Of a DNA stretch of 64,000 nucleotides, positions 1 to 64,000 are shown piece after piece; position 1 is the stretch's first letter, and each line of letters opens with the position of its first letter. The position numbers and the translations under genes are program-made. The DNA is from Thermomonas sp. (GTDB lineage: Bacteria > Pseudomonadota > Gammaproteobacteria > Xanthomonadales > Xanthomonadaceae). The stretch spans positions 423,433-487,432 of the forward strand of contig JADKKV010000001.1 in assembly GCA_016720345.1 (NCBI GenBank), written 5' to 3'. The notes beneath the pieces were generated by a model. The model made no database searches. It saw only the letters and a program-made list of their open reading frames with translations, and had not been told where the DNA came from.

Positions 1-97
1 CCAGGTCCGCGTTCGCGGCCGAACCGATCCGGAAGGCGCCCTGGTCGAGCAGCATCTGCGGCCGGTCGCCGGCCGGGAACACCAGTTTCATCATCAT
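1..97 (-). CDS. FHA-domain protein, N-terminal fragment
   Basis: The minus-strand reading frame runs off the left edge, so only about 32 residues are visible. They begin MMMKLVFPAG and reach a segment FRIGSAANADL that resembles the first strands of a forkhead-associated domain (FHA folds usually carry an IGR/IGS turn at this point). FHA domains bind phosphothreonine peptides, so a signalling or secretion-regulatory role is possible, but the rest is not in view. Three consecutive ATG codons (97, 94, 91) make the start ambiguous. An AGGAC Shine-Dalgarno-like sequence at 103-107 favours 97 or 94. The gene is divergent from the next one. Confidence 0.5.
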   Translation of the reverse strand, partial: MMMKLVFPAGDRPQMLLDQGAFRIGSAANADL

Positions 98-160
98 GCG
101 AAGTCCTGCTCCGTAGTCATGGTGCTTGCGATCGACGCCCGGCATCGCCACATTGGCGGC

Positions 161-499
161 ATGCCCACGTTGCTCATTCTAATGATCGTCGGTGTCGCGG
201 CGTTCTTCGCCTTCACCGCCGCGCGCGCCGCCGCCGAGCGTGCCGCCGAGATCGGCCGCGATGCCTGCCACGCGGCCGGCGTGCAATGGCTGGACCAGTC
301 GGTGCATGCGATCGGCATGCGCCTGCGCCGGCAGGACAGCGGCTGGCTCGGGGTCGAACGCAGCTTCCGCTTCGAATATTCCGAAGACGGGCACGACCGC
401 CACGTCGGCCGGGTCGTGCTGCTCGGGGAGAAGCTGGTCGGTTTCAGCGGGCCGAGCCGGGCCGCGCAGGCGGTGGTGCGCAGCTTCCCGTTGCAGTGA
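161..499 (+). CDS. DUF3301 family small membrane-anchored protein
   Basis: This 112-residue protein has one N-terminal hydrophobic helix (MPTLLILMIVGVAAFFAFTA) and a soluble part containing the DUF3301 hallmark pattern: an alanine/arginine-rich helix, then GVQWLDQSV, and RRQDSGWLGVERSFRFEYSEDG. The function of the family is unknown. It is normally a single-pass inner-membrane protein. An in-frame ATG at 119 would add 14 residues before the helix, but the ATG at 161 puts the helix at the N terminus as in the family. It converges on sspB across a 121-bp gap in which I see only GC-rich imperfect inverted sequence. Confidence 0.65.
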   Translation: MPTLLILMIVGVAAFFAFTAARAAAERAAEIGRDACHAAGVQWLDQSVHAIGMRLRRQDSGWLGVERSFRFEYSEDGHDRHVGRVVLLGEKLVGFSGPSRAAQAVVRSFPLQ

Positions 500-620
500 G
501 GCCGCGGCGCGCGCGGATGTGGACGAGGGTGCGCGCGGCCGTCGCATCCCGCTGGGCCGGGATCCGTGCCTGCGGTGGACCATCGGGGCCGCGGCTGCGC
601 CGCTGCGCAGGCCGCTGGCG

Positions 621-1064
621 TCACTTGACGATGCGCAGGTGGCCGCCGCGCCTGGGCGGCTCGCCCGGGCTGCCGGGACCGTCGTCGTCAGGCGCGCCGC
701 TATCCTCCACCGACGCGCTGACGGGTTCGGCCTGCAACTGCGCCTCGACACCACGCGGGTCCTCCGGCAATGCCATGCCGTGCCCGGTTTCGCGTGCGTA
801 GACCGCGATCACCGCCGGCAGCGGCACCAGCACCGATTGGCTGACGCCGCCGAAACGCGCGGAGAACCTGAGCGCATCGTTGTCCATGCGCAGGCCGCCG
901 ACCGCGCGTTCCGCGATGTTGAGCACGATGCGGCCGTCCTTCACCGCATGCGCGGGCACGCGCACGCCGGGTTGCCCGGCATCGACCAGCACGTGCGGGG
1001 TCATGCCGTTGTCGACGATCCACTCGTACAGCGCCCGCAACAGGTACGGGCGGTGGCTGCTCAT
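621..1064 (-). CDS. sspB: ClpXP specificity-enhancing factor SspB
   Basis: SspB is the adaptor that tethers ssrA-tagged proteins to ClpX for degradation after ribosome rescue. The 147-residue protein starts MSSHRPYLLRALYEWIVDNG, the characteristic first helix, followed by the beta-rich substrate-binding domain (VPAHAVKDGRIVLNIAERAV and RFSARFGGVSQSVLVPL). A disordered acidic/proline linker leads to the C-terminal GGHLRIVK tail, which matches the ClpX-binding motif of SspB proteins. An upstream ATG at 1085 would add seven residues. Neither start has a strong ribosome-binding site; 1064 matches the family start. It lies 51 bp downstream of sspA and is probably cotranscribed with it. Confidence 0.93.
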   Translation of the reverse strand: MSSHRPYLLRALYEWIVDNGMTPHVLVDAGQPGVRVPAHAVKDGRIVLNIAERAVGGLRMDNDALRFSARFGGVSQSVLVPLPAVIAVYARETGHGMALPEDPRGVEAQLQAEPVSASVEDSGAPDDDGPGSPGEPPRRGGHLRIVK

Positions 1065-1115
1065 GGGCGCGGCATCGTCGCCCATCTCAGCAACCCGTGA
1101 TCGGCGCGAGCCGGG

Positions 1116-1754
1116 TCATGCCGGCAGGTCGCGCAGGGTCTTTTCCTTCTCCGTGAGGCTGCGCACGAAGCCGGGATTGCGGAAGATCCGGTTGCCGTAG
1201 TCCTCGATCGCCTTGCCGTCCTTCGGCAACGGGATGTCGAGCGACGGCAGCCGCCAGATGATCGGTGCCATCGCGCAATCGGCCAGGCTCATCTCGTGGT
1301 TGAGGTAGAACTTGCTGGCCTTGAACACCGGCACCGCGGCGGTCAGCAGTTCCTTCAGGCGCTTGCGCCCGGCGTCCGCCTGCTGCTTGTTGCCGAGCTG
1401 GATCGCCTGCACGTGCGGCACCCATTCGTGTTCGATGCGCAGCATCGCCAGCCGCAGGCGCGCGCGCGAAAGCGGATCAACCGGCATCAGCGGCGGGTGC
1501 GGATAGCGTTCGTCCAGGTATTCGCCGACCACGCTGGCGGCGTACAGGACCAGGTCGCGCTCGACCAGGGTGGGGACGGAGTGGAACGGGTTGAGGTCGA
1601 TCAGGTCTTCCGGCGGGTTCTGCGGATCGACCGGGATCAGGTCGTAGGTGACGCCCTTGGCCGCCAGCACCAGGCGGACGCGGTGGCAGAGGACGTCGTC
1701 GACCGAGGAGAACAAGGTCAGGGCATTACGCATGCGCGGACTCACAGCCATCAT
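1116..1754 (-). CDS. sspA: Stringent starvation protein A
   Basis: SspA is a glutathione-S-transferase-fold protein that binds RNA polymerase and alters transcription during starvation; it lacks GST activity in characterised members. The 212-residue protein has the thioredoxin-like N-terminal domain (LTLFSSVDDVLCHRVRLVL, then NPFHSVPTLVERDLVLYAAS with the cis-Pro VPTL) and an all-helical C-terminal domain (MSLADCAMAPIIWRL). I chose the ATG pair at 1754/1751 because GGGGTGG lies at ribosome-binding distance. A longer frame reaches 1793 without homology. It follows petC by 105 bp, the arrangement petABC-sspAB seen in several gammaproteobacteria. Confidence 0.93.
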   Translation of the reverse strand: MMAVSPRMRNALTLFSSVDDVLCHRVRLVLAAKGVTYDLIPVDPQNPPEDLIDLNPFHSVPTLVERDLVLYAASVVGEYLDERYPHPPLMPVDPLSRARLRLAMLRIEHEWVPHVQAIQLGNKQQADAGRKRLKELLTAAVPVFKASKFYLNHEMSLADCAMAPIIWRLPSLDIPLPKDGKAIEDYGNRIFRNPGFVRSLTEKEKTLRDLPA

Positions 1755-1859
1755 CAGAACCACCCCCGCGGCCGGGCGATGCCGGCCAGACACGCGCCGC
1801 CCGCACGATGCGGACGGCCGCCAAGCGTCGTTCCCGGTGCTGCGCGCAACGCCGCGGCT

Positions 1860-2603
1860 TCAGTGAACGTCCCGCCAGTATTCCTTCTTCAGCAACCACG
1901 CCATCATCGTGAAGAACGCCAGGAACAGGATCACCCAGACGCCGAGGCCCTCGCGCTTGGTCGCCGCCGGCTCGCCGGCGTATTCCAGGAACGCGGTGAT
2001 GTCGCGCACGGTCTGGTCGAACGCCGCGGCATCCTGGGTGCCGGGCTGGCTGACGGTGAAGCCCTCCACCGGCATTTCGCCGGCCGCGGTCCGCTTGCCG
2101 TAGACCGGCTGCTGCAGGCCCTGCAGCTCCCACAGCGGATTCGGCATCGACGCGTTGGCGAACAGGGTGTTGTTCCAGCCGACCGGGCGCGACTCGTCCA
2201 GGTAGAAGGACTTCAGGTAGGTGAAGATCCAGTCGCTGCCGCGCACGCGCGCGATCACCGACAGGTCCGGCGGCGCCTTGCCGAACGCCGCGACCCCCAT
2301 TTCGGCGCTCATCGGCGAGATCACGTGGTCGCCGATCTTGCCGCCGGTGAAGTTCAGGCTGCCCTGCACTTCTTCCTCGCTGAGGCCGAGATCCTCGCCG
2401 ATGCGGGCATAGCGCACGTACTTCAGCGAGTGGCAGCCGGCGCAGTAGTTCATGTACAGCGCAGCGCCGCGCTGCAGCGAGGCCTTGTCGCCGACGTCGG
2501 TGCCGGCATGCTGGAGGTTGCCACCGCCGGCGGCGAACGCGCTGGCGGAGAGCAGCAGGCCGGCGGCGAAGACCGCGGCGCGGGAGACAAGGTTGTTAGT
2601 CAT
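1860..2603 (-). CDS. petC: Cytochrome c1 of the bc1 complex
   Basis: This is the membrane-anchored c-type haem subunit of ubiquinol:cytochrome c oxidoreductase. It accepts electrons from the Rieske centre and passes them to soluble cytochrome c in the periplasm. The 247-residue precursor has a signal peptide (RAAVFAAGLLLSASAFA), a covalent haem site CAGCH at residues 54-58, the APPDLS segment typical of cytochrome c1, and a C-terminal membrane anchor (VWVILFLAFFTMMAWLL) ending in positively charged residues. Its start overlaps the petB stop by 8 bp (2596-2603), which suggests translational coupling. Confidence 0.96.
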   Translation of the reverse strand: MTNNLVSRAAVFAAGLLLSASAFAAGGGNLQHAGTDVGDKASLQRGAALYMNYCAGCHSLKYVRYARIGEDLGLSEEEVQGSLNFTGGKIGDHVISPMSAEMGVAAFGKAPPDLSVIARVRGSDWIFTYLKSFYLDESRPVGWNNTLFANASMPNPLWELQGLQQPVYGKRTAAGEMPVEGFTVSQPGTQDAAAFDQTVRDITAFLEYAGEPAATKREGLGVWVILFLAFFTMMAWLLKKEYWRDVH

Positions 2604-3867
2604 GCATCGTCACCCGTTCCGGAACCGGCTTGGTCCTGTCGAGCTTGGTCCACACCGGCATGCTGATGAAGAAGGCGAAGTAAAGGAAGGTCAGCACCCG
2701 GCCGATGATGGCCTCGGTCGGGTCGGTGCCGGGGCCGGCGCCGATCTTGGCCAGCCACAGGAAGCTGACCACGAACATCATCAGCATCGCCCAGCTGAGC
2801 ACGCCGCGGTAGCGGTAGGACTTGACCTGCGAACGGTCCAGCCACGGCAGCAGGAACAGCATCACGATCGCGCCGAACATCACCAGCACGCCCCACAGCT
2901 TGATCCCGAAGAACGACGGCACCACCCGCAACATCGCGTAGTACGGGGTGAAGTACCACACCGGCTTGATGTGCGCGGGGGTCACCAGCGGGTTGGCCTC
3001 GGTGAAGTTGTCGTGCTCGAGGAACCAGCCGCCGAACGCGGGGGCGAAGAAGATGATGAACGCGGCCAGGATCAGGAAGAAGCCGACGTAGAACGTGTCC
3101 TTCACCGTGTAGTAAGGATGGAACGGGATGCCGTCGGCCGGTGCGTTCGGCGACCAGCGGTTGCCCTTCGGCCCCTTCTTGATCTCCACGCCGTCCGGGT
3201 TGTTGGAGCCGACCTCGTGCAGCGCGAAGATGTGCAGCACCACCAGCAGCAGCAGCACCAGCGGCAGCGCGATCACGTGCAGCGCGAAGAAGCGGTTGAG
3301 GGTGGCGTCGCCGGGGTTGTAGTCGCCCATGATCCATTCGGTCAGGCCAACCCCGATCACCGGGATCGCGCCGAACAGCGAGATGATCACCTTCGCGCCC
3401 CAGTAGGACATCTGGCCCCACGGCAGCACGTAGCCGAGGAACGCCTCGGCCATCAGCACCAGGTAGATGACCATGCCGAGCAGCCACACCAGTTCGCGCG
3501 GCTTCTTGTAGGAGCCGTACATCATCCCGCGGAACATGTGCAGGTAGACGACGACGAAGAACAGCGAGGCGCCGGTGCTGTGCATGTAGCGGATCAGCCA
3601 GCCCCACTCGACGTCGCGCATGATGTATTCGACCGAGGCGAACGCTTCCGCCGCGCTCGGCTTGAAGTGCATGGTCAGGAAGATCCCGGTGAGGATCTGG
3701 TTGACCAGCACCACGATCGACAGCACCCCGAAGATGTACCAGATGTTGAAGTTCTTCGGCGCGTAGTACTCGCTCATGTGCTTGCGGTACGCCGGCATCA
3801 TGCCGGGCGCGCGCTCGTTGACCCAGTTCCAGACGGTGTCGACGCTGCGGTTGATGATGTTCGCCAT
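2596..3867 (-). CDS. petB: Cytochrome b of the bc1 complex
   Basis: This 423-residue polytopic subunit carries the two b haems and both quinol/quinone sites of complex III. The haem-ligating histidines are visible in YMHSTGASLFFVVVYLHMF and in the fourth-helix segment HVIALPLVLLLLVVLHIF, and the N-terminal and C-terminal cytochrome b domains are complete. The Qo-site tetrapeptide, PEWY in mitochondria and alphaproteobacteria, reads PVWY near residue 300 (HIKPVWYFTPYY). It lies 3 bp downstream of petA and overlaps petC. The order petA-petB-petC is standard. Confidence 0.97.
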   Translation of the reverse strand: MANIINRSVDTVWNWVNERAPGMMPAYRKHMSEYYAPKNFNIWYIFGVLSIVVLVNQILTGIFLTMHFKPSAAEAFASVEYIMRDVEWGWLIRYMHSTGASLFFVVVYLHMFRGMMYGSYKKPRELVWLLGMVIYLVLMAEAFLGYVLPWGQMSYWGAKVIISLFGAIPVIGVGLTEWIMGDYNPGDATLNRFFALHVIALPLVLLLLVVLHIFALHEVGSNNPDGVEIKKGPKGNRWSPNAPADGIPFHPYYTVKDTFYVGFFLILAAFIIFFAPAFGGWFLEHDNFTEANPLVTPAHIKPVWYFTPYYAMLRVVPSFFGIKLWGVLVMFGAIVMLFLLPWLDRSQVKSYRYRGVLSWAMLMMFVVSFLWLAKIGAGPGTDPTEAIIGRVLTFLYFAFFISMPVWTKLDRTKPVPERVTMHD

Positions 3868-3870
3868 GGC

Positions 3871-4467
3871 TTATGCCGCCCCCTGGCCGTCGATGCCGAT
3901 CACGACCACGCTGTCGCTCTCGAAGTGGTACGGCGGCACCGGCAGGTTCAACGGCGCCGGCTGCGACTTGTACACGCGCCCGGCCAGGTCGTAGCGCGAC
4001 TTGTGGCAGGGGCAGAAGTAGCCGCCCTTCCAGTCCGGGTCGAACGGCTCGGGCTTGACCTCGGGCAGGAATTCCGGGGCGCACCCGAGGTGGGTGCACA
4101 CGCCGACCAGCACCGAGATGTCGGGCTTGATCGAGCGGGTCGGGTTCTGCGCGTACTTCGGCTGCTCGGAGGCACCCGACTGCGGGTCCGCGACCAGCGC
4201 GTCCATGCCCCCCAGGATCTCGAGCATCGCCTTGGAGCGGCGGGCGATGAAGATCGGCTGGCCGCGCCAGTTGATCACCATCTGCGCACCCTCGGCGAGC
4301 GCGCCGATGTCCTGGGTCACCGGCGCACCGGCGAAACGGGCCCGCGCACTGGGGCTCCAGGACTTGATGAAAGGCACCGCGGCGAACCCGGCTCCCACCG
4401 CACCGACCACTGCCGTGGTCGCGGTGAGGAACCTGCGCCGGCCGGTGTTGACCTCTTCGTTGGCCAT
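3871..4467 (-). CDS. petA: Ubiquinol-cytochrome c reductase Rieske iron-sulfur subunit
   Basis: This 198-residue protein holds the high-potential 2Fe-2S cluster that takes the first electron from quinol. Cluster ligands are seen in CTHLGC (Cys124, His126, plus disulfide Cys129) and CPCH (Cys152, disulfide Cys154, His155). The N terminus has a twin-arginine signal (TGRRRFL at about 9-14) followed by a hydrophobic anchor, so export by Tat is expected. The ATG at 4467 has a GGAG ribosome-binding site at the right distance. An upstream in-frame ATG at 4494 would displace the Tat motif. It is the first gene of petABC. Confidence 0.97.
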   Translation of the reverse strand: MANEEVNTGRRRFLTATTAVVGAVGAGFAAVPFIKSWSPSARARFAGAPVTQDIGALAEGAQMVINWRGQPIFIARRSKAMLEILGGMDALVADPQSGASEQPKYAQNPTRSIKPDISVLVGVCTHLGCAPEFLPEVKPEPFDPDWKGGYFCPCHKSRYDLAGRVYKSQPAPLNLPVPPYHFESDSVVVIGIDGQGAA

Positions 4468-4500
4468 CCCGCACTCCGAAAAAAATCCAAACAACGGTTG

Positions 4501-4537
4501 CGCAGGCTCGCCTGGCGCTTGCGCGCGCCAGCCTGCG
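4501..4537 (-). terminator. Hairpin between the transglycosylase gene and petA
   Basis: An inverted repeat with outer arms CGCAGGCT/AGCCTGCG and an inner GGCGC/GCGCC stem lies 30 bp downstream of the transglycosylase stop codon on the minus strand. It is followed on that strand by a T-rich stretch including seven consecutive T at about 4481-4488, some 12 nt beyond the stem. It could be a weak intrinsic terminator or attenuator in front of petABC. The spacing between stem and T-run is longer than in classical terminators. Confidence 0.45.
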
Positions 4538-4566
4538 GCAAAAGACGGGGAAGTGTAACGGAACGC

Positions 4567-5526
4567 TTAACGAGCCGACAATCCGCCGGCGGAGGCGGCC
4601 GCAACCGGACCCAGGGCGCTGCGGTAGCGGTCGGCCAGGATCGCGACCCGCTCCACGTAATGGCGGGTCTCCTTGTACGGGGGGACGCCGTTGTACTTGT
4701 CCACCGCGCCCTCGCCGGCGTTGTAGCCGGCCGCGGCCAGGGTCAGGTTGCCGTTGAAGCGCTTGAGCAGCCAGGCCAGGTACTGGACCCCGCCACCGAT
4801 GTTCTGGCGGGCATCGAATGCATCGGTCACCCCGAACCGGCGGGCGGTGGCGGGCATCAGCTGCATCAGCCCCTGCGCCCCGACCCGCGACAACGCCCGC
4901 GGATTGAACGCCGACTCGGCGTGGATGATGGCGCGGACGATCGCCTCCTCGACCCCGTGCTGGCGCGCGGCGTTGCGGATCTCGTCGTTGAAGGCGGCGG
5001 TGTTCAGGCGCAGGCTGCGGAAGTCGACACCGGGCTTGGCGCCGCAGGCGAAGCAGGTTTCCATGTAGCTGTAGCGGATGGTCCGCATCGACGCCACGGA
5101 AACGCCTTTCGGGCGCACGCTGGTGTAATGGCGCACGCCGTCCTTGCCGACGTAGGCGTAGACCTGGCCGCGGATCAGCCGCGGGGCGCTTGGGCTCGGC
5201 GTGGCAGCGGCAAGGCTGGCCGCCACCGGTGAGCCGGAAACGGTTGCGGGCGGGACTGCCCCACCCATCGCCGCCTTGCGCGAGGCGTCCGCCGGCTGCA
5301 CCTCTTTCGCCGCCAGCGCCGGTACGGGCGCCGGTGCCGGCCGCGCCTTGGGCTTCACTGCCCGTTGCGATTTGTAGCTGCCGACCAGCTTGCAGTTGCC
5401 GCCGGCAACCCGCTTGTTGGAATAGGAGGTGATGCCGTCGCCGGCGTCGCAGCGGTACACGTTGCCGGCCGCGGCCGGCATCGCCAGCACGGACATCAAC
5501 ATCAGGAATGCGGCGGCGGCCCTCAT
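4567..5526 (-). CDS. Periplasmic lytic transglycosylase (SLT domain, DUF4124 N-terminal region)
   Basis: This 319-residue exported murein hydrolase is expected to cleave the MurNAc-GlcNAc bond with 1,6-anhydro formation. A signal peptide (residues 1-20, ending AMPAAAG) precedes a small cysteine-containing DUF4124-like segment ([17 protein letters not shown]). A proline/alanine linker follows, then a C-terminal SLT domain with the catalytic glutamate in [10 protein letters not shown], the [10 protein letters not shown] motif and the [12 protein letters not shown] motif. A GGGGAGA sequence precedes the start. It is divergent from miaB and upstream of petABC on the same strand, separated by the hairpin at 4501-4537. 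Confidence 0.9.
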
Positions 5527-5658
5527 CGCCGGCAGTCTCCCCTCTTCACCGGGTCATTACAAGTCATTGATTGTGAACGCAGGACGCCCCGTGGATGGGC
5601 CATCGCCGCTAGACTGCACGACCGGCCCGGATTACCCGCCGCGCCCCGGAGAGAGAGC

Positions 5659-7038
5659 ATGAGCGCCGAAACAACCGAAGCCGCGCCCGCCACCGGCGCC
5701 CGCGGCAAGCTGTACATCCAGACCCACGGCTGCCAGATGAACGAGTACGACTCGGCGAAGATGGCCGACGTCCTGGCCGCCGCGGACGGCATGGAACTGA
5801 CCACGATCGCCGAAGAAGCCGACGTTATCCTGGTCAATACCTGCTCGATTCGCGAAAAAGCCCAGGAAAAGGTGTTCAGCCAGCTGGGCCGCTGGAAATC
5901 GCTGAAGAAGGACGGACGTCCGGTGCTGATCGGGGTCGGCGGCTGCGTGGCCTCGCAGGAGGGCGCCGCCATCGTCAAGCGCGCGCCCTACGTGGACCTG
6001 GTGTTTGGCCCGCAGACCCTGCACCGGCTTCCGGAACTGATCCGCGACCGCCGCGCCTCCGGGCTGCCGCAGGTCGACATCAGCTTCCCCGAAATCGAGA
6101 AGTTCGACCGCCTGCCGGAGCCGCGCGCAGACGGTCCGAGCGCGTTCGTCTCGATCATGGAGGGTTGCAGCAAGTACTGCAGTTTCTGCGTGGTCCCCTA
6201 CACCCGCGGCGAGGAAGTCAGCCGCCCGTTCGAGGACGTGCTGGTCGAAGTGGCGCAACTGGCCGCGCAGGGCGTGCGCGAGGTCAACCTGCTCGGCCAG
6301 AACGTGAACGCCTATCGCGGGCCGTATGGCGAAGGCGAATTCGCGGACCTCGGCCTGCTGATCCGCGCGATCGCCGAGATCGAGGGCATCGGCCGGATCC
6401 GGTTCACCACCTCGCACCCGCTGGAGTTCTCGGACGCGCTGGTGGAGGCCTACCGCGACGTACCGAAGCTGGCCAACTACCTGCACCTGCCGGTGCAGTC
6501 CGGCAGCGACCGCATCCTGGCCGCGATGAAGCGCGGCTACACCGCGCTGGAGTTCAAGCAGAAGATCCGCAAGCTGCGCGCGGTGCGGCCGGACATCGCG
6601 ATTTCCTCGGATTTCATCGTCGGCTTCCCGGGCGAGTCCGAGGCGGATTTCGACAAGACCATGAAGCTGATCGAAGACGTCGGCTTCGACCAGAGCTTCA
6701 GCTTCATCTACTCGCGCCGCCCAGGGACCCCGGCCGCGGACCTCGAGGACAATGTCGCCGATGCCGACAAGCATGCGCGGCTGACGCGCCTGCAGGCGCA
6801 CATCAACGGCCACAGCCTTGCGCTCTCCAGGGCGATGGTCGGCAGCATCCAGCAGGTGCTGGTCACCGGCGTTTCCCGCAGGGACGCGAACGAACTCACC
6901 GGCAAGACCGAGAACATGCGCCAGCTGAACTTCGCGGGCGATCCGCGCCTGATCGGCCAGTTCGTCCCGGTGGTGGTCACCGAGGCGTTGCCGAACTCGC
7001 TGCGCGGGCGGCTGGCCGGCGGGGCGACCGCGGGCTGA
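5659..7038 (+). CDS. miaB: tRNA-2-methylthio-N6-dimethylallyladenosine synthase MiaB
   Basis: MiaB is a radical-SAM enzyme that adds a methylthio group to i6A37 of tRNAs reading UNN codons. The 459-residue protein has the N-terminal UPF0004 domain with cluster cysteines in [20 protein letters not shown] and GVGGCVASQ. The central radical-SAM domain carries [16 protein letters not shown] (the CxxxCxxC motif), and a TRAM domain lies at the C terminus. The ATG at 5659 has a strong GGAGAG ribosome-binding site; the frame remains open further upstream without homology. In enterobacteria miaB is followed directly by phoH (ybeZ); here a minus-strand amidohydrolase lies between them. Confidence 0.97.
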
Positions 7039-7053
7039 CCGCCGCCCACCTGC

Positions 7054-8727
7054 TCAACGCCCGGAGGCGGCCTCGAACACCGGCTTGCCGTCGACGTAGG
7101 TAGCCAGCACCGCGATCTCCTTCAGCCGCGCCTCCGGCGATGCCAGCGGATCCGCCGCCAGCACCACGAAATCGGCGCGCTTGCCGGCGACCAGGCTGCC
7201 CACCTCGGCTTCGGCGAAGCCGGCGTGGGCGGCATCCAGGGTGAACCCGCGCAGCGCCTCGAACGCGGTCAGCTTTTCGCCGGGGAACCAGCCGCCCACC
7301 GGCTTGCCCTCGCCATCGGCGCGGGTGGTCGCGGCCTGCAGGCCCAGCCGCGGGTCGACCCGCTCCACCGGGAAATCCGACCCCAGCGCGAGCCGTGCAC
7401 CGCTGTCGCGCAGTTGCCGCCAGGCGTAGGCGCCGGCGATGCGCTGCGCGCCGACCCGGTCCTCCGCCCACGGCATGTCGCTGGTGGCGTGGGTGGGCTG
7501 CATCGAGGCGATCACCCGCAACCCCGCGAGCCGCGGCAGGTCCTGCGCGGACAGGATCTGCGCGTGCTCGATGCGCCAGCGATGGTCGCTGGCCGCATCC
7601 GTGCCCAGCGCCGTGGCGTACGCGTCCAGCGCCTCGCGGTTGCCGCGGTCGCCGATCGCGTGGGTCGCCACCTGCACGCCGCAGCGCTTGGCCTTGGCGG
7701 TGGCCGCCGCCAGTTGCGCCGGCGACATGACCATCAGGCCACGGTTGCCGTGGTCGTCGCTGTAGTCCTCCAGCATCGCCGCGCCACGGCTGCCGAGCGC
7801 GCCGTCCGCGTACAGCTTCACCGCGCGCATCTGCAGCCGGCCCGACGGATGCCGGTACAGCCCGTTGCGGCATAGCGACTCCAGCGCCGCGCTGTCGCCG
7901 TCGGCCATCGCGCTGATCCGCAGCGGCATCCGCCCGCGATCGGCCAGGCGCTGGTAGCGGCCCAGCTCGGCCAGGGTGATGCCGGCATCGTGGACGCCGG
8001 TCAGGCCCTGCTCGGCGGCCGCACGCATCGCGATCTCGAGCGCGTGCTCGGCGGTCGCCTCCGACATCGCCGGGCGCGCCTGTTCGACCAGCAACATCGC
8101 GTTGTCGATGAACAGGCCGGTCGGCTTGCCGGCGGCATCGCGGTCGATGCGCCCGCCATCCGGCTGCCAGTCGCCGGACAGGTCGCGGCGCACCGCGCGG
8201 ATCGCCGCGCTGTTCGCCCAACCCGCATGGCCATCCACCCGCGACAGCCACACCGGCCGATCGGGGAACGCGGCATCCAGGTCTGCGGCATTCGGGAAGC
8301 GTTGTTGCGGCCAGTCGTTCTGGTCCCAGCCACCGCCGACCAGCCACTCGCCGGGCTTGAGGGTCTGCTCGTGCACGCGCAGGCGCTGCAGGATCCCGGC
8401 CTTGTCGCGGGTGCCGACCAGGTCCGCGCTGAGCATCGCCAGCCCCAGCCCGCCGATGTGCGCATGCGCATCGATCAGCCCCGGCACCACCGTCGCGTTG
8501 CCCACGTCCACGCGCCGCGCCCGCGGGTACTGCTTCGCCAGGGCATCGGCCTGGCCGACCGCGAGGATCCGGCCATCGGCGCCGTACGCCATCGCCGTTG
8601 CCATCGGCCGCGCGGTATCCATCGTGTGGATGCGCGACGCGGTCACCAGGGTCACGCCGTCCTGCGCGGCCGGCGACCCCGCCGCCGCCAGCAAAATCGC
8701 CGACACCACCCATGCAAGCTTGCGCAT
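7054..8727 (-). CDS. Exported amidohydrolase (YtcJ-like, amidohydrolase_3 family)
   Basis: This 557-residue metal-dependent hydrolase has a cleavable signal peptide (MRKLAWVVSAILLAAAGSPA), so it probably acts in the periplasm. Metal-site motifs are present: PGLIDAHAHIGG (HxH), KLYADGALGSRGA, HAIGDRGNREALD and LGSDFPVERVDPR with the catalytic aspartate. Family members hydrolyse amide or imide bonds of varied substrates, which sequence alone does not reveal. A much longer open frame continues upstream, but the ATG at 8727 is the only one that starts a signal peptide. It sits on the opposite strand between miaB and phoH and is divergent from phoH. Confidence 0.88.
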   Translation of the reverse strand: MRKLAWVVSAILLAAAGSPAAQDGVTLVTASRIHTMDTARPMATAMAYGADGRILAVGQADALAKQYPRARRVDVGNATVVPGLIDAHAHIGGLGLAMLSADLVGTRDKAGILQRLRVHEQTLKPGEWLVGGGWDQNDWPQQRFPNAADLDAAFPDRPVWLSRVDGHAGWANSAAIRAVRRDLSGDWQPDGGRIDRDAAGKPTGLFIDNAMLLVEQARPAMSEATAEHALEIAMRAAAEQGLTGVHDAGITLAELGRYQRLADRGRMPLRISAMADGDSAALESLCRNGLYRHPSGRLQMRAVKLYADGALGSRGAAMLEDYSDDHGNRGLMVMSPAQLAAATAKAKRCGVQVATHAIGDRGNREALDAYATALGTDAASDHRWRIEHAQILSAQDLPRLAGLRVIASMQPTHATSDMPWAEDRVGAQRIAGAYAWRQLRDSGARLALGSDFPVERVDPRLGLQAATTRADGEGKPVGGWFPGEKLTAFEALRGFTLDAAHAGFAEAEVGSLVAGKRADFVVLAADPLASPEARLKEIAVLATYVDGKPVFEAASGR

Positions 8728-8829
8728 CCCGGATCCCCTCGCGTCGCGGAACCCGGACATTGGCGCAAGCCGTGGCGAGAGGCAAGCCGCGAATGGCATG
8801 CCCCCGGACGGCGCGCTACCCTTCCCGGC

Positions 8830-9819
8830 ATGCAGACCCAACGCGATTTCACCCTCGAACCCGATGACCTCGAACGCCTGGCCAACCTGTCCGGCCCGTT
8901 CGATGCGCACCTGCGGATGATCGAACTGCGGCTGGGCGTGGAGATCGCCAACCGCGGCAGCGTGTTCCGCGTCAGTGGCCGCGACGGCGACGCGGTGGCG
9001 CGTGGTGAGCGCCTGTTGCGCGAGCTGTACCAGGACGCCGCGTCGGAAACCCTGGACGAGCACGCCATCCACCTGCGGCTGGGCGCGTACGCCCGCGATG
9101 ACATCCCGGCGGTGCAAGCCCCGGACCACGTGCCGCAGGAGATCTCCGTGCGGGTCAAGCGCGGCAACGTGCGCGGGCGCGGGCCCAACCAGCAGAACTA
9201 CCTGCACGCGATCGCCAGCCACGACATCAACTTCGGCATCGGCCCGGCCGGCACCGGCAAGACCTTCCTCGCGGTGGCGATGGCGGTGGACGCGCTCAAC
9301 CAGTCGCGCGTGCAGCGGCTGATCCTGGTGCGCCCGGCGGTCGAGGCCGGCGAGAAGCTCGGCTTCCTGCCCGGCGACCTGACCCAGAAGGTGGACCCGT
9401 ACCTGCGCCCCCTGTACGACGCGCTGTACGAGATGCTCGGGGTGGAAAAGGTGGCGCGGCTGCTGGAGAAGAACGTCATCGAGATCGCCCCGCTCGCCTA
9501 CATGCGCGGGCGCACCCTCAACGACGCCTTCGTGATCCTGGACGAAGCGCAGAACACCAGCATCGAGCAGATGAAGATGTTCCTGACCCGGCTCGGCTTC
9601 GGCAGCACCGCGGTGATCACCGGCGACATGACCCAGATCGACCTGCCCAAGCACCAGAAGTCCGGGCTGAAGGACGCGGTGGACGTGCTGCGCGGCGTCG
9701 ACGGCGTGCACTTCACCTTCTTCGAATCGCGCGACGTGGTCCGCCACCCGCTGGTGGCGCGCATCGTCAACGCCTACGAGGCGCGCGACGCGAAGGATGG
9801 ACAGGCCGGTTCGGCGTAA
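8830..9819 (+). CDS. ybeZ: PhoH family ATPase (YbeZ)
   Basis: This 329-residue P-loop ATPase has Walker A GPAGTGKT, Walker B VILDEAQN and the C-terminal PhoH signature (TGDMTQIDLPKHQKSGL). A short N-terminal KH-like region (residues 1-110) precedes it, as in YbeZ proteins linked to rRNA processing together with YbeY. The ATG at 8830 gives the family N terminus (TQRDFTLEPDD). The frame is open well upstream but antisense to the amidohydrolase. The gene ends 10 bp before ybeY, and the ybeZ-ybeY-ybeX order is conserved across gammaproteobacteria. Confidence 0.95.
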   Translation: MQTQRDFTLEPDDLERLANLSGPFDAHLRMIELRLGVEIANRGSVFRVSGRDGDAVARGERLLRELYQDAASETLDEHAIHLRLGAYARDDIPAVQAPDHVPQEISVRVKRGNVRGRGPNQQNYLHAIASHDINFGIGPAGTGKTFLAVAMAVDALNQSRVQRLILVRPAVEAGEKLGFLPGDLTQKVDPYLRPLYDALYEMLGVEKVARLLEKNVIEIAPLAYMRGRTLNDAFVILDEAQNTSIEQMKMFLTRLGFGSTAVITGDMTQIDLPKHQKSGLKDAVDVLRGVDGVHFTFFESRDVVRHPLVARIVNAYEARDAKDGQAGSA

Positions 9820-9829
9820 GATCGCGGGC

Positions 9830-10312
9830 ATGACCAAGGGTCCCGTCCGCCTCGATGTCGCCGTCGGCTACGCGGTGCCGCGCGCCGGGATCCCCGCCGC
9901 GGTGAGCTTCCGCAAGTGGGTCGCGGCGGCGCTGGCCGGCCGCATCCGCGAGGCCGACCTCGCGATCCGCGTGGTGGACGAGAAGGAAGGCCGCGCGTTC
10001 AACCACCACTACCGCGGCAAGGACTACGCCACCAACGTGCTCAGCTTCCCCGCGGAATTGCCCGAGGGGCTGCCGGAGGGCGTCAGGCTGCCGCTGCTGG
10101 GCGACCTGGTGCTGTGCGCGCCGGTGATCGCGAAGGAGGCCGCCGCGCAGGGCAAGCCGCTGGCGGCGCACTACGCGCACCTGACCGTGCACGGCACCCT
10201 GCACCTGCTCGGCTGGGACCACGAGGATCCGCGCGAGGCCGAATGCATGGAGCAACTGGAGCGCGGCATCCTGGCCGGACTGGGCCTGCCGGACCCGTAT
10301 ATCGAGCGTTGA
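9830..10312 (+). CDS. ybeY: Endoribonuclease YbeY (rRNA maturation)
   Basis: YbeY is a zinc-dependent endoribonuclease involved in 16S rRNA 3'-end maturation and 70S quality control. The 160-residue protein contains the invariant metal-binding motif HGTLHLLGWDH near residues 120-130 and the conserved segment RGKDYATNVLSFP. The ATG at 9830 lies 10 bp after the ybeZ stop. An earlier in-frame ATG at 9797 would overlap ybeZ and add 11 unconserved residues. Confidence 0.95.
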   Translation: MTKGPVRLDVAVGYAVPRAGIPAAVSFRKWVAAALAGRIREADLAIRVVDEKEGRAFNHHYRGKDYATNVLSFPAELPEGLPEGVRLPLLGDLVLCAPVIAKEAAAQGKPLAAHYAHLTVHGTLHLLGWDHEDPREAECMEQLERGILAGLGLPDPYIER

Positions 10313-10382
10313 CCGGGTTCACCGCCGCGCCACCCGAGTTCGCTAGACTTCCCTCCCGTTTGCCCAAGGCCCCTGCCAGCCC

Positions 10383-11264
10383 ATGTCCGAGGACGACAGT
10401 CGTCACGAAACCGCCGACTCCGCGGAGCGTTCCGCCGACAAGCCGCGCCGCTCCTGGCTGGACCGCATCAGCGCCGCCCTGTCCGGCGAGCCGACCAGCC
10501 GCGAGGACCTGGTCGAACTGCTGCGCGACGTGCAGGCCGACGGCCTGATCGCCGCCGACACCCTGCGCATGATGGAAGGCGCGATCGCGGTTTCCGACAT
10601 GAGCGTGGGCGACGTGATGGTGCCGCGCGCGCAGATGGTGGCGCTGCCGGCCGACGCGCGCTTCCTGGACCTGATGAAGGAAGTGGTGGAATCCGGCCAC
10701 TCGCGGTTCCCGGTCCACGGCGAGGACAAGGACGAGATCCTCGGCATCCTGCTGGCCAAGGACCTGCTGCGCGGCGTGGTCGCCGACAACGGCCCGGGCA
10801 CGATCCGCGAACTGCTGCGCCCGGCGGTGCTGATCCCGGAATCGAAGAAGCTCAACGTGCTGCTGCGCGAGTTCCGCCAGTCGCGCAACCACATGGCGAT
10901 CGTGATCGACGAATACGGCGGGGTGGCCGGGCTGGTCACCATCGAGGACGTGCTGGAGCAGATCGTCGGCGACATCGACGACGAGCACGACGAGGCCGAG
11001 GACGGATCGACCCTGATCGCGGCGCAGGCGGACGGCCAGTTCGTGGTCGATGCGCTGACCCCGATCGCCGACTTCAACGAACGCTTCGGCGCCGACTTCG
11101 ACGACGACGAGTACGACACCATCGGCGGCCTGGTCACCAATGCCATCGGCCACCTGCCGGAGGCCGGCGAGGAACTGACCCTGGGCCGCTTCGTGTTCCG
11201 CGTCGCCCGCGCCGACGCACGCCGCCTGCATGCGCTGCACGTGGGCGTGCATGCGGATCACTGA
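10383..11264 (+). CDS. ybeX: CorC/YbeX family CBS-domain protein
   Basis: This 293-residue soluble protein has two CBS domains (about residues 70-190, including DVMVPRAQMVALP and AIVIDEYGGVAGLVTIEDVLEQIVGDI) and a C-terminal CorC_HlyC FAD-like domain (FNERFGADFDDDEYDTIGG). It lacks the DUF21 membrane domain present in the larger homologue at 26441. YbeX/CorC proteins are tied to magnesium/cobalt homeostasis and ribosome maturation. The end overlaps the next gene by 14 bp. In E. coli the next gene at this position is lnt. Confidence 0.94.
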   Translation: MSEDDSRHETADSAERSADKPRRSWLDRISAALSGEPTSREDLVELLRDVQADGLIAADTLRMMEGAIAVSDMSVGDVMVPRAQMVALPADARFLDLMKEVVESGHSRFPVHGEDKDEILGILLAKDLLRGVVADNGPGTIRELLRPAVLIPESKKLNVLLREFRQSRNHMAIVIDEYGGVAGLVTIEDVLEQIVGDIDDEHDEAEDGSTLIAAQADGQFVVDALTPIADFNERFGADFDDDEYDTIGGLVTNAIGHLPEAGEELTLGRFVFRVARADARRLHALHVGVHADH

Positions 11265-12447
11265 GGCGCTGCGCTTCGCCCTGTTGCTGGCGCTCGCGTT
11301 GTCCGCGGGCCGGGTGCATGCGCAAGCCGCGGACACTGGGCAGCCACCGCGGATCGGGGTGGTCACCATGGGGCCCGGCGACGTGTTCTGGGAACGCTTC
11401 GGCCACGACGCGATCGTGGTCGACGACCCCGCGCGCGGCGAACCGATCTCGTACAACTTCGGCTTCTTCGACCTGGCGGAAGACGGCTTCATCGGCCGCT
11501 TCGTGCGTGGCGAGATGCAGTACAGGCTGGTCGCGTTGCCGCTGGACGACGACATGCAGTACTACCGCGAGGTCGGGCGCGGTGCGTCGCTGCAGTGGCT
11601 GGCGCTGGAGCCCGCGCAGGCGCGCCAGCTCGCCGCCGACCTGGCCGAGAACGCGAAGCCGGAAAACGCGCGCTACCGCTACGACTACTTCACCGACAAT
11701 TGCGCCACCCGCGTGCGCGATGCGCTCGACCGCGCGCTCGGCGGCAACCTGCGCCGGCAGATGGAACCGCGTTCGAGCGGCGACAGCTATCGCAGCGAAT
11801 CGGTGCGGTTGGCCTCGCCCGAACCGTGGATGTGGCTGCTGTTCGACGTCGGCCTGGGGCCCTACGGCGACCGCCCGCTGTCGCGCTGGGAGCAGGCATT
11901 CCTGCCGCGCCGGCTGGCCGACGACGTGCGCGACGCGAAGCTGCCCGACGGCCGCCCGCTGGTCGTCGCCGAACAGCAACTGCTGCCGCAACGGCAACCG
12001 GCGGAACCCGACGAACGCCCCCGTCACGCATGGCCCTGGCTGGCCCTGGGGCTGGCGCTGGCGGCATCGATCCTGGCCTGCGCGCGCCGCGCGCCGCGCC
12101 TGCTCGGCGGCGTGGGGCTGGGCTTCTGGCTGCTGTGCGGCGCGGTCGGGCTGGTGCTGCTGCTGGGCTGGGGATTCACCGCGCACCGCGCGCTGTGGGC
12201 GAACCGCAACCTGCTGCTGTTCAACCCGCTATGCCTGCTGCTGTTGCCGGGTGGATGGGCGTTGCTGCGCGGGCACGCCGGTTCCGGCCGCTTCCGATCG
12301 TTGCTGGTTGCGGTTGCCGCGCTCGCCGCCGTGGCGCTGCTGCCGCTGTGGCTGCAGGCAATGCCGCAACGCAACGGCCCCTGGATCGCGCTGTTGCTGC
12401 CGGTGCACGCGGCGTTCGCGTGGTGCCGCGGCCGGCGCAAGCCTTGA
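11251..12447 (+). CDS. DUF4105/Lnb-like membrane protein, candidate lipoprotein N-acyltransferase
   Basis: Seen: 398 residues with an N-terminal signal/anchor (about 7-24), a periplasmic domain to about 255, then roughly five hydrophobic helices to the C terminus. The periplasmic domain has the DUF4105 hallmarks: His52 in FWERFGHDAIVV, SYNFGFFD, and Cys151 in FTDNCATRVRDAL, which could form a Cys-His pair. Known: as I recall, this domain was renamed Lnb_N after a Bacteroides protein of this type was identified as a lipoprotein N-acyltransferase. Inferred: its position directly behind ybeX, overlapping by 14 bp where lnt lies in enterobacteria, makes the same role plausible. The first ATG of the frame is at 11230, but 11251 starts the signal peptide. 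The enzymatic role is not shown by sequence alone. Confidence 0.75.
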   Translation: MRITEALRFALLLALALSAGRVHAQAADTGQPPRIGVVTMGPGDVFWERFGHDAIVVDDPARGEPISYNFGFFDLAEDGFIGRFVRGEMQYRLVALPLDDDMQYYREVGRGASLQWLALEPAQARQLAADLAENAKPENARYRYDYFTDNCATRVRDALDRALGGNLRRQMEPRSSGDSYRSESVRLASPEPWMWLLFDVGLGPYGDRPLSRWEQAFLPRRLADDVRDAKLPDGRPLVVAEQQLLPQRQPAEPDERPRHAWPWLALGLALAASILACARRAPRLLGGVGLGFWLLCGAVGLVLLLGWGFTAHRALWANRNLLLFNPLCLLLLPGGWALLRGHAGSGRFRSLLVAVAALAAVALLPLWLQAMPQRNGPWIALLLPVHAAFAWCRGRRKP

Positions 12448-12478
12448 TGGACCCGCGCCCGCGATGCAGGATGCGGCG

Positions 12479-13477
12479 ATGAACACGCCCGCCACCGCCC
12501 TGCCCGCCTGCGTGGTGAACTGCGCGGCCTACGACCGCGACGGCCACCGCCGCGACATCAGCCTGGACGCGGTCAGCGACGTGCTGGCGGTGGACGACGG
12601 CAGCTTCGTCTGGGTCGGCCTGTACGAGCCGGAGGAAGGCCTGCTGGAGAAGATGCAGGAGGAGTTCGGGCTGCACGACCTCGCCATCGAGGACGCCCAG
12701 CACGCGCACCAGCGGCCGAAGCTGGAGGCGTTCGGCAACAGCCTGTTCATCGCCGTGCATACCGCGCAGCGGATCGACGCGCATGTCCGCTTCGGCGAGA
12801 CCCACCTGTTCGTGGGCCCGCGCTTCCTGGTCACCGTGCGCCACGGCGCATCGCTCACCTTCTCGATCGTGCGCGACCGCCTGGAGCGGGACCCCGCGGC
12901 GCTCGCGCACGGGCCCAGCGTCGCCGTGCACGCGGTGCTGGACTTCATCGTCGACAACTACCAGCCGATCGTGTCCGACTTCGAGGACGAGCTCGACATG
13001 CTGGAGCAGGACGTGTTCGCCGAAACCTACAAGCGCGGCACGATCCGGCGCCTGTACGACCTGCGCAAGGAACTGACCCGGATGCGGATGGCGGTGGCGC
13101 CGATGCAGGACATCCTGTCGCAGCTGATCCGCACCCCGGTGGTGGCGATCCCGGACGAGGTCAAGCCGTATTTCCGCGACGTGCTCGACCACGTGGCCCG
13201 CGTCGGCGACAGCATCGACACCCTGCGCGAGATGGTGTCGGCGGCGATGAACGTGAACCTGTCGCTGGTCACCGTGGCGCAGGGCGAGATCGTCAAGAAG
13301 CTGGCCGGCTGGGCCGGCCTGCTGGCCGCACCCACGTTGATCACCAGCTGGTACGGCATGAACTTCGAACACATGCCGGAGCTGCACGGGCCTTACAGCT
13401 ACGGGATCCTGATCGGCGGCGTTGCCCTGTCCTGCGTGCTGCTGTACCGCTACCTGCGCAAGATCCGCTGGCTGTAG
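12479..13477 (+). CDS. corA: CorA family magnesium/cobalt transporter
   Basis: This 332-residue protein has a large cytoplasmic N-terminal domain, a long stalk helix and two C-terminal membrane helices. The selectivity signature GMN is at about 293-295 (WYGMNFEHMPEL), followed by the second helix (YGILIGGVALSCVLLYRYL) and a basic KIRWL tail. It transports Mg2+ (Co2+/Ni2+) as a pentamer. ATG 12479 gives the usual N terminus; another ATG lies 15 bp upstream. It follows the Lnb-like gene by 31 bp, so ybeX, lnb-like and corA may share a transcript. It converges on the DUF819 gene with only 13 bp between. Confidence 0.94.
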   Translation: MNTPATALPACVVNCAAYDRDGHRRDISLDAVSDVLAVDDGSFVWVGLYEPEEGLLEKMQEEFGLHDLAIEDAQHAHQRPKLEAFGNSLFIAVHTAQRIDAHVRFGETHLFVGPRFLVTVRHGASLTFSIVRDRLERDPAALAHGPSVAVHAVLDFIVDNYQPIVSDFEDELDMLEQDVFAETYKRGTIRRLYDLRKELTRMRMAVAPMQDILSQLIRTPVVAIPDEVKPYFRDVLDHVARVGDSIDTLREMVSAAMNVNLSLVTVAQGEIVKKLAGWAGLLAAPTLITSWYGMNFEHMPELHGPYSYGILIGGVALSCVLLYRYLRKIRWL

Positions 13478-13490
13478 CGCGGCCGCCGCC

Positions 13491-14741
13491 TCACGCCGCC
13501 AGCGCGCGCAAGGCCAGCCCGGTCAGGTAGGCGCAATAGGTGCCCAGGGCGTATCCCATCACCGCCAGCAGCACCCCGACCGGAGCCAGCGCCGGGTGGA
13601 ACGCGTTGGCCACCACCGGCGCCGACGCAGCGCCGCCGATGTTGGCCTGCGACCCGACCGCCATGAAGAACAACGGCGCACGGATCAGGCGTGCCACCAG
13701 CAGCATCAGGCCGCCATGCACGCCGATCCAGATCAGGCCGAGCAGCAGCAGCAAGGGCTTGTCCGCCAGCGCCTTCAGGTCCATCTGCATGCCGATGGTG
13801 GCGATCAGGATGTACAGGAACACCGAGCCGACGCTGGAAGCGCCTGCGCCTTCCAGCTGGCGCGCGCGGGTCAGGCTCAGCAGCACGCCGAAGGTGGTCG
13901 CGAAGACCACGATCCAGAAGAAGCGCGCATCCAGGCTGTAGTCCTGCAGGCGCCATGCGGCCGGTGCCGCCCTGACCCAGGCCACCAGCGGATCGGTCAG
14001 CAGGTGCGCCAGCCCGGTGATCCCGATCGCCAGCGCGAAGATCAGCATCAGGTCGGTGGTCGACGCCACCCGCGCGTGCTGGGCCTGGTAGTCGCTGATG
14101 CGCCGGCGCAGGTCGTCGATCGCGGAGGTGTCGGCCCGGTTCCAGCGATCGATCGCCGCGCTGCGCGAGGCCATGAACAGCAGCACCGCCATCCACAGGT
14201 AGGCCACGATCACGTCGACCGCGGCGAACTGGCCGAACACGGTGGCATCCACCGCGAACACTTCCTTCATCGCCGCCTGGTTGGCGCCGCCGCCGATCCA
14301 GCTGCCGGCGATCGTGGTCATGCCGCGCCAGGTCTCGCCGGCGACGGTGGCGGGATGGATGAACCGCATCGCCTCGAACGCCACCAGCGCACCGAGCATG
14401 ACACCGACGGTACCGGTCAGGAACATCACCAGCGCCTTCGGCCCCAACCGCACGATGCCCTTGAGGTCCATCGACACGCAGAACAGCACCAGCGACGCCG
14501 GCAGCAGGTAGTCGCGCGCCATCGGGTACAGCCCGGACCCGGCGCCATCGACCAGCCCGGCGCTGTTGGCGATCGCCGGCAGCAGGTAGCAGGGCAGGAT
14601 CGCCGGCACCACCGCATAGAACTTCTTCCAGAAGCCGCGCTCGCGCGAGGCGCCCCAGAACACGAAGCCGAGGATCATCGCCAGCAGTCCGAGGACCGCG
14701 GCGTCGTTGCCGATCAAGACCGTGCGGCTTGCTTCGTTCAT
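13491..14741 (-). CDS. DUF819 family multi-pass membrane protein
   Basis: This 416-residue protein has roughly ten to twelve hydrophobic segments and DUF819 landmarks such as GSWIGGGANQAAMKE (about 145-160) and GSQANIGGAASAPVVA near the C terminus. The repeated GGGxN/NIGG motifs resemble those of sodium-dependent carboxylate or amino-acid carriers, but no substrate is established. It starts 19 bp downstream of the S9 peptidase gene on the same strand, behind the OPT transporter, so it probably belongs to a peptide-use operon and may export or import a breakdown product. No strong ribosome-binding site is seen. Confidence 0.85.
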   Translation of the reverse strand: MNEASRTVLIGNDAAVLGLLAMILGFVFWGASRERGFWKKFYAVVPAILPCYLLPAIANSAGLVDGAGSGLYPMARDYLLPASLVLFCVSMDLKGIVRLGPKALVMFLTGTVGVMLGALVAFEAMRFIHPATVAGETWRGMTTIAGSWIGGGANQAAMKEVFAVDATVFGQFAAVDVIVAYLWMAVLLFMASRSAAIDRWNRADTSAIDDLRRRISDYQAQHARVASTTDLMLIFALAIGITGLAHLLTDPLVAWVRAAPAAWRLQDYSLDARFFWIVVFATTFGVLLSLTRARQLEGAGASSVGSVFLYILIATIGMQMDLKALADKPLLLLLGLIWIGVHGGLMLLVARLIRAPLFFMAVGSQANIGGAASAPVVANAFHPALAPVGVLLAVMGYALGTYCAYLTGLALRALAA

Positions 14742-14760
14742 GCGTGCGGACGGAACGACA

Positions 14761-16824
14761 TCACTGCCCGATGTGCTGCTGCAACCAGCCGTTGACGGTG
14801 TCGTGCCAGAGCACGCTGTTCTGCGGCTTCAGCACCCAGTGGTTCTCGTCGGGGAAGTACAGGAACTTCGACTCGATCCCGCGCCGCTGCAGCGCGGTGA
14901 ACACCGCGATGCCCTGCTCCACCGGGATCCGGTAGTCCAGCTGGCCGTGGATCACCAGCATCGGCACCTTCCAGTCCTTGACGTGGTTGACCGGGTTGAA
15001 CCGCTCGTAGTTCGCAGGCTTGTCGTACGGGGTGCCGCCCTGCTCCCATTCGGTGAACCACAGTTCCTCGGTGGCGTAGCCCATCGCGCGCTGGTCGAAC
15101 ACGCCATCGTGCGAGACCAGGCACTTCCACGGCTGCGGCCAGTTGCCGGCGATCCAGTTGACCATGAAGCCGCCGTAGCTGGCACCCAGCGCGCAGGCCT
15201 TGTCGCCGTCGAGGAAGGCGTACTTCGCCTGCGCCGCCGCCCAGCCCTTCTGCAGGTCTTCCAGCGGGCGGTCGCCCCAATGCTGGCTGATCGAATCGGT
15301 GAATGCCTGGCCATAGCCGGTGGAACCGTGGAAGTCGATCATCACCACCGCATAGCCCAGCCCCGCATAGGTCTGCGGGTTCCAGCGGTAGCTCCAGCCA
15401 TCGCCGAAGCTGCCCTGCGGGCCGCCATGGATCAGGAACGCCACTGGGTACTTCCTGCCCGGCTGGTAGTTCCACGGCTTGACCACGTAGCCATGCACGG
15501 TCTCGTTGTTCCAGCCGGTGAAGTTGAACTGCTCGTACGCCCCCCAGGCCACCTCCGGCAACATCTCGCCGGCGCTGGGCGTGATCGCGCGAACGGGTGC
15601 CTTGCCATCGACGCTGGTGGTGGCGATCACGTCGCCGCTCTCCAGCGAGTTGCGCGAGAACGCAAGCGTCCCGCCGGCGATGTCGAAGCTGGAAATGCTG
15701 CCGCCGCCGATCACCTTGCTGGCGGTGCCGCTGGCGATGTCCACCGCGAACAGCGGATGCTGGCCGAGGTCGGCGGCGGTGGTGTAGATCGCCCGGCCAT
15801 CGGCGGACAGGGTGATGCCGTCGGCGCTGCGGTCCCACGCCGGCGCGATTTCGCGCGCCTTGCCGGACCCCAGCGCCATCGCCATCAGCGCGAAACGGTC
15901 GGCCTCGAAGCCCGGGCGCTTCATCGCGCGGTAGTACAGGGTCTTGCCGTCGGTGCTGAACACCGGGCCCGCATCCCATGCCGGATTTCCCGCGGTGAGG
16001 TTGCGCGCGCCAGTGCCATCCGCGTTGACCAGCCAGATGTCGAAATTGGTGTTCCACGGCTCCTCGCGGTTGGCCTGGCGCACGCTCATCGCGACCTGCT
16101 TGCCATCCGCCGACCAGGCGAAATCGGACAGGTCGCCGAACGGCTTGGACGGGATGTCGCCGGCGATGCCGCCGCTCAGCAACGTTGCCGCCTTGAGCAT
16201 GCCGTCGCCACCCAGCTTCGCCGCGAACACGCGGTTCAGGCGGCCGTCGTTCCAGGCATCCCAGTGGCGGATGAACATGCGGTCGAAGACCGTGCCGGTG
16301 GCCTTGGCTGCCTCGGCGGCGTCGAGCTTCTCCTTCGTGCAGTCGAGGTCCGCCTTGCACTCCGGGAACACCGCGAATGCGAGCGCCACCTGGGTGCCAT
16401 CGGGCGAGAGCTTGTAGCCATCGACATCAAGCACGGTGTCGGTCAGCCGCTTCGGTTCACCGCCTGCCACCGGGATCGAATACAGCTGCATCGAACCCGA
16501 CTTCGCGCTCAGGAAGTGGACGGATTTGCCATCGGCCGAAAACGCCGGCGAATTCACGTTCCAGCCGTCCGGGGTCAGCCGCTGCGGCGGCCGCATGTCG
16601 CGCGTCGCCAGGTTGCGGATCCACAGCGAGGTGCCGGACTTGTTGGTGTCCTTGTCCACCACCCGCTTGGCGAACACCAGCACGCGCCCGTCCGGCGACA
16701 GGGTCGGCGCCGAGTGGCGGTCAAGGTAGGCCATGTCGCGCACGCTGAAGCCGCGCGCGGCATCGGCGACCGCGGGCAGCGACAGCGCAAGGGCAAGCGG
16801 AAGGATGGCGTGGCGGAGTTTCAT
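14761..16824 (-). CDS. S9 family serine peptidase (acylaminoacyl/dipeptidyl peptidase type)
   Basis: This 687-residue secreted peptidase has a signal peptide (MKLRHAILPLALALSLPAVADA), a seven-bladed WD40-like beta-propeller (repeated SADGK/SPDG motifs, residues about 30-430) and a C-terminal alpha/beta-hydrolase domain. The nucleophile is Ser in GASYGGFM (about residue 549), with the acid in HGQLDYRIPVEQG and the histidine in DENHWVLKPQN. It removes short peptides from oligopeptides. The gene lies between an OPT transporter (63 bp upstream) and a DUF819 carrier (19 bp downstream), which suggests joint peptide scavenging. Confidence 0.94.
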   Translation of the reverse strand: MKLRHAILPLALALSLPAVADAARGFSVRDMAYLDRHSAPTLSPDGRVLVFAKRVVDKDTNKSGTSLWIRNLATRDMRPPQRLTPDGWNVNSPAFSADGKSVHFLSAKSGSMQLYSIPVAGGEPKRLTDTVLDVDGYKLSPDGTQVALAFAVFPECKADLDCTKEKLDAAEAAKATGTVFDRMFIRHWDAWNDGRLNRVFAAKLGGDGMLKAATLLSGGIAGDIPSKPFGDLSDFAWSADGKQVAMSVRQANREEPWNTNFDIWLVNADGTGARNLTAGNPAWDAGPVFSTDGKTLYYRAMKRPGFEADRFALMAMALGSGKAREIAPAWDRSADGITLSADGRAIYTTAADLGQHPLFAVDIASGTASKVIGGGSISSFDIAGGTLAFSRNSLESGDVIATTSVDGKAPVRAITPSAGEMLPEVAWGAYEQFNFTGWNNETVHGYVVKPWNYQPGRKYPVAFLIHGGPQGSFGDGWSYRWNPQTYAGLGYAVVMIDFHGSTGYGQAFTDSISQHWGDRPLEDLQKGWAAAQAKYAFLDGDKACALGASYGGFMVNWIAGNWPQPWKCLVSHDGVFDQRAMGYATEELWFTEWEQGGTPYDKPANYERFNPVNHVKDWKVPMLVIHGQLDYRIPVEQGIAVFTALQRRGIESKFLYFPDENHWVLKPQNSVLWHDTVNGWLQQHIGQ

Positions 16825-16887
16825 GGCGGGCGGGTTCCGTCTTTCGGGATAGTGGAGAGCCCGCGGCGATCCGCGGGCGCGGATGGA

Positions 16888-18846
16888 TCAGGCGGCGTGC
16901 GGGTTGGCCTTCACGCCGGTGCGGTAGATCAGCCAGCCGACGAGGGCCAGCACCACCAGGCCGACGAACTGGCCGAAGTGGAACTGTTCCGGCAGCGCCA
17001 GCACGTCCGCGCGTTCGCTGACCACGATCGGGATCGCGATGGCGATGCCCATCAGTGCCTCGCCGGTGATCAGGCCCGCGGAGAACAGCACGCCGGGGCG
17101 ATGCACGCGGTCGCGCAGCGCTTCGTCGTGGGTGCCCACGATGCCGTGGCGCTTCTCGACGAAATACGCCAGCAGGCCGCCGAGGAAGATCGGCACCATC
17201 AGTTCCAGCGGCAGGTAGATGCCGATCGCCGCGGCCAGCACCGGCACGCGGAACGTCGAATTGCGCGACTTCAGCCAGCCGTCGAACGCGATCACGATCG
17301 CGCCGATCACGCCGCCCGCCGCGATCATGTCCCATGGCAGCTTGCCGCCGAACAATCCCTGCGCCACCGAGGCCATCAGCGTGGCCTGCGGCGCCTGCAG
17401 CGAACCCGGACGGGTGGGGTCGCCGATGCCGTAGGCCTGCGCCAGCAGGTTCAGCACCGGCGCCATGATCAGCGCGCAGGAGAACGCGCCGATGCCGAGC
17501 ATCAGCTGCTGCTTCCACGGGGTGGCGCCGACGATGTAACCGGCCTTGAGGTCCTGCAGGTTGTCGCCACCGACCGCCGCCGCGCAGCACACCACTGCGC
17601 CGATCATGATCGCGGCGACCGCGCCGATCTTGGAGTCGCTGCCCAGCAGCAGCATCAGCACGACGGACGCGAACAGGATGGTGGCGATGGTGATGCCGGA
17701 CACCGGGTTGTTCGACGAACCAACGAGGCCGGCGAGGTAAGCGGAGACCGACACGAACAGGAACCCGGCGACGATCATGATGACCGTCATCGGGATGCTC
17801 ACGCCCCAGTTCTGCACGATGGCCTGGTACAGGCCCAGCAGCGGCAGCACGAACAACAGCAGCGCCACCAGCATCCACTTCATCGGCAGGTCGCGTTCGG
17901 TCTCCGGCAGGTCGGCCAGGCTTGAGCCCTTGCGGGCGGCCGCGATGCCGCTCCTGACGCCGGACAGCAGCGAGTTGCGCAGCGAGAACAGGGTCCAGAT
18001 GCCGCCGACCAGCATGGTGCCGACGCCGAGGTAGCGGATCTTGTCGCCACGGATGATCGCCGCCGCTTCCGCCGCGGTCTTGCCGACCAGCTTCGCCGCC
18101 ATTTCAGGATCGCCGCTGGCGAAGAACGCGTGGTAGATCGGGATCGCGATGTTGTAGGCGAGGATGCTGCCGGACACGACCACGATGCCGATGTTGAGGC
18201 CGACGATGTAGCCCACCCCGAGCAGCGCCGGCGACAGGCCGGTGCCCATGTAACCGAGGTACTTGCCGAAGAATCCGGCGCCTGCGGCGTTGTCAGGGAT
18301 CATGCGCAGGCCGCTTTCCGCGGCCAACTTGACCAGCGCGCCGATGGTCGCGGAAATGCCGAGGATCTTCAGGCCGGGACCCGGGTTCTCGCCGGCCTTC
18401 AGCACTTCCGCGGCGGCCTTGCCCTCCGGGAACGGCAGCGGGTCCTCGACGATCATCGAGCGCCGCAAGGGCACCGAGAACAGCACGCCGAGCAGGCCGC
18501 CGAGGCCGGCGATCGCCAGCACCCAGGAATACTTGAAGTCGTCCCAGTAGCCCAGGATGACCAGCGCGGGGATGGTGAAGATGACGCCGGCGGCGATCGA
18601 GGAGCCGGCGGAGGCACCGGTCTGCACGATGTTGTTCTCGAGGATGGTGCCGCCACCAAGCAGGCGCAGCACGCCCATCGACACCACCGCCGCGGGGATC
18701 GCGGTGGCGATGGTCAGGCCGGCGAACAGGCCCAGGTACGCATTCGCGGCGGACAGGATCATCGCCAGTACCACCGCAAGGATCACCGCGCGCAGCGTCA
18801 ACTGCGGCGTACCTGCACCTGCAGCTTTCAAGCCGGAATTCGACAT
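16888..18846 (-). CDS. OPT family oligopeptide transporter
   Basis: This 652-residue polytopic transporter begins MSNSGLKAAGAGTPQLTLRA. Many membrane helices follow, with OPT-family features: AANAYLGLFAGLTIATAIPAA in the first helix, and NNIVQTGASAGSSIAAG and GDNLQDLKAGYIVGATPWKQ further on. The start at 18846 has an excellent GGGAGGGG ribosome-binding site, while the frame stays open to 19047 without homology. It heads a probable operon OPT-S9 peptidase-DUF819 and is divergent from the POT transporter; the shared 188-bp control region holds a long inverted repeat. Confidence 0.92.
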   Translation of the reverse strand: MSNSGLKAAGAGTPQLTLRAVILAVVLAMILSAANAYLGLFAGLTIATAIPAAVVSMGVLRLLGGGTILENNIVQTGASAGSSIAAGVIFTIPALVILGYWDDFKYSWVLAIAGLGGLLGVLFSVPLRRSMIVEDPLPFPEGKAAAEVLKAGENPGPGLKILGISATIGALVKLAAESGLRMIPDNAAGAGFFGKYLGYMGTGLSPALLGVGYIVGLNIGIVVVSGSILAYNIAIPIYHAFFASGDPEMAAKLVGKTAAEAAAIIRGDKIRYLGVGTMLVGGIWTLFSLRNSLLSGVRSGIAAARKGSSLADLPETERDLPMKWMLVALLLFVLPLLGLYQAIVQNWGVSIPMTVIMIVAGFLFVSVSAYLAGLVGSSNNPVSGITIATILFASVVLMLLLGSDSKIGAVAAIMIGAVVCCAAAVGGDNLQDLKAGYIVGATPWKQQLMLGIGAFSCALIMAPVLNLLAQAYGIGDPTRPGSLQAPQATLMASVAQGLFGGKLPWDMIAAGGVIGAIVIAFDGWLKSRNSTFRVPVLAAAIGIYLPLELMVPIFLGGLLAYFVEKRHGIVGTHDEALRDRVHRPGVLFSAGLITGEALMGIAIAIPIVVSERADVLALPEQFHFGQFVGLVVLALVGWLIYRTGVKANPHAA

Positions 18847-18932
18847 CGTCACCCCTCCCAGGGCATGCAATCGACGAAACCTAGCGGCTGGGGGACGGCA
18901 AGTCCAGTGCGCGAGCCCGCGCGACATCGCAA

Positions 18933-19003
18933 GGATGCGGACCAGGGCCACCCCAAGTCGCTCCCCGATACTCGCTTGGTTGGGGTGGCCCCGGCCCGCA
19001 TCC
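18933..19003. promoter_or_regulatory. Long inverted repeat between divergent OPT and POT transporter genes
   Basis: Left arm 18933-18956 and right arm 18980-19003 are complementary at 22 of 24 positions (ends GGATGCGG and CCGCATCC; core GGGCCACCCCAA with TTGGGGTGGCCC), separated by 23 nt. It occupies the centre of the region between two divergent peptide-transporter genes. It could be a shared operator, or form a stem in whichever transcript spans it. It starts 87 bp from the OPT start codon and ends 31 bp from the POT start codon. Confidence 0.6.
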
Positions 19004-19034
19004 CCCATACTTCTTCGCATCCCGGGGGAGGCAC

Positions 19035-20819
19035 ATGCCAGCAACAACGACCTACAGCGACATCCCGCTGCGCAACGACTTCCTCGGCCATCCCAAGGGC
19101 GTCTACGTCTGCTTCTTCACCGAGATGTGGGAGCGCTTCTCGTTCTACGGGATGAAGGCGCTGCTGCTGCTGTACCTGACCAAGTACCACCTGTTCGACG
19201 ACACCGGCGGGCTCAACCTGCTCGGCGCGTACGGCGGCCTTGTGTATTGCCTGCCGGTGCTCGGCGGCCTGCTCGCGGACCGCTGGCTGGGCATGCGCAA
19301 GGCGGTGGTGTTCGGTGGCGTGCTGCTGGTGCTGGGCCACTTCGGGATGGCGTTCGAGGGCGAACAGGCGCGCCAGGTCGGCACGGCGGTGGTCCGCGAC
19401 GAGCGCGCGCTGCTGGTGTTCTATGCGTCGCTGGCGCTGATCATCATGGGCGTGGGCTTCCTCAAGCCCAACATCTCGGTGATCGTCGGCCGGCTGTACG
19501 CGGACGACGATCCGCGCCGGGATTCCGGCTTTTCGCTGTTCTACGCCGGGATCAACCTCGGCGCGATGATGGCCTCGCTGGTCTGCGGCGTGCTCGGCGA
19601 GACCTGGGGCTGGAAGTACGGATTCGGCGCCGCCGGCGTCGGCATGATTGCCGGCCTGGCGATGTTCCTGTGGGGCCAGAAGTACCTGCGCGGCCTGGCC
19701 GAACCGCCGCGGCCGGAACGCCTGCGCGAGCGCGTCGCCGGGATCCCGCGCGAGTGGGCGATCTACCTGGCCGCGCTGCTCGGCCTGCTGCCGATCGCCG
19801 GGCTGATGTGGGCGACCGGCAACAATGCGTTCACCCTGTCCGCGGGCATCGACCTGACCCTGGCGCAACTCTTCATGCTGGTGGTGCTGGCCTTCGTGCT
19901 GGCCTGGTTCGTGCGCTTCATCCTGCGCGAATGCGACCGCCGCGAGCGCGCGCAGATGCTGACCCTGATGGTGCTGATCGTACTCGCGGTGGTGTTCTAC
20001 ACCCTTTACGAACAGACCTACGGTTCGTGGGTGGTGTTCACCGACCGCATGCTGACCAAGGATTTCTTCCCTTCGCTGGTGCAAGCTGAAGGCCTTCCGT
20101 TTGCCTACTTCGTAGTCGCCACGCTGTTGCTGCCGCTCGCCTTCATGCTGGCCGCGCCCTGGCACGACCGCCGCCCCGGCTCGCCGTTGTCCGCCACGCT
20201 GTTCCTGCTGGCTGCAGCCGCAACCGTGCTGATGACGGTGGGGATGGTGGTGCTGCAGCCGCAGACCGCGGGCTCGCTGACGTTCGTCGCTGGTCCTTTC
20301 ATCCTGGCGCTGGCACCGTTGTTCTCGTGGTTGTGGGGCTGGCTGGACCGCCGCGGGCGCAACCCCGGCAAGCCGGCGAAGAGCGTGCTTGGCCTGCTGT
20401 TCGCGGCGCTGTCGTTCCTGCCGCTGGTGCTTGCCGCGCAATCGGCTGGCGAAACCGGCAGCTGGGCCAGCGTGTGGTGGCTGGTGCTGGCCTACGGGTT
20501 GCTGCAGGTCGGCGAGATCTGCCTGTACCCGGTCGGGCTGTCCGCGGTCACCCAGCTGTCGGTGCCGCGCGTCGCCAGCCTGATGATGGGCACCTGGTTC
20601 CTTGCCACCGCATTCTCGGAATTGCTTGCGCACAAGCTGGGCACGCTGGCGGCGGTCGAAGACCCCGGCGCGTTGCTGGAGCACAGCCAGGCGTGGTCGG
20701 CTGCCGCGGCCACCTACGGCGACTACTTCCGGATGCTGCTGCTGGCCGGGCTTGCATGCACCGCGCTCGCCTTGCTGGCGTTGCCGTGGCTCAACCGCGG
20801 CATGCACGGGGTGCGCTGA
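19035..20819 (+). CDS. POT family proton-dependent di/tripeptide transporter
   Basis: This 594-residue major-facilitator protein has the POT/PTR2 signature in its first helix (GVYVCFFTEMWERFSFYGMKALLLLY) and the second motif FSLFYAGINLGAMMASLVCG. The ExxER segment (EMWERF) needed for proton coupling is intact. Fourteen or more hydrophobic segments are visible, slightly more than the twelve of minimal POT proteins. GGGGGAG provides a strong ribosome-binding site. It imports di- and tripeptides such as those released by the neighbouring S9 and M13 peptidases and is divergent from the OPT gene. Confidence 0.95.
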   Translation: MPATTTYSDIPLRNDFLGHPKGVYVCFFTEMWERFSFYGMKALLLLYLTKYHLFDDTGGLNLLGAYGGLVYCLPVLGGLLADRWLGMRKAVVFGGVLLVLGHFGMAFEGEQARQVGTAVVRDERALLVFYASLALIIMGVGFLKPNISVIVGRLYADDDPRRDSGFSLFYAGINLGAMMASLVCGVLGETWGWKYGFGAAGVGMIAGLAMFLWGQKYLRGLAEPPRPERLRERVAGIPREWAIYLAALLGLLPIAGLMWATGNNAFTLSAGIDLTLAQLFMLVVLAFVLAWFVRFILRECDRRERAQMLTLMVLIVLAVVFYTLYEQTYGSWVVFTDRMLTKDFFPSLVQAEGLPFAYFVVATLLLPLAFMLAAPWHDRRPGSPLSATLFLLAAAATVLMTVGMVVLQPQTAGSLTFVAGPFILALAPLFSWLWGWLDRRGRNPGKPAKSVLGLLFAALSFLPLVLAAQSAGETGSWASVWWLVLAYGLLQVGEICLYPVGLSAVTQLSVPRVASLMMGTWFLATAFSELLAHKLGTLAAVEDPGALLEHSQAWSAAAATYGDYFRMLLLAGLACTALALLALPWLNRGMHGVR

Positions 20820-20896
20820 ACGAGGCCATCTTGATGCCCCGGGCCGCACGTGGGCCGCTGCTACACTCCGGCCACTGCCCGCACGAGATCCACCGC

Positions 20897-22906
20897 ATGC
20901 CGACCCCGCGCCCGCTCGCCCTCGCCCTGGTCCTCGCGCTCGCAGCCGGCCTCGCCGCGCCCGACGGGCATGCAGCGAAGAAGGCCGCGCCGAAGAAGGC
21001 GCCAGCGGTCTCGGGCGTGTGTTCCGACTTCTACGCGAATGCCAACGCGGACTGGCTGAAGGCCAACCCGATGCCCGCCAGCGGCGCGATCTCCGCGCTC
21101 GGCCAACTGACAGCGCGCGCGCAGCTGCAGCAGCGCGAACTGCTGGACGCGGCGATGCAGTCGCCGCAGGGCAACGTGCAGAAGCTGCTCGGCGATTTCT
21201 GGGCCAGCGGCCTGGACGAAGCCGCGGTCGAGCGCGACGGCGCCGGCCCGGTGGCACCGCTGCTGCAGCGGATCGACGGCATCCGCAAGACCGGCGACGT
21301 CGCCCCGGCGATCGCCGCCCTGCACCAGGTCGGTATCCCGGTGCTGTTCAACTTCACCGCGGACATCGACCTGCGCGACTTCGACCGCCACCTCGGCTAT
21401 TTCTCGCAGGGCGGGCTGGGCCTGCCGGATCCGGCCTACTACACCCGCGGGGACGCCGACACCCAGGCCCTGCTGGCGCGCTACGCCGACTACATCCGCA
21501 AGGTGCTGACCCTGACCGGCGTGCCGGCCAAGGACCTGGAACGCGAGACGGCGTTGGTGCTGGACCTCGAGAAGCGCATCGCCGCGGCCGCGCGGCCGCT
21601 GGTGGAGCTGCGCGACCCCAGGACCAACTTCGCCGCGGTCGCGACCGCCGGCCTCGGCAAGCAGTACCGCAACCTGCAGCTGGACGCGTTCCTGAAGGCA
21701 CAGGCGGTGAGCGACGACGCGGTGTCGATCGCCAACCCGGCGATGTTCGCCCAGCTCGATGCGATGGTCGGCGGCCTCAAGCCGGCGCAATGGAAGAGCT
21801 ACCTGCGCTGGCGGGTCGGCGATGCGATGGCGCCGTACCTCGCCAGGCCATGGCGCGACGCCTCGTTCGAGTTCCGCGGCAAGGTGCTGCTCGGCGAGGG
21901 CGCGCCCGCGCCGCGCTGGCAGCAGGTGCTGGACGCGATCAACCTGGCCGCCGGCCCGATGCTCGGCCGCGAGTACGCCGCGCGCCACCTGGCCGATGCC
22001 ACCCGCCAGCAGGCGGTCGCCATCGCCGGCCAGGTGCGCGACGCGCTGGCCGCCAGCATCGGCAACAGCACCTGGCTGGGCGCGGCGGCGAAGGCGGAAG
22101 CGCAGGCCAAGCTCGGCAAGCTGCGAATCGAAGTCGGCACCCCGCGCCGCGACCTCGACTACACGGTGCAGCCGATGGGCCGCGGCAGCTTCGGCGGCAA
22201 CATGCTGATCGCCTCGAGCTGGCGGCATCGCGAGGAAATGAAGCGGATCGGCCGCGGCAATGCCGATCGCCGCTGGGACGTGCTGCCGCAGCAGCCAGCT
22301 TTGGCCTACGAGCCGGCGCACAACCGTCTGATCGTGACCGCGGCGATGCTGCAGGCACCGGTGCTCGACCCCGCGATGCCGCAAGCCGCGCAGTACGGCG
22401 CGTTCGGCGCGCTGGTCGGCCACGAACTGAGCCACGCGGTGGATGCGCGCGGCCGCATGGTCGATGCCGGCGGCAACCTGCGCGACTGGTGGGACAGCGG
22501 CGAAGCCGCCGCCTGGGATGCCAACGGGCAACGCGTTGCGGCGCTCTACGACACCTTCGCCTATCCTCAGCTGAAGGGGGTCAAGGTCAACGGCCGCCTC
22601 ACCCGCGAGGAAAACATGGCGGACATCGCCGGCCTCGAGCTGGCCCGCGCCGCGCTGGCCGCGGCGCAGCCCGCTGGCGGCGCCGAGGCGGGCAAGGCCT
22701 TCTACCGCGGCTGGGCCCAGGTCTGGGCGCAGCAGGTGGGCATGGACGAAGCCCAGCGCCGCAGCCTGCAGGACGTGCGCGCACCGGGCCCGTGGCGCAG
22801 CAATGGCCCGGTCATGCAGCAGGCCGCATTCGGCACTGCCTTCGGCTGCAAGGCCGGCACGCCGATGCAGGCCAGGCCAGCGGATCGGATCAGCATCCTG
22901 CCCTGA
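20897..22906 (+). CDS. M13 family zinc metallopeptidase (neprilysin-like)
   Basis: This 669-residue exported peptidase has a signal peptide (residues 1-23, MPTPRPLALALVLALAAGLAAP) followed by a short lysine/alanine linker, then the M13 N-terminal helical domain. The catalytic zinc site is HELSH at 509-513, with the third ligand in ENMAD (Glu572 and Asp576). The expected NANADW and GLPDPAYY family motifs are present, and a near-C-terminal Cys (FGCKAG) is as in neprilysin relatives. It follows the POT transporter by 77 bp on the same strand and converges on the rhomboid gene. Confidence 0.94.
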   Translation: MPTPRPLALALVLALAAGLAAPDGHAAKKAAPKKAPAVSGVCSDFYANANADWLKANPMPASGAISALGQLTARAQLQQRELLDAAMQSPQGNVQKLLGDFWASGLDEAAVERDGAGPVAPLLQRIDGIRKTGDVAPAIAALHQVGIPVLFNFTADIDLRDFDRHLGYFSQGGLGLPDPAYYTRGDADTQALLARYADYIRKVLTLTGVPAKDLERETALVLDLEKRIAAAARPLVELRDPRTNFAAVATAGLGKQYRNLQLDAFLKAQAVSDDAVSIANPAMFAQLDAMVGGLKPAQWKSYLRWRVGDAMAPYLARPWRDASFEFRGKVLLGEGAPAPRWQQVLDAINLAAGPMLGREYAARHLADATRQQAVAIAGQVRDALAASIGNSTWLGAAAKAEAQAKLGKLRIEVGTPRRDLDYTVQPMGRGSFGGNMLIASSWRHREEMKRIGRGNADRRWDVLPQQPALAYEPAHNRLIVTAAMLQAPVLDPAMPQAAQYGAFGALVGHELSHAVDARGRMVDAGGNLRDWWDSGEAAAWDANGQRVAALYDTFAYPQLKGVKVNGRLTREENMADIAGLELARAALAAAQPAGGAEAGKAFYRGWAQVWAQQVGMDEAQRRSLQDVRAPGPWRSNGPVMQQAAFGTAFGCKAGTPMQARPADRISILP

Positions 22907-22920
22907 GCAGGACGCTATTC

Positions 22921-23586
22921 CTAACGGACGATCCGCATCCTCGGCTTGCGCCCGGGACCACCGAATGGCGGCTGCCCGCGCCAGTAGCGGATCAGCAGCC
23001 AGCCGAACAGCATCCCGCCGAGGTGGGCGAAATGCGCCACCCCCGGCTGCAGGCCGGTCAGGCCAAGTCCCAGCTCGAACAGGCCATACACGATGACCAG
23101 GGTGCGCGCCTTCATCGGGATCGGCGGGAACAGCAGCATCACCCGCTGGTTCGGGAACAGCATGCCGTAGGCCAGCAACAGGCCGAACACCCCGCCCGAG
23201 GCCCCAATGGTGGGATACGGACCGGCACCGTTCGCCACCGCCCACGAGCCGACCAGCAACTGGCAAAGCCCCGCGCCGGCCACGCAGACCAGGTAGAACG
23301 CGAGGTAGCGACGCTCGCCCCAGGTGTGTTCCAGCGGCGCGCCGAACATCACCAGCGCCAGCATGTTGAAGGCCAGGTGGCCGAAACCGCCATGCAGGAA
23401 CCCATAGCTCAGCAGCTGCCATGGCAGGAATGCCGGCGCCATCCCGGCCGGGTTGTAGACGTCGCCGCCGAGCGGCCACAGCATCAGCGCGGCCAGGCGC
23501 CCGTCGCCCAACAGGGCCTGCAGGAGGAAGCCGGCGATGTTGGCGAACAGCAGCGCCTGGGTGACGCGGGGCAGGTTGAATGGCAT
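22921..23586 (-). CDS. Rhomboid family intramembrane serine protease
   Basis: This 221-residue protein has six hydrophobic helices. The catalytic dyad is visible as Ser130 in GASGGVFG and His188 in AHLGGMLFG. Supporting residues His65, His70 and Asn74 lie in the HGGFGHLAFNM segment of helix 2. Rhomboids cleave transmembrane helices of substrate proteins. The C terminus is short and basic (GRKPRMRIVR). The ATG at 23586 is preferred over 23613 because it begins at the first helix (MPFNLPRVTQALLFANIAGF). It converges with the M13 gene, 14 bp apart. Confidence 0.94.
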   Translation of the reverse strand: MPFNLPRVTQALLFANIAGFLLQALLGDGRLAALMLWPLGGDVYNPAGMAPAFLPWQLLSYGFLHGGFGHLAFNMLALVMFGAPLEHTWGERRYLAFYLVCVAGAGLCQLLVGSWAVANGAGPYPTIGASGGVFGLLLAYGMLFPNQRVMLLFPPIPMKARTLVIVYGLFELGLGLTGLQPGVAHFAHLGGMLFGWLLIRYWRGQPPFGGPGRKPRMRIVR

Positions 23587-23634
23587 CCGTGCGGCGATCC
23601 GTTTTCGTTGCACCGCATCATAGGGCTTGCGGCG

Positions 23635-23979
23635 TCAACGCGGCGACCACACCGCCGCGTCCAGCGAGTCCTCGCGCGGCAAGCGCACGCGTCCGTTGCG
23701 CACCTCCACGCCGTCGGCGCGCAGGCGCAGGCACTGTTCGGCGAAGGCGGGCGAATCCGGCGGGAACGCGATGCGGCCATCCGAGCGCAGGATGCGGTGC
23801 CACGGCAGTTCGCGGTCGGTGTTGCCGCTGAGCACCCGCGCCACCAGCCGCGCGCGCCCGGGCAACCCCGCGCGGCGCGCGATCGTCCCGTATCCGGCGA
23901 CCTGCCCGCGCGGTACCGCGCGGATCGCGGCCAGGATCGCAGCGGCGGCGGACGGCATGGACGCGGCGGGCTTCGGCAT
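23635..23979 (-). CDS. Alkyltransferase-like protein (ATL; MGMT-family DNA-binding domain)
   Basis: This 114-residue protein corresponds to the DNA-binding domain of O6-methylguanine-DNA methyltransferase (AVPRGQVAGYGTIARRAGLP, then NTDRELPWHRI). The active-site PCHR motif is replaced by PWHR (Trp60). That identifies it as an alkyltransferase-like protein: these bind O6-alkylguanine without repairing it and channel the lesion to nucleotide excision repair. Possible starts are ATG at 23991, 23979 and 23958. A ring of basic residues and the LSGN motif are kept. It is divergent from the gene at 24024. Confidence 0.88.
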   Translation of the reverse strand: MPKPAASMPSAAAAILAAIRAVPRGQVAGYGTIARRAGLPGRARLVARVLSGNTDRELPWHRILRSDGRIAFPPDSPAFAEQCLRLRADGVEVRNGRVRLPREDSLDAAVWSPR

Positions 23980-24023
23980 CCGGGTTAGCATAGCCGCATC
24001 CCCCGAACCACCCAGATGCCGCC

Positions 24024-24434
24024 ATGCACGACTTCGACGAGATCCGCAGCCACCTGCTCGCCTCCGGTTACAAGCTGACCCTGGAGGAGCCGTTCGTGTT
24101 GTGCGTCGAACTGTCGCTGGCGCAGGGCAAGCGCCACCAGGCGATCTTCCTGTCGGAAATGCAGGACGACGACAACCGCAACTACCTGCGGGTGAGCACC
24201 GCGATCGCGCCGACCACCGGCCTCGACGCACGCCGCGCGCTGGCCTTCAACTGGGGCAGCCGGGTCGGCTACCTGGCGATCGGCGAACTCGACGGCGTGC
24301 CCTACCTGCAACTGTGCGAGAACCGCCCCTACGACTGCCTGGACGCCGCCGAGATCGACCGCCTGGTGCTGGAACTCGGCGGCACCGGCGACGAGATGGA
24401 ACGGCGGATGTCGGCCGGCGGCGACCTGCTCTGA
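24024..24434 (+). CDS. Uncharacterised 136-residue protein, YbjN/secretion-chaperone-like fold suspected
   Basis: I do not recognise a named family. The protein is acidic, has no signal peptide or membrane segment, and shows an alternating helix-strand pattern: N-terminal helix FDEIRSHLLASGY, strands LTLEEPFVLCVELS, HQAIFLSEMQ and LRVSTAIAP, then FNWGSRVGYLAIGELDGVPY, and a C-terminal helix DAAEIDRLVLELGGTGDEME. This order resembles YbjN-like and type III chaperone-like folds, but that is an impression only. It sits between the divergent ATL gene and the convergent pit gene. Confidence 0.7.
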   Translation: MHDFDEIRSHLLASGYKLTLEEPFVLCVELSLAQGKRHQAIFLSEMQDDDNRNYLRVSTAIAPTTGLDARRALAFNWGSRVGYLAIGELDGVPYLQLCENRPYDCLDAAEIDRLVLELGGTGDEMERRMSAGGDLL

Positions 24435-24483
24435 CGCCTGCCCGCGGGCGGCACCCGCCTGGCCGGATCGCGCAGGCTTGCGC

Positions 24484-25605
24484 TCAGGCCCAGCCCAGCG
24501 CCTCGACCAGCCGCATCAGCCCGTAGGCGAAGCCGCCGGCGGCGGGGATGGTCAGCACCCACGCCCACACGATCCGCTCGATCACGGTCAGCTTCAGCGC
24601 ACGCGGGTTCTTGCCGAAACCCACGCCCATGATCGCGGTGGAGATGCTGTGGGTGGTCGAGACCGGCATGCCGAAGTGGGCGGCGGTGACCAGGATCGTG
24701 GCCGAAGCGGTTTCCGCGGCGAAGCCGTCGATCGGCTGCAGCTTGACCATCTTGTGGCCCAGGGTCTTGATGATCCGCCAGCCGCCGGCGGCGGTGCCGG
24801 CCGCCATCACCAGCGCGCACGACACCACGATCCACTTGTCGATATCGGTCTCGCCGCCATCCGGATGCAGGAACTGCGCCCATGCCGGCAGGTTGTCCAG
24901 GGTGCCCGCGCCCTGCGCGGCGAAGATCGCCAGGGCGATGATGCCCATCGTCTTCTGCGCGTCGTTGGTGCCGTGGGCGAAGCCCATGTAGGCCGCTGAA
25001 GCCAGCTGCGCCTTGCGGAAGAACGCGTTCACCCAGCGCGGCCGCGACAGCCGCGCCAACGGCCCGCCGGCCTTGCGCAAGCCCGCCACCAGCGCATACA
25101 GCAACGCCAGGATCAGCACCCCGAGGGTGAAGCCGGCGATCGGCGAACTGACCATCGGCACCACCACCTTCCACAGGATGCCCTTGTTGGCGGTCCAGCC
25201 GCCATCGCCGAGCTTCGACCAGATCAGGGCGTTCCAGTCGTTGTGGGCAGCCGCGAGCGCGGCGCCGCACAGGCCACCGATCAGCGCGTGCGACGAGGAC
25301 GACGGCAGCCCCATCCACCAGGTCACCAGGTTCCAGCTGATGCCGCCGGCCAGCGCACAGACCAGCACCTGCGAGGTGATCGTGACCACCTCGGTATCGA
25401 CCAGGCCGGAGGAGATGGTCTTGGCCACCGCGGTGCCCGCGAACGCGCCGATCAGGTTCATCACCGCGGCCAGCATCACCGCATGCCCGGGCGAAAGCAC
25501 CTTGGTCGCGACCACGGTGGCGATGGAGTTGGCGGTGTCGTGGAAGCCGTTGATGAACTCGAATACGAGCGCGGACAGGATCACCAGCAGCAACAGGGTC
25601 AGCAT
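24484..25605 (-). CDS. pit: Inorganic phosphate transporter, Pit family
   Basis: This 373-residue inner-membrane carrier has the duplicated PiT signature: GFHDTANSIATVVATKVLSP near the N terminus and AHGTNDAQKTMGIIAL in the second half. The conserved GLPSSSSHALIGGLCGA and GMPVSTTHSISTAIMG segments are also present. Pit proteins take up metal-phosphate with protons at low affinity. The gene starts 21 bp downstream of the DUF47 gene, an operon arrangement conserved in many bacteria. Confidence 0.95.
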   Translation of the reverse strand: MLTLLLLVILSALVFEFINGFHDTANSIATVVATKVLSPGHAVMLAAVMNLIGAFAGTAVAKTISSGLVDTEVVTITSQVLVCALAGGISWNLVTWWMGLPSSSSHALIGGLCGAALAAAHNDWNALIWSKLGDGGWTANKGILWKVVVPMVSSPIAGFTLGVLILALLYALVAGLRKAGGPLARLSRPRWVNAFFRKAQLASAAYMGFAHGTNDAQKTMGIIALAIFAAQGAGTLDNLPAWAQFLHPDGGETDIDKWIVVSCALVMAAGTAAGGWRIIKTLGHKMVKLQPIDGFAAETASATILVTAAHFGMPVSTTHSISTAIMGVGFGKNPRALKLTVIERIVWAWVLTIPAAGGFAYGLMRLVEALGWA

Positions 25606-25626
25606 CGTGCGTCTCCGGTCGCCGGC

Positions 25627-26253
25627 TCAGGAATTCTTCAGCACGATCTCGTACGCCACCACCCCCGCCTCGCGGCAGCGGTCGATGGCCTTTTCCATGA
25701 TCTCGAAGAATTCCTTGAGCAGGAACATGTCGCCGGCATCAAGGTCGCCCGAATAGATCTCGCGGTGCAGCTCCAGGATCAGCCGGTCGGCCTCGGTCTC
25801 GATCACCCGCAGGCGGTCGTTGAGCGCCTTCATCTTCTCCAGGCGCAGCTGCGGCAGCTCCGCGACCATCTCCACCACCACCCCGGCGGCCTGCTCCAGC
25901 ATCGCCGCGCGCGGGGCGAAGTCGATGTTGACCAGCCGGTGCTGGGCGAGTGCGTAGCGGTCGGCGAAGCGTTCCACCTGCTTCGGGATCTTGTACAGCG
26001 CAGACCCCAGCGCCTCGATGTCCTCGCGCTCGAACGGGGTGATGAAGCTTTCCACCAGCGCCTGGCTGATCTTGTCGGAGGCGACCCGCTCGCGCTGGCG
26101 CGCGTGCTTGAAGGGCTCCAGCGAGGGCGAGCGCTCGGCCGCCTTGAGCATCGCGTGCAGGGCCTTGGTGCTGTCGTAGGCGGCGTCGGCCGCTTCGTTG
26201 AACAGGGCATAGAACTGCTTGCCCTGGCCGAAAATGGTCTGCAGCGAAAACAT
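25627..26253 (-). CDS. DUF47 family (PhoU-like) phosphate transport accessory protein
   Basis: This 208-residue all-helical cytoplasmic protein resembles PhoU (FSLQTIFGQGKQFYALFNEAADAAYD at the N terminus; FITPFEREDIEALGSALYKI, the family motif, at about 70-90). DUF47 proteins are encoded with Pit transporters and are thought to modulate phosphate uptake, probably through metal-binding helices with conserved acidic residues. It is the first gene of the DUF47-pit operon and its upstream region contains a Pho-box-like direct repeat (26289-26306). Confidence 0.9.
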   Translation of the reverse strand: MFSLQTIFGQGKQFYALFNEAADAAYDSTKALHAMLKAAERSPSLEPFKHARQRERVASDKISQALVESFITPFEREDIEALGSALYKIPKQVERFADRYALAQHRLVNIDFAPRAAMLEQAAGVVVEMVAELPQLRLEKMKALNDRLRVIETEADRLILELHREIYSGDLDAGDMFLLKEFFEIMEKAIDRCREAGVVAYEIVLKNS

Positions 26254-26288
26254 GGCGGCCTGCCCGTCGTTTGGCGTCGGTGCGGATT

Positions 26289-26306
26289 ATGACGGCTGGA
26301 TGACAT
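26289..26306 (-). promoter_or_regulatory. Pho-box-like direct repeat upstream of DUF47-pit
   Basis: Read on the minus strand, two copies of GTCAT are spaced 11 bp apart (TGTCATCCAGC followed by CGTCAT), and about 13 of 18 positions fit the PhoB consensus. It lies 36 bp upstream of the DUF47 start codon. The same stretch is part of an interrupted palindrome ATGACGGC/GCCGTCAT (26289-26323). No convincing -10 hexamer is seen at the expected distance, so PhoB control is a suggestion only. Confidence 0.35.
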
Positions 26307-26440
26307 TAATGCGCGGCCGTCATCATGCCCTGCCCTGCTATCATCGCGGCGCGCCCCGGCGCACTCCATGGACCAGTCCCCCAAGCCACCGCCGTCGACC
26401 TTCCGCGCCCGCTTGCGGGCCGCGCGGCACGGGAGCGCCC

Positions 26441-27766
26441 GTGGCTGAATTGCTGGTGGTGTTCGCCCTGATCGCGCTGAACGGGTTCTTCGCGATGTCG
26501 GAGATGGCGGTGATGACCTCGCGCAAGCTGCGCCTCAAGCAGCTGGCCGAGGATCCGGAACGCCCCAGCCGCGGCGCGCGCAAGGCGCTGGCGATGGCCG
26601 AACACCCCGACCACCTGCTGTCCACCGTGCAGGTCGGGATCACCCTGATCGGGATCTGCACCGGCGTGTTCGGCGGCGATGCGATCGGCCTGCAGATCGC
26701 CGACTGGTTGCGCGGCGCCTGGCCGGATGCGCACCAGTACGCGCGCCCGCTGGGCATCGGCACCGCGGTGGCGCTGATCACCGCCAGTTCGGTGATCTTC
26801 GGCGAACTGATCCCCAAGCGGCTGGCGCTGACCAATCCGGAAGCCATCGCCAGCCGGGTGGCGATACCACTGGACCTGCTGGCCACCGCCACCAAGCCGG
26901 TGATCCTGCTGCTGGGCGCGATCAACCGCGGCGTGCTGCGCCTGCTCGGCATCCGCAACGACGCCCGCAGCGCGATCACCGAGGAAGAGATCCACCTGCT
27001 GGTGAGCGAAAGCCACGAGCAGGGCGTGATCGACCTCGACGAACGCAACATGATGAACCGGGTCATGCGCCTCGGCGACCGCACCGCGGAAAGCCTGATG
27101 ACGCCGCGCACCGACATCGCCTGGCTGGACGCCAGCGGCAGCCTGGCCGACAACCTGGCGACCATGCAGGACACGCCGTTCTCGCGCTACCCGGTCTACC
27201 GCGGTGGCGACGACGACGTCGCCGGCGTGCTTGAGGTGAAGACCCTGCTGGACGAGCTGGGCAAGCAGCTGCCGGAGCTGTTCCGGGACATCCGCCCGGC
27301 GCTGTTCGTGTCCGAATCCACCCACGCGCTGAAGCTGGTCGAGATCCTGCGCGAGGAACAGCAGTCGCTGGCGCTGGTGGTCGACGAATACGGCGACATC
27401 CAGGGCGTGGTCACCATCAGCGACGTCATGGATGCGGTGCTCGGTCGCCTGCAGGCCGGCGAGGCGCACGACAACGAGGCGCTGGTGGTCGAACGCGAGG
27501 ATGGTTCGCTGCTGGTCGATGGCGGCCTGCACATCGACGAGCTGCGCGAACTCACCGGCGAGCGCCTGGCCGACAGCGAGGAACACGATTACCACACCGC
27601 CGCCGGGCTGGTGATCGCCCATTTCGGCCGCATCCCGCACGTGGGCGAGCATTTCATGCTCGGCTCCTGGCGGATCGAAGTCGTGGACCTGGACGGGCCG
27701 CGGATCGACAAGCTGCTGCTGCAGCGCATGCCCGGCGCCAGGGATGGCGGCGATGGCGCCGCCTGA
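26441..27766 (+). CDS. DUF21/CBS/CorC-type membrane protein (CNNM-like, hemolysin-C family)
   Basis: This 441-residue protein has an N-terminal DUF21 membrane domain (about 1-190, starting LLVVFALIALNGFFAMSEMA). A CBS pair follows (SLMTPRTDIAWLD and LALVVDEYGDIQGVVTISDVMDAVLG), then a C-terminal CorC_HlyC domain (DYHTAAGLVIAHFGRIPHVGE). The family includes Mg2+ exporters and CNNM proteins. I place the start at GTG 26441 because GGGAG lies at ribosome-binding distance and the membrane domain begins there. The frame is open to 26219 but that part is unconserved. It overlaps the next gene slightly. Confidence 0.92.
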   Translation: MAELLVVFALIALNGFFAMSEMAVMTSRKLRLKQLAEDPERPSRGARKALAMAEHPDHLLSTVQVGITLIGICTGVFGGDAIGLQIADWLRGAWPDAHQYARPLGIGTAVALITASSVIFGELIPKRLALTNPEAIASRVAIPLDLLATATKPVILLLGAINRGVLRLLGIRNDARSAITEEEIHLLVSESHEQGVIDLDERNMMNRVMRLGDRTAESLMTPRTDIAWLDASGSLADNLATMQDTPFSRYPVYRGGDDDVAGVLEVKTLLDELGKQLPELFRDIRPALFVSESTHALKLVEILREEQQSLALVVDEYGDIQGVVTISDVMDAVLGRLQAGEAHDNEALVVEREDGSLLVDGGLHIDELRELTGERLADSEEHDYHTAAGLVIAHFGRIPHVGEHFMLGSWRIEVVDLDGPRIDKLLLQRMPGARDGGDGAA

Positions 27767-28400
27767 GCCACGCGACCCGGCACGCACGCGCAAGCCCCGC
27801 GAAGCCGGCACCCGCGCGATCCTGGACGTCCTGCTCGACGGCGACCACCAGCAGGCACTCGATTTCAGCGCCCTGCTCGGCGGCCTCGGCCGGCGCGCGT
27901 TCGGGATGCTGCTGTTCGTGGCCGCGCTGCCGGCGTTCATCCCGATCCCGATCGGCGGCGCGCTCAGCGGCCCGCTGGTGGTGCTGATCGCGGCCCAGTT
28001 GCTGGTCGGCCTGCGCCGGCCGTGGCTGCCGGGGTTCATCGCCCGGCGCGGCCCCAAGCGGCAGTCGCTGGCGCGCTTCGAGCGCATCGTCGATCCGTGG
28101 CTGCTGCGGCTGGAGCACCTGGTGCGGCCGCGGCTGGCCGCGGTCCTCGACCACCGCCTGGCGGCCGCGTTCACCGGCCTGCTCCTGCTGCTGCTGGGCG
28201 TGCTGCTGTCGCTGCCGATCCCGCTGACCAACTACCTGTTCGGCGGGATCATCCTGGTGTTCGCGCTGGCCCTGCTCGAGCGCGACGGCGCCTTGATGCT
28301 GGGCGCCTGGGGCCTGGGGCTGGCCGCGCTGGCCACCACCGGCGCGCTGTCCGGCGGGCTGGTCGCCGCGCTGCAACCCGTGCTTGGCAGGTTCCTCTAA
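27753..28400 (+). CDS. exoD: ExoD family exopolysaccharide synthesis protein
   Basis: This 215-residue membrane protein has the ExoD pattern: an N-terminal cytoplasmic region (TRAILDVLLDGDHQQALDFSALLGGLG), then FGMLLFVAALPAFIPIPIGG and further hydrophobic helices. ExoD was named in Sinorhizobium for exopolysaccharide production and alkaline sensitivity, but its biochemical role is not known. The ATG at 27753 has AGGGA 8 nt upstream; an ATG at 27744 is also possible. The first 14 bases overlap the CNNM-like gene, suggesting coupling. It converges on the GGDEF-EAL gene. Confidence 0.85.
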   Translation: MAPPEPRDPARTRKPREAGTRAILDVLLDGDHQQALDFSALLGGLGRRAFGMLLFVAALPAFIPIPIGGALSGPLVVLIAAQLLVGLRRPWLPGFIARRGPKRQSLARFERIVDPWLLRLEHLVRPRLAAVLDHRLAAAFTGLLLLLLGVLLSLPIPLTNYLFGGIILVFALALLERDGALMLGAWGLGLAALATTGALSGGLVAALQPVLGRFL

Positions 28401-28410
28401 CGCCCGCGGG

Positions 28411-30549
28411 TCAGCCGAGCAGCTTCACGAACTCCGCCGCGCTGAGCGGATGCCCCAGCCAGTAGCCCTGCACCAGGTCGCAATCGCGCTCACGCAGCAG
28501 TTCGTACTGGCCCTGCTTTTCGACGCCCTCCGCGACCACCACGATCCCCATCGAATGCGCCATCGCGATGATCGCGCTGGTCAGGGACAGGTCGTCGGGG
28601 TCGCGCAGCAGGTCGGTGATGAAGCTGCGGTCGATCTTCAGGCCGTCGACCTGGACCCGGCGCAGGTGGCTGAGGCTGGAATAGCCGGTGCCGAAGTCGT
28701 CCAGCCAGACCCGCACGCCGGTCTCGCGCAGGCGGCCGAGCAAGGCGGTGGCGTTGGCCTCGTCGCTGATCACCGCGGTTTCGGTGAGCTCCACGTGCAG
28801 GCGTTCCGGCGACAGTGCCGACTCCTGCAGCGCGCTGCCGATCTGCTGGACCAGGTCGGTGCTGCGCAGCTGCCGCGGCGAGACATTGACCGAGACGAAC
28901 GGCGGTTCGCCAGCACCCGCGGGCTTGTGCCAGCGCGACGCTTCCTGGCAGGCGGCGCGCATGACCTCCGGCCCGATCGCCTCGATCAGGCCACTCTGCT
29001 CGGCGACCTCGATGAACACCGCCGGCGAGATCGCGCCATCCTCCGGGTGGTTCCAGCGCAACAGCGCCTCCGCGCCGACCAGCACCCGGTCCTGGGTGCG
29101 GAAGATCGGCTGGTAGGCGAGGCTGAGTTCGCCGCGGCCCCACGCGCCGCGGAGGTCGTGCTCCATGCGCATCCGCCGTTCGACCGCCTGGTCCATGGTG
29201 CGGCTGTAGAAGCGGTAGCAGTTCTTGCCGGCGACCTTGGCCTGGTACATCGCGATGTCGCCGTTCTTCATCAGCAGCGATGCGCTGGAGGCGTCGTCCG
29301 GGAACAGCGCCACCCCGACCGAGGAGCCGAGGAACACCTGCCGGCCATGCAGGATCAGCGGTTCGCCAAGGTCGGCGACCAGCCCCTTGGCCAGTTCGGT
29401 GACCATCGTCCGCACGTCGCCATCGGGCTCGTCGTCGCCGGCCTGCAGCAGGATCACGAATTCGTCGCCGCCGAAGCGCGCGACCATCGCGTCGGCGCCG
29501 GCGATCGCCTTCACCGCGCGGTCGATGCGGCCGGCGATCTGCAACAGCACCTCGTCGCCGGCTTCGTGGCCGAGGGTGTCGTTGACCCGCTTGAAGTCGT
29601 CGAGGTCGGCGAACACCAGCGCCAGCTGGCGGCCGGCGCCCTGCAGCGAACGCAGGCGCTGGTCCAGCGACTCGCGGAACGCCAGCCGGTTGGACAGGCC
29701 GGTCAGGGCATCGCTGTAGGCCACCCGCCGGATGTCGCGGTCGTGCTTGGCCACGCTTTCGCGCATGCGGCCGAAGGTGCGGACGAGGTCGCCGAGTTCG
29801 TCCTCGCGATTGGTCTGCGGCACCGGCAGCGAGAAATTGCCGGCCTCGATCTCGCGCGCGGCATCGCCGAGCTGCTTGATCGGCTGCACCAGCAGCCGCT
29901 GCACCAGCACCGCCGCGGCCAGGCCGACCACGCCGAGCGCCGCGCACAGCAGCAGCAGCCAGGCAAGGTTGCGGCGGCCGACTTCGTCGATGCGCCCGCG
30001 CAGGCCCTGCATCGCCTGTTCCTCCGCAGCGGCCATGCCGACCAGCGAATAGCCGATGCGCACGCCGCCGAGGCGCTGGTCCGCGACCATGATCGGGCTG
30101 GACACGTCGAGCACCTGCCCCTGCATCCGGGTGTGCGGGCCGCGCGCGGCGATCACTTCCTTCGCCAGCGCATCGCCCATCGGCTGCCCGTAGGCGGCGA
30201 TGTCGCCGGAGCCGTCGTGCAGGATGCGGCCCTGCGGGTCGTACACCAGCACGTAATCGACGTCGGATTCGCGCAGCGCGGCGCGCGCCAGCGCGCCGAT
30301 GGCATCGAGGTCGAAGAAGTACAGCGGATTGGCCAGGCCATCGGCAAGCTGCCGCACTTCGGCCTCGCCATCCACCCGCAGCTGCTCCGACAGCAGGCCG
30401 TGCATGGCCACCCGGGTGACTTCGCTGACTTCGTGCTGGGTCGACTGCTGGCGCTGCCAGACCAGCACCATCACCAGCACCAGCAGCGCCAGCAGGAGCA
30501 GGATCGCGGCGAAGAACCGCGATTGCAGGCCCATCCGCGGCCGCCTCAT
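28411..30549 (-). CDS. Membrane GGDEF-EAL c-di-GMP enzyme with periplasmic sensor and HAMP
   Basis: This 712-residue protein has one membrane helix near the N terminus, a periplasmic sensor region (about 35-190), a second helix, HAMP (about 210-265), GGDEF and EAL. The cyclase motif is intact (RFGGDEF, about 357-363). The phosphodiesterase motifs are also intact: EALLRW at about 494, then ELTET, DDFGTGYSSL, KIDRSFI and AEGVE. Both c-di-GMP synthesis and breakdown are therefore possible. The ATG overlaps the stop of the PhnD-like gene as ATGA (30546-30549), indicating coupled expression and a likely sensor partnership. Confidence 0.95.
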   Translation of the reverse strand: MRRPRMGLQSRFFAAILLLLALLVLVMVLVWQRQQSTQHEVSEVTRVAMHGLLSEQLRVDGEAEVRQLADGLANPLYFFDLDAIGALARAALRESDVDYVLVYDPQGRILHDGSGDIAAYGQPMGDALAKEVIAARGPHTRMQGQVLDVSSPIMVADQRLGGVRIGYSLVGMAAAEEQAMQGLRGRIDEVGRRNLAWLLLLCAALGVVGLAAAVLVQRLLVQPIKQLGDAAREIEAGNFSLPVPQTNREDELGDLVRTFGRMRESVAKHDRDIRRVAYSDALTGLSNRLAFRESLDQRLRSLQGAGRQLALVFADLDDFKRVNDTLGHEAGDEVLLQIAGRIDRAVKAIAGADAMVARFGGDEFVILLQAGDDEPDGDVRTMVTELAKGLVADLGEPLILHGRQVFLGSSVGVALFPDDASSASLLMKNGDIAMYQAKVAGKNCYRFYSRTMDQAVERRMRMEHDLRGAWGRGELSLAYQPIFRTQDRVLVGAEALLRWNHPEDGAISPAVFIEVAEQSGLIEAIGPEVMRAACQEASRWHKPAGAGEPPFVSVNVSPRQLRSTDLVQQIGSALQESALSPERLHVELTETAVISDEANATALLGRLRETGVRVWLDDFGTGYSSLSHLRRVQVDGLKIDRSFITDLLRDPDDLSLTSAIIAMAHSMGIVVVAEGVEKQGQYELLRERDCDLVQGYWLGHPLSAAEFVKLLG

Positions 30550-31496
30550 TCGACCTCCAGGCGCACGCGGGTGAGGCCACGGCCAAGCCGGTCCAGCGAC
30601 TGCCGGTCCTCGGCGGAGACGTCGACGAAGCGGGAGGTGCCGATGAAGCGGCGCAGCGCCTCGCCGGCATCCGGGTCGATCGACGCCTCCATCAGCACCT
30701 CGCGCAGGCGCGCCTCGACCTTCGGCTCGAGGTCGCCGCGGGTCAGCACCAGCGCGCGCGGCACGTCCTGGCTTTCGGCCACGACCCGGAAATCGGCGAC
30801 GAACGCCGGCGGCATCCGCTGCGGGTTGGCCCAGTCGAGGTTGCTGAGCACGCCGGCATCGACCAGCCGCTTGTGCACCCAGGTGGTGATGTTGAGTTCG
30901 GTGCGCGCGAACAGGTAACCCACCGCCTGCGGCGAAGGCTTGTCCATCGGCGAGAGCAGCAACTCCATCTTCTGGCCGGCCTCGAGCAGGGCGCTGGCCG
31001 GCAGGTAGTACGCGCTGGTCGAATACGGGCTCTGGAACGCCACGCTGCGTCCGGCCAGGTCGGCCAGGCTGCGCACCGGGCTGTCGCGGCGCACGAAGAA
31101 CACGCTGTGGTAGCGGCTGGCGCCATCGCGTTCGGTGATCAGCAGCGAGCGTGCGTTGGCGCGGCGCTCCAGCAGGACCGCGTTGCCGGAGGTCTCGGTC
31201 ACCCAGTCGACCCGGCCACGGCGCAGGTAGCTGCCCATCTGCTGCAGGTCGCGCGCCATCAGGATGCGGCCACTGCGGATGCCCACGCTGGCCATCCGCG
31301 GCACCACGTAGTCGAGCAGCGGCTTGAGCTGGTCGTAGTGCGACTTCGGGTCGTCGCTGACCCGCCCCAGCACCAGCACCGAAGCATCGTCTTCAACCGG
31401 CGCAGCCACCTGCGCGCGCGCCGACGGCAGCAGCGCCAGCAGGATGCATAGCAGGCCAGCCACGACCGGCCTGGGGTTTCGCAGCGTCGAGTGCAA
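30546..31496 (-). CDS. PhnD-like periplasmic substrate-binding protein
   Basis: This 316-residue exported protein resembles phosphate/phosphonate-binding PhnD. The signal peptide ends near LPSARAQ, then LGRVSDDPKSHYDQLKPLLDYV opens the first lobe, and SLADLAGRSVAFQSPYSTSAYYLP matches the ligand-binding loop of the family. No ABC permease or ATPase is adjacent. Instead the gene is coupled (ATGA) to a membrane GGDEF-EAL enzyme, so a signalling role as ligand-binding partner of that sensor is likely. The only start consistent with a complete signal peptide is TTG at 31496, which has a weak upstream AGGA. Confidence 0.85.
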   Translation of the reverse strand: MHSTLRNPRPVVAGLLCILLALLPSARAQVAAPVEDDASVLVLGRVSDDPKSHYDQLKPLLDYVVPRMASVGIRSGRILMARDLQQMGSYLRRGRVDWVTETSGNAVLLERRANARSLLITERDGASRYHSVFFVRRDSPVRSLADLAGRSVAFQSPYSTSAYYLPASALLEAGQKMELLLSPMDKPSPQAVGYLFARTELNITTWVHKRLVDAGVLSNLDWANPQRMPPAFVADFRVVAESQDVPRALVLTRGDLEPKVEARLREVLMEASIDPDAGEALRRFIGTSRFVDVSAEDRQSLDRLGRGLTRVRLEVE

Positions 31497-31540
31497 GACG
31501 ATCCGGTTCCTGGTTCCCCTGCGCGGAGCCTAACCGATTT

Positions 31541-32323
31541 TCATGGCGATTCGCCCTGCCCCGCCAGCCGCGCCATGCGCTGGGTATCGGCGAGCACGCC
31601 GCGCAACAGGCGCACGTCGGCGCTGTCCAGGTTGGCCCGAAGGTACAGCCGGCGCAGCTTGCGCATCGCCGAGTCGGGCGCGCGTCCCTTGTGGAAATCG
31701 ATCTGCTCGAGCGCCTCGGCAAGCTGGCCGAACAGACCCTCGAGCTCGGCATGGCTGGCCGCGCCCGCAGCCGGCGGCGCCGTGCGCTGCGCGCTGTCCT
31801 GCAGTGCCGGCAGATCGCCCAGCATCGCGCAACGCAACTCGTAGCTGAGCACCTGCACCGCGGCGGCGAGGTTCAGCGAACTGAACGCCGGATCCGAGGG
31901 AATGTGGATCGCGGCGTGGCACAGCTGCAGTTCGTCGTTCTCCAGCCCGGTGCGCTCGCGCCCGAACACCAGCGCCACCGGCCCGCTGGCGGTGGCGGCA
32001 AGCGCGCGCCGGGCGGCATCGCGCGGGTGCAGCGGCTCAAGCTGGATGCGCCTGCTGCGCGCGGTACATCCCAGTACCCAGCGGCAGTCGGCAACCGCTT
32101 CGGCCAGGCTGGCGAACACCGGTGCCGCCGCGACCAGGTCGTCGGCGCCCGCCGCCATCGCCTGGGTATCGCGGTCCGGGGCCTTTTCCGGCGCCACCAG
32201 CACCAGCCGCGACAGGCCCATGGTCTTCATCGCGCGGGCCGCGGAACCGATGTTGCCTGGGTGCTGGGTACCGACCAGGACGATGCGCAGGTCGCGGTCG
32301 GTGGATTCGAGCAGGGTCTCCAT
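31541..32323 (-). CDS. trmJ: tRNA (cytidine/uridine-2'-O-)-methyltransferase TrmJ
   Basis: This 260-residue SPOUT-fold methyltransferase modifies ribose at position 32 in the anticodon loop. SPOUT motifs are visible: VLVGTQHPGNIGSAARAMKTMG near the N terminus, VALVFGRERTGLENDEL (motif 2), and IPSDPAFSSLNLAAAVQVLSYE (motif 3, the knot). A C-terminal helical extension (DFHKGRAPDSAMRKLRRLYLRA) separates TrmJ from TrmL. A longer open frame exists upstream but overlaps suhB on the other strand. It is divergent from suhB, the arrangement seen in E. coli and relatives. Confidence 0.94.
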   Translation of the reverse strand: METLLESTDRDLRIVLVGTQHPGNIGSAARAMKTMGLSRLVLVAPEKAPDRDTQAMAAGADDLVAAAPVFASLAEAVADCRWVLGCTARSRRIQLEPLHPRDAARRALAATASGPVALVFGRERTGLENDELQLCHAAIHIPSDPAFSSLNLAAAVQVLSYELRCAMLGDLPALQDSAQRTAPPAAGAASHAELEGLFGQLAEALEQIDFHKGRAPDSAMRKLRRLYLRANLDSADVRLLRGVLADTQRMARLAGQGESP

Positions 32324-32420
32324 CCCGGAATGGTAAACTGCGCGCCCCGGCCCCCGCGCCGGGGTCGTTCTTTGCCGCCGCCGCCGTTCCCCCCTCCTCA
32401 CCCCTTCGAGGCGCTCCGCC

Positions 32421-33239
32421 ATGCAGAAACCCGTGGTCAATGTCATGGTCAAGGCGGCCCGCGCGGCCGGCAACGTGCTCCTGCGCAGCATGCACAAGCT
32501 CGATGCGATCAACGTGGTCGAGAAGGACCGCATGGACTTCGCCAGCGACGTCGACGAAGCCGCGGAGAAGGCGGCGGTCAAGGAACTGCGCCGCGCCTAC
32601 CCGGATTACGCGATCCTCGCCGAGGAAGGCGGCGCGCAGGGCAAGGGCCATTCGGTGTTCGTGATCGACCCGCTGGACGGCACCAGCAACTTCCTGCGCG
32701 GCTTCCCGCACTGGTGCGTGTCGATCGCGCTGGTCGAAGGCGGCGACGTGCAGCACGGGGTCATCTTCGACCCGCTGCGCAACGAACTGTTCACCGCCAG
32801 CCGCGGCAGCGGCGCGGTGCTCAACGACAAGCGCATCCGCGTCGGCGAGCGCAAGGACCTGGCCGGCGCGATGCTGGCCACCGGCTTCGCCCCGCGCGAG
32901 CGCGAGCGCGCGCCGGCGCAGCTGGAATGCATCCGCGAACTGCTGCGCGACGCCGAGGACATCCGGCGCACCGGCTCCGCCGCGCTCGACCTCGCCTACG
33001 TGGCCTGCGGCCGCCTGGACGGCTACTTCGAGGCCGGCGTGAAGCCGTGGGACATCGCCGCCGGGGTGCTGCTGGTGCGCGAGGCCGGCGGCCGCATCTG
33101 CGATTTCCGCGGCGCCGGCACCGGTTCGCTGGATGCGAAGGGGATCGCCGGGCGCACGCTGGTGGCCGGCAACCTCAAGCTGATCGACAGCCTGCAGAAG
33201 GGGATCGTGCAGTCCGGCTACGCCGCCGCCTGCAGGTAG
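32421..33239 (+). CDS. suhB: Inositol-1-monophosphatase SuhB
   Basis: This 272-residue Mg2+-dependent phosphatase has motif A ([14 protein letters not shown], metal ligands Asp83 and Asp86 with upstream Glu69) and motif B ([15 protein letters not shown]). SuhB also acts with Nus factors in rRNA antitermination in enterobacteria; whether it does here is unknown. The start at 32421 follows a 97-bp divergent region shared with trmJ that contains a GC-rich inverted sequence (CCCCGGC/GCCGGGG). A strong terminator follows. Confidence 0.95.
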
Positions 33240-33272
33240 TCGCGACTCCCGGCTTGGCCTGGGGTCGCTTCA

Positions 33273-33311
33273 CCCACAAGAAACCCGCGCACTGCGCGGG
33301 TTTCTTGTGGG
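33273..33311. terminator. Bidirectional terminator, perfect 18-bp stem
   Basis: The arms at 33273-33290 and 33294-33311 are exact inverted complements over 18 bp with a 3-nt loop. GC-rich pairs lie at the loop side (ACCCGCGC/GCGCGGGT) and an A/T-rich part at the base (CAAGAAA/TTTCTTG). It lies between convergent suhB (ends 33239) and secF (ends 33328), so it can serve both strands; the T-tract is supplied within the stem base. Confidence 0.85.
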
Positions 33312-33327
33312 CCATGGACCCGCCCGG

Positions 33328-34284
33328 TCAGGGGCGCCGCGCCAGCGCCGCCTCGTCGCGTGCCTTCGGCAGCAGGTCCTGCTTGCTCACGCCCAGCCAC
33401 AGCAGCAGCGGGCAGGCGATGAAGATCGAGGACAGGGTACCGACCACGATGCCGATCATCTGTGCCTCGGCCATCCCGCGCAGCGAACCGCCGCCATAGA
33501 AGTACAGGGCCAGCACGGTCAGCAGCGCCACGAACGAGGTGATAACGGTACGCGACAGGGTCTGGTTGATCGACTTGTTCAGGACCTCGCGCGGCGGCAC
33601 CCGCAGCGACTTGAAGTTCTCGCGCACGCGGTCGAACACCACGATGGTGTCGTTGATCGAATAGCCCATCACCGACAGGATGCCGGCCAGCACGGTCAGG
33701 TCGAATTCGTGCCCGCTCAGCGCGAACCAGCCGGCGCAGATCAGCACGTCGTGCAGGGTGGTGATGATCGCCGCCACCGCGAACTTCCACTCGAAGCGCG
33801 CCGAGATGTAGGCAAGGAAGCCCAGCACCACGAACAGCAGCGCGTAGAAGCCGTTCCAGGCCAGCTCCTTGCCGACCTGGGCGCTGATCACCGCGCTGCT
33901 CATCTTGGTCGCGGGATTGCCGTCAAGCGAAGCGGCGCTGGCGACCGCGTCGCCGATGCTGCTGGCCTGGTCGGCGCCACCCTCCTGCTTGCCGTCGGCC
34001 TGCAGCCGCACCAGCAGGTCGTTGCCGCTGCCGAACGCCTGCACCTGCGCATCCTCGTAGCCGGACGCCGCCAGCCGGGCGCGCACGCCATCGACATCCG
34101 GCGCCTGCGGGTAGCGCAACTCGACGCCGACGCCGCCGGTGAAGTCCAGCGCGAAGTTGAAGCCCTTGAGCGGGATCGCGCCAAGCGCGACCACCATCAG
34201 CAGGGCGGCCGCCACCAGCGACGCCAGCCGCAGGCGCATGAAGTCGAAGGTGCTGTCGTGCGGGAACACGTTGAAGGGTTGCAT
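33328..34284 (-). CDS. secF: Protein translocase subunit SecF
   Basis: This 318-residue inner-membrane protein works with SecD and YajC to drive the late steps of Sec export using the proton gradient. Typical features are the first helix, FNFALDFTGGVGVELRY (the D-FTGG motif), the periplasmic P4 domain, and five further helices including GYSINDTIVVFDRVREN, the invariant SecF motif. It begins 12 bp after secD on the same strand and ends at the bidirectional terminator. Confidence 0.97.
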   Translation of the reverse strand: MQPFNVFPHDSTFDFMRLRLASLVAAALLMVVALGAIPLKGFNFALDFTGGVGVELRYPQAPDVDGVRARLAASGYEDAQVQAFGSGNDLLVRLQADGKQEGGADQASSIGDAVASAASLDGNPATKMSSAVISAQVGKELAWNGFYALLFVVLGFLAYISARFEWKFAVAAIITTLHDVLICAGWFALSGHEFDLTVLAGILSVMGYSINDTIVVFDRVRENFKSLRVPPREVLNKSINQTLSRTVITSFVALLTVLALYFYGGGSLRGMAEAQMIGIVVGTLSSIFIACPLLLWLGVSKQDLLPKARDEAALARRP

Positions 34285-34296
34285 GTGCGGTCTCCG

Positions 34297-36165
34297 TCAG
34301 ATCGCGATCGACTTCAGCTTGCGCTTGCCGCCATAGATCAGGGTGGCGATGCCGCGCGATACCGATACCGCGGTGTACATCGAGGTCAGGATGCCGAGGA
34401 TCAACGCCACCGCGAAGCCCTTCAGCGGGCCGCTGCCGAACGCGAACAGGGCGATGCCGGCCAGCATCGCGGTGAGGTTGGCGTCGGCGATTGTGCCGGT
34501 CGCCTTCTCGTACCCGGTGGCGATCGCCGATTGCGGCGGCATCCCGGCGCGCAATTCCTCGCGGATGCGCTCGTTGATCAGCACGTTGGCGTCCACCGAC
34601 ATGCCCACGGTCAGCGCGATGCCGGCAAGCCCCGGCAGGCTGAGGGTGAAGCCCAGCAGCGACATCAGCGCCACCACCATCAGCAGGTTGATCAGCAGCG
34701 CGAGCGAGGTGATCAGGCCGAACATCCGGTAATAGACCAGGAAGAAGCCCAGCGCGAAGAGGAAGGAGAACGCCACCGCCTTGAGGCCGCGTTCGATGTT
34801 CTCCTTGCCCAGGCTCGGGCCGATGGTGCGTTCGTCGACGAAGTCCATCGGCGCCGCCAGCGCACCGGCGCGCAGCAGCAGGGCGAGGTCGGCGGATTCC
34901 TTCATGCTCTCGAGGCCGGTGGTCTGGAAGTCGCGGCCCAGCGTGCCCTGGATGGTGGCGACCGAGATCACCTGCTCCATGATCCGGGTGCTGCGCACTT
35001 CCTTGCCGTCGACCAGCTTCACCTCGGGGATGCGCTCGATGTACACCACCGCCATCGGCTTGCCGACGTTGGCGCTGGAGTAGTCGAACATGCGCTGGCC
35101 GCCGATGCTGTTGAGGCGCACGCTGACCGCCGGGGTGCCGGACTGCGAGTCGAAGAACGAGGTCGCATTCTGCAGCTGCTCGCCGGAGGCGATCACCCGC
35201 TTGTTGAGCAGGATCGGCATCGGCTTGCCGTCGGTGCCGGTTTCCTTGCGGTTGTAGAGCCGTGCTTCCGGCGGCACCAGGCCGTTGTCGCGCGCCTCCA
35301 CCGCATTGCCTTCGACCACGCCGCGGTATTCCAGGGTCGCGGTGGCGCCGAGGATGCGCTTGGCCTGCGCGGTGTCCTGCACGCCCGGCAGCTCGACCAC
35401 CACCCGGTCCGCGCCCTGGCGCTGGATGATCGGCTCGGCCACGCCGAGCTCGTTGATGCGGTTGTTGATGGTGCCGATGTTCTGCTGCACCGCCTCGGTC
35501 AGCATCCGGTCAAGCTCAGCCTGCGGGATCGCGACCGTGATCGTGTCGCCCAGCGCCTCGATCCGGTAGGTCGGCATGTCGCGCGCCAGCAACTGGCGGG
35601 CCTTGTCCAGGTCCTGGCCGGGGCGCAACCGCGCGACCACCCGGTTGCCGGGCGCCGGCTCGATCGAGGTGAACAGGATCCGGTTTTCCCGGAACTGCAC
35701 CCGCATGTCCTCGGCGGTCGCCTCGAAGCGCTTGGCCAGCGCGGCCTCGCGGTCGACCTGCATCAGGAAATGCACGCCGCCACGCAGGTCAAGGCCGAGG
35801 AACATCGGCTTGGCGCCGACCCACTGCAGCCACTTCGGCACCGTGGACGCCTGGTTCAGCGCGACCACGTAGCTGCCGCCGAGCTCGTCGCGGATGGCCT
35901 GGGAGGCGCGGCTCTGGGCATCGTCGCTGGCGATGCGCACCAGCAGGTTGCCGTCCTTGCCGATCTCGCTGGAGGCGAACGGCACCGCCGACTTCTTCAG
36001 CGCGGCCTCGACCCGCTGCTGCAGGGCGGCGTCGACGCTGGCGCCGCGGTTGGCGGTGACCTGCACCGCCGGTTCCGACGGGAACACGTTCGGCACCGCG
36101 TACAGGACGCTCAATGCCAGCACGAGCAGGATGACGACGTATTTCCAACGGGCGTATTCGAGCAT
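34297..36165 (-). CDS. secD: Protein translocase subunit SecD
   Basis: This 622-residue polytopic protein starts MLEYARWKYVVILLVLALS. The first periplasmic segment contains the SecD signature GLDLRGGVHFLMQVD, followed by the large P1 domain. C-terminal helices include MSVDANVLINERIREELRAG, matching the conserved VDANVLI segment. As part of SecDF-YajC it helps release translocated protein into the periplasm. It lies between yajC (54 bp) and secF (12 bp) in the queA-tgt-yajC-secD-secF operon. Confidence 0.97.
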   Translation of the reverse strand: MLEYARWKYVVILLVLALSVLYAVPNVFPSEPAVQVTANRGASVDAALQQRVEAALKKSAVPFASSEIGKDGNLLVRIASDDAQSRASQAIRDELGGSYVVALNQASTVPKWLQWVGAKPMFLGLDLRGGVHFLMQVDREAALAKRFEATAEDMRVQFRENRILFTSIEPAPGNRVVARLRPGQDLDKARQLLARDMPTYRIEALGDTITVAIPQAELDRMLTEAVQQNIGTINNRINELGVAEPIIQRQGADRVVVELPGVQDTAQAKRILGATATLEYRGVVEGNAVEARDNGLVPPEARLYNRKETGTDGKPMPILLNKRVIASGEQLQNATSFFDSQSGTPAVSVRLNSIGGQRMFDYSSANVGKPMAVVYIERIPEVKLVDGKEVRSTRIMEQVISVATIQGTLGRDFQTTGLESMKESADLALLLRAGALAAPMDFVDERTIGPSLGKENIERGLKAVAFSFLFALGFFLVYYRMFGLITSLALLINLLMVVALMSLLGFTLSLPGLAGIALTVGMSVDANVLINERIREELRAGMPPQSAIATGYEKATGTIADANLTAMLAGIALFAFGSGPLKGFAVALILGILTSMYTAVSVSRGIATLIYGGKRKLKSIAI

Positions 36166-36219
36166 TGCAGCACCCCGCGCACGGCCCGCGGGGCCGGCGC
36201 TTCAAGCAATCGGGAAGGA

Positions 36220-36492
36220 TCAGGCGGCTTTCAGCGTGCCCTTGGGCAGGACATTGGCGATCGCGCCCTTCTGCAGGCGGACCTGCACGCCGGCGGCGAT
36301 CTCGACGGTGACGAAGCTCTCGCCGATCTCGCTGACGGTGCCGGCGATGCCGCCGTTGGTGATCACCTCGTCGCCGCGGGACAGCTTGTCCAGCATCGCG
36401 CGGTGCTCCTTCTGCCGCTTCATCTGCGGGCGGATCATCAGGAAGTACATGATCGCGATCAGGATGACCGGGAACAGCAGGGTGGACATCAT
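36220..36492 (-). CDS. yajC: YajC preprotein translocase subunit, apparent 5' frameshift
   Basis: The 90-residue frame holds the YajC core: MMSTLLFPVILIAIMYFLMI (membrane helix), RPQMKRQKEHRAML, then the soluble domain with RGDEVITNGGIAGTVSEIGE. YajC associates with SecDF and AcrB-type pumps. In related genomes the protein starts about 25 residues earlier with a hydrophobic/alanine-rich leader. That leader is present here (from ATG 36569) but in another frame, ending at a TGA that overlaps this ATG. Either translation restarts at 36492, or a one-base error or deletion lies in the GCC-repeat tract. No ribosome-binding site precedes 36492. Confidence 0.88.
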   Translation of the reverse strand: MMSTLLFPVILIAIMYFLMIRPQMKRQKEHRAMLDKLSRGDEVITNGGIAGTVSEIGESFVTVEIAAGVQVRLQKGAIANVLPKGTLKAA

Positions 36493-36569
36493 GCAGGTGC
36501 GGCGGCGGCGGGTGCGGCGCCGGCGGCCTGGGCATGGGCAACGGGAATCAGGAAATCGAGCGGGTTCAT
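36489..36569 (-). other. Out-of-frame yajC leader (26 codons)
   Basis: The minus-strand frame from ATG 36569 encodes MNPLDFLIPVAHAQAAG plus an alanine/proline stretch and stops at TGA 36491-36489, overlapping the two ATG codons of the yajC core. The leader matches the usual N terminus of xanthomonad YajC (as I remember it) but is offset by one base. The offset probably arose in the run of GCC triplets at about 36498-36512. It may be a sequencing error, a real frameshift, or a translationally coupled leader peptide. Confidence 0.6.
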
Positions 36570-36646
36570 CGGGAATCCGTGTATGACTGTCAAAACAGCC
36601 GGGAATTATGCCATGTAGGCCGGAACACGCCCATTCAAGGGCCGTT

Positions 36647-37771
36647 TCAAGCCCGCCGTGCCCGGTAGAACGCGTCGCGGAAGGCTGCGAAGGTCCCCGT
36701 TTCGATGGCCTGGCGCATGCCCGCCATCAGGCGCTGGTAGTAGCGCAGGTTGTGCAGGGTGCCCAGCATCGGCGCCAGCATCTCGTTGCAGCGGTCCAGG
36801 TGGCGCAGGTAGGCGCTGCTGAAGCCGTTGGCGCAGGCGTGGCAGTCGCAGCCCTCCTCGATCGGGCGCAGGTCGCGCTCGTACTGCGCGTTGCGCACGC
36901 GGATGGTGCCGGTGGAGGTGAAGTAGTGGCCGTTGCGCGCGTTGCGGGTCGGCATCACGCAGTCGAACATGTCGACCCCGCGCGCCACCGCCTCCACCAG
37001 GTCTTCCGGCCGGCCCACCCCCATCAGGTAGCGCGGGCGGTCCTGCGGCAGTTGCGGCGCGGTGTGCTCGAGCATGGCGTTGCGCTCGGCCTCGGTCTCG
37101 CCGACCGCCAGCCCGCCGATCGCGTAGCCGTCGAAGCCGACCTGCTGCAGGCCCTCGGCCGAGCGCGAGCGCAGGTCATGGTGGACGCCGCCCTGGACGA
37201 TGCCGAACAGCGCCGCGTCGTTGCCCTCGTGCGCGCGCTTCGAACGTTCGGCCCAGCGCAGCGACAGCTCCATCGAACGCTCGATGACGCGCTTGTCGAC
37301 CGGCGCGCCATCGACATGCACCGGAGGGCATTCATCGAAGATCATCACGATGTCGCTGCCCAGCACCTTCTGGATGTGCATGGATTCCTCGGGACCGAGG
37401 AACACCTTGCTGCCGTCGGTGGGCGCGGCGAAGGTCACGCCGGCCTCGGTGATCTTGCGGCGATGCGCCAGCGAGAACACCTGGAAGCCGCCGGAATCGG
37501 TCAGGATCGGCCGGTCCCAGCGCGCGAAGCCGTGCAGGCCGCCGTGGGCCTCGATCACCGCAAGCCCGGGCCGCAGGAACAGGTGGAAGGTGTTGCCGAG
37601 GATGATCTCCGCTCCGAGTTCGCGCACCTGGTGCGGCAACGCGCCCTTGACCGAGCCGTAGGTGCCGACCGGCATGAACGCCGGCGTCTCGATGGTGCCG
37701 CGCGGGAAGGTGATGCGGCCGCGGCGGGCGGCGCCGTCGGATCCAAGCAGCTCGAAAGACATGCGGCTCAT
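36647..37771 (-). CDS. tgt: tRNA-guanine transglycosylase (queuine tRNA-ribosyltransferase)
   Basis: This 374-residue TIM-barrel enzyme exchanges G34 for preQ1 in tRNAs with GUN anticodons. Seen: [13 protein letters not shown] start ([21 protein letters not shown]), the catalytic aspartate segment [24 protein letters not shown], the second aspartate in [15 protein letters not shown], and the zinc site CDCHAC with a further Cys/His near [20 protein letters not shown] 37771 has AGGCGA as ribosome-binding site, directly adjacent to the inverted-repeat element. QueA, which acts next on the inserted base, is encoded just upstream. Confidence 0.96.
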
Positions 37772-37783
37772 GCGTTGTCGCCT

Positions 37784-37900
37784 GCGGCAGTGCCGGCCAT
37801 CGGGTACTCCGGAAAGCGGGCCATGGATGGCCCGCGGCGGCGCATGGAACAGGACGTTCCCCTGCGCCGGGCAGGAGTACCCGATGGCCGGCACTGCCGC
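37784..37900. repeat. 117-bp inverted-repeat element between queA and tgt
   Basis: Two arms of 27 bp, 37784-37810 and 37874-37900, are exact inverted complements (outer ends GCGGCAGTGCCGG and CCGGCACTGCCGC). Between them lie a second perfect palindrome at 37816-37835 (GCGGGCCAT/ATGGCCCGC with a 2-nt loop) and smaller GGAAC/GTTCC and CCTGC/GCAGG pairs. The element begins 9 bp after the queA stop codon and ends beside the tgt ribosome-binding site. It looks like a REP/MITE-type repeat or a structured operon RNA. No target-site duplication is evident in the flanks. Confidence 0.8.
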
Positions 37901-37909
37901 GTGCAAGGT

Positions 37910-38953
37910 TCACTGCGCATCGCGCGTCTCCGGGTACAGCAGCATCGCATCGCCATAGCTGAAGAAGCGGTAGCGCTCGCGCACCGCATGCGCGTACGCC
38001 GCGAACACGCGCGACTTGCCGGCGAACGCGGACACCAGCATCAGCAGCGTGCTCTCCGGCAGGTGGAAATTGGTCAGCAGCGCATCGATGCTGCGAATGC
38101 GGTAGCCGGGGAAGATGAAGATATTGGTCTCGCCGGCGAACGGCTGCAGGTCGCCGTCGACCAGCGCACTCTCCAGCGCGCGCAGCACGGTGGTGCCGAC
38201 GGCGATCACCCGCCCGCCCGCCTCGCGCGTGCGCCGCACCTGCTGCACCAGCTCGGCGCCCACGTTGATCCACTCGCTGTGCATGCGGTGCTCGCGGATG
38301 TCGTCCACCCGCATCGGCTGGAAGGTGCCGGCGCCGACATGCAGGGTGACGTGGCCGAACCGCACCCCGCGCTCGCGCAAGGCCGCGAGCAGCGCGTCAT
38401 CGAAATGCAGGCCGGCGGTGGGCGCGGCGACTGCGCCGACTTCGCGCGCGAACACGGTCTGGTAACGCTCCGCATCGTCCGCGCCGGGCTCGCGCTGGAT
38501 GTAGGGCGGCAGCGGCAGGCGGCCGGCATGCAGCAGCCAGTTCTCCAGCGGCTCCGGCAAGTGGAAGCGAAGTTGCCAGAAGCCGGCGTCATCGCGCGAC
38601 AACACTTCCGCCTCGCCGCCGGCATCCAGGGCGATCCGGCTGCCGGGCTGCGGCGGCTTGCTCACGCCCAGTTGCGCGCGCGCCTGGTTGCCGGGCAGCA
38701 GGCGTTCGACCAGGATCTCGACCCGCCCGCCGGTGGCCTTGTTGCCGAACAGCCGCGCCGGGATCACCCGGGTGTCGTTGAACACCAGCAGGTCGCCGGG
38801 CTGCAGCAGTGCCGGCAGGTCGCGCACCCCGAGGTCGGCGAACGCGGCATCACCCGGCGGGACCAGCAGCATGCGGCTGGCGGAACGCTCCGGCAGCGGT
38901 GCCTGCGCGATCAGCTCCGCGGGCAGTTGGTAATGGAAATCCGACTTCTTCAA
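37910..38953 (-). CDS. queA: S-adenosylmethionine:tRNA ribosyltransferase-isomerase QueA
   Basis: QueA transfers and isomerises the ribose of SAM onto preQ1-34 in tRNA, giving epoxyqueuosine. The protein shows [19 protein letters not shown] at the N terminus, [15 protein letters not shown], the central [22 protein letters not shown] and [15 protein letters not shown] motifs, and the C-terminal [10 protein letters not shown]. No ATG is available at the start. I choose TTG 38953, which gives the standard LKKSDF N terminus (347 residues). A second TTG at 38971 would add six residues but lies almost at the predicted transcription start. Confidence 0.94.
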
Positions 38954-38979
38954 GGTGCTGCAACCATCCAAGGCCGCGC

Positions 38980-39009
38980 ATTGTAGGCGAGCGGCGCTCA
39001 GCGCTCGAA
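38980..39009 (-). promoter_or_regulatory. Possible promoter for the queA-tgt-yajC-secDF operon
   Basis: On the minus strand TTCGAG (39009-39004) is followed after 18 bp by TACAAT (38985-38980), a good -10 hexamer in otherwise GC-rich sequence. It overlaps the 3' end of the lrp-like gene. Transcription would start near 38973, leaving about 20 nt before the TTG start at 38953. Proposed from hexamer similarity only. Confidence 0.45.
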
Positions 39010-39429
39010 CTTGGTGGACAGGATGATCGAGGTGGTGGTGCGCTCGACCCCGTCGATCGCACCGATGGCATCGGTCAGCACGTCCATCTCGCCGACCGAG
39101 CCGGCCACCGCCAGCGCTATCAGGTCGTAGCCGCCGCTGATCGAATACAGCACCCGCACCTCGCGCACGCCCTGCAGCGCCTTGACCACCGCCGGCATCT
39201 GCTTGGGCCGCACGGTGATCAGGATGTGCGCGCGGATCCGGCTCTGCTCGTAGTCGTCGTGCACGCGCACGGTGTAGCCGCGGATCACGCCCTGCGCCTC
39301 CAGCCGCGCGATCCGGTTCTGCACCGTGGTCCGCGACAGCCCGAGCCGGCGCGCGATGTCCGCGGTGGAGGCGCGCGCATCCTCGCGCAGCAGGGACAGC
39401 AGCAGTTCGTCGGCAGGGGTAATTCGCAT
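38998..39429 (-). CDS. Lrp/AsnC family transcriptional regulator
   Basis: This 143-residue protein has an N-terminal winged helix-turn-helix ([35 protein letters not shown], about 9-45) and a C-terminal RAM effector-binding domain ([37 protein letters not shown]). Lrp/AsnC proteins sense amino acids and form octamers or larger assemblies on DNA. It is divergent from a class III aminotransferase gene, the most likely target, with two similar half-palindromes 21 bp apart in the intergenic region. Confidence 0.9.
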
Positions 39430-39449
39430 ATCGCCGGATGATACCGTTG

Positions 39450-39482
39450 ATTCGACGGAATAGCCCCGTTATTCGGCCGGAT
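39450..39482. promoter_or_regulatory. Candidate Lrp-type operator, two phased half-palindromes
   Basis: ATTCGACGGAAT (39450-39461) and ATTCGGCCGGAT (39471-39482) are similar near-palindromes whose starts are 21 bp apart, two helical turns, so they face the same side of DNA. They lie between the lrp-like gene and the divergent aminotransferase gene and directly upstream of a possible promoter. Proposed by position and symmetry only. Confidence 0.4.
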
Positions 39483-39489
39483 CATCCCT

Positions 39490-39518
39490 TTCGACTGGTC
39501 GGCCGACGGCGATAGAGT
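39490..39518 (+). promoter_or_regulatory. Possible promoter of the aminotransferase gene
   Basis: TTCGAC (39490-39495) and TAGAGT (39513-39518) are separated by 17 bp and lie about 50 bp upstream of the start codon. The paired candidate operators end 8 bp before the -35 hexamer, a position suited to activation by a bound Lrp-type protein. Confidence 0.4.
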
Positions 39519-39568
39519 GGCAGTCCTGCATTCGCGCACGCGCACCGCGCGCCAAGGACCAAGCCGCC

Positions 39569-41077
39569 ATGACCCTGCTCGACACCCTCGCCCCGCTGCG
39601 CGCCCACGGCAACACACGCACCACCGGCCTGGACGATGCCACCATCCTCGCGTTCGCCGCGCGCGACCCGCAGCTGGCCGAAGCGATCCACGCCGCCGCC
39701 ACCGAATACGCGCAGGTGCGCGCCGACTTCCCCGGACTGCTGGACCTGGACGAGGACGCGCAGCGCGCGGAAGTGCAGGCCGGCTTCGTCAACTTCTATT
39801 CGCAGGACAACGCCAATCCGTACGTGGCGCTGACCGCGCGCGGGCCGTGGATCGTGACCCTGAAGGGCGCGGTGGTGTACGACACCGGCGGCTACGGCAT
39901 GCTTGGCCTGGGCCATGCGCCGCAGGCGGTGATCGATGCGATGGCCAAGCCGCAGTCGATGGCCAACATCATGACCCCGCACGTGGCGCAGCTGCGCTTC
40001 TCGAATGCGATGCGGCGGGAAATCGGACAGACCCGCGGCGGCTGCCCGTACGCCGCGTTCCTGTGCCTGAACTCGGGTTCGGAATCGGTCTCGCTGGCGG
40101 CACGCATCGTCGACGCCAATGCCAAGACCATGACCGACGCGGGCGCGCGCCACGCCGGCAAGGCGATCAAGCGGCTGGTGGTCAAGGGCGCGTTCCACGG
40201 CCGCACCGAGAAGCCTGCGCTGTACTCCGACTCCACCCGCAAGACCTACGTGCAGCACCTGGCCAGCTTCCGCGGCGAGCACTCGGTGATCGCGGTGGCG
40301 CCGTACGACATGGACGCGCTGCGCCAGGCGTTCGCCGAAGCGGACAGCAACGGCTGGTTCATCGAGGCGATGTTCCTGGAACCGGTGATGGGCGAAGGCG
40401 ACCCCGGCCGCAGCGTGCCGGTGGCGTACTACAACCTGGCACGCGAGTTGACCCGCGCGCATGGCGCCCTGCTGCTGGTCGATTCGATCCAGGCCGGCCT
40501 GCGCGCCACCGGCTACCTGTCGATCGTCGATTACCCCGGCTTCGAACACTCCGATGCACCGGACATGGAGACCTATTCGAAGGCGCTCAACGCCGGCCAG
40601 TTCCCGCTGTCGGTGCTCGCGGTCACCGAGTCGGCGGCGGCCATCTACAAGCGCGGCCTGTACGGCAACACGATGACCGCCAACCCGCGCGCGCTGGACG
40701 TGGCCTGCGCGGTGCTGGCGCAGCTCACCCCGCGGCTGCGCGCCAACATCCAGCAACGCGGCACCGAGGTGCTGGCGATGCTGGACACGCTGAAGGAAGA
40801 ACTCGGCGGCCGCATCACCAAGGTCCAGGGCACCGGCCTGCTGTTCTCCTGCGAACTGGCGGCCGGCTACAAGGGCTACGGCACCGGTTCCACCGAGGAG
40901 TGGATGCGCGAACAGGGCATCGGCGTGATCCACGGCGGCGAGAACTCGCTGCGCTTCACCCCGCACTTCGCGGTCACCAGCGCGGAACTCGAACTGGTGG
41001 TCGCGATGGTCAGGCGCGCGCTGCTGGAAGGCCCGCGCCAGCAACTCGACGCCAGCCAGGCAGCCGCGGCTGCCTGA
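39569..41077 (+). CDS. PLP-dependent class III-fold aminotransferase
   Basis: This 502-residue aminotransferase has class III architecture: NSGSESVSLAARIVDANAK (phosphate-binding region), KGAFHGRTEKPALYSDS, a PLP-contacting aspartate in LLVDSIQAG (Asp305), the probable Schiff-base lysine in TYSKALNAG (Lys338) and GNTMTANPRALDVA. In most class III enzymes the aspartate is followed by glutamate (DEVQTG); here it is serine, which is unusual. The amino donor is unknown; ornithine, lysine or another omega-amine is typical. The divergent Lrp-type gene suggests amino-acid-dependent control. A hairpin terminator follows. Confidence 0.85.
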   Translation: MTLLDTLAPLRAHGNTRTTGLDDATILAFAARDPQLAEAIHAAATEYAQVRADFPGLLDLDEDAQRAEVQAGFVNFYSQDNANPYVALTARGPWIVTLKGAVVYDTGGYGMLGLGHAPQAVIDAMAKPQSMANIMTPHVAQLRFSNAMRREIGQTRGGCPYAAFLCLNSGSESVSLAARIVDANAKTMTDAGARHAGKAIKRLVVKGAFHGRTEKPALYSDSTRKTYVQHLASFRGEHSVIAVAPYDMDALRQAFAEADSNGWFIEAMFLEPVMGEGDPGRSVPVAYYNLARELTRAHGALLLVDSIQAGLRATGYLSIVDYPGFEHSDAPDMETYSKALNAGQFPLSVLAVTESAAAIYKRGLYGNTMTANPRALDVACAVLAQLTPRLRANIQQRGTEVLAMLDTLKEELGGRITKVQGTGLLFSCELAAGYKGYGTGSTEEWMREQGIGVIHGGENSLRFTPHFAVTSAELELVVAMVRRALLEGPRQQLDASQAAAAA

Positions 41078-41084
41078 GCCAAGG

Positions 41085-41107
41085 CAGGGCGGCCGCTGGC
41101 CGCCCTG
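41085..41107 (+). terminator. Intrinsic terminator after the aminotransferase gene
   Basis: The stem CAGGGCGGCC/GGCCGCCCTG has a 3-nt loop (GCT) and is followed by GTTCGTTTCT. It lies 8 bp after the aminotransferase stop codon and 36 bp before upp. The T-tract is interrupted, so termination may be partial. Confidence 0.6.
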
Positions 41108-41142
41108 TTCGTTTCTGGCCAAAGCTGCGCTAGCCTGCACGC

Positions 41143-41775
41143 ATGAAGACCGTCGAAGTCGACCATCCACTGGTCCGCCACAAGCTCGGCAAGCTGCGCG
41201 ACATCGCCACCGACCCCGTGCATTTCCGCCAGCTGGCGGGTGAGATCGCCGCCCTGCTCGCGTTCGAGGCCACCCGCGACCTGCCCTGCGAGGTACTGAC
41301 CGTGCAGACCTGGGCCGGGCCGCTCGAGGTGCAGCACGTGCGCGGCGAGGACCTGACCCTGGTGCCGATCCTGCGTGCCGGCCTCGGTTTCCTGCCCGGC
41401 GTGCAGGCCTTGTTGCCCGCCGCCCCGGTCAGCGTGATCGGGCTGCGCCGCAACGAGACCACGCACCAGCCGGAGGGCTATTACCAGCGCCTGGCCGACC
41501 GCATGGAGCAGCGCACCGCACTGCTGATCGACCCGATGCTGGCCACCGGCGGCAGCGCCGCCGCCGCGATCGACATGCTCAAGGCCGCCGGCTGCCCCAG
41601 GATCAAATGCCTGTTCCTGGTGGCCGCGCCGGAGGGGCTGGCGGCACTTGCGGCCAGGCATCCGGACATCGAGGTGTACGTCGCCGCGATCGACCAGCGC
41701 CTCGACGAGAACGCCTACATCCGTCCCGGCCTGGGCGATGCCGGCGACCGCCTGTTCGGCACCCCGGTCGACTGA
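41143..41775 (+). CDS. upp: Uracil phosphoribosyltransferase
   Basis: This 210-residue enzyme converts uracil and PRPP to UMP in pyrimidine salvage. The PRPP-binding loop is [17 protein letters not shown] (about 127-143). The family also shows [22 protein letters not shown] at the N terminus, [18 protein letters not shown], and the uracil-binding tail [17 protein letters not shown]. Length and sequence are normal. It converges on the MAPEG gene 7 bp away. Confidence 0.96.
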
Positions 41776-41782
41776 GCGGCGC

Positions 41783-42175
41783 TCAGCGCAACCCGAGCCA
41801 CAGGCCGGCCAGCGCCATCAGCAGCAGCGACAGCCAGGTCAGCGCGGTGCCCCAGAAACGGCCCTTCGAGTAACCGCCGCTGCCCGACAAGCCGGCCGCG
41901 TGCAGCAGCCGGCCGAGCAGGAGCACGCCACCGAAGCCCCACACCGCTGCCGCGGCCAGGCCGCACGCCTCCAGCAACGCCAGCACCAGCAGCGCCAGCG
42001 GCACGTATTCGGTGAAGTTGCCGTGGACCCGGATCTTGCGCGCCAGCAGCTTGTCGCCGCCATCGCCAAGGCCGACCTTGTGCGCGTGCCGGTGGCGCGC
42101 GATCGGCACCGCCAGCGCCAGCATCAGCAGCACGTGCAGCGCGGCGAACAACAGGGTGACCTTGGGCATCGGCAT
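41783..42175 (-). CDS. MAPEG family membrane protein
   Basis: This 130-residue protein has four hydrophobic helices and the MAPEG pattern ARHRHAHKVGLGDGGDKLLARKIRVHGNFTEYVPLALL, with RxHGNFxEYxP as the hallmark. Eukaryotic relatives are membrane glutathione or eicosanoid enzymes; bacterial ones are mostly uncharacterised. Two starts are possible (42175 or ATG 42169). It is the last gene of a minus-strand run and begins 33 bp after the metallo-hydrolase gene. Confidence 0.88.
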   Translation of the reverse strand: MPMPKVTLLFAALHVLLMLALAVPIARHRHAHKVGLGDGGDKLLARKIRVHGNFTEYVPLALLVLALLEACGLAAAAVWGFGGVLLLGRLLHAAGLSGSGGYSKGRFWGTALTWLSLLLMALAGLWLGLR

Positions 42176-42208
42176 GGCTCGCGCGGGAATGCACGCACGA
42201 TGCCAGAG

Positions 42209-43099
<891 letters not shown>

Positions 43100-43123
43100 C
43101 GCGCAAGTCTACGCCGGGGCCGG

Positions 43124-44926
43124 TCAAGGCCGCGGCAATACGTCGGCCTTGCCGGTCGTGGTGCGCGGATCGCTGCCGCCGCCGAGGGTGTTGTTGCGCC
43201 GGTCCCACAGCACCGTGTTCATGTTGCCCCAGGCATCGCTGGAACGACGGCCCTGGTTGTCCTCGCCCGGCACGTTGAGGGTGTGGCCCATCGCCCGCAG
43301 CGCCGCGATCACGTCCTGCGGCAGGGCATTGCGCTCGACCCCGATCGCGTCCGGCCACCACTGGTGGTGGTAGCGCGGCAGCGCCGCGACCTGCGCCGCG
43401 TCCAGCCCGTCGGCGTAACCCAGCATCCCCAGCAGGACCATGGTGATGATGCGGGTGCCGCCAGGGGTGCCGATCACCGCCACCTTGTCCGCGTTGCTCA
43501 TGAAGGTCGGCGTCATCGAACTGAGCATGCGCTTGCCAGCCTGCGGTGCGTTCGCATCAAAGCCCATTACCCCGAACGCATTGGGGGTGCCCGGCTTCAG
43601 CGCGAAGTCGTCCATCTCGTTGTTGAGCAGCACCCCGGTGCCGGACGGCACCAGCCCGGACCCGAACAGCAGGTTCACCGTCTGCGTCACCGCGGCGCGG
43701 TTGCCGTCGGCGTCGATGATCGAGAAGTGGGTGGTTTCCTCGTCCTCCAGCGGCGTCGGCGCGCCGGACAGCAGGTCGCTGGGGGTGGCCTTGCCGGGGT
43801 GGATGGTGGCACGCAGGCCGGCGGCGTAGTCGGGATCCATCAGGGTCCTGGCCGGGACCTTCACGAAGTCGGGATCGCCGAGGTAGAAGGTGCGGTCGCG
43901 GAACGCGCGGCGCATGGCCTCGACCACCAGGTGCACGCGCTGCGCCTGCGGCAGGGCCTGCAGGTCCCACGGCTCCAGGATCTGCAGCATTTCCGCCAGC
44001 GCGATGCCGCCGGAAGACGGCGGCGGCGCGGTCACGATCTCCCAGCCGTCGTAGCCGAAGCGCAGCGGCTCGCGCTCCCTGACCCGGTAGCCTGCCAGCT
44101 CGTCGGCAGTCCAGCGCCCGCCTTCGGCATTCACCCCGGCGACCAGTCGCTTCGCGGTCAGCCCGCGATAGAAGCCATCGAAGCCCTTCGCCGCGAGCCG
44201 CTCCAGGGTGGCCGCAAGTTCCGGCTGGCGGAACACGTCACCCTCGACCGGCGCGCGGCCGTTGCGCAGGAACACCTCGCGGGTGCCGCGGTAGCGCTCC
44301 ATCACGTCGCGGCGCTCGGCATAGCCGCGCGCGAAACGCGGATACACCGGGAAGCCGTCGCGCGCGATCCGGATCGCCGGCTGCAGCGACTGCGCCAGCG
44401 GCAGCCGCCCGTACTTGGCCGACACGTGCACCAGCGCCGCCGGCAAGCCGGGGATGCCGGCCGACCACGGCCCGTTCTCGGCGCGTTCGCGGTCCAGGTT
44501 GCCTGCCTTGTCGAGGTAGGCGGCGGGCGTGGCCGCGGCCGGCGCGGTCTCGCGCGCGTCGACGAACACGTCGCGGCCGGAGCTGGCGTCGTGCAGCAGG
44601 AAGAAGCCGCCGCCGCCGAGGCCGGAACTGATCGGTTCCACCACCGACAGCACCGCCGACACCGCCACCGCCGCATCGAAGGCATTGCCGCCCCGCTCCA
44701 GGGTCTCGATGCCGGCGTCGGTGGCCAGCGCATGCGCGGAAGCGATCACCGCACCCGGCGGGCGCGCGGACGCCGGCGGCTGCACCTGCGCGAAGGCAAG
44801 CAGCGGCGCCAGCAACAATGCCGCCGCGATTGCCGCGAAGGCGGGAATCCGGGCCTTCGCGCCGGCGTCGGGAAGCAGGTACCGCAATCCCGCATTCGCG
44901 GAAGCGACAGGCCGGGATGGATTCAT
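43124..44926 (-). CDS. ggt: Gamma-glutamyltransferase
   Basis: This 600-residue precursor autocleaves before the catalytic threonine in EETTHFSIIDADGNR (about residue 400) to give large and small subunits. It hydrolyses or transfers the gamma-glutamyl group of glutathione in the periplasm. Family motifs GLGGGGFFLLHD, ARETAPAAA and MSSMTPTF are present. The signal peptide core (IPAFAAIAAALLLAPLLAFAQ) is preceded by an unusually long n-region of about 27 residues encoded by a repeat-like sequence. The start ATG overlaps the ferredoxin stop as ATGA. Confidence 0.94.
   Translation of the reverse strand: MNPSRPVASANAGLRYLLPDAGAKARIPAFAAIAAALLLAPLLAFAQVQPPASARPPGAVIASAHALATDAGIETLERGGNAFDAAVAVSAVLSVVEPISSGLGGGGFFLLHDASSGRDVFVDARETAPAAATPAAYLDKAGNLDRERAENGPWSAGIPGLPAALVHVSAKYGRLPLAQSLQPAIRIARDGFPVYPRFARGYAERRDVMERYRGTREVFLRNGRAPVEGDVFRQPELAATLERLAAKGFDGFYRGLTAKRLVAGVNAEGGRWTADELAGYRVREREPLRFGYDGWEIVTAPPPSSGGIALAEMLQILEPWDLQALPQAQRVHLVVEAMRRAFRDRTFYLGDPDFVKVPARTLMDPDYAAGLRATIHPGKATPSDLLSGAPTPLEDEETTHFSIIDADGNRAAVTQTVNLLFGSGLVPSGTGVLLNNEMDDFALKPGTPNAFGVMGFDANAPQAGKRMLSSMTPTFMSNADKVAVIGTPGGTRIITMVLLGMLGYADGLDAAQVAALPRYHHQWWPDAIGVERNALPQDVIAALRAMGHTLNVPGEDNQGRRSSDAWGNMNTVLWDRRNNTLGGGSDPRTTTGKADVLPRP
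44832..44901. repeat. Dispersed-repeat-like sequence inside the ggt leader
   Basis: Two short inverted units lie in the first codons of ggt: GCGAAGG/CCTTCGC around CGGGAATCCGGG (44835-44860) and CCGCAATCCCGCATTCGCGG (44882-44901). They resemble the widely dispersed proteobacterial repeat whose core reads GGATTCCCGCCTTCGCGGG and which is usually intergenic. Here it encodes the extra n-region of the signal peptide. Recognition is by memory of that repeat type, not by a search. Confidence 0.4.
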
Positions 44927-45183
44927 GGCGTGGTTCCTTGCGCCTGCAGCCCGGCCAGCTTAGCCAGCAACTGCTCGATGGATTCCGGATGCAGCGGGTC
45001 GGGGTCGATGCACTCGACCGGGCACACCACCACGCACTGCGGTTCGTCGTGGTGGCCGACGCACTCGGTGCACAGCGCCGGATCGATCACGTAGATCTCC
45101 GGACCCATCGAGATCGCCTTGTTCGGGCAAACCGGTTCGCAGACGTCGCAGTTGACGCAGGCTTCGTTGATCTTCAGCGACAT
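44923..45183 (-). CDS. YfhL-type 2x[4Fe-4S] ferredoxin
   Basis: This 86-residue ferredoxin has one CxxCxxxCP motif (CVNCDVCEPVCPNKA) and a second, longer-spaced set (CTECVGHHDEPQCVVVCPVE), typical of YfhL/alvin-type ferredoxins with an insertion between the second and third cysteines. A C-terminal helix follows. It transfers low-potential electrons to partners that sequence does not reveal. Its stop overlaps the ggt start (ATGA), and a perfect hairpin precedes it. Confidence 0.93.
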   Translation of the reverse strand: MSLKINEACVNCDVCEPVCPNKAISMGPEIYVIDPALCTECVGHHDEPQCVVVCPVECIDPDPLHPESIEQLLAKLAGLQAQGTTP

Positions 45184-45203
45184 CGTGGGGGATGCGTCGC
45201 GAG

Positions 45204-45231
45204 GCCCGTCCTTCGCCGGCGAAGGACGGGC
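45204..45231. terminator. Perfect 28-bp hairpin downstream of the lipoprotein gene
   Basis: GCCCGTCCTTCG at 45204-45215 and CGAAGGACGGGC at 45220-45231 are exact complements with a 4-nt loop. It lies 10 bp past the lipoprotein stop codon on the minus strand and 20 bp before the ferredoxin start. There is no T-tract on that strand, so it may be an mRNA stabiliser or a weak terminator. Confidence 0.55.
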
Positions 45232-45241
45232 GCCGTGGCGT

Positions 45242-45733
45242 TTACTTCGCTTCGACGAACACGTACTTGACGCCGGCCGGCTCGGCCGCGGCCTTCACCT
45301 TCTCGCCGTCATCGGGCTTGCCGATGAAGATCAACTTGACCCCCTTCATGGTGCCGGGCTGCACCTGCGCGAACCCGGTCACCGCCAGCTCGGCGGCCTT
45401 GGTGGAGGACGGCGACGCGAACACCAGCATGTTGCCTTCGATGATGCCGCGGCCAAGGTCGCCCTCGACCTTCTCGAGCTGGCGCTCGTACAGGCCGCCG
45501 AAGCCTTCGCTGGCTTCGCCCGGCAGGAAGTACACGTACGGGCTGTTGGTGACGCCGTCCATGTGGCGCCCGGCGACGTCGGTGACGTAGGCCCGCCACG
45601 CGCTCACGTCGTCGGTGGTGGGCGCGGCCATCGGCGCGGCGACCGCCTCGACCTTCGCCGCTTCTTCCTTCTTGCACGCGGCGAACGGCAGGGCCAGGCA
45701 GGCGATCACAAGCAATCGGGTCATCGTGTTCAT
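45242..45733 (-). CDS. Uncharacterised lipoprotein
   Basis: This 163-residue precursor has a type II signal peptide with lipobox FAAC (MNTMTRLLVIACLALPFAACKKEE), then an alanine-rich tether and a compact domain (SAWRAYVTDVAGRHMDGVTNSPYVYFLPGEA to the end). I do not recognise the domain; it contains FASPSSTKAAELAVTGF and KLIFIGKPDDGEKVKAA, suggesting an alpha/beta fold. ATG 45733 has GGGGAC upstream, and the frame continues to 45865 without a sensible start. It lies between coaD and the ferredoxin. Confidence 0.8.
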   Translation of the reverse strand: MNTMTRLLVIACLALPFAACKKEEAAKVEAVAAPMAAPTTDDVSAWRAYVTDVAGRHMDGVTNSPYVYFLPGEASEGFGGLYERQLEKVEGDLGRGIIEGNMLVFASPSSTKAAELAVTGFAQVQPGTMKGVKLIFIGKPDDGEKVKAAAEPAGVKYVFVEAK

Positions 45734-45785
45734 AAGGTCCCCAGGTTCAACGGTGATGATGATGGTACGACGCCACGCGCCAGCC

Positions 45786-46918
<1,133 letters not shown>

Positions 46919-47001
46919 CCGGGCGGTTGCGGGGCGGGTGCTACCATGCGCGCCATTCTCGCTCATTCATCGGCGCCCCCGCGGCGCGCCATTCCCGACG
47001 C

Positions 47002-48201
47002 ATGGCCACCTGGTTCCGCCGCAAGAAGCCCGACGCAGCACCCGAGCGCCGCCTCAGCATCGAAGACCTGGCGGCGGCATTCCCGCAGCCGGCGGGTGAA
47101 GCGGCGGAGGCCGTGGATGCGGCCGCACCCGGACCCGCGCAGGCCGCGCCCGCAGCCGGCCACACCGCCGAAGCCGCAGCACCGATCCCAGCCGAGGTGA
47201 TCGCGGCGGCGATGGAAGACGGCACGCCGGCGACCGCCACCGACGTCGGACAGACGGCCACGCCGACGGCGCCACCGGCGGCGGCCGGCAAGCCCGGCTG
47301 GAAGCAGCGCATCGGCAGCATCCTGACCCGCGACATCGCCGAGCTGTTCGGGCGCAACCCGATCCTCGACGACGACCTGCTGGACGAAGTCGAGACCGCG
47401 CTGCTGACTGCCGATGTCGGCGTCACCGCCAGTACCCAGCTGGTCGAGGGCCTGCGCAAGCGGATGAAGGCACGCGAATTCGCCGATGCCCGCGCATTGC
47501 TCAAGGCGTTGCGAACCGAACTCATCGCGATGCTGGAACCGGTGGCGCAGCCGTTGCGGATCGATGCCGGGCGCAAGCCGTTCGTGATCCTCACCGTCGG
47601 CGTCAACGGCGTCGGCAAGACCACCACCATCGGCAAGCTGGCGCGCCGCTACAAGGACGAGGGCCGCAGCCTGATGCTGGCCGCCGGCGACACCTTCCGC
47701 GCCGCGGCGGTCGCGCAGCTGCAGGCCTGGGGCGAGCGCAACGGGGTGGCGGTGGTCGCGCAGGGGCAGGACGCGGACCCGGCATCGGTCGCGTTCGATG
47801 CGCTGCAGGCGGCGAAGGCGCGCGGGGTCGAAGTGCTGATCGCCGATACCGCCGGCCGCCTGCACACCCAGCAGGGCCTGATGGCGGAGCTGGGCAAGAT
47901 CCGCCGGGTGCTCGGCAAGATCGATCCCGAAGCACCGCATGAAGTGCTGATGGTGATCGACGGCACCACCGGCCAGAACGCGCTCTCGCAGTTGCGCCAG
48001 TTCCATGCCGCGGTCGGGGTCACCGGGCTGGTGGTGACCAAGCTCGACGGCACCGCCAAGGGCGGCGTGGTGTTCGCGCTGGCGCGCGAGTTCGGCATCC
48101 CGATCCGCTACGCCGGCATCGGCGAGCGCCCGCAGGACCTGCGCGTGTTCGATGCCGAGGCCTTCGTCGACGCGCTGCTGCCCGAGACCCTCGGCAGGTG
48201 A
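47002..48201 (+). CDS. ftsY: Signal recognition particle receptor FtsY
   Basis: This 399-residue SRP-receptor GTPase has an N-terminal basic patch (MATWFRRKKPD), an alanine/proline-rich acidic linker (about 20-95), then the NG domain. The G1 motif is GVNGVGKTTTIGKLA, followed by DTFRAAAVAQLQ, DTAGRLHTQQGLM (G3), TKLDGTAKGG (G4) and the closing GIGERPQDLRVFDAEAFVDALL. It docks ribosome-SRP complexes to the Sec translocon. The ATG at 47002 begins the conserved N terminus. Its TGA stop overlaps the GTG start of the next gene (GTGA). Confidence 0.97.
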   Translation: MATWFRRKKPDAAPERRLSIEDLAAAFPQPAGEAAEAVDAAAPGPAQAAPAAGHTAEAAAPIPAEVIAAAMEDGTPATATDVGQTATPTAPPAAAGKPGWKQRIGSILTRDIAELFGRNPILDDDLLDEVETALLTADVGVTASTQLVEGLRKRMKAREFADARALLKALRTELIAMLEPVAQPLRIDAGRKPFVILTVGVNGVGKTTTIGKLARRYKDEGRSLMLAAGDTFRAAAVAQLQAWGERNGVAVVAQGQDADPASVAFDALQAAKARGVEVLIADTAGRLHTQQGLMAELGKIRRVLGKIDPEAPHEVLMVIDGTTGQNALSQLRQFHAAVGVTGLVVTKLDGTAKGGVVFALAREFGIPIRYAGIGERPQDLRVFDAEAFVDALLPETLGR

Positions 48202-49475
48202 AGACCGCGGCGACGGAGCCGAAGGTTCCGGCCCTGCACCGCCTGCTGCGGATCACCGGTGCCGCTGCCGTCGCACTGGCCCTGTTCGCCCTGCTGGTCG
48301 GCTGGCTGCTGCAGCCGCCACGCGCGGTCGGGTTCCTGCTGGACCGGCTTGGCGACGGGCTGGGCCTGGAGCTGCATGCCGGCGGCGCCGACTACCGCCT
48401 GCGCGGGACCCCGCAACTGGTGCTGCACGCGTTCGTGGCGCAACGCCCGGGCGACGCCGACGCCCTGCTGCGCGCCGAACGGGTGCTGGTCTCGCTGCCG
48501 TGGCGCACCATCCGCGCGCGCGGCGACGACCTCACCATGCAACGGGTGGAGCTGGACGCGCCGGTGTTGGACGTGCCCGCGCTGCAACGCTGGCTGGCCA
48601 CCCGCCCGCCAGGCGAGACCCGCGTCCCGACCCTGCGCGACGGCCTGCGGATCGTGCGCGGGCGAATCCGCAACGACGACTGGCAACTCGACGGAATCGA
48701 ACTGGTCGTGCCCGCGCTGGCTGCGGGTGCGCCGCTGCACGCCGCCCTGGGTGGCCGCTACCTCGACCCGCCGCTGCGGATCCCGTTCGACCTCGCGATC
48801 GCCATGACGCGGCCCGAAAACGGTGCCGGGGTGGCGGCGGTCGGCGCCCTCACCGTCGAAGGCGATGGCTGGCGAATGCCGGCACGGGTGCACCTGTCCG
48901 GTCCACTGCTGGTGGGCGATGACCGGGTGCGGATGTCGCCGGCGCGGCTCGGCGTCTCCGCGCGCTACCACTCCACGTCTTCCGACCTGCCGTTCGTGCT
49001 GGGCGCGCATGGCCCGCTGCTGTTCGACGAGGCGGTGTGGTCGCTGGATCCGGCGACGCTGGTGCTGGAGGGGTCCGGGACCATCCCGGATGCACGCGCC
49101 CGCGGCGCACTGGCACTCGGCCGCCGGCTGGTGCTGCGGTTGGGTGGCGACATCGCTTCATGGCCGCAGGCCTGGCCGGCGCTGCCGCCGCCGCTGTCGG
49201 CATCGGACTCGCCGCTTGGGTTCGCGCTGGACTACGCCGGCCGCGCGGATTCCGGCGACATCGCCGCGCTGCAGGTGCGGCGCGACGAAACCGCGCTGGA
49301 TGCGCGCTTCCGGCTACCGGCGCTACTGGACTGGCTGGAGGCGGACGCCGCCGGGTCGCCGTTGCCGCCGCTGCGGGGGATCCTGCGCACGCCGCGGGTG
49401 GAGATCGCAGGCGCCCTGCTGGAAGGCGTGGAGGTCGAATTCGACGACCCCGGCATCGCTCCGCCCACGCCGTGA
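48198..49475 (+). CDS. AsmA-like membrane-anchored protein of unknown role
   Basis: This 425-residue protein has one N-terminal membrane helix (about 17-42, ITGAAAVALALFALLVGWLL) and a long extracytoplasmic part rich in short beta-strands. The stretches GLGLELHAGGADYRLRGTPQLVLHAF and LLRAERVLVSLPWRTI resemble the start of AsmA or YhdP-type proteins that form lipid-conducting beta-grooves. I do not recognise a named family. It starts with GTG inside the ftsY stop (GTGA) and its stop overlaps the mutY start (GTGA), so all three genes are tightly coupled. Confidence 0.72.
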   Translation: MKTAATEPKVPALHRLLRITGAAAVALALFALLVGWLLQPPRAVGFLLDRLGDGLGLELHAGGADYRLRGTPQLVLHAFVAQRPGDADALLRAERVLVSLPWRTIRARGDDLTMQRVELDAPVLDVPALQRWLATRPPGETRVPTLRDGLRIVRGRIRNDDWQLDGIELVVPALAAGAPLHAALGGRYLDPPLRIPFDLAIAMTRPENGAGVAAVGALTVEGDGWRMPARVHLSGPLLVGDDRVRMSPARLGVSARYHSTSSDLPFVLGAHGPLLFDEAVWSLDPATLVLEGSGTIPDARARGALALGRRLVLRLGGDIASWPQAWPALPPPLSASDSPLGFALDYAGRADSGDIAALQVRRDETALDARFRLPALLDWLEADAAGSPLPPLRGILRTPRVEIAGALLEGVEVEFDDPGIAPPTP

Positions 49476-50533
49476 ACATCGAGGCGGAGTTCGCCCCGCG
49501 GCTACTGGACTGGTTCGACCGCAACGGTCGCCACGACCTGCCCTGGCAGCATCCGCGCACGCCTTACCGGGTCTGGCTCAGCGAGGTCATGCTGCAACAG
49601 ACCCAGGTGGCGGTGGTGGTGCCCTATTTCGAGCGGTTCGTGGCCGCCCTGCCCGACCTGCGCGCGCTCGCGGAAGCACCGCAGGACGATGTGCTGGCGT
49701 TGTGGTCCGGGCTCGGCTACTACGCCCGCGCACGCAACCTGCAGGCGGCGGCGAAGCGCTGCATGACGCAGCACGGCGGCGCGCTGCCGCGCGACCTGGA
49801 CGCCCTGACGGCGTTGCCGGGGATCGGCCGCAGCACCGCCGGCGCGATCCTGTCGCAGGCCTGGGGCGATCCCGCGCCGATCCTCGACGGCAACGTCAAG
49901 CGCGTGCTGTGCCGCGTGTTCGGCATCGAAGGCTGGCCAGGCACGCCGGCCCTCGAAAGGCGGCTGTGGACGATCGCGGAATCCCTGCTGCCGGAGGCCC
50001 GCCTGGCCGACTACACCCAGGCGCAGATGGATTTCGGCGCAACCCTGTGCACGCGCGCGGATCCCGCCTGTGCCATCTGCCCGTTGCGGGATCCCTGCAG
50101 CGCGCGCCGCGATGGCCGCACCGCCGAACTGCCCACGCCGAAACCCGGCAAGCCGTTGCCCGAACGCGCCGCCCTGATGCTGCTGATCGAGGACACGAGC
50201 GGGCGCGTGTTGCTGCATCGGCGGCCACCCAGCGGTGTCTGGGCTTCGCTGTGGTCGCTGCCCGAACACACCGACATGGCCGTGGCCCGCGACTGGTTCG
50301 ACCGCCATGTCGAAGGCGATTTCGATACGGCGCAGGCGGGCGCCGCGATCGTGCATGGCTTCAGCCACTTCCGCCTGCGCATCCATCCGCACCGCATCGC
50401 GAACGTACGCCCGCGCGATGCCGTCGGCGATAATGAGCAGCTGCGCTGGACGCCACGCGCCGACCTGCGGGCGATCGGCCTGCCCGCACCGGTGCGGCGA
50501 TTGCTCGAAAGCGCCAACGACGAAAAGGGATGA
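49472..50533 (+). CDS. mutY: Adenine DNA glycosylase MutY
   Basis: This 353-residue base-excision enzyme removes A mispaired with 8-oxoG. The catalytic glutamate is in [10 protein letters not shown] (Glu38), the helix-hairpin-helix in [13 protein letters not shown], and the aspartate in [11 protein letters not shown]. The 4Fe-4S cluster cysteines are spaced C-x6-C-x2-C-x5-C ([17 protein letters not shown]). A C-terminal NUDIX-like domain ([29 protein letters not shown]) recognises 8-oxoG. The start is GTG at 49472, overlapping the upstream stop; no ATG gives the conserved N terminus. It overlaps or abuts yggX. Confidence 0.96.
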
Positions 50534-50535
50534 CG

Positions 50536-50808
50536 ATGGCACGCACCGTGTTCTGCGAAGTGGACCAGATCGAAACCGAAGGCCTGGATTTCGCCCCATG
50601 GCCCGGCGAGGCCGGCAAGCGGGTGTTCGCCAGCGTCGGCAAGCCGGCCTGGCAGCGCTGGCTGGCGCACCAGACCATGCTGATCAACGAGAACCGGCTG
50701 TCGCCGCTGAACCCGCAGCACCGCGCCTTGCTCGAAGCCGAAATGCAGAAGTTCCTGTTCGGCGGCGGTGCCGAGAAGCCGGCCGGTTACGTTCCCGCGG
50801 ACGGCTGA
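50536..50808 (+). CDS. yggX: Oxidative damage protection protein YggX
   Basis: This 90-residue protein of the YggX family (Fe2+-trafficking or protection of iron-sulfur proteins) is normally encoded next to mutY. It starts [19 protein letters not shown] with the conserved early cysteine, followed by [11 protein letters not shown] and [17 protein letters not shown]. The second ATG at 50536 is chosen because AGGGA sits 5 nt upstream; ATG 50530 overlaps the mutY stop. Its 3' end overlaps the convergent lipoprotein gene by 22 bp. Confidence 0.95.
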
Positions 50809-51206
50809 GCGCGCGCCGCGTCCTGCGCGGCCCGCACCGCCTTGACGTCGATCGGGCGGATTTCCTCGATCCGGCAACTGACCGGCGAACCCTCGGTGAG
50901 GATGCGGTCGAACTTCGCCATCACGTAGGGGCCAGTGGAGCTCAGGCGCAGCAGCGGCGACCCGCTGCCCCAATCCAGGCAGGGCCCGGAAACCTCCAGC
51001 AGCCAGCTTTCGGTGGGCCGCGTGCTGAGGATGACGTGCTGGTCGTCGACCCGTTCCCATCCCATCGCGTTGACGTTGCGGATCTGCTTCACCGGCGCGC
51101 CGGCATGCGCCTCGTACATGGCCAGCCGGTCGGCGTCGCTGGGCCGGTTGCTGGCACAGGCGGAGGCGCCGAGGACGGCAAGCAGCAGGATCATCTGGGT
51201 TTTCAT
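50787..51206 (-). CDS. DUF6491-like lipoprotein
   Basis: This 139-residue precursor has a lipoprotein signal ([20 protein letters not shown], lipobox ASAC) and a small domain with [22 protein letters not shown] and PCLDWGSG, which fit small xanthomonad lipoproteins of the DUF6491 type. It has paired cysteines in SGPCLDW and [10 protein letters not shown], a possible disulfide. Its function is unknown. It is convergent with yggX, with 22 bp of overlapping coding sequence. Confidence 0.75.
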
Positions 51207-51297
51207 GGCAGTCTCCAGCGGATGGGCCTGGCGATCTTCGCCCGCGGTTTCCGAACCCAGGCTTTACCCGCCCGCGACGGTTCAGCTGCGGTCGAGC

Positions 51298-51326
51298 TTG
51301 CCGAGCCCCGGCCCACCCCGTATCAT
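51298..51326 (+). promoter_or_regulatory. Promoter of tRNA-Phe
   Basis: TTGCCG (51298-51303) and TATCAT (51321-51326) are separated by 17 bp. The downstream GCGCGGC discriminator is GC-rich, as in promoters under stringent control. Transcription would begin about 20 bp before the mature tRNA. Confidence 0.6.
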
Positions 51327-51351
51327 GCGCGGCTCGCTTCGCCGGTCGTCC

Positions 51352-51427
51352 GGCCGGGTAGCTCAGTTGGTAGAGCAGGGGATTGAAAATCCCCGTGTCG
51401 GGGGTTCGATTCCCTCCCCGGCCACCA
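51352..51427 (+). tRNA. tRNA-Phe (anticodon GAA)
   Basis: The 76-nt cloverleaf is complete. The acceptor stem is GGCCGGG/CCCGGCC, the D-arm contains AGCTCAGTTGGTAGAGC, the anticodon stem is GGGGA/TCCCC with loop TTGAAAA (anticodon GAA at 51385-51387), and the T-arm has GGTTCGATTCC. Discriminator A and the CCA end (51425-51427) are encoded. It is a single tRNA gene with its own promoter and terminator. Confidence 0.98.
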
Positions 51428-51451
51428 TCGGTTCAGCGAGCAAACGTCAAG

Positions 51452-51485
51452 CCCCGCAACGGTTTCCCGCCATTGCGGGGTTTTT
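51452..51485 (+). terminator. Intrinsic terminator after tRNA-Phe
   Basis: The stem CCCCGCAA/TTGCGGGG (51452-51459 and 51473-51480) is followed at once by TTTTT (51481-51485). It serves the tRNA on the plus strand and may also help end the convergent efflux operon, whose last stop codon is at 51496. Confidence 0.9.
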
Positions 51486-51495
51486 CGTTTGCGGC

Positions 51496-52206
51496 TCACG
51501 CGATCGCGCGGCCCTCGCCGGCTTCCTCGTGGGTGACGCCGTCGCGGATGTGGTAGATGCGCTTGAAGGTGGGGATGATCTTCTCGTCGTGGGTGACCAC
51601 GATGATCGCGGTCTGGTACTTCTTCGCCATCCCGTCGAGGATGCGCATGACTGCCAGCGCGCGTTCGGAATCCAGCGGCGCGGTGGGTTCGTCGGCCAGG
51701 ATCACCGGCGGGCGGTTGACCAGCCCGCGGGCGATCGCGACCCGTTGCTGCTCGCCGCCGGACAGCTGCGCCGGCATCGCCTGCGCGCGGTGCTGCACGT
51801 CCAACGCGGTCAGCAGCTCCAGCGCCTGCGCCCGCGCCTGCGCGTTGGGCATGCCGGCCAGCATCGGCAGCAACGCCACGTTGTCGGTGACGTCGAGGAA
51901 CGGGATCAGGTACGGGGCCTGGAATACGAAGCCGATCTTGTCGCGGCGCAGCGCGCGCAGGTCGCGCACCCTCCAGCCGTCGTCGTAGATCACCTGGTCG
52001 CCCAGAACCATTCGCCCGCCGCTGGGATCGATCACCGCGCCCAGGCATTTCAGCAGGGTGCTCTTGCCGGAACCCGAGGGGCCGATCAGGCCGACCACCT
52101 CGCCGGGCGCGACCACCATGTCGACTCCCTTCAGTGCGTCCACCGCGGTGTCGCCCTGCCCGTAGCGCTTCCTCAGGCCTTCGATGCGGATGCCGTTGCC
52201 TGCCAT
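51496..52206 (-). CDS. ABC transporter ATPase (MacB/LolD-type)
   Basis: This 236-residue ATPase has Walker A GPSGSGKST, signature LSGGEQQRVAIARG and Walker B VILADEPTAPLDSE; in most MacB/LolD proteins the last reads ADEPTGALD, so Ala-Pro replaces Gly-Ala. It powers the FtsX-type permease encoded directly upstream (1-nt gap). Together with the HlyD-like adaptor and TetR gene it forms a four-gene efflux operon. Confidence 0.93.
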   Translation of the reverse strand: MAGNGIRIEGLRKRYGQGDTAVDALKGVDMVVAPGEVVGLIGPSGSGKSTLLKCLGAVIDPSGGRMVLGDQVIYDDGWRVRDLRALRRDKIGFVFQAPYLIPFLDVTDNVALLPMLAGMPNAQARAQALELLTALDVQHRAQAMPAQLSGGEQQRVAIARGLVNRPPVILADEPTAPLDSERALAVMRILDGMAKKYQTAIIVVTHDEKIIPTFKRIYHIRDGVTHEEAGEGRAIA

Positions 52207-52207
52207 G

Positions 52208-53413
52208 TCAGCCCCCGATCGCCTCGGCCGGATCCACCTTCAGCGCCATCCGGATCGCGACCACGCTGGCCAGCGCGCAGATCACCATCACCGCGAAGAA
52301 GCCGGTCACCGAATCCCCCGGCAGCAGCAGCACGTACTTGGGGAACGCCGGCGCGGCGAAGGTGGCGGTGATCTTGCCGACCGCGAAGCCGATCACGCCG
52401 AGCGCCAGCGCCTGCTGCATGATCATCGCGGCAATGGTGCGGTTGCGGGTGCCGATCAGCTTGAGCACCGCGATCTCGCGGATCTTGTCCATGGTCAGGG
52501 TGTAGATGATGAAGGCGACGATCGCCGCGCTGACGATCGCGAGGATGGCCAGGAACATGCCGATCTGGCGCGCCGAGGTCGCGATCAGCTTGCCGATCAG
52601 GATTGCCTCCATCTGCGGCCGGGTGTGCACGGTGAGCCGCTTCCAGCGCCGGATCGCATCGGCGACCTCGTCCGCCGAGGCACCGTCGCGCACCCGCACC
52701 AGCACCGCATTGACGTAGCTGTTGGCCGCTTGCGAGGCCACCACCGCATCCAGCAGCCCGGGCACGCCGGGGCGGTTGAAGGCGGGATTGGCGGCGCTGC
52801 GGCGGCGCCCCTGCAGGATCGCGTCGTTGTCCTTGAGGAACTGTGCCTCCTGTGCGTCCTTCAGCGGGATGAACACCATCGGGTCGCCGCTGGAGGACAC
52901 CATCCTGCGGGTCAGGCCGACCACGGTGTACTCGTTGCGGCGGATGCGGATGCGCTCGCCGGGGCGGAAGCCGCTGGCCACGTCGGCCACCGCCTCGTAA
53001 TGGCTGCGGGTGATGTGGCGGCCGGCGACCAGTTGCGGCGGCCAGCCGGGTGCGCCCCATGCCTGCCCGGGTACCACCCCGACCACCATCGCGCGCACGT
53101 CCTGCCCGCCCTTGCGCACCTGCATGGTCAGGTAGGTCACGTTCGCGGCGCGGTCCACGCCGGGCATGCCGAGCAGCGCCCGGTACAGGTCGTCGTTGAC
53201 GCTGGACGACTCCGCGTACGGCCCGAGGGTGTCCTTCTGCACCACCCACAGGTCGGCACCGCTGTTGTCCAGCAGGGCCATGCCGTCATCGACCATGCCG
53301 CGATAGACCCCGGCCATCACCAGCGTCACCCCGATCAGCAGGCCCAGGCCAATGCCGGTGAACACGAACTTGCCCCAGGCATGCAGGATGTCGCGGCCGG
53401 CCAGGCTGATCAT
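52208..53413 (-). CDS. FtsX/MacB-type ABC permease
   Basis: This 401-residue permease has one N-terminal helix (WGKFVFTGIGLGLLIGVTLVMAG), a large periplasmic domain (about 45-270) and three C-terminal helices forming the FtsX domain (IGMFLAILAIVSAAIVAFIIYTLTMDKIREIAVLKLIGT). This is the mechanotransmission type that moves substrates from the periplasm rather than across the inner membrane. The start at 53413 overlaps the adaptor stop (ATGA); the longer upstream frame is antisense-like and unconserved. Confidence 0.92.
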   Translation of the reverse strand: MISLAGRDILHAWGKFVFTGIGLGLLIGVTLVMAGVYRGMVDDGMALLDNSGADLWVVQKDTLGPYAESSSVNDDLYRALLGMPGVDRAANVTYLTMQVRKGGQDVRAMVVGVVPGQAWGAPGWPPQLVAGRHITRSHYEAVADVASGFRPGERIRIRRNEYTVVGLTRRMVSSSGDPMVFIPLKDAQEAQFLKDNDAILQGRRRSAANPAFNRPGVPGLLDAVVASQAANSYVNAVLVRVRDGASADEVADAIRRWKRLTVHTRPQMEAILIGKLIATSARQIGMFLAILAIVSAAIVAFIIYTLTMDKIREIAVLKLIGTRNRTIAAMIMQQALALGVIGFAVGKITATFAAPAFPKYVLLLPGDSVTGFFAVMVICALASVVAIRMALKVDPAEAIGG

Positions 53414-54561
53414 CAGTCGACCCCGGGGATCCGCTCGACGACCTTGATCCGCGTGCGCGGTCCCAGCGCCTGCGCGCTGTAGACCACGATGCGGTCGCCC
53501 TCGGCCAGTCCTTCCAGCACCTGCACGTTGCCGTCGAGGTCGGCGCGCCCGAGCTTGACCGCCACGAATTGCGGATCGCCATCGACCAGCCGCCACACCC
53601 CGGCCTGGTTGCCCTCGCGGCGGATCGCGGCATTCGGGATCACCGTGGCCGCCGCCAGCGGGGCCAGCGCCACCGTGACTTCGGCCAGCTCGCCGATCGG
53701 CGGCAATGGCGTGGGCACGCTGTCGAAGCCGACCTTGGCCAGGGTTTCCTCGGTGATCGCGTCCGCCTTCGGCTCCAGCCGCAGCACCCGCCCCGGCAAG
53801 GCCTGGCCATTGCGCGAACGCAGCACGATGTCGGCCGCGAGGCCGGCGGCGAGACCATGCGAACTGGCCTGGTCGAAGCGGGTGTTGACCCAGAGGCTGA
53901 GCGGATCCACCAGCTCGACCACCGCCTGCCCGGCCACCACGGTGGTGCCCGGGTCGACCTCGCGCAAGGTCACGATCCCGGCGACCGGCGCCCGCAACTG
54001 CAGGTCGCCGCGCTGGGTCGCCACCGCGTCGCGGTCGGAGCGTGCGCGCGCCAGGTCCTGGCGTGCCGCCGCCAGCGCCGCGTCGGCGACCGCAAGCTCC
54101 TGGCGCTTGGCCGAGACCGCTTCCTCGCTGACCGTGCGCGATGCATACAACTGTTCGTAGCGCCGGGCCTGGCCACGCGCATACGCCTGGCGTGCGCTCG
54201 CTTCGCGGATCGCCGCCTCGGCGCGGTTGCCCAGCGCTTCCTGCGCGCGCAGGCGGTCGTCGATATCCACCGGCGCCATCTCGCCCAGCACGGTGCCGGC
54301 GGCGACGCTGTCGCCGACCTGCACGTCCAGCCGCGCCAGCCGGCCGGGGAAGATCGGCCCGATCCGGTACACATGGCGTGCTTCCAGCGTACCGATGCCG
54401 AACAGCGCCGGCGCGATCGTGCGCTCATGCACCTCCGCCACGGTGACCGCGACCGGCGCCAGCGGCCCGGAACGCAGTGCCACGTAGGCGAGCAAGGCCA
54501 GCAGCGGCAGGATCACCGCGACCAGCGCCAGGGTGCGTCGCTGCATCGGTTTCCAGCTCAT
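53413..54561 (-). CDS. HlyD/RND-type periplasmic adaptor protein
   Basis: This 382-residue membrane-fusion protein has an N-terminal anchor (RRTLALVAVILPLLALLAYVAL). A first lipoyl half follows (GRLARLDVQVGDSVAAGTVLGEM), then a coiled-coil hairpin of about 80 residues (from RAQEALGNRAEAAIREASARQ to ARQDLARARSDRDAV). The second lipoyl half (LRAPVAGIVTLREVDPGTTV) and beta-barrel complete it. It bridges the ABC permease to an outer-membrane channel. It is coupled by ATGA overlaps to both tetR and the permease gene. Confidence 0.92.
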   Translation of the reverse strand: MSWKPMQRRTLALVAVILPLLALLAYVALRSGPLAPVAVTVAEVHERTIAPALFGIGTLEARHVYRIGPIFPGRLARLDVQVGDSVAAGTVLGEMAPVDIDDRLRAQEALGNRAEAAIREASARQAYARGQARRYEQLYASRTVSEEAVSAKRQELAVADAALAAARQDLARARSDRDAVATQRGDLQLRAPVAGIVTLREVDPGTTVVAGQAVVELVDPLSLWVNTRFDQASSHGLAAGLAADIVLRSRNGQALPGRVLRLEPKADAITEETLAKVGFDSVPTPLPPIGELAEVTVALAPLAAATVIPNAAIRREGNQAGVWRLVDGDPQFVAVKLGRADLDGNVQVLEGLAEGDRIVVYSAQALGPRTRIKVVERIPGVD

Positions 54562-55169
54562 GCCGCACCCCCGATCCCGCGACGGTAGATCGCGAACACC
54601 CGTGGCGCGTCGTGGCGCATGCGTTCGACATCGCCGGCCAGCAGCGATTGCACCACCAGCCCCTGCACGGTGCCGACCAGAAGGATGGCCGCGGCGTCGA
54701 CATCCAGCGTGGCCGGCAGCTCGCCGTTGGCGATCGCCGCTTCGAACAGGCGCTGCAGGCGCTCGCGGTAATGCCGCAGCAGGGTCTGCGCCATTCGCCT
54801 GGGTGCAGTCGGCTGCGCCCGCTGCAACTCGCCGAGCAGCATCCGCGGCACCCCCGGGTGGTCGCAGACGAACGCCACGTGGGCAAGGAACATCGCCTCG
54901 ATCGCGGCGCCCGGCGAGGCGGCCGCCTGCGCGGCCCGGTCCACCCGTGCCAGCAGGTGCTCGGCAACCCAGGCCATGACCGCTTCCAGGATCGCGTCCT
55001 TGTTCGGGAAGTGCTTGAACAGCGCGCCCTGGGTCACACCCATGTGGCGGGCGATCGCAGTCGTGCTGATCTCGCTCGGGTTCTGGCTGGCCGCCAGTTG
55101 CACCACCGCCTCGACCGTGACCGCGCGCCGTTCTTCCGCCGGCAGGTACTTCGGTTGGGAGTTCACCAC
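54558..55169 (-). CDS. TetR family transcriptional regulator
   Basis: This 203-residue repressor has an N-terminal helix-turn-helix (ISTTAIARHMGVTQGALFKHFPNKDAILEAVM, about 34-66) and a helical ligand-binding domain. The start codon is GTG at 55169 or the next GTG at 55166; no ATG fits. A perfect AT-rich palindrome lies 7 bp upstream of the start, so it probably represses its own operon, including the efflux genes that follow with ATGA overlaps. The inducer is unknown. Confidence 0.92.
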   Translation of the reverse strand: MVNSQPKYLPAEERRAVTVEAVVQLAASQNPSEISTTAIARHMGVTQGALFKHFPNKDAILEAVMAWVAEHLLARVDRAAQAAASPGAAIEAMFLAHVAFVCDHPGVPRMLLGELQRAQPTAPRRMAQTLLRHYRERLQRLFEAAIANGELPATLDVDAAAILLVGTVQGLVVQSLLAGDVERMRHDAPRVFAIYRRGIGGAA

Positions 55170-55176
55170 GCCACCA

Positions 55177-55200
55177 AAGATAGTAAGTTATTACTATCTT
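55177..55200. promoter_or_regulatory. TetR operator, perfect palindrome
   Basis: The arms AAGATAGTAA and TTACTATCTT are exact complements separated by GTTA. The 24-bp site is strikingly AT-rich in a sequence of about 70 % GC and lies 7 bp upstream of the tetR start codon, where it would block transcription of the efflux operon. Confidence 0.8.
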
Positions 55201-55310
55201 ATCTCGCGTGTGCCTGCGGTCAAGTGCAGGCCGTCGCCGCGGGTCACCGTGGCCTGCCAATGCGTGCAGACGCGGTGTATGTTCATCCTCCACGCCGACG
55301 GAGCCACCGC

Positions 55311-55499
55311 ATGGACATCCACGACATCGCCCTGAACCTGTTCACCGGAATCGTCGCCAGGCAGGACCTGGCCGCAACCAGCGACGACAGCCGGCTGGCG
55401 CTCGGCCGCGAGGCCTATCTCTGGGCGGAGGCGTTCATCGCCGCCAAGGACATCTACATCCGCGAGCTGCCGGTCCCGGAGATCGATCCCGGATTCTGA
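55311..55499 (+). CDS. Small 62-residue protein of unknown function
   Basis: The protein MDIHDIALNLFTGIVARQDL... is acidic and helical with no signal or membrane segment; it contains RLALGREAYLWAEAFIAAKDIY and ends PEIDPGF. GGAG lies about 9 nt before the ATG at 55311, and the gene is isolated between divergent tetR and the next lipoprotein gene. I know of no family for it. The codon use is that of the neighbours, so it is probably real. Confidence 0.6.
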   Translation: MDIHDIALNLFTGIVARQDLAATSDDSRLALGREAYLWAEAFIAAKDIYIRELPVPEIDPGF

Positions 55500-55563
55500 T
55501 CGACGCTCCTCCACTCGGGTTGCGGCGGGCTATGCTCGGCGTCCCCGCACGAGTGATGCCGCC

Positions 55564-56037
55564 ATGACCCCACGTTTCGCCTGGATCGCCGCCCTCCTGT
55601 TGCTGCTGGCCGGCTGCGGCAGCGGCGGGCCGGTACGGCGCATCTCCGAACCGGCGGCCAGCCTGCAGCAGGTCAGCGTGCGCGCGGACGGGCGCTGGGA
55701 CGTGCAGGTGCGGCTGGACAACTTCAGTAGCGTGCCGATGCGCTTCAGCGCGGCCACGATCCAGGTCGCCCTCGACAACGGCGCCGCGGCCACCGTGCAG
55801 GCGCAGCCGCAGATCACCATCGGACCGGAATCGGCCGATGTGTTCACCGCGACGGTGACACCGCTGGCGGAGGGCCGCGCGCGCATCGCCACCGCCCTGG
55901 CCGATGGCCGCAGCCTGGCCTACACGCTCGCCGGCACCCTCGAGGCAGGGCCCGAGGATGGCGGTCCGCGCACCTACACGATCAAGCGGACCAGCGCGCT
56001 GACCCCGGTGCCGGGGCTGCCGGGGGTGCTGCGCTGA
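55564..56037 (+). CDS. Lipoprotein with LEA14/WHy-like domain
   Basis: This 157-residue precursor has a lipoprotein signal (MTPRFAWIAALLLLLAGCGS, lipobox LAGC). Its single domain shows the pattern of LEA type-2 or WHy beta-sandwiches: SLQQVSVRADGRWDVQVRLDNFSSVPMRFSAATIQV with an aromatic-poor core. Bacterial members are uncharacterised and may resemble desiccation-tolerance proteins. It is 98 bp upstream of the acyl-CoA dehydrogenase gene and may be independent of it. Confidence 0.7.
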   Translation: MTPRFAWIAALLLLLAGCGSGGPVRRISEPAASLQQVSVRADGRWDVQVRLDNFSSVPMRFSAATIQVALDNGAAATVQAQPQITIGPESADVFTATVTPLAEGRARIATALADGRSLAYTLAGTLEAGPEDGGPRTYTIKRTSALTPVPGLPGVLR

Positions 56038-56134
56038 TCGGCGCCGGGACACCATTCCCGCCGACCATACGCCGTAGTATGCTTGGGCTTCCACGGGCCG
56101 GAGGGCGGCCCGGACCAGCCACTCGGAAGACCCC

Positions 56135-57928
56135 ATGAGCAGCTACAAGCCCCCCCTCGACGACATCCGCTTCGCCCTGTTCGACGTGCTCGGCAGCGAG
56201 GCCAACTTCGCCAGGCTCGGCTTCGCCGACGCCAACCGCGAGTTGGTCGACGCCGTCATCGACGAAGCCGCGCGCTTCTCCGAAACCGTGCTGGCGCCGC
56301 TCAACCGCATCGGCGACGAGGTCGGCTGCAAGTTCGACCCGGCGACCGGCGACGTCAGCGTGCCGCCGGGCTTCAAGCAGGCGTTCGACCAGTTCGTCGA
56401 AGGCGGCTGGACCGGCCTGACCAACGATCCGGAATTCGGCGGCCAGGGCATGCCGGCCGCGCTCGGTGGCGTGCTCACCGAAATGGTGGACAGCGCAAAC
56501 CTCGCCTGGGGCAACTTCCCGATGCTTTCGCACGGCGCGGTCAAGGCGCTGGAGACCTACGGCGAGGACTGGCAGAAGGAAGTGTTCCTGAAGCCGCTGG
56601 TGGCCGGCACCTGGACCGGCACCATGTGCCTGACCGAGCCGCACTGCGGCACCGACCTCGGCCTGCTCAAGACCAGGGCAATCCCGAATGCTGACGACGG
56701 CAGCTACGCGATCACCGGCACCAAGATCTTCATCACCGCCGGCGAGCACGACATGTCCGGCAACATCGTGCACCTGGTGCTGGCCAAGCTGCCGGACGCA
56801 CCGGCCGGCGCCAAGGGCATCTCGCTGTTCGTCACCCCGAAGTTCAAGGTCGCGCGCGACGGCAGCATCGGCGAACGCAACGCGGTGCGCTGCGGTTCGA
56901 TCGAACACAAGATGGGCATCCACGGCTCCGCCACCTGCGTGATGAATTTCGATGGCGCCCAGGGCTACCTGGTCGGCGAGCCGCACAAGGGCCTGCAGGC
57001 GATGTTCGTGATGATGAACTCGGCGCGCCTGGGGGTTGGCGTGCAGGGCCTGGGCCTGTCCGAACGCGCCTACCAGAACGCGCTGCGCTACTCGCGGGAA
57101 CGCCTGCAGTCGCGTTCGCTGTCGGGCCCGAAGGCGCCGGACAAGCCGGCCGACCCGATCATCGTGCACCCCGACGTGCGCCGCATGCTGCTGACCCAGA
57201 AGGCGCTGGTCGAAGGCGGCCGCCTGCTGTCGCTGCATGCCTACTCGCTGCTGGACGCGGCCGAACACGAAGCCGATGCCGGCGCGCGCGAACACGCGGA
57301 TACGCTGGTGGGCTTCCTCACCCCGATCTCCAAGGCGTGCCTGACCGAATGGAGCATCGAGAGCACCTACAACGCGATGCAGTGCTTCGGCGGCCACGGT
57401 TACATCCACGAATACGGCATGGAGCAATACGCCCGCGACGCGCGCATCACGACGATTTACGAGGGCACCACCGGGATCCAGGCGCTGGACCTGATCGGCC
57501 GCAAGACCGCGGCCTCGCAGGGTGCCGGCCTGAAGCTGTTCCTGGGCATGGTCGAAGCGTTCGCGAAGCAGCACGAGGGCGATCCGGCGCTGGCCGAGTT
57601 CATCGCCCCGCTGCGGGCGAAGGCCGCCGAATGGGGCAAGCTCACCATCGAGACCCTGCAGCGCGCCGCCTCCAACCCGGACGAACTGGGCGCGGCCAGC
57701 CACGACTACCTGTTCTACTCGGGCTACGTGGTGCTGGCCTACTGGTGGGCACGCAGCGTCGCCACCGCCGACGCATCGTCGCGGCCGCAGGCGTTCAAGG
57801 ACGCCAAGCGCGAGACCGCGCGCTTCTACTTCGCCCGGATCCTGCCGCGCACGCTGCTGCACAAGGCCGCGATCGAGGCCGGCGCGGCCTCGTTGATGGC
57901 GATGCCCGCGGAGCATTTCGGCGAGTAA
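56135..57928 (+). CDS. Acyl-CoA dehydrogenase (FadE5/DmdC-like, long form)
   Basis: This 597-residue flavoenzyme is of the long acyl-CoA dehydrogenase class with an extra N-terminal segment and C-terminal domain. It has MCLTEPHCGTDLGLL, ITGTKIFITAGEHDM (FAD/substrate region) and the catalytic base glutamate in TIYEGTTGIQALDLIGRK. It oxidises acyl-CoA thioesters to enoyl-CoA. Sequence type agrees with 3-methylmercaptopropionyl-CoA or medium/long-chain enzymes, but chain preference cannot be read. A hairpin terminator follows. Confidence 0.92.
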   Translation: MSSYKPPLDDIRFALFDVLGSEANFARLGFADANRELVDAVIDEAARFSETVLAPLNRIGDEVGCKFDPATGDVSVPPGFKQAFDQFVEGGWTGLTNDPEFGGQGMPAALGGVLTEMVDSANLAWGNFPMLSHGAVKALETYGEDWQKEVFLKPLVAGTWTGTMCLTEPHCGTDLGLLKTRAIPNADDGSYAITGTKIFITAGEHDMSGNIVHLVLAKLPDAPAGAKGISLFVTPKFKVARDGSIGERNAVRCGSIEHKMGIHGSATCVMNFDGAQGYLVGEPHKGLQAMFVMMNSARLGVGVQGLGLSERAYQNALRYSRERLQSRSLSGPKAPDKPADPIIVHPDVRRMLLTQKALVEGGRLLSLHAYSLLDAAEHEADAGAREHADTLVGFLTPISKACLTEWSIESTYNAMQCFGGHGYIHEYGMEQYARDARITTIYEGTTGIQALDLIGRKTAASQGAGLKLFLGMVEAFAKQHEGDPALAEFIAPLRAKAAEWGKLTIETLQRAASNPDELGAASHDYLFYSGYVVLAYWWARSVATADASSRPQAFKDAKRETARFYFARILPRTLLHKAAIEAGAASLMAMPAEHFGE

Positions 57929-57938
57929 CCGGCGGTGC

Positions 57939-57965
57939 CAGCCAGCGGCCGCGCGCCGCTGGCTG
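57939..57965 (+). terminator. Hairpin after the acyl-CoA dehydrogenase gene
   Basis: The stem CAGCCAGCGGC/GCCGCTGGCTG (11 bp, loop CGCGC) starts 10 bp past the stop codon. No T-run follows (TGTCCACAAAAC), so it may need Rho or act as a stabiliser. Confidence 0.6.
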
Positions 57966-58007
57966 TGTCCACAAAACGTCACCGAATGGGTATAAGCTCG
58001 GTGTCCG

Positions 58008-58673
58008 ATGGAGACCGATAGCGCAACGCTACGTCCGGTCCTTGCCGGAACCCGAACCGCAGCCGCTGCGGACGGGCTCCTGCCCTCCGCGGGTACGGTC
58101 ACCGGATTCCCCGGCCTGCGCCTGCTTGGCCTTGACGCGCATGGCCGCGCCCTCGACTGGATGAGCTGGCAGGACGCAACCTGCCTGTACGTGCGTGGCG
58201 CGGTGGCGTGGACGCTCGGTGACCCCTGCCTGGAGATCCATGGCGGCATTTCACGTGCCAGCGGCGAACAGAGCCGCGTCCAGCTGCATCCGATCATCGC
58301 CGCCCGCGGCCACGCGCGCCCGCATGCGCTCGACCCCACCCCGGCATTGACCAACCCGGCGCTGTTCGCCCGCGACCAGGGCTTGTGCCTGTATTGCGGC
58401 CGCGAATTCCATCGTGGCGCGCTGACCCGCGACCACGTGCAACCGGTGTCCAGGGGCGGCCGCGACACCTGGGAAAACGTGGTCTCCGCCTGCTTCCACT
58501 GCAACTCGCGCAAGGGCAACCGTACCCCGCAGCAGGCCGGCATGCCGTTGCTCGCGGTGCCGTACCGGCCGAGCTGGATCGAGCACCTGATCCTGTCCAA
58601 CCGCAACATCCTCGCCGACCAGATGGCGTTCCTGAAGGCGCAGCTGCCGAAGAAGACCCGGCTGGCCGGTTGA
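58008..58673 (+). CDS. HNH endonuclease family protein
   Basis: This 221-residue protein has a C-terminal HNH domain. Zinc-ribbon cysteines lie in CLYCGREF and CFHCNSRKG, and the catalytic segment is LTRDHVQPVSRGGRDTWENVV (His and Asn present). The N-terminal half (about 1-110) is an uncharacterised beta-rich region with LDWMSWQDATCLYVRGAVAW. Similar solitary HNH proteins are common in xanthomonads. The substrate is unknown and no restriction or toxin partner is adjacent. A TATAAG hexamer lies just upstream. Confidence 0.88.
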   Translation: METDSATLRPVLAGTRTAAAADGLLPSAGTVTGFPGLRLLGLDAHGRALDWMSWQDATCLYVRGAVAWTLGDPCLEIHGGISRASGEQSRVQLHPIIAARGHARPHALDPTPALTNPALFARDQGLCLYCGREFHRGALTRDHVQPVSRGGRDTWENVVSACFHCNSRKGNRTPQQAGMPLLAVPYRPSWIEHLILSNRNILADQMAFLKAQLPKKTRLAG

Positions 58674-58758
58674 TGCGGAAACGGCTGCAGGCCCGGGCAT
58701 GCGCTGGCGTATGGACGCGTGGATGTGGCTGCAGTCGAAAGGTGACGAATCACGCGCG

Positions 58759-58788
58759 TTGACGCGGCGCGCGGGGGTTCGCAACACT
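58759..58788 (+). promoter_or_regulatory. Possible promoter for the receiver-like protein gene
   Basis: TTGACG (58759-58764) matches the -35 consensus at five positions. A weak -10 candidate AACACT (58783-58788) follows after 18 bp. It lies about 28 bp before the start codon at 58816. Confidence 0.4.
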
Positions 58789-58815
58789 CTGGCCTTTCCC
58801 CAGCAGGAATCGGTC

Positions 58816-59910
58816 ATGGCCCTGACCCTCGGCATCACCGGCATGGACCGCGGCACCGAAGCCGAGGTGCAGGCGGCGTTCAAGGCCGCCAACGCCGAGA
58901 CCGGCAACAAATGGACGCTGGTCGCCGGCGACGGCGCCGACTACGTGGTCATCGACATGGACAGCCTGTACGGGCCGATGAGTTGGCTGCGCCTGCACGC
59001 GGCCGGCTGCAAGGTGATCGGCTTGACCTCGGTGGATCGCAACCAGACCGATTTCCGCTTGCCGCGTCCGGTCAGCGCCAACGATTTCGCGGTGCTGCTG
59101 AGCGAGATCGCCGGGGATCTCGCGGCCACCCCCGCGCCTGCGGCGCCACCCGCCGCGTCCACGCCGGCGCCCGCACCGAGCGACCACCTGCCGCCGGCGC
59201 ACGCCGTCCGCGTCGACCACGTCGAGGATGCGCCGGCAGCGTCCGTGGTCCTGGCGCCGGCGCCTGCGGAAGCCCCGGCGGCGGCCGCACCGGAACCGGC
59301 CCCCGAAGCCGCGCCGGCAGCGACCCGCGAGTTGCCACCCGATCGCCCGCTTGCAATGTGGCTGGAGGCGAGTGGACTGGAGCGCAGGGTGCGCCTGCAA
59401 CGTGGCGCCGGCCCGGTGCTGCTGATCGATCCACGCAGCGGGGTCTGGCACGGCCCGGCCACGCTCAAGCCGCTGGCCGCGTATTTCGAAGGCACCCTGC
59501 TGCGCGAGGATTTCGCCACCCCGGAGGCCGCTGCATGGGAGAGCGAAGCCGCCGCGATCGGCGCGGCGCAACCGCTGGCGCGCCTGCAATGGCTGGGGGC
59601 GTTGCTCGCGGGGCATGGCGCGCTGCTGCCCGGCAACGATCCGGACGGCAAGTTCCGCCTGAACAAGTGGCCACAGACCGAACGCGAATATCCCAAGCAC
59701 TTCCGGATCGCCACCGCGATGATGAAGGGGCCGGCGACGATCGCCGAGGTCGCCGAGGCCAGCGGCGTGGCGCAGGAGGAAGTGGCCGACTTCGTCAACG
59801 CCAACCTGGCGACCGGCTATGCGGAAAGCGCACGGCAGGCGCCGCCGGAACCGGAAACGCCGCCGCAGAAGCCGGCGGGTGGCCTGTTCGGGCGCATGCG
59901 CGGGCGCTGA
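58816..59910 (+). CDS. Protein with degenerate receiver-like N-terminus, Pro/Ala linker and winged-helix-like C-terminus
   Basis: This 364-residue protein has no close named match I recognise. Residues 1-100 read like a response-regulator receiver (YVVIDMDS near the phospho-acceptor position, VIGLTSVD, then RPVSANDFAVLLSEI where receivers carry KP). The invariant lysine is arginine here, so phosphorylation is doubtful. Residues about 102-175 are a proline/alanine linker. The C-terminal half contains a helix-turn-helix-like segment PATIAEVAEASGVAQEEVADFVNANL. ATG 58816 has AGGA upstream. Function unknown. Confidence 0.7.
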   Translation: MALTLGITGMDRGTEAEVQAAFKAANAETGNKWTLVAGDGADYVVIDMDSLYGPMSWLRLHAAGCKVIGLTSVDRNQTDFRLPRPVSANDFAVLLSEIAGDLAATPAPAAPPAASTPAPAPSDHLPPAHAVRVDHVEDAPAASVVLAPAPAEAPAAAAPEPAPEAAPAATRELPPDRPLAMWLEASGLERRVRLQRGAGPVLLIDPRSGVWHGPATLKPLAAYFEGTLLREDFATPEAAAWESEAAAIGAAQPLARLQWLGALLAGHGALLPGNDPDGKFRLNKWPQTEREYPKHFRIATAMMKGPATIAEVAEASGVAQEEVADFVNANLATGYAESARQAPPEPETPPQKPAGGLFGRMRGR

Positions 59911-60008
59911 TCGCCGCCGCTTAACGCAATTCCCACGACTCCGCGCTGCGGTTGCATTAACGTATCGGCGCGCGCATGCCGCGCGCGGTTTCGCATGGGG
60001 AACAGGTG

Positions 60009-60719
60009 ATGATCAAACGACTGGGTGCCGAGTTCATCGGCACGTTCTGGCTGGTGCTGGGTGGTTGCGGCAGCGCGGTGCTGGCGGCGAACTTCGGGGG
60101 TGACGGCAACCCGCTCGGGATCGGGCTGCTCGGGGTCTCGCTGGCGTTCGGGCTGACCGTGCTGACCGGCGCGTATGCGCTGGGGCACGTCTCGGGCGGG
60201 CATTTCAATCCAGCGGTGAGCTTCGGGCTGTGGGCCGGCGGCCGCTTCCAGGCCAAGGACCTGCTGCCCTACATCCTGGCGCAGACCATCGGCGCGATCT
60301 TCGCCGCGTGGATCCTGTTCCAGGTCGCCAGTGGCCGCGCCGGCTTCGCGATCGACGCCAACGCCGCCGGCGCATTCGCCACCAACGGCTTCGATGCGTT
60401 CTCGCCGGGCGGCTACGGCATGCTGGCGGCGTTGCTGTGCGAGGTGGTGCTGACCGCGATGTTCCTGGTCGTGATCCTCGGCGCAACCCACAAGAACGCC
60501 GCGCCCGGTTTCGCGCCGATCGCGATCGGCCTCGGCCTGACCCTGATCCACCTGATCAGCATCCCGGTCACCAATACCTCGGTGAACCCGGCGCGTTCCA
60601 CCGGCGTGGCGCTGATGGTCGGTGGCACCCCGCTGTCGCAGCTGTGGCTGTTCTGGGTCGCGCCGATCGTCGGCGGCCTGCTCGGCGGCGTGGTCTACAA
60701 GTGGCTGGGCAGGGACTGA
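60009..60719 (+). CDS. aqpZ: Aquaporin Z
   Basis: This 236-residue water channel has both NPA motifs: [10 protein letters not shown] (67-69) and [10 protein letters not shown] (193-195). The segment [20 protein letters not shown] matches the AqpZ-type selectivity region with its histidine and arginine, so it is a water rather than glycerol channel. Six helices plus two half-helices are visible. ATG 60009 begins directly at the first helix ([19 protein letters not shown]); an earlier ATG at 59976 would add an unconserved tail. It converges on the porin gene. Confidence 0.96.
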
Positions 60720-60751
60720 CGCCCCCGACCCACGCGTGATGGCACGCACGG

Positions 60752-60771
60752 GGCCCGGCGAATGCCGGGCC
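60752..60771. terminator. Hairpin between convergent aqpZ and porin genes
   Basis: The perfect 8-bp stem GGCCCGGC/GCCGGGCC has loop GAAT and lies between stops at 60719 and 60791. A T-rich run is absent (CTCGCTGCTT follows), so the hairpin alone marks this as a terminator candidate for both strands. Confidence 0.6.
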
Positions 60772-60790
60772 TCGCTGCTTGCGCGGTACC

Positions 60791-61546
60791 TCAGAACTCC
60801 CAGGTGAGTTGCAGCGAGACCCGCCCATCGGCCTGGCTGGCGTCGTCCAGGCCTTCGCTCAATGCCTCGCCGTAGCTGGAGGTGTCGGTGTACAGCAGGT
60901 CGGCGCGCAGCGGCCCGAAGCTGCGGCCAAGACCGACCTGGAAGTCGTTGTAGCTGTCGCCGACCGCATCGTTGAGGTCGTAGTGCCCGACCTGGGCCTT
61001 GAGGTCGAACCCGCTTTCGCCCAACGGCAGCTCGACCCCGGCATTGCCGTAGATGCCATGCCCGCCGAGGTTGAAGATGTCCGGCGAATACGCAAGGCCG
61101 ACATGGAAGTGGTCGGCGAAGGTCAGCACGCCCTCCAGCTCGGTGTACGCGTAGTCGTAACCGTCGAGGTGGCCCGGATAGGACACGTAGGTCAGGGACA
61201 CGTCGAGCTCCGCGTTTTCGCCAAGCGCACCGGACCAGCCGATGTAGGGATCGAGTTCGATGTCGATGCCGTCGTCGTCCTCGCCGGCGGCGGTGAAGTC
61301 CACGTTCGAGGCCCACGCGCCGGCGTAGAAGCCGCTGGCGTGGGTCACGCTGACGTCCAGCTGCAGGGCCGGGTTGCCCTGGGTCTGGGACACCCCGCGC
61401 CAGACGTAATCGCTGGTGGCGACGACGCTGCCGGCGACGTCCCATGTTTCCGCCGGCTCGGCATCCGCCGGCGCCTGCTGGGCGAGCACGGTGGTCGGCA
61501 GCAGGCTGGCCAGGGCCAGGGCGAGCAGGGACGGAAGCAGGCGCAT
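60791..61546 (-). CDS. TorF-type putative porin
   Basis: This 251-residue outer-membrane protein has signal peptide MRLLPSLLALALASLLPTTVLA and typical TorF/TIGR02001 patterns: VVATSDYVWRGVSQTQGNPALQLDVSVTHASGFYAGAWAS and alternating beta-strands rich in aromatic and acidic residues. It ends with a C-terminal phenylalanine (SLQLTWEF), the BAM recognition signal. ATG 61546 has GGAG upstream; the frame stays open far upstream only as an artefact. It is divergent from the polyamine-binding protein gene across 111 bp. Confidence 0.9.
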   Translation of the reverse strand: MRLLPSLLALALASLLPTTVLAQQAPADAEPAETWDVAGSVVATSDYVWRGVSQTQGNPALQLDVSVTHASGFYAGAWASNVDFTAAGEDDDGIDIELDPYIGWSGALGENAELDVSLTYVSYPGHLDGYDYAYTELEGVLTFADHFHVGLAYSPDIFNLGGHGIYGNAGVELPLGESGFDLKAQVGHYDLNDAVGDSYNDFQVGLGRSFGPLRADLLYTDTSSYGEALSEGLDDASQADGRVSLQLTWEF

Positions 61547-61657
61547 GCGGGACTCCGGGAAGCGGGGATTCGGCGCGTACGATACAACCCCGCCGCCCCG
61601 GCTGCGCGGCCGGCCGCCGGCGTACCATTGCCGCTCGACCCCAGCCTGGAGCCCGCC

Positions 61658-62812
61658 GTGACCCTGCGCCTCGCCCCGCTCGCCTGCGCCATCGCCCTGC
61701 TCGCCGCCTGCGGCGGCAAGCCCGCCGCCGAACCCGCCACCGCGGGCACTGCCGCGCAGGCACCTGAAGAAAAGGTGCTGAACGTCTACAACTGGTCCGA
61801 CTACGTGGCCGAAGACACCATCGCCAACTTCGAGAAGGCGACCGGGATCAAGGTCAACTACGACGTCTATTCCGAGAACGAGACGCTGGAAACCAAGCTG
61901 ACCGCCGGCAGCAGCGGCTACGACGTGGTGTTCCCGTCGGCGCGCCCGTTCGCGCAGCGGCAGGTGAAGGGCGGCCTGTACCTGGCGCTGGACAAGGCCA
62001 GGCTGCCGAACCTGTCGCACCTCGACCCGGCGATCATGCAGGGCCTGCAGGACGTCGACCCCGCCAATGCGCACGTGGTGCCGTACATGTGGGGTACCAC
62101 CGGGCTCGGGATCAACGTCGACAAGGTGAAGGCCGCGCTCGGCGACGGCGCGCCGATCGACTCCTGGAACCTGCTGTTCGACCCGGCCAACGCGGCCAGG
62201 CTGGCGAAGTGCGGGATCAGCGTGCTGGACGACGACCAGGAGGCGTTCGGCGCCGCGCTGATCTGGAAGGGCAAGGATCCGAACGCTGGCGCCGCCGACG
62301 AGATCGAGACGGTCAAGCAGGTGTACGCGGCGATCCGCCCGCACATCCGCACCTTCAACAACGCCGAGTACAAGGACGCGCTGGCCAACGGCGACGCCTG
62401 CGTGGTGATGGGCTACTCCGGCGACATCCTCGCCGCCGCCGATGCCGCCAGCGAAGCCGCCGAGGCCGCCGGCAAGCCGGCGCCCGACATCCGCTACGTG
62501 ATCCCGAAGGAAGGCGCGCTGCGCTGGGTGGACGTGATCGCGATCCCGAAGGACGCCAGGCACCCGGGCAACGCGCTGGCCTTCATCGACTACCTGCTGC
62601 AACCGGCGGTGACCGCCGCGATCACCGATGCGGTGGGCTACGCCAACCCGAACAGCGACGCCCGCGCGCTGGTCGATCCCGGGATCGCCGGCAACCCCGG
62701 CATCTACCCGGCGGCCGAGGTCCAGGCCCGGCTGGTCGACCCGAAGTCGCTGCCGGAAGCGGTGCAGCGCCAGCGCGTGCGCGCCTGGACCGCGATCAAG
62801 AGCGGTCGCTGA
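61658..62812 (+). CDS. potF: Polyamine-binding lipoprotein (PotF/PotD-like)
   Basis: This 384-residue periplasmic binding protein is of the putrescine/spermidine type. It has a lipoprotein signal with lipobox LAAC (APLACAIALLAACGG), then VLNVYNWSDYVAEDTIANFEKATGIKVNYDVYSENE, the family start, VVPYMWGTTGLGINVDKVK and PYMWG ligand-loop features. The start is GTG 61658 with GGAG 6 nt upstream; no ATG gives the signal peptide. It is followed 3 nt later by the ATPase gene and then a permease, a potFGHI arrangement. Confidence 0.9.
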   Translation: MTLRLAPLACAIALLAACGGKPAAEPATAGTAAQAPEEKVLNVYNWSDYVAEDTIANFEKATGIKVNYDVYSENETLETKLTAGSSGYDVVFPSARPFAQRQVKGGLYLALDKARLPNLSHLDPAIMQGLQDVDPANAHVVPYMWGTTGLGINVDKVKAALGDGAPIDSWNLLFDPANAARLAKCGISVLDDDQEAFGAALIWKGKDPNAGAADEIETVKQVYAAIRPHIRTFNNAEYKDALANGDACVVMGYSGDILAAADAASEAAEAAGKPAPDIRYVIPKEGALRWVDVIAIPKDARHPGNALAFIDYLLQPAVTAAITDAVGYANPNSDARALVDPGIAGNPGIYPAAEVQARLVDPKSLPEAVQRQRVRAWTAIKSGR

Positions 62813-62815
62813 GCG

Positions 62816-63967
62816 ATGGCGCAACCGGCGCGGCTGGCACCCGCAACCGAACCCTGGAAGGATCCGGCGGCGCGGCCATACGTGCGGATCGAGGGCGTCA
62901 CCAAGACCTTCGGCAAGGTCCACGCCTGCGATGACATCAGCCTCGACGTCTATCGCGGCGAATTCTTCGCCCTGCTCGGCGGCTCCGGTTCCGGCAAGAG
63001 CACGCTGTTGCGGATCCTCGCCGGGTTCGAGGCGCCCGACAGCGGGCGCGTGCTGATCGACGGCGTCGACGTCACCGCGCTGCCGCCGTACCGGCGCCCG
63101 GTCAACATGATGTTCCAGAGCTATGCGCTGTTCCCGCACATGAGCGTGGCGCAGAACATCGGGTTCGGCCTGAAGCAGGACGGCATGCCCGCGGGCGCGA
63201 TCCGCGACCGCGTGCAGCAGATGCTGGAGCTGGTGCAGATGCCGCAGCTGGGCAACCGCAAGCCGGACCAGCTCTCCGGCGGCCAGCGCCAGCGGGTGGC
63301 GCTGGCACGCGCGCTGGCCAAGCAGCCCAAGCTGTTGCTGCTGGACGAGCCGCTGGGCGCGCTGGACAAGCGCCTGCGCGAACGCACCCAGTTCGAGCTG
63401 GTCAACATCCAGGAGCGCGTGGGCACCACCTTCGTGATGGTCACCCACGACCAGGAAGAAGCAATGACCATGTCCAGCCGGATCGCGGTGATGGACGCCG
63501 GCCGAATCGTGCAGGTGTCCACCCCGGCCGCGCTGTACGAATATCCGTCGACCCGCTTCGTCGCCGAATTCATCGGCGGCATCAACCTGTTCGAAGGGCG
63601 CGTGCTCGGCCACGACGCCGCCGCCGGCATCGTGCGGATCGCCTGCGATGCGCTGGAAGGCGGTGTGCTGCAGGCCCGGCACCCGGACCCGCTGCCGGAA
63701 GGCACCGCGGTCAGCGTGGCGGTGCGGCCGGAGAAGATCGACGTGCACGAGGCCGCGCCGCCGCGCGCGGACAACGTGGCCGCCGGCAAGGTGCGCGACA
63801 TCGCCTACCTCGGCGACGTCTCGATCTACCACGTGGAAACCGCGTCCGGCGCCGAGGTGCGGGTACAGGAAACCCATGTCGAGCGCAGCTCGGAACCGCA
63901 CTACGACTGGGGCGACACCCTCTGGCTGACCTGGCCGGCGACCGCCGCGGTGGTGCTCACCGCATGA
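62816..63967 (+). CDS. potG: Polyamine ABC transporter ATPase (PotG/PotA-like)
   Basis: This 383-residue ABC ATPase has Walker A GGSGSGKST, Q-loop MMFQSYALFPHMSV, signature LSGGQRQRVALARA and Walker B LLLLDEPLGALDKRLRE. A C-terminal TOBE domain (about 290-383, SVAVRPEKIDVHE) regulates activity. The stop overlaps the next gene start as ATGA. With the upstream binding protein it imports polyamines, probably putrescine. Confidence 0.96.
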   Translation: MAQPARLAPATEPWKDPAARPYVRIEGVTKTFGKVHACDDISLDVYRGEFFALLGGSGSGKSTLLRILAGFEAPDSGRVLIDGVDVTALPPYRRPVNMMFQSYALFPHMSVAQNIGFGLKQDGMPAGAIRDRVQQMLELVQMPQLGNRKPDQLSGGQRQRVALARALAKQPKLLLLDEPLGALDKRLRERTQFELVNIQERVGTTFVMVTHDQEEAMTMSSRIAVMDAGRIVQVSTPAALYEYPSTRFVAEFIGGINLFEGRVLGHDAAAGIVRIACDALEGGVLQARHPDPLPEGTAVSVAVRPEKIDVHEAAPPRADNVAAGKVRDIAYLGDVSIYHVETASGAEVRVQETHVERSSEPHYDWGDTLWLTWPATAAVVLTA

Positions 63968-64000
63968 GCGCGGCACGTCCAGGCAATGGCATCTGGTCGT
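63964..64000 (+). CDS. potH: Polyamine ABC permease, N-terminal fragment (PotH-like)
   Basis: ATG 63964 overlaps the ATPase stop (ATGA), and the frame continues MSAARPGNGIWS to the window edge. Its place after binding protein and ATPase suggests the first permease of a potFGHI operon; sequence in view is too short to confirm this. Confidence 0.5.
   Translation, partial: MSAARPGNGIWS

Follow-up and report, generated by a model that had tools for sequence, protein, structure and literature searches.

An Lnb-type protein in the place of lnt behind ybeX likely replaces Lnt in Thermomonas sp. and across Xanthomonadales

In Escherichia coli K-12, the checked gene order is miaB-ybeZ-ybeY-ybeX-lnt, as claimed in the original prediction for the locus studied here. 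Lnt is commonly regarded as a widespread and essential enzyme of proteobacteria. In the 64,000-nucleotide stretch of Thermomonas sp. DNA that was analysed (hereafter, the window), the place behind ybeX is occupied by a gene for a 398-residue DUF4105 protein. The question raised by the locus is whether this protein does the work of Lnt, in this species and in its order. The genes concerned are the following.

5659..7038, + strand: miaB, with Pfam UPF0004, Radical_SAM and TRAM (scanned from 5653)
8727-7054, − strand: 557-aa ORF between miaB and phoH, on the opposite strand
8830..9819, + strand: ybeZ (PhoH-like; phoH), ATG at 8830, Pfam PhoH 323.8 bits (scanned from 8800)
9797..10312, + strand: ybeY, Pfam YbeY 108.8 bits
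10383..11264, + strand: ybeX (CorC/HlyC family), Pfam CBS and CorC_HlyC
11251..12447, + strand: Lnb-type (DUF4105) gene, ORF of 398 aa, Pfam Lnb_N and 5TMH_Lnb above cut-off
12464..13477, + strand: CorA-type transporter gene, downstream neighbour, Pfam CorA 204.6 bits

The 398-residue reading frame and its 14-bp overlap with ybeX were found as predicted, and the contiguous order ybeZ-ybeY-ybeX agrees with that of E. coli. The likeness of the whole block stops at miaB: the opposite-strand ORF parts it from phoH, so that the region from miaB to ybeX is not one unbroken operon. The range 10383..13477, originally treated as one unit, contains ybeX and the Lnb-type gene, and its last part (12464-13477) is a separate CorA-type gene outside the putative acyltransferase. 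The 557-aa ORF has a signal-like N-terminus and, judged by eye, resembles an amidohydrolase. The ybeX product scores 283.6 bits with the NCBIfam CorC model, under the model cut-off of 379.

The Lnb domain family was defined by Pfam PF13387 and PF25221, with the Pfam gathering score as the threshold. Lnb_N covers residues 37-172 of the 398-aa protein (66.4 bits, cut-off 22.2) and 5TMH_Lnb covers residues 263-383 (37.1 bits, cut-off 25.2); neither CN_hydrolase nor LNT_N of Pfam matches it at E ≤ 1. With E. coli Lnt, a nitrilase-type enzyme, the protein shares the place behind ybeX and likely the reaction, but it has no Pfam domain in common with it, and its putative catalytic residues are different. 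The Lnb of Bacteroides is a lipoprotein N-acyltransferase (Armbruster et al. 2024, PNAS, as cited in the available parts of PMC12994826 and PMC13103446). Both Pfam domain families are common to the two proteins, the lengths are close (394 in the NCBI model, 398 here) and both core residues of the NlpC/P60 domain, His and Cys, are conserved. However, the relationship is distant: the NCBIfam Lnb equivalog NF051878 gives 164.2 bits (E 4e-48), below its curated cut-off of 550, which makes the protein homologous and places it outside NCBI's same-function set. It also differs in lying in a gammaproteobacterial ybeX slot and in being known here from sequence and a model.

Three sites of the protein stand out in the alignments.

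11404..11406, + strand: codon of His52, putatively catalytic; H in all 200 aligned rows and in all 99 rows of alignment A1
11701..11703, + strand: codon of Cys151, putative catalytic nucleophile; C in 200/200 aligned rows, invariant in the 99-row A1
12184..12228, + strand: loop between C-terminal helices 2 and 3, residues 312-326, conserved at His312, Asn318 and Pro326 and mostly at Asn320

The pair Cys151/His52, originally proposed as possible, is also invariant in 81/81 rows of the family, and its loss in relatives, which had been named as evidence against the prediction, was not seen in the aligned rows. The 200 rows span the order, with some species present twice and one row (L076) being a 178-aa fragment. 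Given the shared domain family, the two residues presumably correspond to the His/Cys pair in Lnb of Bacteroides. In the loop, His312, Asn318 and Pro326 are present in 40/40 rows (the window and 39 rows from other families) and Asn320 in 36/40; in A1, Asn318 and Pro326 are invariant and His312 is conserved in at least 90% of the rows.

The AlphaFold model of the protein has a pLDDT of 94.2 and reproduces, at the level of prediction, the Lnb layout that was originally described, an N-terminal domain followed by five C-terminal helices (261-280, 282-309, 326-339, 346-361 and 376-394). A further predicted helix at residues 2-23 is likely a signal peptide. A hydropathy scan at 1.6 picked up all but one of the five C-terminal helices but not the N-terminal helix, and the loop charge counts agree with the positive-inside rule only in part. 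In the model, the domain at about 29-249 shows the permuted NlpC/P60 fold of the LRAT/YiiX-like kind and is likely periplasmic. Foldseek by itself returned nothing at E ≤ 0.001 (best, TseH at E 0.025), and VIA-align gave fold matches to YiiX, to TseH and to an entry titled 'cysteine peptidase' from B. cereus; the sequence search of the PDB yielded no relative (best E 1.1).

As the NlpC/P60 superfamily contains peptidases and hydrolases and the B. cereus entry is among the fold matches, the protein could be a periplasmic cysteine peptidase or peptidoglycan hydrolase. We regard this as very improbable, since five predicted C-terminal helices and invariant polar residues would be unexpected in a soluble cell-wall hydrolase and the fold matches fall in a permuted, lipid-acting branch. 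According to the available part of PMC12994826, YiiX and TseH belong to this branch together with Tox-Act1, which removes phospholipid acyl chains. Tox-Act1 and TseH are secreted toxins, unlike the Lnb-type protein. As phospholipases and toxins have this fold too, it is not enough by itself to tell the acceptor. We know of no five-helix membrane domain of the Lnb kind in Tox-Act1, TseH or YiiX.

No nitrilase-type Lnt is encoded in the window, in agreement with the original prediction. Absence of any Lnt from the whole genome was considered and ruled out by a single Lnt-family match above the cut-off, on a different contig from ybeX.

L001:1354-3786 = L368:2868-5297 (one gene, genome G000, contig C5): long divergent Lnt-like gene, 810 aa

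This gene lies two genes downstream of a GDSL-lipase-like gene. Its product contains LNT_N and CN_hydrolase and scores 191.7 to 194.5 bits with the Lnt equivalog TIGR00546 (cut-off 132.9). It keeps the Glu/Lys/Cys triad, aligned to E267, K335 and C387 of E. coli Lnt, and about 335 of its residues lie outside the nitrilase domain and match nothing in Pfam. A classification as an E. coli-type Lnt was rejected, the protein being of a long divergent type. The family has 27 other TIGR00546 matches above the cut-off; all but one are of the same type (616 to 917 bits to the 810-aa protein), and the remaining one is an E. coli-like Lnt in genome G102.

The equivalog score and the intact triad would fit an arrangement in which the 810-aa protein N-acylates the lipoproteins of the source species and the Lnb-type protein serves as a back-up or acts on other substrates. 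This arrangement appears rather unlikely. The long type is patchy, occurring in 27/119 family genomes, the source genome included; among four Thermomonas genomes, Lnb_N is found in 4/4 and TIGR00546 above the cut-off in 2/4. The gene is on another contig than ybeX, its product carries the extra residues mentioned above, and it is far from E. coli Lnt: Lnt structures exist in the PDB, and phmmer with the 810-aa protein found no solved structure at E ≤ 1e-3. The preferred reading remains that the Lnb-type protein is the N-acyltransferase, and the 810-aa protein may overlap with it in the source species, in line with the suggestion in the original prediction that Lnb might be combined with Lnt. 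The prediction was also to be given up if an unambiguous Lnt were found elsewhere in the genome and a structural match to Lnb failed as well; the genome-wide search gave one divergent Lnt-like protein, and Lnb_N profile and fold matches are present.

The distribution of the two enzymes was studied in three samples. In the family, Lnb_N was found in 115/119 genomes, Lgt in 117/119, LNT_N in 31/119 and TIGR00546 above the cut-off in 28/119 (27 of the long type and one E. coli-like). A second Lgt-family match above the cut-off occurs in G013, G061, G089 and G115, all of one genus (g14). TIGR00546 at E ≤ 0.001 was dropped as a marker: it matches 104/119 family genomes because weak nitrilase-like stretches score, and its cut-off and LNT_N were used instead. 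In the order, Lnb_N is present in 189/200 genomes and 5TMH_Lnb above the cut-off in 153/200, whereas LNT_N exceeds its cut-off in 39/200, a number that may be too high, since 9 of the 30 LNT_N loci fetched for the order did not match E. coli Lnt or the long type when compared by phmmer. These nine (L245-L247, L253, L257-L261) are 470-551-aa frames of one other family of the order (f12) and possibly represent an unrecognised LNT_N-domain family. The class-wide sample has LNT_N in 250/274 genomes, so that the order shows the opposite pattern to the class as a whole; Lnb_N occurs there in 65/274, in many cases as 600-700-aa frames, and 5TMH_Lnb above the cut-off in 3/274, all three from the family of the source organism.

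Lnb and Lnt-like proteins are not strictly exclusive, since 27/28 TIGR00546-positive family genomes also have Lnb_N; G102 carries both its E. coli-like Lnt and a ybeX-linked Lnb. Eleven genomes of the order are Lnb-negative, four of them with LNT_N (G123, G133, G135 and G165) and seven with neither; six of these seven are less than 90% complete. Neither Lnb_N nor LNT_N was found in three genomes that are at least 90% complete, G201 (96%) and G036 and G110 (both 94%). Named proteins of Stenotrophomonas maltophilia and Xanthomonas share the two-domain type, some under the title 'lipoprotein N-acyltransferase Lnb domain-containing protein'. Many relatives (e.g., L006-L024 and L030-L035) encode one or two extra DUF4105 proteins, none of which occurs in the source genome; these fall into classes of about 160-176 bits, often 350-565-aa frames, and about 90-108 bits, often 620-760-aa frames. 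Against the Lnb profile, other DUF4105 classes gave no match at 13/16 chosen loci and only a short stretch at 3/16.

The position of the Lnb-type gene is highly conserved. At 80/80 family loci, namely Lnb_N matches of 59.9 to 87.2 bits among the matches listed, with the source locus excluded, ybeX is the immediate upstream neighbour in the same orientation, and with the starts chosen the two genes are -50 to 729 bases apart. It is also upstream in 20/20 additional family loci picked from 5TMH_Lnb matches, in 80/80 named loci whose species partly overlap and which include L164 from a Xanthomonas sp. metagenome-assembled genome, and in 38/39 loci selected from ten other families out of many more matches. 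The lone exception is L353 of genome G271, an Lnb locus without ybeX nearby. Elsewhere, G271 encodes an Lnt-like protein, a 560-aa frame (L235), with no ybeX inside its short locus. The linkage of the Lnb-type gene to ybeX exceeds chance.

Among the 30 fetched LNT_N loci of the order sample, E. coli-like Lnt proteins (more than 100 bits to E. coli Lnt) are encoded in G123, G133 and G135. All three genomes are Lnb-negative, and in 3/3 the lnt gene lies immediately behind ybeX; with random placement, such a coincidence has a probability of 1e-4 in the 200 genomes and 6e-6 in the 159 good genomes. G123 and G133 share one genus, and hence two events, not three, are counted. Two unrelated enzymes replace each other in place behind ybeX. 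In G135 (L365), the miaB-phoH-ybeY-ybeX-lnt block is unusually divergent, its ybeX being about 30% identical to the source ybeX, and looks as if it had been acquired together with lnt.

The direction of the exchange was assessed with a ybeX tree rooted on E. coli. The Lnt-bearing family f6, represented by two genomes of one genus, is nested among Lnb-bearing families with modest support (SH-aLRT 83, 88 and 89), and two changes are needed in total. This nesting suggests that Lnb was early in the slot within the order and that Lnt returned in f6. The position of G135 was not used, as its branch is very long and its row fills 38% of the alignment columns. In a tree of their own, Lnb sequences mostly cluster by family, which agrees with vertical descent.

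A lipid-acting enzyme of this fold might have another job, such as that of a phospholipase or the remodelling of lysophospholipids or lipoproteins, with the lipoproteins staying diacylated. The lipid-acting group in which PMC12994826, as far as available, places YiiX and TseH with Tox-Act1 is compatible with this, as are the diacyl anchors assumed for Xanthomonas in PMC10368991 (2023); in its available part, no Lnt gene was found in X. campestris B100, and diacyl anchors were modelled in LolA/LolB for that reason. Yet such a job would leave both the mutual replacement of lnt and Lnb in one slot and the match to the Lnb membrane domain unexplained, and we consider it unlikely. The diacyl premise itself looks doubtful and probably rests on a missed enzyme.

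Profile, fold, the invariant Cys/His pair, position and slot exchange with lnt all point to an N-acyltransferase of the Lnb type, and they support the original proposal that this lineage may use Lnb for lipoprotein acylation. We are confident, on comparative grounds, that the 398-aa protein belongs to the Lnb domain family and likely adds the third acyl chain of lipoproteins from a phospholipid, the step of Lnt. In the mechanism envisaged, Lgt and then signal peptidase II would leave a diacylglyceryl-cysteine with a free amino group. Cys151, aided by His52, would take over a phospholipid acyl chain in thioester linkage and then hand it to this amino group. The predicted architecture comprises an exported N-terminal domain of the NlpC/P60 type and five membrane helices, and the loop with the conserved residues His312, Asn318 and Pro326 probably borders the site on its membrane side.

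Part of this picture has been described. The protein kind is known, and the available part of PMC12994826 (2026) reports three genomic contexts in which Lnt has repeatedly taken the place of DUF4105 proteins. In what is available of the other sources, PMC10318531 lists DUF4105 among papain-like families, with its role unknown, and PMC13103446 names Lnb as a Bacteroidota enzyme. The words 'Xanthomonas', 'Lysobacter' and 'CorC' are absent from the available main text of PMC12994826. In the literature searched, no tie between Lnb and Xanthomonadales was found, and Fig 4B of that paper may show such a context; nor was acyl transfer by a ybeX-linked member found there. Within the reach of these searches, three points are new: the inversion across the order, the exchange of the two genes in one slot inside it, and the clash with the published premise of diacyl anchors.

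Across the order, the Lnb-type enzyme likely replaces Lnt functionally. It seems probable that nearly the whole order (Xanthomonas, Stenotrophomonas, Lysobacter and kin) lost canonical Lnt and finishes its lipoproteins with Lnb in the ybeX slot, that refilling of the slot went both ways, Lnt having returned in a nested family, and that the lipoproteins are triacylated and Lnb is likely essential. The slot exchange is positional evidence on Lnb function, independent of sequence similarity. An order with important plant and opportunistic pathogens is mostly without canonical Lnt, with an unrelated protein in the same gene slot. This offers a possible answer to the puzzle in the available text of PMC10368991, that no Lnt was found in X. 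campestris B100, and names a candidate gene. The question of whether the lipoproteins of the order have two chains or three, and by which enzyme, is made testable; if the proposal is true, they would be triacylated, contrary to the published diacyl premise.
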